Assembly (NCBI GenBank): GCA_903875345.1
Contig: CAIQVS010000332.1
Coordinates: 1-50,792 of the forward strand
DNA length: 50,792 nucleotides
Source: an uncultured Pseudomonadota bacterium
GTDB taxonomy: Bacteria > Pseudomonadota > Alphaproteobacteria > UBA9219
Reading direction: 5' to 3'
Shown here: one piece after another, positions 1-50,792 of the stretch
Position numbering within the stretch: position 1 is the stretch's first letter
How the letters are laid out: each line of letters begins with the position of its first letter
Program-made: the position numbers and the translations under genes
The notes under the pieces: generated by a model
The model's database searches: none
What the model was told of the DNA's origin: nothing
The model's input: the letters and a program-made list of their open reading frames with translations, nothing else

Positions 1-2
1 GG

Positions 3-131
3 GTGGTCGAGCGTTCCTTCGCGTGGCTCGACAAATGCCGCAGACTTTGGAAAAACTGCGAGCGTAAACTCAACACCAGCCTGAACATGGTCGCTCTCGC
101 TTTCCTCGCTCTGCTCATAAAAAGATCATGA
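3..131 (+). mobile_element. C-terminal fragment of an IS5-family transposase (truncated by window edge)
   Basis: Translation VVERSFAWLDKCRRLWKNCERKLNTSLNMVALAFLALLIKRS* matches the conserved VERSFAWL...R.L..R.E C-terminus of IS5-type DDE transposases. Confidence 0.85.
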
Positions 132-141
132 ACAGGCTCTA

Positions 142-409
142 AGAACGGTGCGGCCAGCAGTGAGTATCCCGGCGGATACCAATGATGTGCAGCGGATAAG
201 TCACCATGAAAGAACGCTTGCGCGGCATCTAAATACTTTGATTGATCCCACCAACCATACCAGACCGGCGTTGGCACATGAATAACGTGCCATTCCAGGA
301 CAACAAAAGAAATCAGCGAGATTGCGCAACCCAGCCAGAGACAAGCCTTATTGTCGTGTAGTTTTTCAACGAGCCACGCTTGCGCACAACGAAGGGAATT
401 ATTGAGCAT
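142..409 (-). pseudogene. N-terminal fragment of a membrane glycosyltransferase-like protein, interrupted by the IS5 element
   Basis: Minus-strand ATG at 409: MLNNSLRCAQAWLVEKLHDNKACLWLGCAISLISFVVLEWHVIHVPTPVWYGWWDQSKYLDAAQAFFHGDLSAAHHWYPPGYSLLAAPFL, then sequence antisense to the IS end. The WWDQS.YL.AA..F..GDL....HWYPPGYSLL pattern resembles polytopic ArnT/GT39-type proteins. Confidence 0.6.
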
Positions 410-436
410 GAAAGTTCCGTTTTAGGTTGTGCAGCT

Positions 437-1873
437 TTATGGCTTACCCCGCCCGCCGACCGTCATGTTTTCCATCCGCATCGTCGGTTGCCCGACGCCG
501 ACGGGGACGCTCTGGCCATTCTTGCCACAGGTGCCGACGCCCCCGTCCATCATCGTGTCGTTGCCGATCATGCTGATGCGCTTTAGCGCTTCGAAGCCTG
601 TGCCGACCAGTGACGCACCTTTGACCGGACGGCCAATCTTACCGTTCTCGATTTCATAGGCCTCGCTGGCCGTGAAGACGAATTTTCCAGAGGTGATGTC
701 GACCTGACCCCCACCAAAATCAACGGCATAGATACCTTTCTTCACTGAAGCGATAATCTCTTCCTTCGTCATCGAGCCGGGACGCATGATGGTATTGGTC
801 ATGCGCGGGAACGGTTGACAGGAGAAGCCTTCACGCCGCCCGTTGCCGGTCGGGTTGACTCCCATCAGCCGCGCATTAAGGCGATCCTGCATATAGCCAA
901 CCAGAACTCCGTCCTCGATCAGGGTCGTGCATTGCGACGGCGTGCCCTCGTCGTCAATCGTCAACGACCCGCGCCGCCGGTCAATTGTGCCGTCATCGAC
1001 GACCGTCACGCCCTTGGCCGCGATTTGTTGGCCAAGCAATTCTGAAAACGCCGAAGTTTTCTTGCGGTTAAAATCCCCTTCAAGTCCATGACCAATCGCT
1101 TCGTGCAACATCACGGCAGGCCAGCCGGGGCCAAGGACGACGGTCATTTCGCCCGCCGGAGCATCGACGGCCTCCAAATTGACGAGCGATTTGCGCAAAG
1201 CTTCGTCGGCGAGTTTCTGCCATTCGGCAGGTTCAAACCAGCGGTCATATTCGAGCCGCCCTCCACCGCCCATGCCGCCCGCCTCCATGCGATCGCCCTG
1301 CTTCGTCACGACTGAGACGTTGAGGCGCACCAGCGGACGAATATCGGCAGCACGCCAGCCTCCGGCGCGGATGATCTGCACCGCTTGCCAACTGCCGAGC
1401 AACGAGACACTGACCTGATGCGCACGCGGTTCCTTGGCGCGGATATAGGCATCAATCTCATGCAACAGTTTAACTTTGTCTTCAAACCCCTTGCCGCGTA
1501 GTGGATTGGTCGCGTCGTACAAATGCCGATTAGTTCCCTGCGGTGGCAAGGCCATCGCGCCGCTATGGCCAGATTTGATCGCGCGAACGGTTTCGGAGGC
1601 GCGACGAATGGCTTTTTCATCCAGCGAGACGGCGTGAGCGTAACCCGTCGCCTCGCCCGATACGGCACGAAGCCCAAAGCCCTGCGTGGTGTCAAAGCTG
1701 GCGTTCTTCAGCTTGCCGTCGTCCCAGACCATGCTTTCGGATTGACGGTATTCGAGAAACAGCTCGCCGTCGTCGGCACCTGCCAGAGCATCGCTAACCA
1801 GCCGTTCGACCGCGCCGCGATCCATGCCGGTCTGAGTGAAAAACAAATCGTCGGTTTCGGCGAGGGATGACAT
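437..1873 (-). CDS. tldD: TldD metalloprotease (PmbA/TldD family)
   Basis: 478 aa ORF; HEAIGHGLEGDFNRKKTSAFS zinc motif and conserved C-terminus. Confidence 0.93.
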   Translation of the reverse strand: MSSLAETDDLFFTQTGMDRGAVERLVSDALAGADDGELFLEYRQSESMVWDDGKLKNASFDTTQGFGLRAVSGEATGYAHAVSLDEKAIRRASETVRAIKSGHSGAMALPPQGTNRHLYDATNPLRGKGFEDKVKLLHEIDAYIRAKEPRAHQVSVSLLGSWQAVQIIRAGGWRAADIRPLVRLNVSVVTKQGDRMEAGGMGGGGRLEYDRWFEPAEWQKLADEALRKSLVNLEAVDAPAGEMTVVLGPGWPAVMLHEAIGHGLEGDFNRKKTSAFSELLGQQIAAKGVTVVDDGTIDRRRGSLTIDDEGTPSQCTTLIEDGVLVGYMQDRLNARLMGVNPTGNGRREGFSCQPFPRMTNTIMRPGSMTKEEIIASVKKGIYAVDFGGGQVDITSGKFVFTASEAYEIENGKIGRPVKGASLVGTGFEALKRISMIGNDTMMDGGVGTCGKNGQSVPVGVGQPTMRMENMTVGGRGKP

Positions 1874-2014
1874 GGCGGCTCCGTTTATAGCTTCAGGGGC
1901 TTAATATAGGCATAGTTTGAGGGAAAACAAATCTGAGCTTAAAGCATATTTCTGGAGGTTGCAGCGGATGTGTAGTTTCGCCTACACTGTGCTGCATAAC
2001 ACTAACGTAAGGCC

Positions 2015-3040
2015 ATGATCATGAAAAAATACAAAGTCGCCGTTGTCGGCGCTACGGGCGCGGTAGGGCGCGAGATGCTGAAGACTTTGGCGGAACGGGA
2101 GTTTCCGGTTTCGGACGTCATTGCGCTGGCTTCAGGAAAATCGGCAGGCAGCGAGGTCAGTTTCGGCGAGGACGATGTCCTGACGGTACAGGACCTTGCC
2201 GATTATAATTTCAAGGGTACTGATATTTGCCTGTCCTCGGCAGGCGCAAAAATCTCGGCAGAGTTCGCGCCACGCGCGGGCAAAGCGGGATGTGTCGTGA
2301 TCGACAACACATCGCATTTTCGCATGGATCCGGATGTTCCTCTGGTTGTGCCGGAGGTCAATCCGCAAGCGATTGCCGACTATACCAAACGCAACATCAT
2401 CGCCAATCCGAATTGCTCGACGATCCAGATGGTCGTCGCTTTGAAACCGCTGCATGAAGCGGCCACAATCAAGCGCATCGTCGTTGCGACCTATCAATCG
2501 GTTTCCGGCGCAGGCAAGGAGGCGATGGACGAGCTGTTCACACAGTCGCGCGCTATTTTTGTCAATGATGAACTCGTCAAAGAAGTGTTCAAGAAACAGA
2601 TCGCCTTCAACGTCATTCCGCAGATCGACGTGTTCATGGAGGACGGATCGACCAAAGAAGAATGGAAAATGGTGGCTGAGACAAAGAAAATCCTCGACCC
2701 GAAGATCAAGGTTTCAGCAACCTGCGTGCGCGTACCGGTGTTCATCTGCCATGCCGAGGCGGTGAATATCGAGTTTGAAAAGCCGATCAGCGCCGCCGAA
2801 GCGCGGGCGCTGCTGAAGAAGGCTCCGGGCGTGACTGTCATCGACCATCATCATGAGGAGGGATTTGTCACACCGGTCGAATGCGCGGGCGAGGACAACA
2901 CGTTCGTCAGCCGCATCCGCGAAGACGGTTCGGTCGAAAGCGGCCTGTCGATGTGGATCGTTGCCGACAATCTGCGCAAAGGCGCGGCGCTGAACGCGGT
3001 GCAGATTGCGGAAATTCTGGCGCGGGATTATCTGAAATAA
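2015..3040 (+). CDS. asd: Aspartate-semialdehyde dehydrogenase
   Basis: 341 aa; KVAVVGATGAVGREML N-terminus and NPNCSTIQM active-site motif. Confidence 0.95.
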   Translation: MIMKKYKVAVVGATGAVGREMLKTLAEREFPVSDVIALASGKSAGSEVSFGEDDVLTVQDLADYNFKGTDICLSSAGAKISAEFAPRAGKAGCVVIDNTSHFRMDPDVPLVVPEVNPQAIADYTKRNIIANPNCSTIQMVVALKPLHEAATIKRIVVATYQSVSGAGKEAMDELFTQSRAIFVNDELVKEVFKKQIAFNVIPQIDVFMEDGSTKEEWKMVAETKKILDPKIKVSATCVRVPVFICHAEAVNIEFEKPISAAEARALLKKAPGVTVIDHHHEEGFVTPVECAGEDNTFVSRIREDGSVESGLSMWIVADNLRKGAALNAVQIAEILARDYLK

Positions 3041-3143
3041 TAGTCTGATTTGTGGCTGGAACGGGCTGCAACAATCCCTGATGGTATTTGCTTGCAGGAT
3101 GTTCCCGCCCCATACAAGTTGGCTCTCTTTGTGGGAATGTATA

Positions 3144-3575
3144 ATGTCCGTTGTCATTGATATCTCGAAATATCTTCAGATAAAGGGCGAACGTGGGGCT
3201 GAAGCAGCCATAGAAACTTTAGTAGCAGATGCAGAACTGCCGATAACCCCTGCAACAGCTTCGCTTGGCTACAAGAATAGAACGATTTTCACCGCAGCAT
3301 TGCCCTTTGTCTGGGTTATTGGACATTTTGACGACGACCGAGTCACCGAACCTCTTTCATTTATCGGCGTCGGGATGACGAAAGAACGAGCGCTTTGCGA
3401 TTTACTCGACAGATGCCTGTTTCCCGAAATGAATGGGGACACGTATTCTCGTTTGCAAAATGCTCTGCGTGTTACCTTAAGAATTGGCCTGCTTGATTGT
3501 ACAATGGAGCCCACCGCTTCACCCATACGCAATCCTGTCCCAGTATCCGTGCCCTTGCTGGCAGCCACAGCCTGA
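3144..3575 (+). CDS. Hypothetical protein
   Basis: ORF from ATG 3144 (MSVVIDISKYLQIKGERGAEAAIETL...), between asd and dapB; no family recognised. Confidence 0.55.
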   Translation: MSVVIDISKYLQIKGERGAEAAIETLVADAELPITPATASLGYKNRTIFTAALPFVWVIGHFDDDRVTEPLSFIGVGMTKERALCDLLDRCLFPEMNGDTYSRLQNALRVTLRIGLLDCTMEPTASPIRNPVPVSVPLLAATA

Positions 3576-3632
3576 ACTTGTCTCTGTCGCGCCTCTGTGG
3601 TTTCCTGTACTCCAAATTGTCGGAGAGTTTTC

Positions 3633-4361
3633 ATGATCCATATCGGACTTCTAGGCTACGCTGGTCGCATGGGGCAACAGATCGCCGCCGTTATCGCCGA
3701 ACGTGATTCCTGTCAGCTCGTGGCGGGATTGGTGCGCGAAGGCAAGGCTGCTCCAAAAGCGGATGGCGAAGTTCTGTTGTCCCCCAATCCTGATGAAGTG
3801 GTGGCCACGAGCGATATTATTATCGACTTTACACTGGCTTCAGCGACGCCGGATTTTGTCCGGTTGGCGGCCAAGCATCGCAAGGCCTTCGTTTCCGGCA
3901 CGACCGGCATGGATGCGGCGGGTATCACGGCGTTGCGCGAGGCGGCGAAAACCATACCCGTCCTTTACGCTCCGAATACAAGCTTGTCTTTGGCGGCGAT
4001 GAAGCAGATCACGGCGCTGGCAGCAAAACTGCTGGGACGTTTTGATTACGATGTCGCCATATTGGATGAGCATCACCGGCACAAGAAAGACGCGCCATCG
4101 GGCACGGCCAAGGCTTTGGGCGAAGCGGTGCAAAGCGGTAATGGAGGCTTGAAAACGCCGAGCTATGCCGCGATCCGCGCCGGAGAGATCGTCGGCGAGC
4201 ACGAGATAGTTTTCGCCGGAGCGGGCGAGCTGATCCGCCTACGCCATTCCGTCACCGACCGCCGCATCTTCGCGCAAGGCGCGGTCGACGCGGCACTGTG
4301 GCTGCATGGAAAACCGGCGGGATTCTACGGCATGGATGATGTGTTGAAACTTAGCGAATAG
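3633..4361 (+). CDS. dapB: 4-hydroxy-tetrahydrodipicolinate reductase
   Basis: MIHIGLLGYAGRMGQQIA; DEHHRHKKDAPSGTA signature. Confidence 0.95.
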   Translation: MIHIGLLGYAGRMGQQIAAVIAERDSCQLVAGLVREGKAAPKADGEVLLSPNPDEVVATSDIIIDFTLASATPDFVRLAAKHRKAFVSGTTGMDAAGITALREAAKTIPVLYAPNTSLSLAAMKQITALAAKLLGRFDYDVAILDEHHRHKKDAPSGTAKALGEAVQSGNGGLKTPSYAAIRAGEIVGEHEIVFAGAGELIRLRHSVTDRRIFAQGAVDAALWLHGKPAGFYGMDDVLKLSE

Positions 4362-4365
4362 CCGT

Positions 4366-4827
4366 TCAGGCACTCTTCGCTTCGGGTTCGTCGGCGAGGG
4401 AGGTGAATTCGTCTTCGTGCATCGTCTGACCCAAATCCCACATTTTTTCGACTGTATCGCGCGCCATTTGCCGCCAGCGACGCGTTTCGGCCTGACTTGC
4501 GATCAGTTTCTGCTCCAGTTCGGCGGCACGTTGCCGCCACAACTCGGCTTCGGCGGATCGCATCTGAAGATCATTCCGTGTGGCACATAATTGCTGACGC
4601 AATTCATTATTTTCGATTTCAAGTTCGACGGATGGCGTCATGAAAAATGGCATCGGCAGACCACGACGCTGTTTCTGAGCGGCGGCGCGGGCAAGGTCGC
4701 CGAACGACAATCCCCTTTGCATCAGAACCTGCCGCGCCTTGCGCACAGCGACAACCGCTTCGCCATCATGCGACGAGTCGGCGAGGGCAAGAATTTTGTC
4801 GAGTTGGCTGGGTTGCTGGGAACTCAT
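4366..4827 (-). CDS. Hypothetical DUF2786-like / coiled-coil protein
   Basis: MSSQQPSQLDKILALADSSHDGEAVVAVRKARQVLMQRGLSFGDL N-terminus followed by coiled coil. Confidence 0.6.
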   Translation of the reverse strand: MSSQQPSQLDKILALADSSHDGEAVVAVRKARQVLMQRGLSFGDLARAAAQKQRRGLPMPFFMTPSVELEIENNELRQQLCATRNDLQMRSAEAELWRQRAAELEQKLIASQAETRRWRQMARDTVEKMWDLGQTMHEDEFTSLADEPEAKSA

Positions 4828-4914
4828 TGAATCATCGTACAGAAACAGGACTGATTCGCATATTCGATAGTTGAGGCGGAGACGAAAAAACACCGATGCA
4901 GCACACAGCCAAAA

Positions 4915-5478
4915 TTAACCCTGTTCAAGCTCCGTATCCCAGTAAAGATAATCGCGCCAACTTTGGTGTAGGTAATTCGGCGGAAAGGCACGACCGTTTT
5001 CCTGAAGCTCATGGCTTAGGGGACGCCAAGGTTTTTGCCGTGGGTGCATGTGGCATTGATCCGGCAAGCGGTTTCCCTTCTTCAAATTGCACTGGCCACA
5101 GGCGGTAACGACGTTTTCCCATATGGTGCGACCACCCTTTGAGCGCGGGACGACATGATCAAAAGTTAAATCCTGCGTCGGGCGGTGATGGCCGCAATAT
5201 TGGCAACTGAAACTGTCGCGCAGAAACACGTTGAATCGCGTGAAGGCAGGATAGCGCGAAGAGGCAATGTATTCCTTAAGCGCGATAACGCTTGGCAGTT
5301 TCATGCGAAAGCTGGGAGAATGAACCTCGCGGTCATATTCGGAGAGGATGTTAACACGGTCAAGAAAGACCGCCTTGACAGTGTCTTGCCACGACCACAG
5401 CGATAAAGGAAAATAACTCAACGGACGGAAATCCGCGTTAAGAACCAAGGCGGGGCAATTTTCAAGCGACGGCGTCAA
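4915..5478 (-). CDS. HNH endonuclease family protein
   Basis: 187 aa (TTG start); CQYCG...LTFDHVVPRSKGGRTIWENVVTACGQCNLKKGN HNH core. Confidence 0.9.
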   Translation of the reverse strand: MTPSLENCPALVLNADFRPLSYFPLSLWSWQDTVKAVFLDRVNILSEYDREVHSPSFRMKLPSVIALKEYIASSRYPAFTRFNVFLRDSFSCQYCGHHRPTQDLTFDHVVPRSKGGRTIWENVVTACGQCNLKKGNRLPDQCHMHPRQKPWRPLSHELQENGRAFPPNYLHQSWRDYLYWDTELEQG

Positions 5479-5712
5479 CTCCGTGGGCTCCCCTGCAAAC
5501 CTGTCATTCGCTGACCATAAGTGCTATAAACGCTACAAAGCTTTGTGCGTCAGTGAACGACAAGTCGAATCAAGACTAAGTTAACCATGATGTAGTAAAT
5601 CCTCAGCAAATTGTCCATAGATGTCGTCGTTAGCAGCCCAAAGCCGAATTGGGCGCGTTACACTAAAGGTCACTGTGCAAAAGGCGGGTTCTTGCTCAAC
5701 TGATCCTACGAT

Positions 5713-6069
5713 TCAATGGATCGTGTGGTCGGTGTTATGATTTTCAGGACGCCCAAGATCAAGGCGTGTCGCCACACTGACAAGGCCTTGCCTCAATTGC
5801 GTGTTGGCTTGTGCCAAAAGCTGTAGCTGCTGGTCATAATTGCGCTGCTGTTTCTGCACTTGCGCCAAAGCTTCGGCAAGTCTTTGCGCGGTGCGAACTT
5901 GTTGATTGGCAGCTTCGGTCAGCGCCGCCGATACGCTGTCGCGGAGCTTACGCATCCACAACGCCGCCACCACCACAAAACTTATGGCTGAAACAGACGT
6001 GACAGCTACGACGATGAGAATCCAGCTAAGCATTCTCGTGATCCTATCTGTTTTGCGTCCAAAACTCAA
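5713..6069 (-). CDS. Hypothetical membrane-anchored coiled-coil protein
   Basis: 118 aa; one N-terminal TM segment (ILIVVAVTSVSAISFVVVAAL) then a Gln/Ala-rich helix. Confidence 0.6.
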   Translation of the reverse strand: MSFGRKTDRITRMLSWILIVVAVTSVSAISFVVVAALWMRKLRDSVSAALTEAANQQVRTAQRLAEALAQVQKQQRNYDQQLQLLAQANTQLRQGLVSVATRLDLGRPENHNTDHTIH

Positions 6070-6164
6070 GGCCGACGGCAGGCCGATTTAATTGCATAAC
6101 TCGTCACATACAAGGCTCGTTGTATATCCTTGCCTCGCCACAAAAAATCCGTCAAAAAGAGGTT

Positions 6165-7007
6165 ATGAACTCCCCATCTTCCATCGCATCCCCACAGACT
6201 GAGTCCGCACCGGTCTCAGCGCCTCAACCACGAGAAATTGGCGCGGTGAATTGGCTCGGACTTTGGGTTCTGACCGGCAAAGAGATCGGTCGTTTCGTCA
6301 AGGTTTATGCTCAAACCTTAATTGCGCCCGTCATCACAACTTTATTGTTTTATGCCATCTTTTCTCTGGCGATGGGTGGTGGGCAGCGCACAATTGGCGG
6401 CATGTCCTATCTTGCGTTTCTTGCGCCTGGACTGATCATGATGTCGATGGCGCAGAACGCTTTTGCCAACACATCAAGCTCAATCGTGATTTCCAAGATG
6501 CAAGGCAATATTGTCGACGTTCTGATGCCGCCTCTGTCACCAATGGAGCTGACGATCGGTTACACATTGGGCGGGGTTTTCCGTGGCGTTGCCGTCGGTA
6601 TCGTCTCGGTCTTGGCGCTGGCGGCGTTTATCGATGTGCCCCTTATGCACCCGGCCTATATCATCTATCATGCTACCATGGGGTCGATGATGCTGGCGCT
6701 GCTGGGGATAATCGGCGGCATCTGGTCGGATAAATTCGATCATTTGGCATCGGTGCAGAATTTTATCATCATGCCGGCCACTTTTCTGTCCGGCACATTC
6801 TATACAGCTGATCGTCTGCCCGATGCTTGGCGATTCTTGTGTCATGTGAATCCTTTTTTCTACATGATCGACGGGTTTCGCTATGGCTTCATCGGCGTGT
6901 CGGACGGTACGCTTGGCTTCGGCTTGGCTATCATGTTCCTAATCAACGCCGCCTTGCTGACAATCACCTACGGCATGATTGACGCCGGATACAAACTCAA
7001 GTCGTAA
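6165..7007 (+). CDS. ABC-2 type transporter permease
   Basis: Six-TM ABC-2 pattern (YAQTLIAPVITTLLFYAIFSLA ... PATFLSGTFY...NPFFYMIDGFRYGFIG); upstream SD (AAAGAGG). Confidence 0.88.
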   Translation: MNSPSSIASPQTESAPVSAPQPREIGAVNWLGLWVLTGKEIGRFVKVYAQTLIAPVITTLLFYAIFSLAMGGGQRTIGGMSYLAFLAPGLIMMSMAQNAFANTSSSIVISKMQGNIVDVLMPPLSPMELTIGYTLGGVFRGVAVGIVSVLALAAFIDVPLMHPAYIIYHATMGSMMLALLGIIGGIWSDKFDHLASVQNFIIMPATFLSGTFYTADRLPDAWRFLCHVNPFFYMIDGFRYGFIGVSDGTLGFGLAIMFLINAALLTITYGMIDAGYKLKS

Positions 7008-7024
7008 AAGAAGAAAGACACGCC

Positions 7025-8218
7025 ATGCCCCGCACCGGTTTTCCAGTCATGATGCCCGTTTACGCCAAGTCCGGGATCACTTTCGAACGCGGCGAGGGCG
7101 TGTATCTGTATGACAACAAGGGACAACGTTATCTGGATTTTGTCGGCGGCATAGCCGTTACTGGTCTTGGTCATTGCCATCCCTATGTCGTCAAAGCACT
7201 GAAGGAGCAGGCGGACAAGGTTTGGATTTTGTCCAACTCTCACACTTCGCCGCCGACGGATCGGCTGGCTGAACGGCTGATCGATCTGACGTTTGCCGAG
7301 ACGGTATTCTTCCAGAATTCCGGCGTTGAAGCGTGGGAATGCGGCGTCAAGACCGTGCGGAAATATTTCAGCAGCATCGGCCAACCGCAGCGCTATCGTA
7401 TCATCACCTTCAAGGGCTGTTTTCATGGGCGTACTCTCGCCGCCATTGCCGCCTCAAAAACGGACAAAATGGTCAAGGGTTTCGGACCGATGGTGGACGG
7501 CTTTGATCAGGTCGCATGGGGCAATCTAAACGAAGTGCGCGCCGCGATCACGGAGCAAACCGCTGCGATCCATATTGAGCCTGTGATCGGCGAAGGCGGT
7601 ATGAAACCTGCTGATCCCGAATTTCTCCGCGCTCTTCGCGCCGCCTGCGACGAATTCGGCCTGCTGCTCTATTTCGACGAGATCCAATGCGGCATGGGGC
7701 GCACCGGCAAACTGTTCGCGCATGAATGGGCAGGAGTGACGCCGGATGTAATGTGCATCGCCAAGGCGCTCGGCAACGGCTTTCCCATCGGGGCGTGCCT
7801 AGCGACGTCAAAAGCGGCGCAAGGAATGACCGTCGGAACGCATGGTTCGACCTATGGCGGCAATCCGCTGGCGACGGCGGTCGGCAATGCCGTACTCGAC
7901 ATTATGACGCAACCGGGCTTTCTGGATAGGGTCATACGCAAAGGCGATTATCTGTGGCAAAAGCTGGACGATTTGGTAAAGCGTCATCCGAAGATTTTTA
8001 TCGAACATCGCGGTAAAGGCTTGATGCAGGGCATTTGCTGCGCGGCAGCGATCTCGAACGAGGATTTCATCAAGGCGTTGCGCGCAGAAAAATTGATGAC
8101 GGTCGCCGCCGGCGACAATATGTTCCGGTTACTGCCGCCGCTGATTGTCACCGAATCCGAAATCGACGAGGCGATTGCCATTATCGATCGCGTCACAGCG
8201 AAAATGGTCGCAGCATGA
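7025..8218 (+). CDS. argD: Acetylornithine-type class III aminotransferase
   Basis: 397 aa; YLDFVGGIAVTGLGHCHP, FFQNSGVEAWE, LLYFDEIQCGMGRTGKLFAHE, GSTYGGNPLA. Confidence 0.85.
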   Translation: MPRTGFPVMMPVYAKSGITFERGEGVYLYDNKGQRYLDFVGGIAVTGLGHCHPYVVKALKEQADKVWILSNSHTSPPTDRLAERLIDLTFAETVFFQNSGVEAWECGVKTVRKYFSSIGQPQRYRIITFKGCFHGRTLAAIAASKTDKMVKGFGPMVDGFDQVAWGNLNEVRAAITEQTAAIHIEPVIGEGGMKPADPEFLRALRAACDEFGLLLYFDEIQCGMGRTGKLFAHEWAGVTPDVMCIAKALGNGFPIGACLATSKAAQGMTVGTHGSTYGGNPLATAVGNAVLDIMTQPGFLDRVIRKGDYLWQKLDDLVKRHPKIFIEHRGKGLMQGICCAAAISNEDFIKALRAEKLMTVAAGDNMFRLLPPLIVTESEIDEAIAIIDRVTAKMVAA

Positions 8219-8796
8219 TGAATAAACGGTTTCTCCATTTCTGCCTTGCGTCCTGTCTTATGTTTTTGGTGGCGTGCGCCGATGACAGCGACAAGACCGA
8301 AGATACAGACAAGCACGAACCCCCGGCCCCCAAAACAGCCGAGGTTCTGCCAATCTGTCCACAAGTGGCGATTGTGAAGGAGCTTGAAGCGGTCAACGAC
8401 TACGCCGGTGAAACGCCGACCAAGGATCAACTCGTTGCCGCAGCGTTGATGCGTAATGTTGTGGGCACCTGCTCCTACGCCGATGCGGGGATAGATGTAA
8501 CATTTGATTTGAACTTCGCGGCTGAACGCGGCCCAAAACTTGGCGGATTGAAGGCCAGTTTCCCATTTTTCGTCGCTGTGGTTGCCCCAAACGCCACGGT
8601 TCTTAACAAGGAATTGATGACGCTTGAGCTTAAGTTTTCCAGCGACACTCCGTTTGCCGACCGCAGCGAGTCCCTGCATGTGTTGATTCCCATAGATAAA
8701 TCAAAGCGCTCAACCGGTCCGGATTATCAGGTATTGATGGGCTTTCAGTTGACCAAGGACCAGCTGGAACAGACGAAGAAAGAAACCATGCAATAG
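8215..8796 (+). CDS. Putative lipoprotein
   Basis: MMNKRFLHFCLASCLMFLVACADDSDK signal peptide with lipobox; overlaps the argD stop (ATGATGA). Confidence 0.7.
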   Translation: MMNKRFLHFCLASCLMFLVACADDSDKTEDTDKHEPPAPKTAEVLPICPQVAIVKELEAVNDYAGETPTKDQLVAAALMRNVVGTCSYADAGIDVTFDLNFAAERGPKLGGLKASFPFFVAVVAPNATVLNKELMTLELKFSSDTPFADRSESLHVLIPIDKSKRSTGPDYQVLMGFQLTKDQLEQTKKETMQ

Positions 8797-8971
8797 CCTT
8801 GCTCTTGCAACGTCCAAGATCGTCCAGACGGCAACATCAGATGTTCCATATATGAAAACCAAAACCTAATCTCAAAATGCATTTGTTGTGCATTGCTTGA
8901 TAAAAATTGTTGCAACGAATGGAGTGCGCTTTTTACCATAGCGACTAACCCTTGAATTTACGGTTATAGGC

Positions 8972-10291
8972 ATGATTTCAATACCGAAGGTTAAAAATCA
9001 AAAATTCGCCATTCTCGGCCTTGGGAAATCGGGACTAGCGGCAGCGGCGAGCCTTGCCGCGAGCGGCGCGGAAATCGCTGTGTGGGACGACTCGACCGAA
9101 AGCCGCCAAGCTGCAGCCGAGACCGGATACCCGGTCGTCGATTTATCACAATCGGAGATCAGCGGCTTTCAGGCGCTGATCCTCTCGCCCGGCATTCCGC
9201 ACACGCACCCCAAGCCGCATCCGGTTGTCGTGCGATTCCGCGCCGCAAATGTTCCCATCTTCGGCGATGTCGAGCTTCTGTTTCGCGCCTGCCCCGACGC
9301 GACTTACGTAGGTATCACTGGAACCAACGGCAAATCCACGACGACGGCCTTGATCGGCCATATCCTGAAAGCGGCGGGACGCCGGGTTGAGGTCGGAGGC
9401 AATCTCGGCACTCCGGTCATGTCGTTCGAGCCCCTCGGAAAAAACGAGATTTATGTGCTGGAGCTGTCATCCTATCAGCTTGAGTTGATCCGGCAGAATC
9501 CGATGACCGTTGCCGTATTGCTGAACATCACACCCGACCATCTTGGACGACACGGCGGCATAGAAGGATATATGGCGGCCAAGGCGCGAATTTTCAATCT
9601 GGCGACAAAACCGCAGACGCTTATCATCGGATCGGGGGAACCGGAGACACGCGAACTTCTAGCGACGGCCAAAACACAATTGAATGTGCGCGTTATTCCA
9701 ATTGAGTCCGGCGGGCTGGAGAAACTCGTCGATCCCGCCACACTTCCCGCCCTGCCCGGACTGCATAACTGGCAGAACGCTTCGGCGGCTTTCCTCGCCT
9801 GTCGCGCGTTGGGTATTGAAACCGACGCCATTCTTCACGGTTTGCGGACATTTCCCGGCCTTGCGCATCGTCAACAATCGGTAGCAATGATCGACGGCGT
9901 TCGGTTCGTCAACGACAGCAAGGCGACCAATGCCGACGCAGCGTCCAAGGCTCTGGCGTGCTACAATGACATTTACTGGATCATCGGCGGACGCCCGAAG
10001 GAAGGCGGCCTGAGCGGACTCGAAGCCTTCGCGCCACGTATACGCCACGCCTTCATCATCGGCGAAGCAACCGAGGATTTCTCCACGTGGTGCGAAGGAC
10101 GAGTCCCTTACTCGCGCTGCGGAACATTGGAGATAGCCACCCGCGCCGCCGCCGAAATGGCTTGGCGCAACCGGATAGAGGACGCAGTCGTACTGCTCTC
10201 GCCCGCTTGCGCATCGTGGGATCAGTTTCAAAGCTTCGAACATCGTGGCAACACGTTCGCGGAAATCGTTCGCTCTCTGTCGAAACCTTGA
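8972..10291 (+). CDS. murD: UDP-N-acetylmuramoylalanine--D-glutamate ligase
   Basis: 439 aa; GITGTNGKSTTTALIGHIL, LNITPDHLGRHG, FVNDSKATNADAA. Confidence 0.95.
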   Translation: MISIPKVKNQKFAILGLGKSGLAAAASLAASGAEIAVWDDSTESRQAAAETGYPVVDLSQSEISGFQALILSPGIPHTHPKPHPVVVRFRAANVPIFGDVELLFRACPDATYVGITGTNGKSTTTALIGHILKAAGRRVEVGGNLGTPVMSFEPLGKNEIYVLELSSYQLELIRQNPMTVAVLLNITPDHLGRHGGIEGYMAAKARIFNLATKPQTLIIGSGEPETRELLATAKTQLNVRVIPIESGGLEKLVDPATLPALPGLHNWQNASAAFLACRALGIETDAILHGLRTFPGLAHRQQSVAMIDGVRFVNDSKATNADAASKALACYNDIYWIIGGRPKEGGLSGLEAFAPRIRHAFIIGEATEDFSTWCEGRVPYSRCGTLEIATRAAAEMAWRNRIEDAVVLLSPACASWDQFQSFEHRGNTFAEIVRSLSKP

Positions 10292-10396
10292 GAGTCACAG
10301 CCTCATGCCGCATCGCAGCATCTATTTTCCTTGACGCTCCGGAAAAGGATGCGGAGACTTCGCCGCGCAACGCAGACAGTTAAGTGGAGGGCATCC

Positions 10397-11095
10397 TTGG
10401 GCAAAATCAGGCAAGGCGCAGCGGAGGCTCTGGCCGGATTGCTGCAGGATGGCATAACCATCGCGGCAGGTGGATTCGGGCTTTGCGGAATTCCGGAGCA
10501 TTGCATTGAAGCGATCCGGCTTTCCGGTGTCAGAAATTTGACGGTGGTCAGCAACAACGCAGGCGTGGACGGTTTCGGCCTCGGCAAATTGATGGAAAAA
10601 GGGCAAATCCGGAAAATGATCTCGTCCTATGTCGGCGAGAACAAATTATTCGCCGAATTGTTCCTGTCCGGCAAGCTGGAAGTCGAATTCAATCCACAAG
10701 GCACTCTGGCCGAACGCATGCGCGCGGGCGGCGCGGGCATCGCCGGGTTTTACACCAAAACCGGCGTCGGAACGGTCGTGGCCGAGGGCAAGGAAGTGCG
10801 CGAATTCGATGGGCAGAAATATGTGCTTGAACGTGGGTTGATCTGCGATCTCGCGATTGTTAAAGCGCAACGAGGCGATACCGAGGGCAACCTCGTGTAC
10901 CGCAAAACGGCGCGGAATTTTAATCCGCTCGCGGCGATATGCGGGAAAGTCACGGTGGCCGAGGTCGAGGAACTGGTTCCCGTCGGTCAACTCGACGCCG
11001 ACTCTATCCACACGCCCGGCATTTTCGTGCAGCACCTGTTCAAAGGCGAGCATTTTGAGAAGCGGATTGAACAGCGCACCGTTCGTAAAGCCTGA
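10397..11095 (+). CDS. scoA: 3-oxoacid CoA-transferase subunit A
   Basis: AALAGLLQDGITIAAGGFGLCGIPEHCIEAI motif; proposed TTG start at 10397 with GGAGG at 10386-10390. The longer ORF starts at TTG 10331. Confidence 0.9.
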   Translation: MGKIRQGAAEALAGLLQDGITIAAGGFGLCGIPEHCIEAIRLSGVRNLTVVSNNAGVDGFGLGKLMEKGQIRKMISSYVGENKLFAELFLSGKLEVEFNPQGTLAERMRAGGAGIAGFYTKTGVGTVVAEGKEVREFDGQKYVLERGLICDLAIVKAQRGDTEGNLVYRKTARNFNPLAAICGKVTVAEVEELVPVGQLDADSIHTPGIFVQHLFKGEHFEKRIEQRTVRKA

Positions 11096-11118
11096 AGCGC
11101 TCACCTTGAGGAGGGATC

Positions 11119-11754
11119 ATGCCTTGGACACGTGAAGAGATGGCCGCCCGCGCGGCTAGGGAACTGCAGGAAGGGTTCTACATTAATCTCGGAATCGGCA
11201 TTCCGACGCTTGTGGCAAATTACATTCCAGAGGGCATGAATGTCGTCTTGCAAAGCGAGAACGGGATGCTCGGCATCGGGCCATTTCCGACCGAAGCCGA
11301 AGTCGATCCCGACCTCATCAACGCGGGTAAGCAAACGGTGACGCAATTGCCGTCCTCCAGTTTTTTCGACAGCGCAACTTCGTTTGCCATGATTCGCGAT
11401 GGGCATGTCGATCTTGCGATTCTCGGCGCGATGCAGGTGTCGGAGACCGGCGACATCGCCAACTGGATGATTCCCGGCAAAATGGTCAAGGGCATGGGCG
11501 GCGCGATGGATCTCGTCGCCGGGGTCAAGCGTGTGATCGTCCTCATGGAACACAACGCCAAAGACGAGGCCAAGCTGGTCAAGAAATGCAACCTGCCATT
11601 AACCGGAACGGGGGTCGTCAACAAAGTCATCACCGACCTCGGCGAGTTTGAATTTAGCAAAGAAGGGCTGACGTTAATCGCACTCGCTCCCAACATCACG
11701 GTTGATGAAATCAAACACCGCACCGAGGCGAGTTTCAATGTTGCATTGCATTAG
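11119..11754 (+). CDS. scoB: 3-oxoacid CoA-transferase subunit B
   Basis: [86 protein letters not shown]. Confidence 0.93.
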
Positions 11755-11848
11755 GTTGGAGCCGTTGTTTGAGATATGAAGGTTCGGGTAAGATCGGTCT
11801 GTCTCTCTCCTGCGTGCGGGAGGAAAACATCACCGTTATTGCGGTTAA

Positions 11849-12994
11849 ATGGCTTCTCATTTTTTGCGTGTCGTTTCCATGATCTCCTTCGCACGTTCTG
11901 ATCAATCTATCCTAGGTCGCTGGTGGTGGACGGTGGATCGCTGGACGCTGGCGGCGCTGGCGGCGATTATCGGCTTTGGCATTTTGCTGATTCAGGCCGC
12001 GACGCCCGCCGTGGCGATCAAACACGGACTCGATAATTTTTATTTTGTAGAACGGCATCTGCTGATGCTGGTCATCGCCGTGGGCATTATTTTCGGCGTA
12101 TCCCTGTTGTCGCCACGGCAGATACGATGGCTGGCGGTCGGCGGGTTAATGGTGACCCTGCCTCTTCTGATCGCAACGCCTTTTATCGGCACAGAAATTA
12201 AGGGCGCGGTGCGCTGGATTCACCTGCCCGGATTATCGATACAACCGTCCGAATTCGTTAAACCATTTTTCGCCGTGGTCGCTGCATGGCTGTTCGCCCG
12301 CCAATGTGAACGCAAGGGGTTTCCGGCGCTTAGCGTCAACTTTTCTCTTTATGGCACCATTGTGGTGTTCCTGCTGATGCAACCCGACATCGGCATGACG
12401 GCACTGACGACAGCCATGTGGCTCGGACAATTCTTCTTCGCCGGATTGCCTCTCGTGCTGGTTGGTGTTTCTTGCGTCGTTGGCGTTATCGGATTATTCG
12501 CCGCCTACTACACATTCCCCCATTTCACCTCACGAATGGATCGGTTCCTGAGCCACAGTGGCGACACATACCAAGTCGATCGCGCTCAGGATGCGTTTAT
12601 GAACGGAGGACTGTTCGGCACCGGGCCGGGAGCAGGCACGGTCAAGCTGACAATCCCCGATGCGCATGCGGATTTTGTTTTCGCCGTGGCCGGTGAAGAG
12701 CTTGGGTTACTCTGGTGTCTCGTCATTATCGCGTTATTTGCCTTCATTATCGGACGCGGATTCTGGCGGTTGCGCCATGAAAACAGTCTCTTTGTCGTCT
12801 TGGCAACAGCGGGACTTCTTATTGAATTTGGCCTGCAGGCCGTCATCAACATGGCTTCGACGCTGCGACTAATGCCTGCCAAGGGCATGACGTTGCCCTT
12901 CATCTCTTACGGCGGGTCGTCCCTCTGGGCGCTGGCCTTCGGGATGGGGATGTTGCTGGCGCTGACCCGGAAGCGGTTCGGGGAACGGGAGTAG
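11849..12994 (+). CDS. ftsW: Lipid II polymerase / cell division protein FtsW
   Basis: 381 aa SEDS protein in the mur cluster; GAVRWIHLPGLSIQPSEFVKP, AHADFVFAVAGEELG, PFISYGGSSLWALAFGMG. ATG 11879 is an alternative start. Confidence 0.9.
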   Translation: MASHFLRVVSMISFARSDQSILGRWWWTVDRWTLAALAAIIGFGILLIQAATPAVAIKHGLDNFYFVERHLLMLVIAVGIIFGVSLLSPRQIRWLAVGGLMVTLPLLIATPFIGTEIKGAVRWIHLPGLSIQPSEFVKPFFAVVAAWLFARQCERKGFPALSVNFSLYGTIVVFLLMQPDIGMTALTTAMWLGQFFFAGLPLVLVGVSCVVGVIGLFAAYYTFPHFTSRMDRFLSHSGDTYQVDRAQDAFMNGGLFGTGPGAGTVKLTIPDAHADFVFAVAGEELGLLWCLVIIALFAFIIGRGFWRLRHENSLFVVLATAGLLIEFGLQAVINMASTLRLMPAKGMTLPFISYGGSSLWALAFGMGMLLALTRKRFGERE

Positions 12995-13471
12995 CTCGGC
13001 GCTTGGAGGAGACGGAAAAACCCTTTGAAGCATTTCTCTCATGGCAAGAAGCAGTTGACCTTCGAAATGTTCGGAAAACTCAAATAATCTTGCTTCTCCT
13101 CTAATTATAGCAACTGCCCCTTCGTTCGTTGTTCGTGCAAGGGGTTTGAATAAACCCATCCAAACTTCTTGGCGAGGACTATCAGCCGATGCACTTATTA
13201 TTGCAACGGGCATCAACACTGTTGGTTTACTGACATCGGCGGCGAACACATCGGCAACAAATCGTGAAATACCATAGCGCCGATCTCCTTTGGCATAAGT
13301 CGCTAGATCGGGGCAGCACAGTTGAAATATTGTGGTGGGAAATTCTTCGGCAAGAGTAGCAAAAACACGCCCCAATAAATCACGCGCTGTTTTTTGAAAA
13401 TCCTGCAGTGGAATTACGCTTTGTGCTGTCTCTGTACCCGAAAAAAAATAACCCAACGATCCATCCGCCAT
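12869..13471 (-). CDS. Hypothetical protein whose 3' end runs antisense through ftsW
   Basis: 200 aa ORF; the last ~42 residues (…FPEPLPGQRQQHPHPEGQRPEGRPAVRDEGQRHALGRH) are antisense to ftsW codons. Confidence 0.5.
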   Translation of the reverse strand: MADGSLGYFFSGTETAQSVIPLQDFQKTARDLLGRVFATLAEEFPTTIFQLCCPDLATYAKGDRRYGISRFVADVFAADVSKPTVLMPVAIISASADSPRQEVWMGLFKPLARTTNEGAVAIIRGEARLFEFSEHFEGQLLLAMREMLQRVFPSPPSAELLPFPEPLPGQRQQHPHPEGQRPEGRPAVRDEGQRHALGRH

Positions 13472-13598
13472 GCAGCAATACTCCCATTATATGGTTGCAA
13501 CGATAAATCCTGCCTTATCAAAATTCGTGACACAATCCCAATTTTTACTTTCACGCAAAAAACGTTTGGCGATCGGATTCGTTATGGTTAATACCTAG

Positions 13599-14717
13599 AT
13601 GACGATGTCTCGATCTTCTCCCCTTATCGTATTAGCTGCGGGCGGCACCGGCGGCCATATGTTCCCCGCCGAAGCTCTGGCGCGCGAGCTTCTAGCGCGG
13701 GGGCTGCGCGTCGCGTTGATTACCGACAAGCGCGGCGGCAAGTTCAGCGACGACATGCCAGTCCAAGTCTACCGCGTCCATGCGGCGGCGATGGGGCGCA
13801 GCCTGATAGGCAAGTTTCGCAGCATCCTGACAATGGGACTCGGCGTCTTTCAGGCCGAGCATTATTTACGCAAGCTCCGCCCAGCGGCCGTTGTCGGCTT
13901 CGGCGGCTATCCCTCTGCGCCAACGCTTTATGGGGCGGTGGGCATGAATATCCCCATCGTCCTACACGAACAGAACGCCGTTCTTGGACGCGCCAACTGT
14001 GTTATGATGAACAAAGCCAAGATCATCGCCACGTCATTTTCCCATGTCGTCGGGCTCAAGCCACCGTCGCATGTGCGTTTGGTGCAGACTGGCAACCCCG
14101 TGCGTCCAGCCTTCGTCGCCTTGCGCAACGAGCCCTATCCCGTCTTGGCCGATGGCGAGCCAATACGGATTCTGGTCTTGGGGGGCAGCCTCGGCGCTCT
14201 GGTGTTCGGCAAAGTCGTGCCCGAAGCCTTGGTGATGTTGCCGGATGCGTTGCGCCGTCGGGTCGTCGTCGCCCAGCAATGCCGCAAGGAGAATATTGAG
14301 GTGGCACGCGCCGCCTATGCCGCCGCCGGACTGGATGTCGAGCTGGCGACTTTCTTCAACGACGTGCCGGAGCGCATGGCCGCCGCGCATCTGGTCATTT
14401 GCCGTGCCGGAGGCTCGACGATTGCCGAATTGATGGCGGTCGGACGCCCCGCGATCCTCGTGCCTTTTCCGCACGGCCACGCCGGAGAACAGACGGCCAA
14501 CGCCGAAGCACTGGCCGAGGCCGGAGGAGCGTGGCTGATCCCCGAATCCGCCTTGACCCCGGAAACCTTGGCAATCCGGCTGGAATCCCTGATGGCGCTG
14601 CCTGAAACCCTCGTCCGGACGGCTGCCGCCGCCCGCGCCGCCGGACGCATAACGGCGGCTGAAAATCTGGCGGATTGCGTGACGGAGGCAATGGGAGGGT
14701 CAGAGATCGGGAATTAG
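13599..14717 (+). CDS. murG: UDP-GlcNAc:undecaprenyl-pyrophosphoryl-MurNAc-pentapeptide transferase
   Basis: LAAGGTGGHMFPAEALA, VVGFGGYPSAPTL, HEQNAVLGRAN, CRAGGSTIAEL. Confidence 0.95.
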   Translation: MTMSRSSPLIVLAAGGTGGHMFPAEALARELLARGLRVALITDKRGGKFSDDMPVQVYRVHAAAMGRSLIGKFRSILTMGLGVFQAEHYLRKLRPAAVVGFGGYPSAPTLYGAVGMNIPIVLHEQNAVLGRANCVMMNKAKIIATSFSHVVGLKPPSHVRLVQTGNPVRPAFVALRNEPYPVLADGEPIRILVLGGSLGALVFGKVVPEALVMLPDALRRRVVVAQQCRKENIEVARAAYAAAGLDVELATFFNDVPERMAAAHLVICRAGGSTIAELMAVGRPAILVPFPHGHAGEQTANAEALAEAGGAWLIPESALTPETLAIRLESLMALPETLVRTAAAARAAGRITAAENLADCVTEAMGGSEIGN

Positions 14718-14728
14718 AGGCTGGAATT
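14695..14728 (-). repeat. Heptamer array overlapping the murG stop codon
   Basis: Minus strand: AATTCC AGCCTCT AATTCCC GATCTCT GACCCTC; contains the murG TAG (14715-14717). Confidence 0.75.
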
Positions 14729-14786
14729 GGTGAAAGAGCCGTTGTTTACCACCGTCGTTTCAGGTGATAATGACCTCGTTCTTGCT

Positions 14787-14807
14787 AACCTCAAACTCCA
14801 GACCCCC
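14787..14807 (+). repeat. Heptamer array abutting the proposed murC start codon
   Basis: AACCTCA AACTCCA GACCCCC then ATG (14808). Confidence 0.7.
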
Positions 14808-16271
14808 ATGAACCGCACCCTTCCCTCCGCTCCGCGTCAATTCAGCCCGATGTCAATCGGCGTTATCCATTTCATCGGCATCGGCGGCATCGGCATGAGC
14901 GGCATTGCCGAAATTCTGCATAACCTCGGCTATCAGGTGCAGGGCAGCGACCTGACTGACAACGCCAACGTCAAGCGTCTGCGCGGCAAGGGCGTCGCGA
15001 TTCACATCGGGCATAAAGCCGAGAATCTGGGAGCAGCGAGCGTCGTCGTCGTCTCCTCCGCCGTCAAGCGCGACAATCCCGAACTCATCGCCGCGCGCGA
15101 ATCCTTGCTGCCCATCGTGCGACGCGCCGAAATGCTCGGCGAACTGATGCGGCTGAAATGGTCGGTTGCTATCGGCGGCACGCACGGCAAAACCACCACC
15201 ACATCCTTGATTGCGACCTTGTTCGACACGGCGGGACTCGATCCGACAGTCATCAACGGCGGCATCATCAACGCCTATGGCACCAACGCGCGCCTCGGCT
15301 CCGGCGACTGGATGGTGGTGGAATCGGATGAATCCGACGGCAGCTTTACGAAACTGCCCGCGACCGTCGCCATCGTCACCAACATCGATCCCGAGCATAT
15401 GGATCATTACCGTGATTTCGACGCCGTGCGTCATGCCTATGATACCTTCGTGCAGAACATTCCCTTCTACGGCTTCGCCGTGCTGTGCATCGATCATCCC
15501 GAAGTGCAGGAGATGATCGCCCGCGTCCACGACCGCCGCATCGTCACTTACGGATTTTCACCGCAAGCGGATGTTCGCGCCGTCAACATCGAAGCCCGCC
15601 CCGATGGCTCGCGCTTTGATGTCGTTGTTGCCGACCGGAAGAACGACACACCCCGCACGATCGAAGGGTTTTTCCTGAGTGTCATCGGCCAGCACAATGT
15701 CCAGAATTCTCTGGCGGCGATTGCCGTCGGCTTGCAGCTCGGCTTTTCGGATCAAGTTTTGCGCGCCGCCTTCAGCAAATTCGAAGGCGTCAAGCGCCGC
15801 TTTACCCGCACCGGCAACGTCAACGGCGTGACAATCGTCGATGATTACGGCCATCATCCGGTCGAAATCGCCGCAACGCTGAAAGCGGCGCAGCAAGCCA
15901 AAGGCGCGACGGGACGCATCATCGCCGTGATGCAGCCACACCGCTACACGCGCTTGTCCAGCCTGTTCAAGGACTTCTGCACCTGCTTCAACGACGCCGA
16001 CACCGTGATCGTCGCCGATGTCTATCCCGCCGGAGAACAACCGATCGACGGAGCCAACCGCGACGCTCTGGTCGAGGGCTTGCGTGACCACGGCCACCGC
16101 GACGTTCACGCCCTGCCCGATCCGCAGCAGCTCGCGCCGATGATCGCCGCCATCGCCAAGCCGCAGGATTACGTCGTCTGCCTCGGCGCTGGTTCGATCA
16201 GCGCATGGGCGCACGCCCTCCCTGCCGAGCTTGAGGCGCTGCAAGCAAAAACGGCAAAGCGGGCTTCCTAA
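14808..16271 (+). CDS. murC: UDP-N-acetylmuramate--L-alanine ligase
   Basis: [43 protein letters not shown]. Start proposed at ATG 14808 (in frame with ORF start 14727), directly after a heptamer array. Confidence 0.93.
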
Positions 16272-16319
16272 AGCCTACCACGGCGAGTAGATTATCGCCC
16301 ATACAAGCTGTGGACTTTT

Positions 16320-17300
16320 ATGTTGACCAAACGCATCGAACATCCAAACGGCCTTCGCGCCGATGATTTTCCGGACGAGGGGCTTCTGGAACGTCTGCCC
16401 CAAGTGCGCGGCAAGATGATTCCGAACGAACCTTTAGCCGAGCAGACATGGTTCCGCGTCGGCGGTCCGGCGGAGGCTCTGTTCCGTCCGGCGGACGAAG
16501 CCGACCTCACCCACTTTCTCGCCCATTGCCCCGCCGATATTCCCGTGACGGTCATCGGCGTCGCTTCCAACCTTTTGGTGCGCGACGGCGGCGTGCCGGG
16601 GGTTGTCATTCGCCTCGGACCTGCCTTCTCGCGCATCAAGATCGACGGCGCGTTGCTGACGGTCGGCGCGGGAACAATCGATTTGAACGTGGCGCGCTCG
16701 GCGCAAGCCTCCGGTATCGCGGGGCTGGAATTTCTGTCAGGCATTCCCGGCACCGTCGGCGGCGGCATCCGCATGAACGCCGGAGCCTACCACCGCGAGT
16801 TCAAGGACATCGTCGTGCAAGCCGACGCGCTGGACCGGCAGGGCAACCGCCATACCTTGTTTCATAACCAAATCGGTTTCTCCTATCGCCATACAACGGC
16901 GCCCAACGACATGATTTTTGTCTCCGCCATGTTGCAGGGCGAGGCGGGCGATCCGGACGAAATCGCCAAGCGGATGCAGGACATCCAGAAATCCCGCGCC
17001 GCGTCGCAACCGATCCGCGAAAAGACGGGCGGCTCAACGTTTGCCAACCCCGATAACGATCCCCAGAAACGCAAGGCGTGGCAATTAATCGAAGCCGCCG
17101 GTTGTCGCGGACTGAAGATCGGGCAAGCGAAAGTATCCGACAAACACTGTAATTTTCTTATCAACACCGGCAAGGCCACGGCGGCGGAAATCGAACATCT
17201 CGGCGAAGAAGTGCGCCGACGCGTGCGCGAAAAATTCGGCGTCGAGCTGCGCTGGGAAATCAAGCGGATCGGCGTGACCGCGCAGGAGAGAATCTCATGA
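16320..17300 (+). CDS. murB: UDP-N-acetylenolpyruvoylglucosamine reductase
   Basis: TWFRVGGPAEALFRP, GIPGTVGGGIRMNAGAY, GGSTFANP, LIEAAGCRGLKIGQAKVSDKHCNFLIN. Confidence 0.95.
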   Translation: MLTKRIEHPNGLRADDFPDEGLLERLPQVRGKMIPNEPLAEQTWFRVGGPAEALFRPADEADLTHFLAHCPADIPVTVIGVASNLLVRDGGVPGVVIRLGPAFSRIKIDGALLTVGAGTIDLNVARSAQASGIAGLEFLSGIPGTVGGGIRMNAGAYHREFKDIVVQADALDRQGNRHTLFHNQIGFSYRHTTAPNDMIFVSAMLQGEAGDPDEIAKRMQDIQKSRAASQPIREKTGGSTFANPDNDPQKRKAWQLIEAAGCRGLKIGQAKVSDKHCNFLINTGKATAAEIEHLGEEVRRRVREKFGVELRWEIKRIGVTAQERIS

Positions 17301-19768
17301 TGCGTCTGGCTGTCATCTGCGGCGGTCCGTCCGCCGAACGCGGCATTTCACTGAATTCCGCACGGTCGGTGATGGATCATTTGTCGCCGCTCGGCTACGA
17401 CATCGCGCCGTTTTATTGCGACACGAGGAAGAATTTCTATCAACTTTCTCCGTCACAGCTTTATTCCAACACCCCGTCCGATTTTGATTTCAAGCTGAAC
17501 CAGACCGCCAAGCCCTTGACCGAAGTCGAACTGATCGCCGCGCTCCGCGCCACCGATCTTGTTTTTCCGGCCATACATGGCACGTTCGGCGAAGACGGCG
17601 AATTGCAGGAATGGCTGGAGCGCCACGCCATTCCTTTTGTCGGCTCGCCATCGTCCGCCTGCCGCATGATGTTCGACAAGGCCGTTGCTAATCTCCATCT
17701 CGCCCGTCACGGCTTCGCCACGCTACCGAATTGCCGGATCGACCAGACCGACACGCCCGCACTACGCGCGCAGATGATCGGCGAGTTTTTCGCCCGTTTT
17801 CATATCGAAAAGGCGGTGGTCAAACCCTCCAACGGCGGCTCCAGCCTCGGCATTGCCACGGTTCACGACATTGCCGCTGCGCTTGAGCGAGTCGATGACA
17901 TTTTTACGCAGGGGCACGGTACGTCGGCGCTTATCGAACCTTATTGCGAAGGACAGGAATTCACGATCGTCGTCGCCGAAGGCGCTGACGGCAATCCCGT
18001 CGCTTTCATTCCGACCGAAATTGATCTGACCGGCGGCGAGATTTTCAGCTTTCGCCACAAATACCTGCCCACCTGTCACGTCGAGTACCACTGCCCACCA
18101 CGGTTTGCCGACGAGATCGTCGGCAACATTCAAAAGGCAGCGGAGACCCTATTCGGTTTCTTCGGCATGCGGGATTTTGCGCGTCTTGATGGCTGGTTGT
18201 TAAAAGACGGCCATGTAATCTTTTCGGACTTCAATCCCATCTCCGGCATGGAGCAGAACAGCTTCCTGTTCATTCAGGCGAGCCGCCTCGGCCTGACGCA
18301 TGGCGACATGTTGAACCATATTGTTAGCGGAGCGGCGCGGCGTTATGGCGCAGTCGCGGTTGCGCGAAGCGCAGAGCAGTCGCGCCAGAAACAAAACGCA
18401 GTCGCGGTTGTGAGCGGCGCATCAGCGCCGGTCACAGAGCCGTCGCGCCCACAAAACGTCCGCGTCCTGTTCGGCGGCAACACGGCGGAACGTCAGGTTT
18501 CGCTGATGTCGGGCACGAATGTATGGCTGAAGCTGCGGCATCATCCCGCCTGCAATCCTGAACCTTACTTGCTCGCGCCGGATCAAAGCGTGTGGCATTT
18601 GCCCTATGGCTACACACTGAACCACACGGTTGAGGAAATTCTGATCCATTGCGCCGAAGCGCCGAGCGTCACCGAACGGCTGCGGCGGCTTGCGCCTCCT
18701 CTGCGCCAAAGATTGGGGCTGCAGACGTTGCCCGCGAACACGCATGTCATGCCGCGCTGCATGACGCTGGAACAATTCTGCGAAGAAGCGCAACGCGATC
18801 ACGCCTTCGTTTTTCTGGCGCTGCATGGCGGTGAAGGCGAAGACGGCACGATGCAGGAATTTCTGGACGGCTACAATCTTCCCTATAACGGTTCCGGTCC
18901 CGAAGCGTCGCGGCTCTGCATGGATAAGAATAAAACGGGCGAGATTATCCGCGCGCTGTCCGATCCGCAGCTTATCGCCGCACCCAAGATTGTCTTTACG
19001 CTTGCCGATACCCCGCAGCCGGAAGATTTATGGCATCAGGCGACGCAAAAATTTTCCACCAGCGATATTCTGATCAAACCGCAAGCAGACGGATGCTCTG
19101 CGGGCGTCGCGCGTCTGACGTCCGTGCATGAGCTTAAACTTTATCTGCATGCCTTATCGACACAACAGCCTATCCTTCTTCCCGCAACACTGATGCACCA
19201 GCCGCAGGCAATCGATCTTCCGGTTCATGCCGACGAGCTTTTGCTGGAACCCTTTATCGTTACGGACATTATTCGCGTGCGCGATCTCGAATTGATTCAT
19301 CAAGCCAAAACGGGCTGGATTGAATTGACCGTAGGCGTGCTTGAGCAAGCCGGACATTATCACGCGCTCGCGCCGAGCATCACCGTTGCCGAGGAAGCCG
19401 TTCTATCTCTTGAGGAGAAATTTCAGGGCGGAACCGGAGTTAATCTAACCCCGCCTCCAGTCAATATCGTCACGGCGGAACAGGGTGCGTCGATCAAATC
19501 AAAAATAGAAAAAGCCGCCAAAGCTCTTGGCATCGAAGGTTATGCCCGTATCGATATTTTCTTTAACACGCGCAGCGGACAGGTCATGGTGATCGAAGCC
19601 AACAGCCTCCCCGGCCTCACCGCCTCTACCGTCATTTTCCATCAGGCGCTGGCGGAAAATCCGCCTTTAATACCGCGTGATTTTCTGGCAAATCTGGTGA
19701 CGCTGGGCATCGAGAGACGGGAACGCAATCGCGCCCATCATCCCAAAATTGCGGCGCAGACTGTATGA
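17297..19768 (+). CDS. ddl: Tandem (double-module) D-alanine--D-alanine ligase-like ATP-grasp protein
   Basis: 823 aa. Module 1: VICGGPSAERGISL, FPAIHGTFGEDGELQ, KPSNGGSSLGI, FARLDGW, DFNPISGMEQNSF. Module 2: VLFGGNTAERQVSL, FLALHGGEGEDGTMQ, KPQADGCSAGV, ARIDIFF, IEANSLPGLTAST. Start overlaps the murB stop. Confidence 0.9.
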   Translation: MMRLAVICGGPSAERGISLNSARSVMDHLSPLGYDIAPFYCDTRKNFYQLSPSQLYSNTPSDFDFKLNQTAKPLTEVELIAALRATDLVFPAIHGTFGEDGELQEWLERHAIPFVGSPSSACRMMFDKAVANLHLARHGFATLPNCRIDQTDTPALRAQMIGEFFARFHIEKAVVKPSNGGSSLGIATVHDIAAALERVDDIFTQGHGTSALIEPYCEGQEFTIVVAEGADGNPVAFIPTEIDLTGGEIFSFRHKYLPTCHVEYHCPPRFADEIVGNIQKAAETLFGFFGMRDFARLDGWLLKDGHVIFSDFNPISGMEQNSFLFIQASRLGLTHGDMLNHIVSGAARRYGAVAVARSAEQSRQKQNAVAVVSGASAPVTEPSRPQNVRVLFGGNTAERQVSLMSGTNVWLKLRHHPACNPEPYLLAPDQSVWHLPYGYTLNHTVEEILIHCAEAPSVTERLRRLAPPLRQRLGLQTLPANTHVMPRCMTLEQFCEEAQRDHAFVFLALHGGEGEDGTMQEFLDGYNLPYNGSGPEASRLCMDKNKTGEIIRALSDPQLIAAPKIVFTLADTPQPEDLWHQATQKFSTSDILIKPQADGCSAGVARLTSVHELKLYLHALSTQQPILLPATLMHQPQAIDLPVHADELLLEPFIVTDIIRVRDLELIHQAKTGWIELTVGVLEQAGHYHALAPSITVAEEAVLSLEEKFQGGTGVNLTPPPVNIVTAEQGASIKSKIEKAAKALGIEGYARIDIFFNTRSGQVMVIEANSLPGLTASTVIFHQALAENPPLIPRDFLANLVTLGIERRERNRAHHPKIAAQTV
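18350..18457 (+). repeat. In-frame imperfect tandem duplication (48 + 60 nt) with palindrome, encoding the Ddl-Ddl linker
   Basis: Both units begin GCAGTCGCGGTTG (18350, 18398) and end ACAAAAC (18397, 18457). Stem TGTGAGCGGCGC / GCGCCGGTCACA (18409-18420 / 18425-18436), one mismatch, 4-nt loop. Confidence 0.85.
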
Positions 19769-19772
19769 TTTC

Positions 19773-20234
19773 TTAAGACCTGATTTGGAAAATCGCGTCG
19801 ATCTCGACGGCAGCGTTAAGTGGAAGGTTGCCGACACCGACGGCGAACCGGGCGTGTTTTCCGGCTTCGCCGAAAACCTGCTCCATCAGTTCCGACGCGC
19901 CGTTGACGACTTTCGGCTGGTCGAAGAAGTCCGCCGCCGATGCGACGAAGCCGCCGAGCTTCACGCAACGCGCGACCCGATTCAAATCGCCGCCGCACGC
20001 TGCGCTTGCTTGCGCCAAAATGTTCAAGCCGCACAGCCGTGCCGCCGCGTATCCAGCCGTTAGATCCAGCTCCTGCCCAAGACGTCCAACGGCTTGAAGG
20101 CGACCAGCCTCTATCGGCAATTGCCCTGAGATGAACACGAGATCGCCAGTAACAACATAAGGCACATAGGCCGCAACGGCAGCGGCTGGATGAGGAAGCG
20201 TGATGCCGAGTTCGGCAAAGCGTTGGGAGATCAT
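19773..20234 (-). CDS. RidA/YjgF family protein
   Basis: MISQRFAELGITLPHPAAAVAAYVPYVVTGDLVFISGQLP ... VEIDAIFQI. Confidence 0.88.
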   Translation of the reverse strand: MISQRFAELGITLPHPAAAVAAYVPYVVTGDLVFISGQLPIEAGRLQAVGRLGQELDLTAGYAAARLCGLNILAQASAACGGDLNRVARCVKLGGFVASAADFFDQPKVVNGASELMEQVFGEAGKHARFAVGVGNLPLNAAVEIDAIFQIRS

Positions 20235-20247
20235 TTTTTGGATCCTC

Positions 20248-22110
20248 TTATGAAAAACGTAGATTGCCTTTTCGTCCCGCACCTTGCCGCGTCGGCGCTT
20301 GATCGAAGAGACCCGCCAGTTGCTGCATCATGACGCTGCCGAGCTGTTCGCTGTCGGTGATCGTGACGGCGCGTCGATAATAACGCGTGACGTCGTGACC
20401 GATGCCAATGGCGGTCAGCTCGACGCTCGACCAATTCTCGATCCAATCGATCGCGGCGCGGAGATGCTGCTCAAGATAATTGCCCGGATTGACCGACAAA
20501 GTCGAGTCGTCGACCGGAGCGCCGTCGGAAATGACCATCAAAATCCGCCGTTGCTCCGTCCGCGCCAGCAACCGCGTATGCGCCCACAACAGCGCCTCGC
20601 CGTCGATATTCTCTTTCAGCAATCCCTCGCGTAGCATCAGGCCAAGATTGCGCCGCGCATGACGCCACGGCTCGTCGGCGGCCTTGTAGACAATATGGCG
20701 AATGTCATTAAGGCGTCCCGGCAGCGGCGGTTTTCCGGCTTTCACCCAAGCGTCGCGTGACTGCCCGCCCTTCCATGTCCGTGTGGTAAAACCGAGAATT
20801 TCGGCCTTCACGCCGCAGCGTTCGAGCGTGCGCACAAGAATATCCGCCGACATGGCGGCAAGCGTGATAGGCCGCCCGCGCATCGAGCCGGAATTGTCGA
20901 GCAACAACGTCACCACCGTGTCACGAAAATCCATCGGCTTTTCGCGCTTGTAGGAGAGCGTGTGCGAGGGCGACGTCACGATTCGGGCAAGACGCGCGCT
21001 GTCGAGCAAGCCTTCTTCCAGATCAAACTCCCATGTGCGCGTTTGCTGCGCCATCAGGCGGCGTTGCAGACGATTAGCCAGACGCACGATTAGACTTTGC
21101 GTTGGGCGGATTTGCTGATCCAGCATAGAACGCAGGCGTTGCAATTCCTCCGGCGGACACAACTCCTTGGCCGAGATAATCTCGTCATACTGCGTGGTAA
21201 AAACGCGGTAGGTCGTACGTGGTCCGCGCTCCGAATTCCATTCCTCCGGCCCCTCCCCTGCGTGATCGCCGTCGCGGGCTTCGTCGCCGTTATCGGGCGC
21301 TGCGGCTCGATCCTGCGCTTCGTCGTTATCGGAGTTGGCGTCGGCATCAGCTGTTGCAACGCTCGTCTCCGGTTCACCTTGTTCGCTATCAGCGGCGGTG
21401 GCTTCTTTCTGTTCATCCTGCTCCGCACCGGAGGAGCTTTCTTCCTCCTCGCTTTCGCCGTCGTTGGACGGATTCTTTCCGCTGCCTCCGAGGTCAAGCA
21501 CCCGCAAAACCCGCATCGCTTCAGCGGCAAAGGCTTTCTGGTCGTGAAGCAACTCCGGCAGTTTGCCGAGATGCGCGCCAATGCGTTCCTCGACCCAAGG
21601 CCGCCAGATTTCGGCAGCCCGCGCCGCCGATTTCGGCAAAGGCTGCTGAGCGAAAGCTTCATGCGCGAGAATGCGCAAAACGTCGGTCAGCGGAATCTCG
21701 GCTTTGGCTCCGGCGCGTTCGAAGCCCTGCTGCTTGCAGCGTTCGTCCAGCAACGCGGAGAGGTTGCTGGCAACTCCGGCCATGTCCCGCGCTCCAAGCC
21801 CTTCGCAACGCGCCTGTTCCAGAACTTCGAACGCGGTATAGGCGACGATGTTTTCAGGCGTCGAACGAGCGAAGAGTTTCGGATCGTGATAACGGAGGCG
21901 CAAGGCCACGGCGTCGGCGGCACCGCGAATGAAAGCCGTTTCCGCGCGCGGCATTCCGGCGGAGGGCAGCGGAACCTTGACGCGTGTTCCCGCCACACCC
22001 ATCGGCTCGGTCGTGAACCCAACCTCAAGCTCAGGCTGATGCCCGATAGCCTTGATCGCCACGGCAGTCGCGCGCTTGAAATTTTCGACGGGAGTTTCAG
22101 GGTTCGACAT
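20248..22110 (-). CDS. cobT: CobT-like cobaltochelatase subunit (VWA domain)
   Basis: 620 aa; acidic middle region, [17 protein letters not shown] (MIDAS), C-terminal [29 protein letters not shown]. Confidence 0.9.
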
Positions 22111-22126
22111 TCAGCATTCAGGGGTC
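22092..22126 (-). repeat. Heptamer array overlapping the cobT start codon
   Basis: Minus strand: GACCCCT GAATGCT GAATGTC GAACCCT GAAACTC; contains cobT ATG (22110-22108). Confidence 0.85.
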
Positions 22127-22165
22127 AAAGGCTAATAACACTATACGGGAGCAGTATAACGTCCT

Positions 22166-22200
22166 ACTCCCTGAATGCCGAATCCTGAATACCGAACGCT
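22166..22200 (+). repeat. Heptamer array ending at the phoH stop codon, inverted relative to the cobT array
   Basis: ACTCCCT GAATGCC GAATCCT GAATACC GAACGCT; the last unit overlaps the phoH stop (CTA on +, 22199-22201). Confidence 0.85.
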
Positions 22201-22885
22201 ACAATACCGCCAACATACTGGCAACGAGCGGATGCCGGACGATGTCCTGTTCCGTCATCTGCACGACAGCGATGCCGGGCACAGTGGACAATTTGCGGGC
22301 GATGTCGGCCAGTCCCGACATGCCTTCCAGCAGATCGCTCTGATCCGGATCGCCCGTCAGCACCATCGTCGAGTGCCAGCCGAGCCGCGTCAGCAGCATC
22401 TTGATCTGGTTGTAGGTGCAATTCTGCACCTCGTCGCACACGACGAAAGCGTTGTTGAGCGTACGTCCGCGCATGAAGCCAATGGGGGCGATTTCTATCG
22501 CGCCGTCGGCCAGATGCTGCTTCAGGCGCTTGCTACCGATACGATCATTCAGCGCGTCGTAAAGCGGACGTAGGAACGGAGCCATCTTTTCCTGCAAATC
22601 ACCGGGCAGAAAGCCGATGGTTTCTCCGGCCTCGACGGCGGGGCGCGACAGGATGATTCGGTCAACTCGTCCGTCTTCCAAGGCTTCTACGGCAGCGCTG
22701 ATCGCCAGATAGGTTTTTCCGGTTCCGGCAGGTCCGGCGGCGACGACGAGGCTGTGCTTGGCCATGGCGTCCAAGAGCGCGGCCTGATTGGCGTTTTGCG
22801 GCTTGATTTTGCGGATATAGCTTTGATCGCGGCGATCAAAGGACGGTTGGTTCAAAGGATCCCACGGCGAATTCGACGTATACAT
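22199..22885 (-). CDS. PhoH family ATPase
   Basis: AAGPAGTGKTYLAISAAVEAL, SRPAVEAGETIGFLPGDLQEKM, RTLNNAFVVCDEVQNCT, LTGDPDQSDL. Likely start MYTSNSPWD; the ORF is open back to 23089. Confidence 0.92.
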   Translation of the reverse strand: MYTSNSPWDPLNQPSFDRRDQSYIRKIKPQNANQAALLDAMAKHSLVVAAGPAGTGKTYLAISAAVEALEDGRVDRIILSRPAVEAGETIGFLPGDLQEKMAPFLRPLYDALNDRIGSKRLKQHLADGAIEIAPIGFMRGRTLNNAFVVCDEVQNCTYNQIKMLLTRLGWHSTMVLTGDPDQSDLLEGMSGLADIARKLSTVPGIAVVQMTEQDIVRHPLVASMLAVL

Positions 22886-23139
22886 CGGCGTAACGTTATG
22901 CGTTCTCTCATTGCGATTAGATGATTCGAAATGACGCCTTTTGCCCATACCTTCCCCGTTTCTGTCCAGCCGGAAGCCAGACGTTGCTGAAAGCCGCCAC
23001 AGGATGCGGCGACCGACCAAAACTTGTTGCCGAAGCGAAAGAAACGATTTGGGGGACAGAAAGGCTTGGCGCCACCATCTTTGGCGCATTGGGCGAAGCG
23101 TGATTAAGGTTGTTACCCGTTACAGCCCCCGTTGTCCTC

Positions 23140-23163
23140 GGCAGATTACTAAAATAATCTGCC
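23140..23163. terminator. Perfect 9-bp hairpin in the phoH/dapA divergent intergenic region (terminator or regulatory)
   Basis: GGCAGATTA CTAAAA TAATCTGCC. Confidence 0.45.
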
Positions 23164-23304
23164 CTCCTACCCAGTTATCACTCTATAGCTATATAGTTAA
23201 GAAATCCTTTCAAAATTTCAAGAGGCACATGTTGCGCCGTTGCTCCATAATGTGATTTGGGATAATCTTTAGCCCATATGCAAATTTAACTTTGAGGCTG
23301 CTTT

Positions 23305-24219
23305 ATGGACCGCACCCAATTTCGTGGCGTGATGACCGCCCTGATTACACCCTTTGCCGACGGCAAGGTGGACGAAAAGCGCTATCAGGATTTCACGCAA
23401 TGGCAGATCGCTGAGGGCGTACACGGGGTTGTTCCCTGCGGCACAACCGGCGAATCCGCAACCCTTTCGCACGATGAACATGAGCGCGTGATCGAGCTTT
23501 GCCTCGACGTCGCCAAAGGCAAAGTCCCAGTTATTGCCGGTTGCGGATCAAACTGCACCGAGGAGGCAATCGGCCTTACGCAGTTCGCCGAAAAAGCCGG
23601 AGCCGACGCAGCGCTGCATGTAGCGCCCTATTACAACAAGCCGACGCAGGAAGGGCTTTACCAACATTTCAAAGCCATTCATGACGCGACCGGCTTGCCG
23701 ATTATTCTTTACAATGTGCCGGGACGCACAGTCGTAAATCTTGGCGTCGAAACCATCGCCCGCCTTGCGGCTTTGCCGCGCATCATCGGCATCAAGGACG
23801 CAACCGGCGACATTACCCGTCCGGTCAAAACCCGCGCCGCTTGCGGCGAATCGTTCCGCCAGTTCACCGGCGAGGACGGAAACGCACTGGCCTTTCTGGC
23901 GATGGGGGGACATGGATGCATTTCCGTTACCGCCAACATTGCGCCTGCGCTGTGTTCCCAGTTGCAAAACGCATGGGCGAAGGGCGACCTTGCCGCAGCG
24001 CAGGCGATTAATGACCGTTTGACGCCGCTGCATGACGCAATGTTCTGCGAAACCTCTCCGGGTCCGGTAAAATACGCGGCGGCATTGCTCGGCCTCTGCC
24101 GTTATGAGTATCGCCTGCCACTCGTGCCAATCAGCACGCCGAATGAAAAAATCGTCGAGGATACATTGCGCAAGGTTGGTCTTGTTTCCGCCGATGCCGT
24201 GGTGCGGCAGGTCGGTTGA
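23305..24219 (+). CDS. dapA: 4-hydroxy-tetrahydrodipicolinate synthase
   Basis: RGVMTALITPFADGKVDE, GVVPCGTTGESATLSHDEH, PYYNKPTQEGLYQHF, LYNVPGRT, GIKDATGD. Confidence 0.95.
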   Translation: MDRTQFRGVMTALITPFADGKVDEKRYQDFTQWQIAEGVHGVVPCGTTGESATLSHDEHERVIELCLDVAKGKVPVIAGCGSNCTEEAIGLTQFAEKAGADAALHVAPYYNKPTQEGLYQHFKAIHDATGLPIILYNVPGRTVVNLGVETIARLAALPRIIGIKDATGDITRPVKTRAACGESFRQFTGEDGNALAFLAMGGHGCISVTANIAPALCSQLQNAWAKGDLAAAQAINDRLTPLHDAMFCETSPGPVKYAAALLGLCRYEYRLPLVPISTPNEKIVEDTLRKVGLVSADAVVRQVG

Positions 24220-24299
24220 ACAACGTGCGGTCGCAACCGCTTCCGGGAACACAGCGACTGATGCGCTGACGATGGAGTCCCGTTCGGTTCGGCTAAGAC

Positions 24300-24878
24300 C
24301 TAAGGTTTGTCTTCATCGCCCATCTTGATAGGGATTTGTGGCAGCTTTTTATTAAGTCGGCTCAAGACTTCATCTGTGACATCAAGCGCAGGGTTTGCCC
24401 ATAAAATCTGCTGTTTCAAGAGAACAATGTTAGCTCCGCGCTCATGGGCTGCCGTTTGGACAATATCAAGCAACGCCGCGCTGATAGCATTCTTGGCATC
24501 GGCAAAGGCTTGATCCAGAACTTTGCGTCGGGATTCAAAATGACGCTCAATCGTTAGCGTTCGCTGTCTTAATTGTTGTTCGCGTTCGCCATAAGCATCG
24601 GAGCTGAGACTGTCATGCGCCTTGCTCAAATCTTCCTCGGCTTTACGGAGCGCGTTTTCTTCCTTCTCGGTTTCGGCTTGAAACTTGGAACGTTGAACGT
24701 CGATTTGTTTCTGGACGCTTTTGGCCGCCAGAGATTCTTGTAGAATGCGCTGAACATCGACAACGGCAACCACGGGCGAAGCTATGGAAGCGGGTTCGCC
24801 CGCCCAAGCCTCAATGCCAGTAAAAATCAGGACACAGGAGAAAATTCCCACCTGAAGTCCGGTCGTGAAGATCTTCAT
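24300..24878 (-). CDS. OmpH/Skp family periplasmic chaperone
   Basis: Signal peptide; VVAVVDVQRILQESLAAKSVQKQID plus coiled coil; downstream of bamA. Confidence 0.88.
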   Translation of the reverse strand: MKIFTTGLQVGIFSCVLIFTGIEAWAGEPASIASPVVAVVDVQRILQESLAAKSVQKQIDVQRSKFQAETEKEENALRKAEEDLSKAHDSLSSDAYGEREQQLRQRTLTIERHFESRRKVLDQAFADAKNAISAALLDIVQTAAHERGANIVLLKQQILWANPALDVTDEVLSRLNKKLPQIPIKMGDEDKP

Positions 24879-24895
24879 AACCTATCCCAGCCAGC

Positions 24896-27250
24896 CTAGA
24901 ATTTCGCGCCGAAGCTGAAATGAATCAACTCGGTTTTGTCGTAGCTGCGCTTGAGGATAGGCTCGGCCAAATCGAGGCGTATAGGACCGAAAGGCGATGC
25001 CCAACTCAAGCCAACACCCGCACTCAGGCGTACTTGACCATCCGTAGCGAAGGTATCACCGGGGATCGGCTGCTCACCGGTGTGGTCAAGAATGCCAGCA
25101 TCCGTAAAGACATGTCCCTTGAGTCCAAATTCCTTGGGAAAAGGAGTTGGCGTTGCTAGTTCCAACGTGCTGCGGGCAAAACGATCACCACCCAAAGCGT
25201 CTTGATTGACGCTGGTCAGGTCACGAGGGCCTACACCGGCATATTGAAAGCCGCGCAAAGTATCGCTGCCGAGGAAAAACCGCTCGTTGATTTTGGTCGG
25301 ACCATCAAGTCCCCAGATTTGTCCGACTTCTCCCAACCCGCTAATGACGTACCCATCGGCAACGGGATAATATTGCGTTCCGCCTGTGCGGAATTTGAAC
25401 CATTTACGCGAACCGCCTGCCCCGGCAATATCGGTATCGAGATGGACGATATAGCCAAGGGTAGGATCAAGCTTGCTGTCGCGCGTATCGTAGGTCAGCT
25501 CTTGCCCCACGGACGATGTCGTCGTGGTGCCTTGCTGATCCGTTACATAGAGCGATGCATCGCTAGCCACGTTGTTAATCGTATCATCATGGAAGCTGTA
25601 ATTCAGCCGTTGACGCAACTCATCCGATAACGGGTAACCAAGCCGCAACACAAACCCCGTGCTTGTCGAGTCATAGGAGCTTAGGTCTTGATTGTTGCTT
25701 TGCGTGCGATAAAGGTCAACGCCCGCCGACAAATCGCGATCCAGAAAATAGGGTTCGGTAAAGCTCGTGTCGATTGTCTGTGTCCGCCCTGAAACGGTAG
25801 CGCCAAAACGAGCCTGTTGTCCCTGCCCCATGAAGTTGTTTTCACTGACTGTGAAATCACCCAAAGGACCGTCGGTTGATGAATAGCCTGCGCCTATCGC
25901 CACCTGTCCGGTTGACTTTTCCTTTACATTCACGTTCAGATCGGCGCGATCAGGCTCCGCGCCCGGCGCCGAGGTTATCTTGGCTTCTTCAAAGTAGTCC
26001 AAGTCCTTCAGATTCTGTTCGGATTTGTGAATCTGGGTTGTGCTGTAAGGATCGCCTTCGGCCAAAAGTATCTGCCGACGGATGACTTTATCAACCGTAC
26101 GAGTGTTTCCGCTGATGTTGATACGATTTACATACACTCGTTCGCCGGGATTGATGTCATAGGTCAGATCAACCGTCAGATCATCTTTATGTTTATCAGG
26201 GTTGGGAACGATTGTAACAAAAGCATACTGCCGATCACCCAAAGCGGTGGTTAGCTTGGCGATCGATTTTTCAATTTGATCGGCGCTGTACCACTCACCC
26301 TGCAGGGTTGTGAGTTGATCACGCAACGGCTCCGGATCGAGCCCCTTGATCTCGCTCTTCAAGCTGACTTTTCCAAACTTGTAGCGTTGGTTTTCTTCCA
26401 CCGTAAAGGTAAGGAAGAAGTCGCCTCGGTCCGGCGTCAACTCGGCAACAGCCGATAACACCCGGGCGTCGACATACCCTTCGTTTAGGTAAAATTTTCG
26501 CAGCAACTCCTTATCGTAATTCAAGCGATCAGGATCATAATAGTCGGTCGTGGAGAGAAAACGATACCACGCGCTTTCACGCGTACTGATGGCTTCGCGC
26601 AAAGCATCGGCATCATAATGCTGGTTTCCGATGAAGGTAATATCGCGCACGCCGGTGCGTTTGCCCTCAGTAACTTCAAAGACCAGATCAATCCGGTTCT
26701 GGTCAAGCTTTACCATCTTGGGTTCAACCACGGCACCAAAACGCCCTGAACGGCGATAAAGGTCAAGGATGCGTTGGACATCCCGCTGCACTTTAGGAAG
26801 CGTATAAACCTGAAGTGGCTTAAGCTGAACTTCCTTTTCCAGATCTTCTTTCGAAACAGCGTCGTTACCTTCAAAAGTAATACGGTTGATGATCGGATTC
26901 TCATCAATATGGACGACCAGCGTTGAATCCTCCATCGCGATATGAACGTTCGCAAACAGATTCGTCGCATACAGGGCTTTAAGTGAGCTGTCGATTTTCT
27001 CTGGAGTCGCTTGATCGCCTTTTGCCAAAGTTAGATGTGATGTGACAGTTTCAACCTCAAGGCGTTGCGCGCCTTCAACCCGAATATCCCGAATAATGTC
27101 GCCGGACTGGTTGGCCGCCACGGCTAGAAACGATGACAAGGAGGAGGAGGCAGCAGCGCTTTGCGCCTGCGCAGGAGACTCTTCGAATAAGAGAGCCAAA
27201 CCGACTAGAGAGGTTAACAAAATTTGCGAGGAAGAGCGTGATAACATCAA
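24896..27250 (-). CDS. bamA: Outer membrane protein assembly factor BamA
   Basis: 784 aa with POTRA repeats; GIGLSWASPFGPIRLDLAEP and C-terminal ...IHFSFGAKF. Confidence 0.95.
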   Translation of the reverse strand: MMLSRSSSQILLTSLVGLALLFEESPAQAQSAAASSSLSSFLAVAANQSGDIIRDIRVEGAQRLEVETVTSHLTLAKGDQATPEKIDSSLKALYATNLFANVHIAMEDSTLVVHIDENPIINRITFEGNDAVSKEDLEKEVQLKPLQVYTLPKVQRDVQRILDLYRRSGRFGAVVEPKMVKLDQNRIDLVFEVTEGKRTGVRDITFIGNQHYDADALREAISTRESAWYRFLSTTDYYDPDRLNYDKELLRKFYLNEGYVDARVLSAVAELTPDRGDFFLTFTVEENQRYKFGKVSLKSEIKGLDPEPLRDQLTTLQGEWYSADQIEKSIAKLTTALGDRQYAFVTIVPNPDKHKDDLTVDLTYDINPGERVYVNRINISGNTRTVDKVIRRQILLAEGDPYSTTQIHKSEQNLKDLDYFEEAKITSAPGAEPDRADLNVNVKEKSTGQVAIGAGYSSTDGPLGDFTVSENNFMGQGQQARFGATVSGRTQTIDTSFTEPYFLDRDLSAGVDLYRTQSNNQDLSSYDSTSTGFVLRLGYPLSDELRQRLNYSFHDDTINNVASDASLYVTDQQGTTTTSSVGQELTYDTRDSKLDPTLGYIVHLDTDIAGAGGSRKWFKFRTGGTQYYPVADGYVISGLGEVGQIWGLDGPTKINERFFLGSDTLRGFQYAGVGPRDLTSVNQDALGGDRFARSTLELATPTPFPKEFGLKGHVFTDAGILDHTGEQPIPGDTFATDGQVRLSAGVGLSWASPFGPIRLDLAEPILKRSYDKTELIHFSFGAKF

Positions 27251-27533
27251 GGATGAATCCTGATTGCACAGTGATTTGAACAGAGGGTAGAAAATCGCGC
27301 ATCAATTCACAAGAATATTTCGCATGAAGGCTAAAGATTATCTTTTACCTGTTGCTTCTTGGAAAAAACGCGGGACCATCTTATTGGGTTTTTGTCTTGT
27401 GCCGATGATCTTTCCTGAACCAGCGCTTGCTCAGAAATGATCGTACAAGATTCTGTGTCTGTTGGGCATTCCGATTGCCTGCCCCACTCCACGTCGATTC
27501 ACCAGACACATGACAGAATGGCCGATCATACCT

Positions 27534-28769
27534 TCAGGAAAGCATGTTCTTCAAAAAGGATACAACCTTAAGTTGAACAAGATCATTCCACGTTGCGAAT
27601 ACCATCAGGCAAAGGAGAAGCGCCATACCGATCCGCAAACCTATCTCCTGCACCTTTTCATGCAAGGGACGCCCACGCAACCTTTCGGCTACGTAATAAA
27701 GGAGATGCCCTCCATCCAGAAGCGGAACCGGAAACAAGTTAACCAGCCCGAGATTAATCGAAATCATCGCCATAAACAGGACGAGCGCAGGCGGGCCATC
27801 CTCGGCAACATGTCCGGACATGGCGGCGATACGCAGGGGTCCCCCGAGTTCTTCGGTACTCCGCGTGCCCATGATCATTTGTCCGACACCACGCAGCGTG
27901 CTGCTACTGATACTGAGCGCTTCACCAACGGCCTTCATTAAGGCTTCCGGCAATGGCCACCTTTTGTACTGTATGTCATTGGAGGTAATGCCGAGGCGTC
28001 CCATTTTATGCACGCCCCCGAACCGATCCGTGGTGACTTCGATTTTTGGCATCACAGTGAGGTTCATCTTGGCGCCCCCACGATCCAGAGCAACCTGAAC
28101 GGGGGTTCCGGAATTCATCATAATGGCCAGACGTATATCCTCGAAGCGATCAATGGTCATACCATCCAGAGAAAGAATTTTATCGCCGGGTCGAATTCCT
28201 GCGACGGCGGCGGCGCTGTCCGGCAAAACGGCACTGACATTCGGCGCGGTATAATGTTGTCCCTGAAACAGAAAACATTCCTCTTTCACAGGTTGGTTTT
28301 TGGGCGCATCGGCAGAAGGCGTTGGCGCGTGACACAGCATAGGCGGGATGTTGAGTCCGAACGGAGGCTCCGTGAAGAGCAACGTCAGAATCAAGATAGC
28401 AAACAGGTAGTTAAAACCTGGCCCGGCTGCGACAATGGCAATGCGCTTGCCGACCGGTTGATGGAAAAAGGAAATCTTTTTCTGTTCATCAGTCATGTTC
28501 AGCACGGCTTCGTCGGGATCACTCGCCGGACCGGCGTCGCCGTACATTTTGACGTAGCCGCCGAGAGGGAGGAGCGACACTTTCCAGCGTGTGCCATGCT
28601 TATCGTTCCAGCCGAACAGCTCATGCCCGAACCCGATCGAGAATTCCTCGACCTTCACGCCACACAGTCGCGCGACCCAGTAATGCCCGAATTCGTGCAC
28701 AAAGACGACGACGCTGATGACGACGATAAACGGTATCGCATAGTGAAGAAGGTCGTGAAGATGTTCCAT
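27534..28769 (-). CDS. rseP: Site-2 zinc metalloprotease RseP
   Basis: 411 aa; VFVHEFGHYWVARLCGVKVEEFSIGFG, PDZ region, NLFPVPLLDGGHLLYY. Confidence 0.94.
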   Translation of the reverse strand: MEHLHDLLHYAIPFIVVISVVVFVHEFGHYWVARLCGVKVEEFSIGFGHELFGWNDKHGTRWKVSLLPLGGYVKMYGDAGPASDPDEAVLNMTDEQKKISFFHQPVGKRIAIVAAGPGFNYLFAILILTLLFTEPPFGLNIPPMLCHAPTPSADAPKNQPVKEECFLFQGQHYTAPNVSAVLPDSAAAVAGIRPGDKILSLDGMTIDRFEDIRLAIMMNSGTPVQVALDRGGAKMNLTVMPKIEVTTDRFGGVHKMGRLGITSNDIQYKRWPLPEALMKAVGEALSISSSTLRGVGQMIMGTRSTEELGGPLRIAAMSGHVAEDGPPALVLFMAMISINLGLVNLFPVPLLDGGHLLYYVAERLRGRPLHEKVQEIGLRIGMALLLCLMVFATWNDLVQLKVVSFLKNMLS

Positions 28770-28893
28770 TATATGTCCATCGTACCCGCGCGATGCGGAC
28801 TAAAGTCCAGATTTGCTTGTGTCTGACGACTTATATAGCATTGGCAGCCTGATTATTAAAGTCCGATGCAATCTCAAAACCGCGAGTATCCTC

Positions 28894-29853
28894 ATGCCCT
28901 TACGCATCGCTCTGCAGATGGACGCGCTGGAAAGGTTATACAAGCCTCTCGACAGCACGCTGGAACTTGCCCGCGCTGCAGTCGAGCGCGGCGATGAGCT
29001 TTTTCATTATGAGCCTTCCGGTTTACGCATGGACATCGCAGCGGGCGGGACTCGCGTTACGGCGAAAGTGCATCGGCTGGTTTACGACAAGAGAAATCCC
29101 GATCCCTGGAGCCTTGGCGAGGAAAGCGTGGCCGATGCATCAGAATTTGACGTAATTCTTATGCGGCAAGACCCGCCTTTCGATCTGTCCTATATAACCG
29201 CGACGCATATTCTGGAACACCTCAAGGACAGAGTACGGATCATCAACGATCCGGTCGGCGTGCGCAATGCGCCGGAGAAACTCCTTATTACTTATGTGCC
29301 TCATCTCATGCCGCCGACGCTGATCGCCCGCGATCGCGAAGCAATCGAGACCTTTCGCACCGAGCACCGCGACATCATCATCAAGCCGCTACACGGGTAT
29401 GCAGGTCATGGCATTTTTCATCTACGTCCGGGCGACGACAATTTGCCGGGCTTGCTTGAAACTTTAGCTACGATCAACAACGAACCTTGGATGGTGCAAA
29501 AATTTCTGCCAATCACCGAGTGGGGGGACAAGCGTATCGTCGTCCTGAACGGCGAACCGGTCGGCTCGTTCCGTCGCATGCCTGCGGCGGGCGACGTACG
29601 CGGCAACATGCGCGTCGGCGGTCGTCCGGAAAAGGCCGAGCTGACTCGCCGCGATCAGGAAATCTGCGCGACGCTCGCGCCAATGTTGCGCGAACGCGGA
29701 TTGTTTCTAGCGGGGATCGACGTCATCGGCGACTATCTGACCGAGATTAACGTTACTTCGCCGACCGGCCTCATCGTCGCTGATCAGCTTGAAGGACGAA
29801 CAGGACAAGACCGGATCGCGGAAAGATTTTGGCGGTTTGTGGATGGGAGGTAA
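28894..29853 (+). CDS. gshB: Glutathione synthetase
   Basis: MPLRIALQMDALERL; MRQDPPFDLSYITATHILE; KPLHGYAGHGIF; EINVTSPTGL. Confidence 0.94.
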   Translation: MPLRIALQMDALERLYKPLDSTLELARAAVERGDELFHYEPSGLRMDIAAGGTRVTAKVHRLVYDKRNPDPWSLGEESVADASEFDVILMRQDPPFDLSYITATHILEHLKDRVRIINDPVGVRNAPEKLLITYVPHLMPPTLIARDREAIETFRTEHRDIIIKPLHGYAGHGIFHLRPGDDNLPGLLETLATINNEPWMVQKFLPITEWGDKRIVVLNGEPVGSFRRMPAAGDVRGNMRVGGRPEKAELTRRDQEICATLAPMLRERGLFLAGIDVIGDYLTEINVTSPTGLIVADQLEGRTGQDRIAERFWRFVDGR

Positions 29854-30337
29854 GATCGTCTTATCCTGTTCCGAAATACGTTCGATGCGAGAATGAGGAG
29901 CAAGATAATATTTGCCCACGAACACGATACGTCGGTTCGTTTTGCGCTGAAGGAACGATTGAAGGAGACGGCAAGATCGAACGCCGCATCATCGACTCCT
30001 TGCCGTCAATTGCGCAAGCGCTTGATGTCTCAAGAGAATCTGCGCCTACCCTCGCAAGGACGATGACTATGGATATAGGCGCCCACACGCAGTTTAGTGG
30101 TCTGTCGACAAAACTCTTCGCCGATTGCATTAACGTGGCGATACAACAAGAAACCAATCAACGCGTATCCTGTTTTGGCCGAAATGGCTTTGATACAAAC
30201 GCAACTAATGAAAACATTGCTTCCGGATAACGTTTTCCCCTATATAGCTCTCGTAAATCAAGGGTTGGGCGAGCGGAAACTTGGCCGCGCAGCGCCATAG
30301 TGGCGCTGGCTACAAAGATCGAAAAACTGGAAAAGCA

Positions 30338-32155
30338 ATGAAACTACGTAATATCGCCATTATCGCCCACGTTGACCATGGCAAGACCACGCTCGTCGAC
30401 CAGATGCTGAAACAATCCGGCACCTTCCGCGAAAACCAGCAGGTGGCCGAGCGGGCGATGGACAGCAACGATCTGGAGCGCGAACGCGGCATTACTATTC
30501 TTGCCAAATGCACCTCGATCCTTCACGGCGACATCCGCATCAACATCGTCGACACTCCCGGCCACGCCGATTTTGGCGGTGAAGTCGAACGCATCCTGTC
30601 GATGGTCGACGGCGTCGTGCTGCTGGTTGATGCCGCCGAAGGCCCGTTGCCGCAAACGAAATTTGTGCTGGGCAAGGCCTTGTCGATTGGCCTCAAACCG
30701 ATGGTCATCGTTAACAAGATCGACCGTTCCGACGCGCGCCCAAGCGAAGTCCACAACGAGATTTTCGACCTGTTCTCGGCGCTTGATGCGACGGAAGAAC
30801 AGCTTGATTTCCCGACCCTGTTCGCCTCCGGTCGCAACGGTTGGGCAATCAACAATATCGGCGATGAAACCAAGGATCTGACACCGCTGTTTGACCTGAT
30901 CGAACGCCATGTATCGCCGCCGAAGGTCGATGCCAACGCCCCTTTCACGATGCTCGCGACGATCCTCGAAGCCAATCCCTATCTCGGACGCTTGCTGACA
31001 GGACGCATCCAGACCGGAACACTGCGCGTCAATATGCCGATCAAGGGCATGAGCCGCGACGGCAGCGTGATTGAGCAAGGCCGCGTGACCAAAATTCTCG
31101 CCTTTCGCGGCCTCGAACGCTTATCGGTCGATGAGGCTGGCGCTGGTGACATCGTAGCCGTCGCAGGTCTCAGCAAATCGACCGTCGCCGACACGCTGAC
31201 CGACATCGCCGTGACAACGCCGATCATCGCCCGCCCGATCGATCCGCCAACCATTGCCATGACTTTCGCCGTTAACGATTCGCCGCTGGCGGGAACCGAA
31301 GGCGACAAGGTGACGAGCCGCGTCATTCGCGACCGTCTGATGCGCGAAGTTGAAGGCAACGTCGCCATTCGCGTGACGGAGTCGCAGGAAAAGGACGCTT
31401 TCGAGGTCGCCGGGCGCGGTGAGTTACAGCTTGGCATCCTGATCGAAACCATGCGCCGCGAGGGCTTCGAATTGTCGATCAGCCGCCCACGCGTGCTTTT
31501 CAAGACCGACGAAAGAGGCCAACGTCTTGAGCCAATCGAAGAAGTCGTGATCGATGTGGACGAACCCTATTCAGGAACGGTCGTCAATAAGATGGCCGAA
31601 CGCAAAGCTGAGATGGTCGATATGCGTCCCTCCGGCGGTGGCAAGGTACGCTTGACGTTCCATGCGCCTTCGCGCGGCCTCATCGGTTATTTCAGCGAAT
31701 TCCTCAGCGACACGCGCGGGACGGGGCTGATGAACCGGCTGTTCCACGGCTATGCGCCCTACAAAGGCCCCATCGCGGCGCGTCGCACGGGCGTGCTGAT
31801 CTCGAACGGCGCGGGCGAAGCCGTTGCCTATGCGATGTGGAAGCTGGAGGATCGCGGCCCAATGCTGGTCGTCCCCGGCACGAAAGTGTATGAGGGCATG
31901 ATTATCGGCGAACACGCCAAAAGCAATGATCTGGACGTGAACGTGCTGGAAGGTAAAAAACTTACCAACATGCGCGCCTCAGGGAAGGACGAAGCCGTAC
32001 GCCTGACGCCGCCGTTGCTGATGACCCTTGAAAAAGCAATCGCCTATATCGCCGACGATGAGCTGGTCGAGGTCACACCGAAATCCATCCGCCTGCGCAA
32101 ACGCTATCTCGACCCCAACATGCGCAAGCGCATGTCACGGCAGGCGGAAGCGTAA
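30338..32155 (+). CDS. typA: Ribosome-associated GTPase TypA/BipA
   Basis: [49 protein letters not shown]. Confidence 0.96.
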
Positions 32156-32165
32156 AACAGATGAA

Positions 32166-33307
32166 TTATTGTGGCGGTTCAAGGCACCTTGACCGCACAA
32201 AGTCTGGAGCCTCCGCGCAAGAGGCGAAGGCATTGTTGTTTCTAAACTCGCCCGATGTTTCGGTGCTCTGGAACACGGGTTTTTTTCCTGAGTTCCAGTT
32301 GATTGCGGCATTGTCGATCACGCGCCACCCTGCGGCAGGAGCATAAACGCCGACGGCTGAATAAGCCCCATTATCGCCTTCGAGAAGATTATCCTTTATG
32401 ATCCCGCCTACCGAATTGCCGGTGACGAGAATACCCCACGAAAAATGACCACCCGTGACAAGGCATCTGTTCCCGATAATTTGCCCATTGTTGTCAGTTC
32501 CCCCGGATTTGTGGCCATTAATTTCGATACACTGGGCATTGTTATGATCCATGTAGATGACATTATCTCTTGCTTCAAACCCAACCGAATTCGCTATCCC
32601 GCCGCCCGTGGCAATGCCGGTGAACGCGATGCCGGCAACGCCGCCACCGTGGGTATCCAAAGCTGTGCAATAATTTCCGTTAGTGTGCGCGTCGGTAAAC
32701 CCGCCCCAATGATCATAGCAGACATTGCTGACGTTTGTGGCTCTGTTTGACACTTCCCATGTATCGGTCGTTCCGATCTCCGCCACGGCATCGCCGCCGC
32801 CGTCAAACACGTTATCGTGAATATGAACATGCGACACGCCAACAAATTGCAAGATGTGAGCGTACCCGGCTTCTCCATAATTGGGATTCCTGTATGGAAA
32901 CTTGAATTGGCAGCCGGACACTTCGAAATTCGTTCCGGAGTTTGCGAGAAAAGCCGACGAGATTCCGCCTTTGGTGTGATGTGAGTCAATCGGCGGCCAC
33001 CGAGTCGCTGGCGCGGCAACTATGGCCGCGTTGTCGCACAACACATGCGTATTGGACGGAAGAATATTGGTCCCGGACACGACATATCGACCCGCCGGAA
33101 AAAGCAACGTGCCTCCGGCGGAAGAAATTTGCTGCAACGCCACAGCGATTGCCGTCGTGTCATCCGTGTTCCGTTACCTTTCGCGCCATAATCTCGAACG
33201 CTGACCGTTCTCCTTTCACCCAAATCGTTCGCCGCAGCACTAGCTTGCCCTGCAACGATGAGAGCCGAAAAAAGTCCCATTGCCAACGTTATTTGCCTTA
33301 CAGCCAT
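32166..33307 (-). pseudogene. Secreted right-handed beta-helix (pectate-lyase-3-like) protein, frameshifted
   Basis: Signal peptide plus RRTVSVRDYGAKGNGT in one frame (ATG 33307); DDTTAIAVALQQISSAGGTLLFPAGRYVVSG... continues in another. A 2-nt shift at 33166-33169 (GTGT) separates them. Confidence 0.8.
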
Positions 33308-33373
33308 GATTGTCTCCAAACTACTGCGGCTATTCCCCCATGCGATCAGATTATTGACGGGGAATGCGACAGG

Positions 33374-34759
33374 CTACGTTTCCGTTATTTTCCTGTAAAG
33401 CTCATCAAGCGAAGCGATGACTTCCCGCGAGGCGTCGTGAAGCTTTTGCGCCTCCTCGATCGCGCCAGCAAAATCCGATGCGGCGAAGCGTTCCAGAGCT
33501 TGCTTGCCGTGATGATGGACACGCTCATGCGGCACCTGAAGCTTCTGGAATGTTGGCATGGCACGGATGCGCTCGTCCTTGATCGCATCGTACCATTTGC
33601 CAAGCCGACATCCATGATGATCTGGCAAATCGCCACTCTTGGTTTGGCCGCGCCCAACCAGCGTATCGAATACACGTTTTTTGAAGCTCGCATGGTCGGA
33701 TTTAGCAACCAGAACAAGCATCGCCGAGTCAGGATCGCGAACAATGTCTTTCAGTTCCTGCTGAATGATTTCGCCTGCTCTTGCAATGGTATCGGCTAGA
33801 TTGTCGATGCTTTTCAGGGATCGGGAAGACATGGGAACGACGGCGGCAATGTTGCCCGCGACGTCACGCGAGACCGTCGTTTGCTCCTCCACGGTCGAGG
33901 AAACAGTCAGCATCTGCTGGGCAACCGAATCGACGCGACCATTGACCGCATGAATCCCCGTTCCGGCCGCCTTGATTGCGTCCGCCCCTTGCGCGACCCG
34001 CGCCGAGCCTTCGGCGATGGAAGCGAGCATCTCGCTCATGCCCTGCTGAAGCGTGTTGATTCTCAGGTTGATATCGTCCGTAGCGCTGGCCGTTTGCTTG
34101 GCGAGACTCTTGACCTCGCTGGCGACGACGGCAAAACCCTTGCCGGCCTCGCCCGCCCGCGCCGCCTCGATCGTGGCGTTCAACGCGAGGAGATTCGTCT
34201 GACCGGCGATCTGTTCAATCGTCTTGAGGATGCCGGTGATTTGCCCCGACGCGTCGTCAAGCGCCTTTGCCTTCTCGGTCAAGGAGTCGAAGGCGGACGA
34301 AATGCCTTCCATCGTGGTAACAGCTTGATCGAACGCTCCGCCGCTGCTTGTCAACTCCTGCTTGACCTCCAGCGACTCCTGCGAAACCAGTGAAGCCGAA
34401 CGCGCCACTTCGCGGATGGACGCCGCCATTTCTTCGGACGCCGAAGCCATCGCCTGATTGCGTTGCTCCAGATCGCGCATATCGCGCATCATCTCGGCGA
34501 TCGCCAACAGCGGCACCGTCTGTTCGACCCAGAGGTGGACAAGGGGTTTCAGCCTGACAATTGTTTGTTTTTGCAATTCACGCGCCAGCGGCGCGAGCGC
34601 TTGACTTAGCGCATCCGTCCCTTCGAGGACAGCCTTGTACTCTCCGGCGACCAACCGACCGACTACCCCGTCAAGCGCAGCCATATCGACAATGTTGCCC
34701 GCTTCATCTGTATCCAAAGCCTCTTCTTTCAGCGCCTGTTTACGAAACCGAGATAACAT
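33374..34759 (-). CDS. Cytosolic methyl-accepting chemotaxis-type receptor with CZB zinc-binding domain
   Basis: 461 aa; [36 protein letters not shown] hairpin, no TM; C-terminal DHASFKKRV...CRLGKWYD...[15 protein letters not shown]-like His/Cys pattern. Confidence 0.9.
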
Positions 34760-34936
34760 TGGTACCTCCTATGGTGGGTTTTCGATACAACTCAGGCCTG
34801 TGAATCAGCACAGCGCCTTGAGATTTTTAAGAAGGGAAAATCTGTGCAGCCAGAATCAACGTCATAAGCGTCATTTTGAAAAACATCTGCTGAACTTAGC
34901 CATGAGTTTAGCTTGGAACAGCAAAGGAGGTTTTTC

Positions 34937-35068
34937 ATGACGCTCATTTTGCACTCGATAGCGGAATGTGCGGGAAAAGCGCATACTGCGTCGCACAACA
35001 TCATGCTGATTGCACCCGTTTTTTGGGAGTGGAGAAAAATTCTACCGCTGTGTGCCGTCAGCGCATAA
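34937..35068 (+). CDS. Candidate small protein (43 codons)
   Basis: MTLILHSIAECAGKAHTASHNIMLIAPVFWEWRKILPLCAVSA*; AAAGGAGG at 34923-34930, 6 nt before the ATG. Confidence 0.35.
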   Translation: MTLILHSIAECAGKAHTASHNIMLIAPVFWEWRKILPLCAVSA

Positions 35069-35125
35069 AGGAAGGGAACAGCAAATGTCCGGTGAATGGG
35101 CAGCACGAAAAACGAAGAGGTGCTT

Positions 35126-36235
35126 TCAAGCCGCGATGTTCAGAATGTCCCCAAGCCGATCAAGCAGATAATCAAGGTCTTCGGAGCCAAAATCCTCAAA
35201 CTGCGTCAGCACGCGTTCCAACACCCTTGCTTGATAGCGTTCGCGGTCATGTTCGCCTCCGTCCATTTCCGTCTCATGCACCACATCAATGGCAACGCGG
35301 ACAGCAGGCAGGAACCGCTGCGGCAAATTGGTTTTGGCGTAAAGGGATTTAAGACCGAGCCTTCCTGCGTCATGGATCAGGATACGGGCGTTAACCACCG
35401 GAATGTTGGCCAAGACCGCCATGGCCATTTCAAAAAAGGCAATATCGCCTATGCATAGCGCACGCAGAATCAACGAAGGCGTCAATCTTTTGCTTTGGTG
35501 CATCTGCGTGACCATTTTTTCCAGTTCGGCTTCGCTGGAGCGACCGGAAAGGCCGATAATCGCGCGCTCGCGGCTTTGCAAAACCAGATTGGCCGCCATC
35601 TTTGGCGACATATCATGGTGACTGACCAGATAATCCTTCAAATTGTCGGACACGATCGCAACCAAGCGCTCCGAAACAGCGACGGGCAAGGTCGGACGTT
35701 GAACGATTTTCTCCTTGACCACATCGCTTTGGGCAAAACGATCAACCGCTTTATTCAGGCTCGCATCGTCGATTTTAGCGCCAACATTACCCATCAGGGT
35801 AGCGACAGCCTTTTCACCGCCTTTGTCGATCAAGGCTTCGGAAACTTTCTCCGACACAGTTGAGCGCGAGGCGATGGCTTGCTGTTTTCCCTCGGCGCCG
35901 CTGTGGACGATCTCAGCCAGATCGTCGTCTGTTAATACGTTGGAGTGTTCGAGGATCGGCAGCGCTACCGTTTCCACGTCCTGCGCCAACTTCAAGGCAA
36001 CGTCGTGGGGAAGCCGCACCGCCTTGCGCAAACTTTCCGCCAGCGACTTACGCACCATGGTTTCGGCGTCTTTGGCCATAATACGAACGATATCTTGCGC
36101 CAATACTAATTCGGACTCTGTTAGACGGGGGCTGTCAAGTTCGACGGCAAGCTTGCCTGCAAGTTCCGAACGAACCTCCGGCGAGGGTTCAGCCAGAAGC
36201 TTTGCAACATCGTTTTGGGATAGTGTTGACGCCAT
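35126..36235 (-). CDS. DUF2336 domain-containing protein
   Basis: 369 aa HEAT-like helical repeats (LLAEPSPEVRSELAGKLA...LVLAQDIVRIMAKDAETMVRKSLAESL). Confidence 0.85.
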   Translation of the reverse strand: MASTLSQNDVAKLLAEPSPEVRSELAGKLAVELDSPRLTESELVLAQDIVRIMAKDAETMVRKSLAESLRKAVRLPHDVALKLAQDVETVALPILEHSNVLTDDDLAEIVHSGAEGKQQAIASRSTVSEKVSEALIDKGGEKAVATLMGNVGAKIDDASLNKAVDRFAQSDVVKEKIVQRPTLPVAVSERLVAIVSDNLKDYLVSHHDMSPKMAANLVLQSRERAIIGLSGRSSEAELEKMVTQMHQSKRLTPSLILRALCIGDIAFFEMAMAVLANIPVVNARILIHDAGRLGLKSLYAKTNLPQRFLPAVRVAIDVVHETEMDGGEHDRERYQARVLERVLTQFEDFGSEDLDYLLDRLGDILNIAA

Positions 36236-36438
36236 CGTTACAGCCTTTCAATCGGTATGCCGGGACCTTATACACGAGACAATGGCCTCATATGCCCAAC
36301 GATACTCTGTTTCTATAGCATCTATAAAGTGCATGATGCGATCATGTCATAGAAGCCTTGTAGGTTAATTAATAATCCCTCGTTTTTTGGTTAGGAAACC
36401 GTTAAGAAGACGATGGCCGCGCATTTTTTATCCGCGCC

Positions 36439-36477
36439 AAGCTCCAATTCCCCATCCTCAAACTCCCATACTGAACC
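36439..36477 (+). repeat. Degenerate heptamer array immediately upstream of apt
   Basis: AAGCTCC AATTCCC CATCCTC AAACTCC CATACTG AACC then ATG (36478). Confidence 0.6.
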
Positions 36478-36996
36478 ATGATTGATCTTAAACAACACAT
36501 TCGCGGCATCCCTGATTTTCCTAAACCCGGCATTCTATTCTATGACATCGGCACTTTGCTTGCGAACGGCCCGGCATGGAAAGACACGATTGCCGAACTG
36601 ACTGAGGCTATTCGTCCACTGAAGCCGGATGCCCTTGTCGGCATCGAGTCGCGTGGATTCCTTGTCGCCGCCCCCTTGGCCGCCGCGCTTGGTATTGGTT
36701 TTGTCATGGTCCGCAAGAAAGGGAAATTGCCCGGCAAGACAATTCCGCATTCCTATGCTCTTGAATACGGCACCGACACAATCGAAATTCAGGAAGGCAT
36801 GCTAAAGCCCAGAGATAATGTCGTCCTTTGTGACGATCTGCTGGCTACGGGAGGAACAGCTATGGCGGCAACTTCGCTGATCCGACGTATCGGCGCCGAA
36901 GTTATCCATGCCGCCTTTATTATCGAGCTTTCCTTCCTCGATGGTCGCCGCAAACTGGGCGTTCCGATCACGAGCCTTGTCTCTTACGCCGAGTAG
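36478..36996 (+). CDS. apt: Adenine phosphoribosyltransferase
   Basis: [48 protein letters not shown]. Confidence 0.95.
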
Positions 36997-37000
36997 CCGA

Positions 37001-39277
37001 TTATCCTGCCCGCCGCATCTGCGCAACTTCACTGCGGATTTCCTGCATGTGCGCATCAAGCACGCTGAGCGTGGCGACGAGTTCGGCCAGAATATTGGTC
37101 TGCTGCTCTATCTGATGCTGCGCATTATGAAGAGCTTCTGATTCGACGGGTGCGTTTGGTTCCGCATTCAATTCCGCTAAACTGGTTTCAAGCCGCGTGA
37201 CTTCCTGTGAGATAATTTGAGCAAGCCCGGCACGGGTTGCCTCAATTTGCGAGGCCATCTGATACCATTGATTGCGCATTTGTTCGGAAATATCCGAAGT
37301 GTTCACGGCGCTCGTCGGCGTGTTGGCGGACATCTGTTCCCGCATGTGTTCAAGGCTTGACCCGATGACGTCAAACCCGCTTTTGATTTCTTTCATCAAG
37401 GAGCCGACAAAAGCCGGTTCTTGCGAAAGAGCCGCATTATTGTGATGCGTCAGATCGACAATTTGTTCCGTAATGCGCACAACGTAACCTTCAAGCTCGG
37501 CGAAATGTTTCTCCATGTTATCGCCGACGGCTTCCGTGCCTTGCGGTCGGGTGGAAACGACACGCCCTTCCAACTGGTCGCCAAGTTCCTGCATTCGAGT
37601 GGCAAAGCGCCCAATAGCCTCGTCCAGCTTCGCCTGTTCATCGCGCAAACGATCGGACGACGAGGCCAAGGTTTGTGACGCAGTCGTCGTCTGGGTCAAA
37701 AGTCCACAGCTCTGTGTCGTGAGCAGGTCTATCTGCGCTTTTGTCGCTTCGGTCTGTTCCGCGAGAAGAGTTTCCATTTTCGCATGGGTCGATTCAAGCG
37801 CTTCGATAGCATTTTCGATGCGCGGGGCGACGGTGTCGGACAACGCCCCGCTACCGTTGACCGATGTCCCCGTCATTTTGAAATTCTCGATCGCTTCATC
37901 CAGACGGCTTTGGGTTTTTTCCGTCGTTTCGGCCAGAACCCGGCCACTGGCCTGCAGCAGATTGACCGCGCCAAACAAACGTTCGCCCAGATTGTCGGCT
38001 GTCGACGATAGTTTATGAATGGCCTCATCGCCTTGTTCGGCGTTTTTCTTGAGGTTGCGTTCAGTAACAACCAAGGACTGCAGAACATGCGCGACTTGCT
38101 TGCCCGTCAGCTGCGTAATCTCCGACAGGCCACGGGCGCGATCCTGCAGATAGGGGACAATCCGGTTCAGTTGATCGACCGCATGTTCCTGCGCGCTCTT
38201 CAATCCCTCGGCGGAGGCCACTATACTCTGCAAAGATTGCCGCACCTGCTGATCGCCCTGAACGGCGCGGCTTTCGACTTTATGCAACACAGCCTCCACA
38301 CGTTCGGTCAGCAGCGACAATGTTTCCTGCTGTTTCGCGATGGAATCATTCAGGTGGGTGGCTTTTTCATTCAGTTGTTCCGAGTCTCGGCTGACAACTC
38401 GCATCATCGCTTCGAACAGTGAACGCGTGTTGCCTTCAAAACGAAGACGGATCGGACATTCTTCGCTGAGCAAGGTCATGTCCGGCATCTGGCTGAACTG
38501 ATAGCGCGCCATATCAATGGCACGCGCCAACTCGCCAATGCTGTCGTGGCGCTCCATGCCCCAGATGGAGGTGCGCATATCGCCACGCGCCATGTTCTTG
38601 ACGCTTTGCGCCAAAGCGCGAAGCGGCGCGGAATTCCGGTCACGCAGCACAAGATAAATTCCTGCGGCCAGCGCCGCCGCAAGAATCAGGCTGCACCAGC
38701 AGGTCAACGTCAACAACATGCCCCAGAACTGCGCCTGTCCTTCGGCATTGGCGCGTCGCACGTCCCAAGCGGCGTTCACACGGGCATCAAGCAAAGGCAG
38801 GGCGGCGTAAAGCGGCGCGAGGTCAGAAAGCGTGAAAACGGTTGCCGGATCCGTAATCACCTTTTCGGCTTTTTGTAAAACAGCGCCGAAGGTATCAAGG
38901 ATAGCGCGCAGGTCGCGCCGCGAACCCGCAGCCGTTTGTTCGGGAATGCGCGCGAAGGTGGATTCGGCTTCCTTTAACTGTCCCTTCATATCGTCAAGGA
39001 CTGCGGCGTCGTGGGTAGCGGCAAAATTTTGCGCCTGCCCTATGAATCCCCCATAACCGAGCGTGCGGCGAAGCTTGTCTAAACTTTCCTGACCTTCATC
39101 CGGAATCGAAGGGTTCGCTGCCAACGGGATGGTTAAGACGGTTTCGGAACGATCCAATTCGTATTTTAGAAAACCCGCCAGACCAATCATCACCAAGCAG
39201 ACAAAGATCACCAAACCAAGGACAAGACCAGTCCTGCGACTGACATGAGAAACAGGCGGTAGGGAGGTTTGGGTCAT
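37001..39277 (-). CDS. Two-TM, HAMP-like, long coiled-coil protein lacking an MCP signaling hairpin
   Basis: 758 aa; TM near N-terminus (GLVLGLVIFVCLVMIGLAGFL), second TM (MLLTLTCWCSLILAAALAAGIYLVL), HAMP-like segment, then ~500 aa coiled coil. Confidence 0.75.
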   Translation of the reverse strand: MTQTSLPPVSHVSRRTGLVLGLVIFVCLVMIGLAGFLKYELDRSETVLTIPLAANPSIPDEGQESLDKLRRTLGYGGFIGQAQNFAATHDAAVLDDMKGQLKEAESTFARIPEQTAAGSRRDLRAILDTFGAVLQKAEKVITDPATVFTLSDLAPLYAALPLLDARVNAAWDVRRANAEGQAQFWGMLLTLTCWCSLILAAALAAGIYLVLRDRNSAPLRALAQSVKNMARGDMRTSIWGMERHDSIGELARAIDMARYQFSQMPDMTLLSEECPIRLRFEGNTRSLFEAMMRVVSRDSEQLNEKATHLNDSIAKQQETLSLLTERVEAVLHKVESRAVQGDQQVRQSLQSIVASAEGLKSAQEHAVDQLNRIVPYLQDRARGLSEITQLTGKQVAHVLQSLVVTERNLKKNAEQGDEAIHKLSSTADNLGERLFGAVNLLQASGRVLAETTEKTQSRLDEAIENFKMTGTSVNGSGALSDTVAPRIENAIEALESTHAKMETLLAEQTEATKAQIDLLTTQSCGLLTQTTTASQTLASSSDRLRDEQAKLDEAIGRFATRMQELGDQLEGRVVSTRPQGTEAVGDNMEKHFAELEGYVVRITEQIVDLTHHNNAALSQEPAFVGSLMKEIKSGFDVIGSSLEHMREQMSANTPTSAVNTSDISEQMRNQWYQMASQIEATRAGLAQIISQEVTRLETSLAELNAEPNAPVESEALHNAQHQIEQQTNILAELVATLSVLDAHMQEIRSEVAQMRRAG

Positions 39278-39393
39278 GAAATCGCTCAGGGCAGGCCGAC
39301 AGGTGGAGCTTTAACGACTTGACCCATTATGGTAAAGATCGATGAAAAATGCAATACATTCAATGAAGTAGAAATAAGTCTTTAGATATCAGT

Positions 39394-40533
39394 TCAATCC
39401 ACGCTTCCCGTCCTTGATATCCGCATGTCACGATGGATCGACAGGCTGAGAAGAACTCCACAGCCGACAAGGAGCGTCATCATCGCTGTACCGCCATAGG
39501 AGACCAAGGGCAGAGGGATACCGACGACCGGAATGGTACCCGTCACCATAGCCACGTTAACAAAGACATAGAGGAAGAAGGTGACAGTCAACCCAAACGC
39601 CGCCAGCCGCCCGAACTGGCTACGACTTGTCAGAGCAATCATAAAGCCATAGGCGATCAGGAGAAAATACAGCAGAAGCAGAAAAATTGCGCCGAAAAGT
39701 CCAAACTCCTCCGCCAAAACGACGAAAATGAAATCGGTGTGCTTTTCCGGCAGGAACTGGAGCTGGCTTTGCGTTCCTTGCCCAAAGCCTTTGCCGAACA
39801 ATCCTCCAGAGCCAAGCGCAATCTTGGATTGCAGGATATTATAGCCGTGCCCCAGAGGATCGGCAGCGGGATTAAGGAACGTCAGCAACCGCGCCTTTTG
39901 ATAATCATGCAGATGATGCCAAGCAACCGGCAGAATTGCCGCCGCCAGCCCTATAACAATCAGAAATTTCCACCAGCGCACCCCTCCGGCGAAAAACACC
40001 GCCGCGCTCGCCAGCATCAGCAGCGTCGCCGTTCCAAGATTGGGCTGCAGCAGCACGAGCCCAACCGGAACCAGAACCATGGAGACAGGAGCGACCAGCT
40101 TGATGGGTTGGCCGATGTCTTCCAGAGATAAACCATGGAAATATTTAGCCAACGATAGGACGAGGGCAATTTTCATCAGCTCGGATGGTTGCAAGACAAA
40201 AAAACCGAGATTGATCCAGCGCTGCGCCCCCATGCCGATATGCCCCATCACCTCGACGACGACGAGCAGAAACAGCATGATCCCATAGAACGGATAGGCA
40301 ATCCTCCACCAGACACGAATATCAACCACAGCAATCACCAGCATCAGGACGATTCCGATGACGAAGCGGGCCAACTGCGCCCCCGCCCAAGGCTGCCAAT
40401 GCTTGCCCCCGGCGGAATAAAGCAGCGCGATCCCGATCAGCCCGATCGTGACGATCAACGCGACAAGCCCCCAGTTCATCAGACGCAACTTGTCGCCGAG
40501 TCCAAGATGATAAGCGGAGGAGAGACGGGGCAT
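39394..40533 (-). CDS. rodA: Peptidoglycan polymerase RodA (SEDS family)
   Basis: GAQRWINLGFFVLQPSELMKIALVLSLAKYFH, EKHTDFIFVVLAEEFGLFG, GIPLPLVSYGGTAMM. Confidence 0.92.
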   Translation of the reverse strand: MPRLSSAYHLGLGDKLRLMNWGLVALIVTIGLIGIALLYSAGGKHWQPWAGAQLARFVIGIVLMLVIAVVDIRVWWRIAYPFYGIMLFLLVVVEVMGHIGMGAQRWINLGFFVLQPSELMKIALVLSLAKYFHGLSLEDIGQPIKLVAPVSMVLVPVGLVLLQPNLGTATLLMLASAAVFFAGGVRWWKFLIVIGLAAAILPVAWHHLHDYQKARLLTFLNPAADPLGHGYNILQSKIALGSGGLFGKGFGQGTQSQLQFLPEKHTDFIFVVLAEEFGLFGAIFLLLLYFLLIAYGFMIALTSRSQFGRLAAFGLTVTFFLYVFVNVAMVTGTIPVVGIPLPLVSYGGTAMMTLLVGCGVLLSLSIHRDMRISRTGSVD

Positions 40534-40567
40534 GGAACGGCTAGAAGTTAGGGGTTGGGGATTGGAG
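40534..40567 (-). repeat. C-rich heptamer array abutting the rodA start codon
   Basis: Minus strand: CTCC AATCCCC AACCCCT AACTTCT AGCCGTT CC then ATG (40533). Confidence 0.75.
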
Positions 40568-40620
40568 AAAAAGGTTGCGATAGATTGTAACGTATCGCAA
40601 GACATCATGCTATCAACTTG

Positions 40621-40682
40621 AATTTCCAGCCTCTAACCTCTAACCTCCAGCTCTAACCTCCAACCCCTAACCCCCGACTCCC
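40621..40682 (+). repeat. C-rich heptamer array abutting the purQ start codon
   Basis: AATTTCC AGCCTCT AACCTCT AACCTCC AGCTCT AACCTCC AACCCCT AACCCCC GACTCCC then ATG (40683). Confidence 0.92.
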
Positions 40683-41348
40683 ATGCGCGCTGCCATTATC
40701 GTTTTTCCGGGTTCCAACCGCGAGCATGACGCCGCTCGCGCGCTTAGCCGTGCAATGGGCAAGGAACCGGATTTTGTTTGGCATAATGACAGCGAAATGC
40801 CAAAAACCGACTTGATCCTGCTGCCCGGCGGTTTTTCTTACGGCGATTATCTGCGCACCGGCGCGATGGCGGCGCATTCGCCGATCATGCGCGAGGTCAT
40901 CGACCGCGCCAAAAAAGGCGTGCGCGTCTGGGGCATTTGCAACGGCTTCCAAATTTTGTGTGAAACCGGCTTGCTCCCCGGCATCCTGTTGCGCAACGCC
41001 AGCCTGAAATTCGTCTGCCGCACCGTGACGTTGAGCGTCGAACAAACGGACAGCGATTTCACGCGTCTGTGCCAGCGCGGGCAGGAATTGCGCGTTCCGG
41101 TTGCGCATGGCGACGGAAATTATTTCGCCTCCGCCGACATGCTAAAGGAACTTGAGGATTACGGCCAGATCGCTTTCCGTTATCGTGATAACCCCAATGG
41201 CTCGATCCGAGACATCGCCGGAGTCTTCAACAAAACCCGCAACGTCCTCGGGCACATGCCGCATCCCGAAGACGCCATCGAACCCCTACACGGCAGCGCG
41301 GACGGCGCAGTTTTGTTTGAGAGTATTGCCAAGGCGTTGGCGGCGTAA
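40683..41348 (+). CDS. purQ: Phosphoribosylformylglycinamidine synthase I (glutaminase subunit)
   Basis: AAIIVFPGSNREHDAARAL, VWGICNGFQILCETGLLPG, GHMPHPE. Confidence 0.95.
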   Translation: MRAAIIVFPGSNREHDAARALSRAMGKEPDFVWHNDSEMPKTDLILLPGGFSYGDYLRTGAMAAHSPIMREVIDRAKKGVRVWGICNGFQILCETGLLPGILLRNASLKFVCRTVTLSVEQTDSDFTRLCQRGQELRVPVAHGDGNYFASADMLKELEDYGQIAFRYRDNPNGSIRDIAGVFNKTRNVLGHMPHPEDAIEPLHGSADGAVLFESIAKALAA

Positions 41349-42314
41349 TCACATCCCCGCAAATAAATCCGTCGAGAGATAACGTTCGGCGAACGACGCC
41401 AAAATGACGACGATTACCTTGCCTTTCATCTCTGGCCGTGCGGCGATTTTCAAGGCCGCCGCGACCGTCGCGCCTGATGAAATGCCGCCCGGAATCCCCT
41501 CCATCTGCGCCAGTTTGCGCGCCGTGGTCAAGGCCGCGTCGTTGCTGACGGTAACGACCTCGTCGATCATTTTGACGTTCAAAACTTCGGGTATGAAACC
41601 GGGACCGATGCCCTGAATCTTGTGCGGCTTATGCGTACCGCCTGATAATAACGCGCTATCCTCCGGCTCAACCGCGACCACGCGCAGTCCGGGCTTTCGG
41701 GCTTTCAACTCCGTTCCCGCGCCTTGCAACGTACCGCCTGTACCCGCTCCGGCGACGAACACATCGACCGCGCCCTTGGTATCGTTCCAGATTTCCTCCG
41801 CCGTCGTGACGCGGTGGATGGCCGGATTGGCCGGGTTCTTGAACTGCTGCAACATCAGCGCCTTCGGCAGGCTGGCGACGATTTCCTCGGCGCGCGCGAT
41901 CGCGCCCTTCATGCCCTGCGCCGCCGGAGTCAACTCCAGCTCCGCCCCCAGAAGCTTCAGCATCTTGCGCCGCTCCATCGACATGCTTTCAGGCATCGTG
42001 ATGATCAGGCGATAGCCCCGCGCCGCCGCGACGAACGCAAGGCCGATGCCGGTGTTGCCCGATGTCGGTTCGACCAGCACCGTGTCCTTGGTCAGGCGAC
42101 CGCTGATCTCCGCGTCCTCGATCATGCCGAGCGCAAGGCGGTCTTTCACCGATGCCAACGGATTAAAGAATTCCAGCTTGGCGTAAACCGTGGCGACGCA
42201 TCCGGCCTCCTTGGCAATCGCATTCAACCGCACCAGCGGCGTATCGCCGACCGTGTCGACAATGCTGTCATAGGTGCGACCCCGACCTTGAGTGTGAAAG
42301 CGGGTGATGGGCAT
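41349..42314 (-). CDS. cysK: Cysteine synthase
   Basis: FFNPLASVKDRLALGMIEDAE, VEPTSGNTGIGLAFVAAARGY, GAGTGGTLQGAG, GGISSGATVAAAL. Confidence 0.93.
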   Translation of the reverse strand: MPITRFHTQGRGRTYDSIVDTVGDTPLVRLNAIAKEAGCVATVYAKLEFFNPLASVKDRLALGMIEDAEISGRLTKDTVLVEPTSGNTGIGLAFVAAARGYRLIITMPESMSMERRKMLKLLGAELELTPAAQGMKGAIARAEEIVASLPKALMLQQFKNPANPAIHRVTTAEEIWNDTKGAVDVFVAGAGTGGTLQGAGTELKARKPGLRVVAVEPEDSALLSGGTHKPHKIQGIGPGFIPEVLNVKMIDEVVTVSNDAALTTARKLAQMEGIPGGISSGATVAAALKIAARPEMKGKVIVVILASFAERYLSTDLFAGM

Positions 42315-42395
42315 AATTGTCCTCGCAAGAAAGCATTACGTTAGCGGCGTCAAATTACCATTTTTCCCACCGGAAGAATAGGGTATGTTCGCGCC

Positions 42396-43001
42396 ATGAA
42401 ACAGCCGATGCTTTACATGATCGCCGGACCCAACGGGGCGGGAAAAACCACCGCCGCAATGGAATTGCTGCCTCGTTTTCTGTCAATCCACGAATTCGTC
42501 AATGCCGATGAGATTGCGCGCGGTCTTAATCCCCTCGATCCGTCCGGACAGAATGTTGCGGCGGGACGGCTTATGTTAAATCGCATCGATGACTTAATTG
42601 TTTCTGGTAAAAATTTCGCGTTTGAGACGACCGGCGCAAGCCGCGCGTTTGCCGAAAAAATGAAGAACGCCAAGAATGCGGGTTATCGGCTGGGGCTTCT
42701 TTATCTGTGGTTGCCCAGCGCCGAGTTCGCCAAGCATCGTGTGCGTTTGCGCGTCAGACAGGGTGGGCATTCGATTCCCGATCATGACATTGAACGACGT
42801 TTTGGACGCAGCCTATGCAATCTGATACATCTCTATCTGCCCCTGGTTGATGAGGCGAATATATATGACAGCTCATCATCAGGCATGAATACCTACAAGC
42901 TGATTGCCGGAAAAATTGGAGCAAACTGGGCTGTAATCCAATCTGCTCTTTGGACGACCATCGAACAAGCAGCCGGGGAGTCTGCCCTTGACAAACATTA
43001 G
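42396..43001 (+). CDS. Zeta-toxin-like / AAA P-loop kinase
   Basis: MLYMIAGPNGAGKTTAAMELLP (Walker A), FVNADEIARGLNP, FAFETTGASRAF, YLWLPSAEFAKHRVRLRVRQGGHSIPDHDIERRFGRSL. Confidence 0.85.
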   Translation: MKQPMLYMIAGPNGAGKTTAAMELLPRFLSIHEFVNADEIARGLNPLDPSGQNVAAGRLMLNRIDDLIVSGKNFAFETTGASRAFAEKMKNAKNAGYRLGLLYLWLPSAEFAKHRVRLRVRQGGHSIPDHDIERRFGRSLCNLIHLYLPLVDEANIYDSSSSGMNTYKLIAGKIGANWAVIQSALWTTIEQAAGESALDKH

Positions 43002-43176
43002 CGATGTTATTTTACCACAGCTTGCCAAAGGCGTTCACGCGGGTACTCTGGCCGCAATCAAGAAAGCGCGGATGACCGGAACCAATTTAGTCATCTGGCG
43101 CGACGGACAAACCGTCGAGATTACGCCGGATGAAGCCGAAGCGATGTTGTTGAAAGAGGAAAAAGACAGCCCATGA
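42988..43176 (+). CDS. Small protein partner of the Zeta-like kinase (candidate antitoxin)
   Basis: 62 aa, TTG start with GGGGAG upstream; overlaps the kinase stop and the purL start: MTNISDVILPQLAKGVHAGTLAAIKKARMTGTNLVIWRDGQTVEITPDEAEAMLLKEEKDSP. Confidence 0.65.
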   Translation: MTNISDVILPQLAKGVHAGTLAAIKKARMTGTNLVIWRDGQTVEITPDEAEAMLLKEEKDSP

Positions 43177-45386
43177 CCCAATCTGCGAAAAAAATCTCCA
43201 CAGGTTCTCTGGATACCGACAAGCTCCTCGCCGAGCACGGCATGTCGCGCGAGGAATACGCGGTCCTGCTCAAGGTTCTGGGACGCGAGCCGACATTGGC
43301 TGAATTCGGTGTCTCCGCCGCGATGTGGTCGGAGCATTGCTCATACAAATCCACCCGCATCTGGCTGAAACAACTGCCAACCAAGGCTCCGCACGTTATC
43401 TGCGGTCCAGGCGAGAACGCGGGCGTGATCGACATCGGCGACGGGCTCGCCGCCGTGTTCAAGATCGAGAGCCACAACCACCCGTCTTTTATCGAGCCTT
43501 ATCAAGGCGCGGCGACGGGGGTGGGCGGCATCCTGCGCGACGTGTTCACGATGGGCGCTCGTCCCATCGCCAATCTCAACGCGCTGCGTTTCGGCGATCC
43601 GAAGCACCCGAGGACGAAAGCGCTGCTTGCCGGAGTCGTCGCGGGCATCGGCGGCTACGGCAACTGCATGGGAATTCCGACCGTCGGCGGCGAAACGAAT
43701 TTTCACGCCAGCTACAACGGCAATTGCCTCGTCAACGCGATGACGGTCGGCATCGCCGACAAGAATAAAATCTTCTATTCCGCTGCGGCGGGCGTCGGCA
43801 ATCCGGTCGTCTATGTCGGATCGAAAACCGGACGCGACGGCATCAAGGGCGCCACGATGGCCTCCGGCGAATTCAACGCCGACAGCGACGCCAAGCGTCC
43901 GACGGTGCAGGTGGGCGATCCCTTCATCGAAAAGCTGGTGATGGAGGCTTGCCTTGAGCTTATGGCAACCGACGCCATTGTGGCGATTCAGGACATGGGC
44001 GCGGCGGGGCTAACCTCATCGTCGGTCGAGATGGCCTCAAAGGGCGGCCTCGGCATCGCGCTTGATCTCGACAAGGTGCCGTTGCGCGAAGCGGGCATGA
44101 GCGCCTATGAAATCATGCTGTCCGAGAGTCAGGAACGCATGCTGATGATCCTGAAACCGGGGCATGAAGCGGAAGCCGAAAAGATTTTCCATAAATGGGA
44201 ACTGGATTTTGCCATCATCGGCAAACTCACCGATACGGGTCGGCTGATCGCGACGCGTCACGGCAAAACCGAAATCGACATCGCCGTTGGACCGCTGGTC
44301 GAGCAATCGCCGCTGTACAATCGCCCGTGGGAGCCGACGCCCGCACCCGCGCCTATTGATGCCCATGATTATCCTCTGCCGAAGGGCGAGACTCCGTTGA
44401 CCATTCTGCAAAAGCTGATGGCCTCGCCGGATCTTGGCTCACGCCGCTGGATAACCGAACAGTATGACAGCCTCGTCGGCGGCAACACCGCGCAAGGTCC
44501 CGGCGGCGACGCCGCTGTCGTACGCCTCGAAGGCACGAACAAGGCGTTGGCGATGACGGTTGACTGCACGCCGCGTTATTGCGCCGCCGATCCTGTCATG
44601 GGCGGAGCGCAAGCCGTTGTCGAAACTTGGCGCAATCTCTGCGCCGTCGGCGCGAAGCCGCTCGCGATTACCGACAACATGAATTTCGGCAACCCCGAAA
44701 AGCCGCGTATTATGGGACAATTCGTCGGCGCGGTGGAGGGCATCAAGGAAGCCTGCCTCGCGCTCGATTATCCCGTCGTCTCCGGCAATTGCAGCCTTTA
44801 CAACGAAACCAGCGGCACTCCGATCCTGCCCGCGCCCGTCATCGGCGGAGTCGGATTGATTGAGGACGCGTCAAAGACGGTCAGCATCGGTTTCCGGCGG
44901 ACGGGCGAAAGCATCTTCGTTATCGGAGAAACCAAAGGCCATATCGGGCAATCTCTGTATCTGCGCGAGATTTTCGGCAAGGAAGAAGGTGCCGTTCCTC
45001 CGGTGCATCTGACCACCGAACGTCGCCACGGAAAATTCATCCGCACGCATATCGCGGCGGGCGACATCACGGCTTGCCACGATGTGTCCGACGGCGGATT
45101 GCTGGTCGCGCTGGCCGAAATGGCGCTGGCCGGAGACCTCGGCTGCGCGCTCGACATCGTCGAGACTCACGCCTCGTTCTGGTTCGGCGAGGATCAGGCG
45201 CGGTACATCATCACCGCCCGCGACGCCGATCATTTCCTTGCTGAGGCCGATGCTGCAGGGGTCCCTTGCTTCCTGCTCGGTCAAACAGGCGGCGAGAATC
45301 TTGCGATCAAGGGCATGGGCAGTGTTGACCTCGGCACTTTGCGCGCTGCGCATGAACATTGGATGCCGGACTATATGGCAGAATGA
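43173..45386 (+). CDS. purL: Phosphoribosylformylglycinamidine synthase II
   Basis: 737 aa; MWSEHCSYKSTR, GPGENAGVIDIGDGLA, KIESHNHPSFIEPYQGAATGVGGI. Confidence 0.96.
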   Translation: MTQSAKKISTGSLDTDKLLAEHGMSREEYAVLLKVLGREPTLAEFGVSAAMWSEHCSYKSTRIWLKQLPTKAPHVICGPGENAGVIDIGDGLAAVFKIESHNHPSFIEPYQGAATGVGGILRDVFTMGARPIANLNALRFGDPKHPRTKALLAGVVAGIGGYGNCMGIPTVGGETNFHASYNGNCLVNAMTVGIADKNKIFYSAAAGVGNPVVYVGSKTGRDGIKGATMASGEFNADSDAKRPTVQVGDPFIEKLVMEACLELMATDAIVAIQDMGAAGLTSSSVEMASKGGLGIALDLDKVPLREAGMSAYEIMLSESQERMLMILKPGHEAEAEKIFHKWELDFAIIGKLTDTGRLIATRHGKTEIDIAVGPLVEQSPLYNRPWEPTPAPAPIDAHDYPLPKGETPLTILQKLMASPDLGSRRWITEQYDSLVGGNTAQGPGGDAAVVRLEGTNKALAMTVDCTPRYCAADPVMGGAQAVVETWRNLCAVGAKPLAITDNMNFGNPEKPRIMGQFVGAVEGIKEACLALDYPVVSGNCSLYNETSGTPILPAPVIGGVGLIEDASKTVSIGFRRTGESIFVIGETKGHIGQSLYLREIFGKEEGAVPPVHLTTERRHGKFIRTHIAAGDITACHDVSDGGLLVALAEMALAGDLGCALDIVETHASFWFGEDQARYIITARDADHFLAEADAAGVPCFLLGQTGGENLAIKGMGSVDLGTLRAAHEHWMPDYMAE

Positions 45387-45450
45387 ATGGGGCTTTTGTT
45401 TCTCGCGCAGATTTACGCTGTGAGACGGGCGCACATCTTCGCGAACGGCA

Positions 45451-46485
45451 CTAGCGCTGGTCGAGCCGCAATTCGATACGCCGGTTTTTAGCGTAGGCGG
45501 CATCGTTGTCGGCTTGGTCGAGCGGCTGGAACTCGCCAAATCCAGCAGCGGCCAGATGATCGGGCGGAATACCGTCAGCGATCAGCCTTTCAATCACATG
45601 GATGGCGCGTTCGGTTGACAGTTCCCAATTCGATGGATAGCGGCCACTCGTGACGGGGCGTCTATCGGTATGTCCATCGACACGCAAAACCCAAGGAACA
45701 TCCGCCGGAATATCATGTTGCAATTGCTTCAATGTTACGGCGAGTTGATTGACTTGATTGACGCCTTCCCTCCCAAGATCAGCCGATCCTGTGTCGAACA
45801 AAAGCTCGGACTGGAAAATAAAACGATCACCTTCGATCCTGATGCCGGGACGATCCCCCAGAACCTGCCTCAGTTTGCCAAAAAATTCGGAACGGTATTG
45901 CTTCATTTCCTCGACCTTGTTGGCCAGAGCGAGGTTCAATTTCTGGCCAAGCGTATCGATCTGGATTTTCTGATCGGCCTTGATTTTTTCGGAGACGTCG
46001 AGTGCCGTCGCGATTTTGCTTAACTCCTGATTCAGCGTGTCAATTTTCTGCGACAAAACGACCTGAGTTTTGGCGGCATCCTGTTTCACTTGATCGATTT
46101 GCGCGTTGGAATCCACCAGCTTCTTGCTCAATTCCGTCACCTGAGCCTGAAAATTATTTTTCTGCGTCGTCTGGTCGGCAAGATCGCGCGCGAGCTGATC
46201 CTTTTGATTTGTCAGGGCTTGCGCCTCGTCAAATTCATGCGCCAGATTGTTTCGCAATCCTTGTTCGGCATTCTTTTCCGTGAGCAGCTGATCTTCGAGC
46301 GCGGAAAGCTTGTTGGATAGAGCCGTATTGGCGCCTTCGCTGCCGGACAAAGCGTTGCTGAGGAAAAATTGCGCCAGCACAAAAACAAGCAGCACAAAGA
46401 TAATGACCATCAACAGAGTCGCCAAAGCATCGACGAAGCCGGGCCATATATCCAACGTGCGACGTGAACGGCGAACGAGGCGCAC
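45451..46485 (-). CDS. OmpA/MotB-like peptidoglycan-binding protein
   Basis: 344 aa; N-terminal TM, coiled coil, C-terminal LRVDGHTDRRPV...STERAIHVIERLIADGIPPDHLAAAGFGEFQPL. Confidence 0.88.
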   Translation of the reverse strand: MRLVRRSRRTLDIWPGFVDALATLLMVIIFVLLVFVLAQFFLSNALSGSEGANTALSNKLSALEDQLLTEKNAEQGLRNNLAHEFDEAQALTNQKDQLARDLADQTTQKNNFQAQVTELSKKLVDSNAQIDQVKQDAAKTQVVLSQKIDTLNQELSKIATALDVSEKIKADQKIQIDTLGQKLNLALANKVEEMKQYRSEFFGKLRQVLGDRPGIRIEGDRFIFQSELLFDTGSADLGREGVNQVNQLAVTLKQLQHDIPADVPWVLRVDGHTDRRPVTSGRYPSNWELSTERAIHVIERLIADGIPPDHLAAAGFGEFQPLDQADNDAAYAKNRRIELRLDQR

Positions 46486-46487
46486 GG

Positions 46488-47492
46488 TCAGCGCTCCAAT
46501 CTTTTGTCTTCAAGCGCAGTGGCTACCGTGCGTGACAGCAGCTTGAACTCCGAACGCAATTCGGTTACCAGCGCATCGCGGCTGCGTATCGTCTCATCGA
46601 CCAACCGCGTGAGCGAAGCGTCAATATTGCGCACCAGCCGAGCCTCAAGCTGGTTTTCATCCAGTTTAACGATCAGCGCCTGCTGGGCATGAACCTGATC
46701 CGTAATGGTGCGCTGCAATTCGCGCAATCCATCGGACGTTTGCTCGATCAAGGCGCGGATATAGGCCGGAATCGACGGTTCTTCGCCGGCAAACGCCGCA
46801 CTTCCACTTAACCGCGTTTGACCTGCCAGCCATTCTTCCAGATCGTTGTAAAAGGCGTTTTGAGCTTGCCCCGCCTGCAGATCAAGAAACCCAACGATCA
46901 AAGACCCGGCAAGTCCAAACAACGATGTCGCAAAAGCCGTTCCCATTCCACCGAGAGGACCTTCAAGACCTGTTTTCAGCTTGTCGAACGAAGCAGCGGC
47001 ATCCGTGCCTGAAATAGCCATCGAGCGTATTACATCGCCGATTGAGCCCACCGTACGGTTCAAACCCCAGAATGTCCCAAGCAGCCCGAGGAAAATCAGC
47101 AAGCCCACGAAATAACGCGCGAGGTCACGTTGTTCATCAAGCCTTGACGCAATGGAATCAAGTACCGACCGCAAGGACAGGGCTGACAGGGTGACCTTGT
47201 CATGACGTTCACCCAGCATGGTCGCCATAGGCGACAGCAATCTGAGCTGTTCTCCGGATAATTGCGTCTCGCCACGGCGCCAATCTTCCAGCCATTCAAC
47301 CTCAGGCTTTAAAATCATAACTTGGCGGAAATTCAGCGCGACGCCCGACAGAAAGACAATGAAAATGAGGCTGTTCAGGCCGGGATTGGCTTCGAAGGCC
47401 GTGATCAACCCCGGAAGCAGGAAAGAAGTAATGGCGGCCACCGCCGCCAGAAAAGCGACCATGCGCAACAGAAATCGATTGGGATTGACCAT
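46488..47492 (-). CDS. MotA/TolQ/ExbB-like proton channel family protein
   Basis: 334 aa; FLGLLGTFWGLNRTVGSI...GPLGGMGTAFATSLFGLAGSLIVGFLDLQ. Confidence 0.85.
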   Translation of the reverse strand: MVNPNRFLLRMVAFLAAVAAITSFLLPGLITAFEANPGLNSLIFIVFLSGVALNFRQVMILKPEVEWLEDWRRGETQLSGEQLRLLSPMATMLGERHDKVTLSALSLRSVLDSIASRLDEQRDLARYFVGLLIFLGLLGTFWGLNRTVGSIGDVIRSMAISGTDAAASFDKLKTGLEGPLGGMGTAFATSLFGLAGSLIVGFLDLQAGQAQNAFYNDLEEWLAGQTRLSGSAAFAGEEPSIPAYIRALIEQTSDGLRELQRTITDQVHAQQALIVKLDENQLEARLVRNIDASLTRLVDETIRSRDALVTELRSEFKLLSRTVATALEDKRLER

Positions 47493-47635
47493 TGTGTGTC
47501 CTCCGATCCTGAGACAGCAGTCCGATGTCCGAGGCTAGAGGGCTTTTCTAAAACAGGAATGTTAAAGGTCTATGAACGGAAAAAATTCATCTATTCCAGC
47601 GTGTTGTTAGCGCAACATGCGAAAAAGCTTCAGGT

Positions 47636-49141
<1,506 letters not shown>

Positions 49142-49256
49142 CTATAACGTGAACCGGGCATGAAAGCAAAACGAATATTTCGGAAGCCGATAGAGTATCA
49201 GTCCGAAGATCTGGGTTGGGCGCAGGGTCAAACCTGTCATCCAGAGCAATATAAGG

Positions 49257-49293
49257 AACGGAAAGGTCAGGCTCCGCACCCGACCTTTCCGTT
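49257..49293 (-). terminator. Perfect 12-bp inverted repeat between the AIPR-like gene and guaB
   Basis: AACGGAAAGGTC (49257-49268) / GACCTTTCCGTT (49282-49293), 13-nt loop, just past the AIPR-like stop; weak U-tract. Confidence 0.6.
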
Positions 49294-49298
49294 ATACC

Positions 49299-50489
49299 TT
49301 AATGCGCCCTGAGAAAATCTAACTCAATCGATTGATAACATGACTGCCAAACCAAAGGAGATTTCCCAGTTTTGGATGGATTCTGGGCATCTAAAGCGAA
49401 GTTACCGATGGTTGTTGCTAACTTCTCTCCAAGAGAGCCTCCCATAAGCTCTGCTGGATTTAACCCTTTGCCCCAAACATAACGTCCATTCTTTTCGACT
49501 AGCATTGAGCGAAAGCCCCCAAGAATTGGATAAACAAAGCCCGCTGGAACCCCACAGTCTGCTATCTTTCCACTATAGGGCAGAGAGACCGGCTTAAATT
49601 TGCTCGGAGGAACAACTCCAGTTAGCTTTCCGAATTTTCCTCCCGAGACATCTCCAGATTTTCCTCTGGCTTTGTTATATAAGCCCGGAAGAAGAAGCTG
49701 AATCTCATCAAAGAGCTTCAAGATTTCATCTGCTAATGGATAGATCTTTTCATACGATTCGAGGTTTTCCTTAAAGTGCTTGAGGCACATCGCTTTAGAT
49801 CGGTAAGTATTGATTGGATGAGTCTGGTCGTTGAAGTGATCCTTATCAAATGCAGTTAAAATGGCGATGACTTCTCGAACATCAATTGGTTTTGGATCAC
49901 CTGTCTTTTCGTCAATCTCGTATTCCTTAAATGCGATACTGTCAAAGTATGGTTGTTTCCTTAAAACTCGCTTCAGTGAATTGAAGGATCCTTCCAGATT
50001 CATGAGGCTTTCATCTCGAACCTGATTCGATGTGTTCCGCGCATCGACCACCTTTAAAATATCTTCACCGTCAAAACCTTCGAGAATCTCAACTTTGACG
50101 TATTGCGGAACCTCAAGTGAATCTCGTTCATCTAGAATAATATTATATGTATGCCCACCATCCAACAAACCGTGCAGCCTAGGGTCTGTTAACGTGAGAC
50201 TTACGGTTGCCCCCTTGTTATCAAAAGAGACTTTCTCAGCAGACAAAACTATGCCGCGATTCATAAATAAGAAAAGATCTGGCGATTCATGAAAATCCCC
50301 ACGGATTGCTTTAGGAACAGCCCCCGTCAACTTCGGATCACGTACATTTATACGTCGCCACTTGGTGAGATCTGGAAGATTGTTCACGTCAACTACAGCG
50401 AAGTAGTCACGGTAACCGCGTTTCTGAAACGGCGTCTCAACATGACGGAAAGAAACAACGGGAACTTCAATAACAATTGGCTTACACAT
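49299..50489 (-). CDS. AIPR-family (abortive infection phage resistance)-like protein
   Basis: 396 aa; W..INVRDPKLTGAVPKAIRGDFHESPDLFLFMNRGIVLSAEKV...GLLDGGHTYNIILD...VVDARNTSNQVRDESL, AIPR-like (canonical NRGI...NGGQT). AGGAG upstream of ATG. Confidence 0.7.
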   Translation of the reverse strand: MCKPIVIEVPVVSFRHVETPFQKRGYRDYFAVVDVNNLPDLTKWRRINVRDPKLTGAVPKAIRGDFHESPDLFLFMNRGIVLSAEKVSFDNKGATVSLTLTDPRLHGLLDGGHTYNIILDERDSLEVPQYVKVEILEGFDGEDILKVVDARNTSNQVRDESLMNLEGSFNSLKRVLRKQPYFDSIAFKEYEIDEKTGDPKPIDVREVIAILTAFDKDHFNDQTHPINTYRSKAMCLKHFKENLESYEKIYPLADEILKLFDEIQLLLPGLYNKARGKSGDVSGGKFGKLTGVVPPSKFKPVSLPYSGKIADCGVPAGFVYPILGGFRSMLVEKNGRYVWGKGLNPAELMGGSLGEKLATTIGNFALDAQNPSKTGKSPLVWQSCYQSIELDFLRAH

Positions 50490-50671
50490 GTTTTATGCTC
50501 CTAGAGGTTAGTTTTTGCTAAACCACACATCGAGGGAGGATCCCTGCGACCATGCGACCTGCCTTTCAGCAAAGTCGGGGAAATTTCTAGAACATATTTC
50601 TGTTTACTCCAAGTTCTTTTTTGCAAAACAACGGCACTCAACTTTTATTTATTAGGGTCCGGACTCATTGA

Positions 50672-50792
50672 TTATAGCCAGTAAGCGACGATAGCAGCGA
50701 GACAGGCTGTGGCCAAGAAAGTAGCAGCTAACCTGTCATAACGCGTGGCAAAGCGTCGGAAGTCTTTGAGCCTGCAGAAGGTTCTCTCAACC
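50672..50792 (-). mobile_element. C-terminal fragment of an IS5-family transposase (truncated by window edge)
   Basis: Minus-strand translation VERTFCRLKDFRRFATRYDRLAATFLATACLAAIVAYWL*. Adjacent GGGTCCGGACTCA is a candidate terminal inverted repeat. Confidence 0.88.

Follow-up and report, generated by a model that had tools for sequence, protein, structure and literature searches.

What builds and maintains paired arrays of C-rich heptanucleotides that run, on opposite strands, up to the start codons of the divergent genes rodA and purQ in an uncultured alphaproteobacterium? We addressed this question in a 50,792-nt stretch of DNA (the window), in the draft genome to which it belongs, and in relatives from the same order. 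The gene names given in an earlier note on this DNA hold: purQ (40683..41348, plus strand) matches the NF002957 equivalog with 320 bits (cut-off 212) and rodA (39394..40533, minus strand) matches the TIGR02210 equivalog with 413 bits (cut-off 337). An in-frame ATG at 40608 would lengthen rodA through its array; the RodA N-termini of relatives start at the position of 40533, not 40608.

The paired arrays are real, and the earlier note had described them exactly to the base. The purQ-side array (40621..40682, plus strand) is 62 nt long and consists of nine C-rich units with the consensus AACCYCY, eight of 7 nt and one of 6 nt. Read from the sequence these are, in order, AATTTCC AGCCTCT AACCTCT AACCTCC AGCTCT AACCTCC AACCCCT AACCCCC GACTCCC, and the next base, 40683, begins the purQ ATG. 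This array is also picked up by the tandem repeat search TRF and by its lag-7 score. Mirrored to it, the rodA-side array (40534..40563, minus strand) reads AATCCCC AACCCCT AACTTCT AGCCGTTCC and abuts the rodA ATG at 40533; it is found by reading and by pattern and PWM scans, and degenerate units extend it to ~40576. Read on the G-rich strand, the unit is RGRGGTT. The arrays contain a perfect 12-bp inverted repeat, as reported and as recovered by inverted-arm alignment, the left arm being GTTAGGGGTTGG (40547..40558) and the right arm CCAACCCCTAAC (40660..40671), both given on the plus strand. Between the arrays lies a single-copy core (40564..40620); only the arrays match elsewhere in the genome or the order. 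The palindrome TTGCGATA-N10-TATCGCAA at 40575-40600, in the middle of the core, is a possible operator or promoter feature.

With a two-unit pattern at up to 3 mismatches, the window contains nine matches compared to 0.46 expected from dinucleotide shuffles (0 of 100 shuffles had as many), and eight of the nine fall in the rodA-purQ spacer. The lag-7 score of this spacer is 18.0, against 2-4.6 at all other lags from 4 to 12 (0/1000 shuffles as high). In the window's genome the arms match only moderately: the inverted-arm score of this spacer was reached by 9 of 1000 shuffles.

Neither the rodA nor the purQ leader contains a Shine-Dalgarno sequence, as had been claimed. The two arrays would be transcribed 5' leaders, and if so the core 40564..40620 must hold both divergent promoters; a sigma-70 scan found no consensus promoter. 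The leader RNA of the window array is predicted to be unstructured, and the leader matched no curated family in Rfam (best hit a sub-threshold plant miRNA, 21.7 vs 75 bits). An RNA hairpin between the arrays was considered and dropped: with promoters in the core both leader RNAs would be C-rich and could not pair, so the inverted repeat, which has a DNA fold z of −2.3, matters at the DNA level if at all. Across the window's genome a Shine-Dalgarno sequence is absent from 13 of 13 array-abutted leaders and present in 33% of sampled genes, and array leaders have a median MFE of −1.9 vs −8.9 kcal/mol (p = 4e-8). Weak folding and the lack of a Shine-Dalgarno sequence follow in part from the C-rich composition, and the leader effect may be a by-product.

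Arrays occur at other loci of this genome, one of the questions that the earlier note had raised. The assembly is a draft from a metagenome (3.12 Mb, 454 contigs, 8% estimated contamination), and genome-wide statements rest on pattern searches together with sampled stretches. Its nearest PurQ relatives are from uncultured Alphaproteobacteria known from metagenomes. The pattern AACCYCYRRCYYCY followed by ATG within 24 nt has 20 matches, which fall at about 15 places, while the reversed pattern has none. Downstream of these arrays are ORFs for hemJ, ispA, an RND pump, ubiE, fpg, recO, rodA and purQ, and further for an iron-permease-like gene, gatC, a glycosyltransferase and others; all names except those of PurQ and RodA are our interpretation of the sequences. 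Two of the ~15 places adjoin unconvincing genes (C200, with 3 codons, and C337, unclear). The start of fpg we take to be certain, the mature enzyme beginning at Pro2. Arrays are also found after stop codons, for example those of the gene preceding relA and of an amidase-like gene. The genes beside arrays are functionally unrelated, and the cores vary in length and sequence between loci.

The arrays of the window's genome are more degenerate than those of its relatives and lie mostly below the motif-free threshold, but they are visible in PWM and pattern scans. Reversing the pattern was uninformative as a control for the PWM scan, since tandem arrays are still matched, in another phase, by a reversed heptad; we relied instead on shuffles and on the ATG-anchored pattern. 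Neither the shuffles, a comparison that the earlier note had asked for, nor the reversed ATG-anchored pattern reproduces the arrays. At first the last AACCCCC unit seemed phase-locked at 14-15 nt ahead of the ATG; this was discarded, as the loci spread over 12-21 nt. The 21-nt form AACCYCYAACCYCYAACCYCY occurred in 0 of 189 other genomes drawn from the class, a draw that did not include the array-bearing relative G028. At two loci, L014 1599 (relA) and L009 1687 (gmk), heptad-like sequence runs on into the predicted N-termini (MSNPDPQSPPVPPKPP... and MNPASTSNPEPPIP...), an appearance that would fit arrays spreading into the genes or a true start further downstream.

Between 80 and 330 kb was sampled per genome, from the window's genome and from five relatives; we predicted genes with a small home-made codon-pair model and analyzed spacers of 40-700 nt. 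Exact 8-mers repeat in excess at lags 7, 14 and 21, above all in G028 and G012. Recurrence at lag 7 was seen in 15/153 spacers of G028 (vs 1.3), whose sampled contigs, like those of G013, were partly picked for holding arrays, and in 6/58 spacers of G012 (vs 0.2). A motif-free score at period 7 identified 11/153, 11/58, 2/41, 2/53 and 1/59 spacers of the relatives, versus ~0 in shuffles. At periods 5, 6 and 8-11 it identified 0-1 spacers; one G028 match that appears at every period is merely a stretch of N. The intergenic spacers of the sampled relatives are thus enriched for period 7, and the arrays lie at the spacer ends.

The arrays also share a polarity. In 27 of 30 arrays of the relatives, 15 at start edges and 12 at stop edges, it is the C-rich, G-poor strand that runs into the nearer gene. 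The remaining three have the opposite polarity, one of them due to a gene call that overlaps the array. The same polarity is seen in the window's genome and, in the few examples available, at stop-stop spacers as well. Stop codons are overlapped by arrays in G028, where arrays ahead of starts mostly leave room for a Shine-Dalgarno sequence; in the window's genome arrays extend to the ATG. Inverted-repeat matches are more frequent between the two edges of one spacer than between edges taken from different spacers, with REP-type palindromes explaining some of the hits in G028, G013 and G007. Array motifs differ between genomes and between spacers of a single genome.

Arrays are present at orthologous loci, a second point on which the earlier note had sought a comparison. 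At purQ, inverted arms occur in five of ~30 orthologues from the order, the window and four relatives, and the arms match each other within each of the five spacers. Their motifs are AACCYCY in the window, CTAGCCC-type in G022, CTAATTC/CCTAATC in G018 (lag 7 itself not significant), TCACACT/CTACACT in G012, and CACTACT/CATTACT in G007, which represents another family and has another upstream gene. In the set of purQ and recO leaders (L180-L189, L300-L321), nine genomes share a conserved block, CTTTYATT...AAAATGCCCTAARTTG...TTTCCAC, ~40-60 nt upstream of purQ. The right arm of G018 ends just before this block, which places the array there outside the presumed purQ transcript. Arrays at recO occur in the window's genome, G013 and G007 and are absent in most relatives, and the fpg array is found in the window's genome only. 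Most orthologous spacers are without arrays, a sign of rapid turnover. Orthologous conservation was rejected as proof of selection since arrays recur at close to the rate given by their base frequency per spacer. In many genomes a TGCTAGACT-like element stands no more than ~15 nt from the recO ATG, which suggests that recO leaders are very short.

We give an even chance to the reading that the rodA-purQ arrays form a single inverted pair of gene-edge heptamer repeats, grown by slippage and tolerated in dispensable spacer up to its functional edges, and, as part of the same reading and with equal confidence, that they represent a long simple-sequence repeat spread over many spacers of the genome and the order. 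Units would be gained and lost by 7-nt replication slippage, and strand switching in the inverted repeat would copy one arm onto the other and so keep the two matched. Arrays would fill dispensable spacer until they meet a functional boundary, whether a stop codon, a Shine-Dalgarno sequence, a promoter block or a start codon that has no Shine-Dalgarno sequence. That such boundaries are respected is indicated by the G028 arrays, which overlap the stop codon and leave the Shine-Dalgarno sequence free, and by the G018 array, which ends before the purQ block. As G-poor, unstructured leaders lacking a Shine-Dalgarno sequence and open to ribosomes, the arrays would be tolerated and perhaps mildly favoured, and a dedicated regulator would not be required. 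At stop-stop spacers the polarity is neither predicted by slippage nor accounted for by selection on leaders.

Gene-edge heptamers are already known from Xanthomonas, Nostoc and Beggiatoa, and the arrays described here belong with them as further members of a poorly understood kind. MacGregor 2015 (PMC4679880) reported TAACTGA direct repeats in marine Beggiatoaceae that lie in one orientation and end 1 nt before start codons without a recognizable RBS, with mostly start placement, hardly any inverted pairs, and related heptamers rare; their function was left open. Our arrays likewise end within a few nt of RBS-less start codons. They differ in that their unit, AACCYCY, is C-rich whereas TAACTGA is not, and in that stop edges and inverted pairs are common. 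This precedent bears on a selected translational element, as proposed for the TAACTGA repeats, in which the C-rich leader would take over from the Shine-Dalgarno sequence the recruitment of 30S subunits, via ribosomal protein S1 or a cold-shock-type RNA-binding protein (PMC4679880). Arrays that reach the ATG of many housekeeping genes, and leaders that are unstructured with 0 of 13 bearing a Shine-Dalgarno sequence, fit such a role, but arrays of equal polarity at stop codons do not, nor do the G028 arrays that stop short of a normal Shine-Dalgarno sequence, the G018 array upstream of the presumed purQ promoter, or a motif that changes freely between genomes. We consider a translational element unlikely, if still worth serious attention.

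Rehm et al. 2015 (PMC4692102) described GGGAATC and GGGGA(C/T)T heptamers in Xanthomonas and Nostoc and left their function open. These repeats are non-coding, adjoin genes of unrelated function, overlap with stop codons and form convergent inverted pairs; whichever way the gene faces, their G-strand points out of it at the start edge as well as at the stop edge (PMC4692102). The arrays studied here agree in being tandem 7-nt units in non-coding DNA beside unrelated genes, in a G-rich strand that points away from the nearer gene at both kinds of edge (in the relatives and in the window's genome), and in inverted pairs within one spacer and overlap with stop codons. The unit RGRGGTT is neither GGGAATC nor GGGGA(C/T)T, so they are of the same kind but not of the same repeat family, and unlike those repeats their motif varies between relatives and between spacers of one genome. 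Xanthomonas repeats are under-represented between divergent genes, where several of our placements lie, and their placement is 83% shared between Xcc and Xac (PMC4692102), whereas orthologous placement in this order is mostly unshared; Xcc and Xac are far closer relatives than the order members compared here.

For the Xanthomonas and Nostoc repeats a G-quadruplex or i-motif has been proposed that would affect transcription or replication through the DNA itself. The G-rich strand here has the same polarity (PMC4692102), and some G028 arrays fit G3+N1-7. There is no canonical four-tract G-quadruplex in either window array or in the ubiE and fpg arrays, and arrays of relatives such as TCACACT and CACTACT have hardly any G-tracts, which leaves this explanation very unlikely.

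The published precedents limit the claim of the earlier note that such an array is unusual in a bacterial 5' leader (PMC4679880, PMC4692102); that claim is partly right, and the presence of arrays at stop codons shows that they are not specific to leaders. Cyanobacterial STRR (short tandemly repeated repetitive) sequences are C/G-rich heptamers in non-coding DNA. The earlier note's choice of these as the nearest analogue was apt; our arrays resemble them in those properties and differ in lineage and unit. GGGGA(C/T)T has been reported in Nostoc and heptanucleotides in Calothrix (PMC4692102).

An origin as the ends of a MITE/REPIN-like mobile element, or as a scar left by recombination, would account for an inverted pair around a core, and G028 arrays do flank REP-like palindromic cores. 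The window core, however, is not multi-copy, with no second copy in the genome or the order, cores differ in length and sequence between loci, and arrays end at gene boundaries on both sides; we regard this origin as slightly less probable still. In L039 (G028 contig 10, 1934-7600) successive spacers have REP-like palindromic cores, which contain GCGTCAT...GCAATGACG-type sequence and are surrounded by clean TTAGGGG/AACCCCT arrays.

The earlier note had called the arrays telomere-like. The term stands for a formal resemblance in polarity and nothing beyond it; a telomere-like mechanism is not supported, and the interpretation in that note is partly supported overall. Such end healing, in which the 3' ends of a broken spacer are extended with G-rich 7-nt units and rejoined to give G-left/C-right arrays whatever the gene orientation, predicts polarity, inverted pairing and abutment on functional edges without selection, but we know of no enzyme for it, unique cores survive between the arms, and arms share locus-specific motifs that independent end extension does not predict, making it highly improbable. 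A protein-binding (iteron-like) array for a regulator, suggested by repeated units beside many starts and by the palindrome in the core, is just as improbable given that the motif varies between spacers and genomes, that arrays also stand at stop codons, and that the adjoining genes are unrelated in function.

Earlier accounts treated heptamers separately and each by its own motif, those of Xanthomonas and Nostoc as G-quadruplexes and those of Beggiatoaceae as translational signals. Here, in a single alphaproteobacterial order, period, polarity, inverted pairing and edge placement are kept while the motif changes, which points away from motif-specific functions and toward a general process. 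A bolder conclusion, which we rate as a long shot, is that a motif-independent process working in 7-nt steps both builds inverted arrays at the borders of genes and renews them, across many bacterial lineages, with the G-rich strand always reading out of the gene. Spacer edges would then be marked by period and polarity rather than by sequence, and an end-extension or templated mechanism, not plain slippage, would set the polarity. Both earlier studies cite the suggestion that heptamers dominate owing to the length of DNA held by the polymerase (PMC4692102, PMC4679880). With period and polarity kept across changing motifs, the cause of heptamer dominance and of polarity becomes testable by genome comparison.

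Two other features of the window were observed. Between purQ/cysK and purL, at 42396-43176, lie a zeta-toxin-like P-loop protein, as read by eye, and a small ORF. The spacer at 22111-22198 likewise carries inverted copies of a repeat at its two ends, here a different one (TTCAGCATTCAGGGG ... CCCTGAATGCCGAATCCTGAATACCGAA); the left copy directly adjoins a start and the right copy a stop, and TRF reports a match at 22170-22196.
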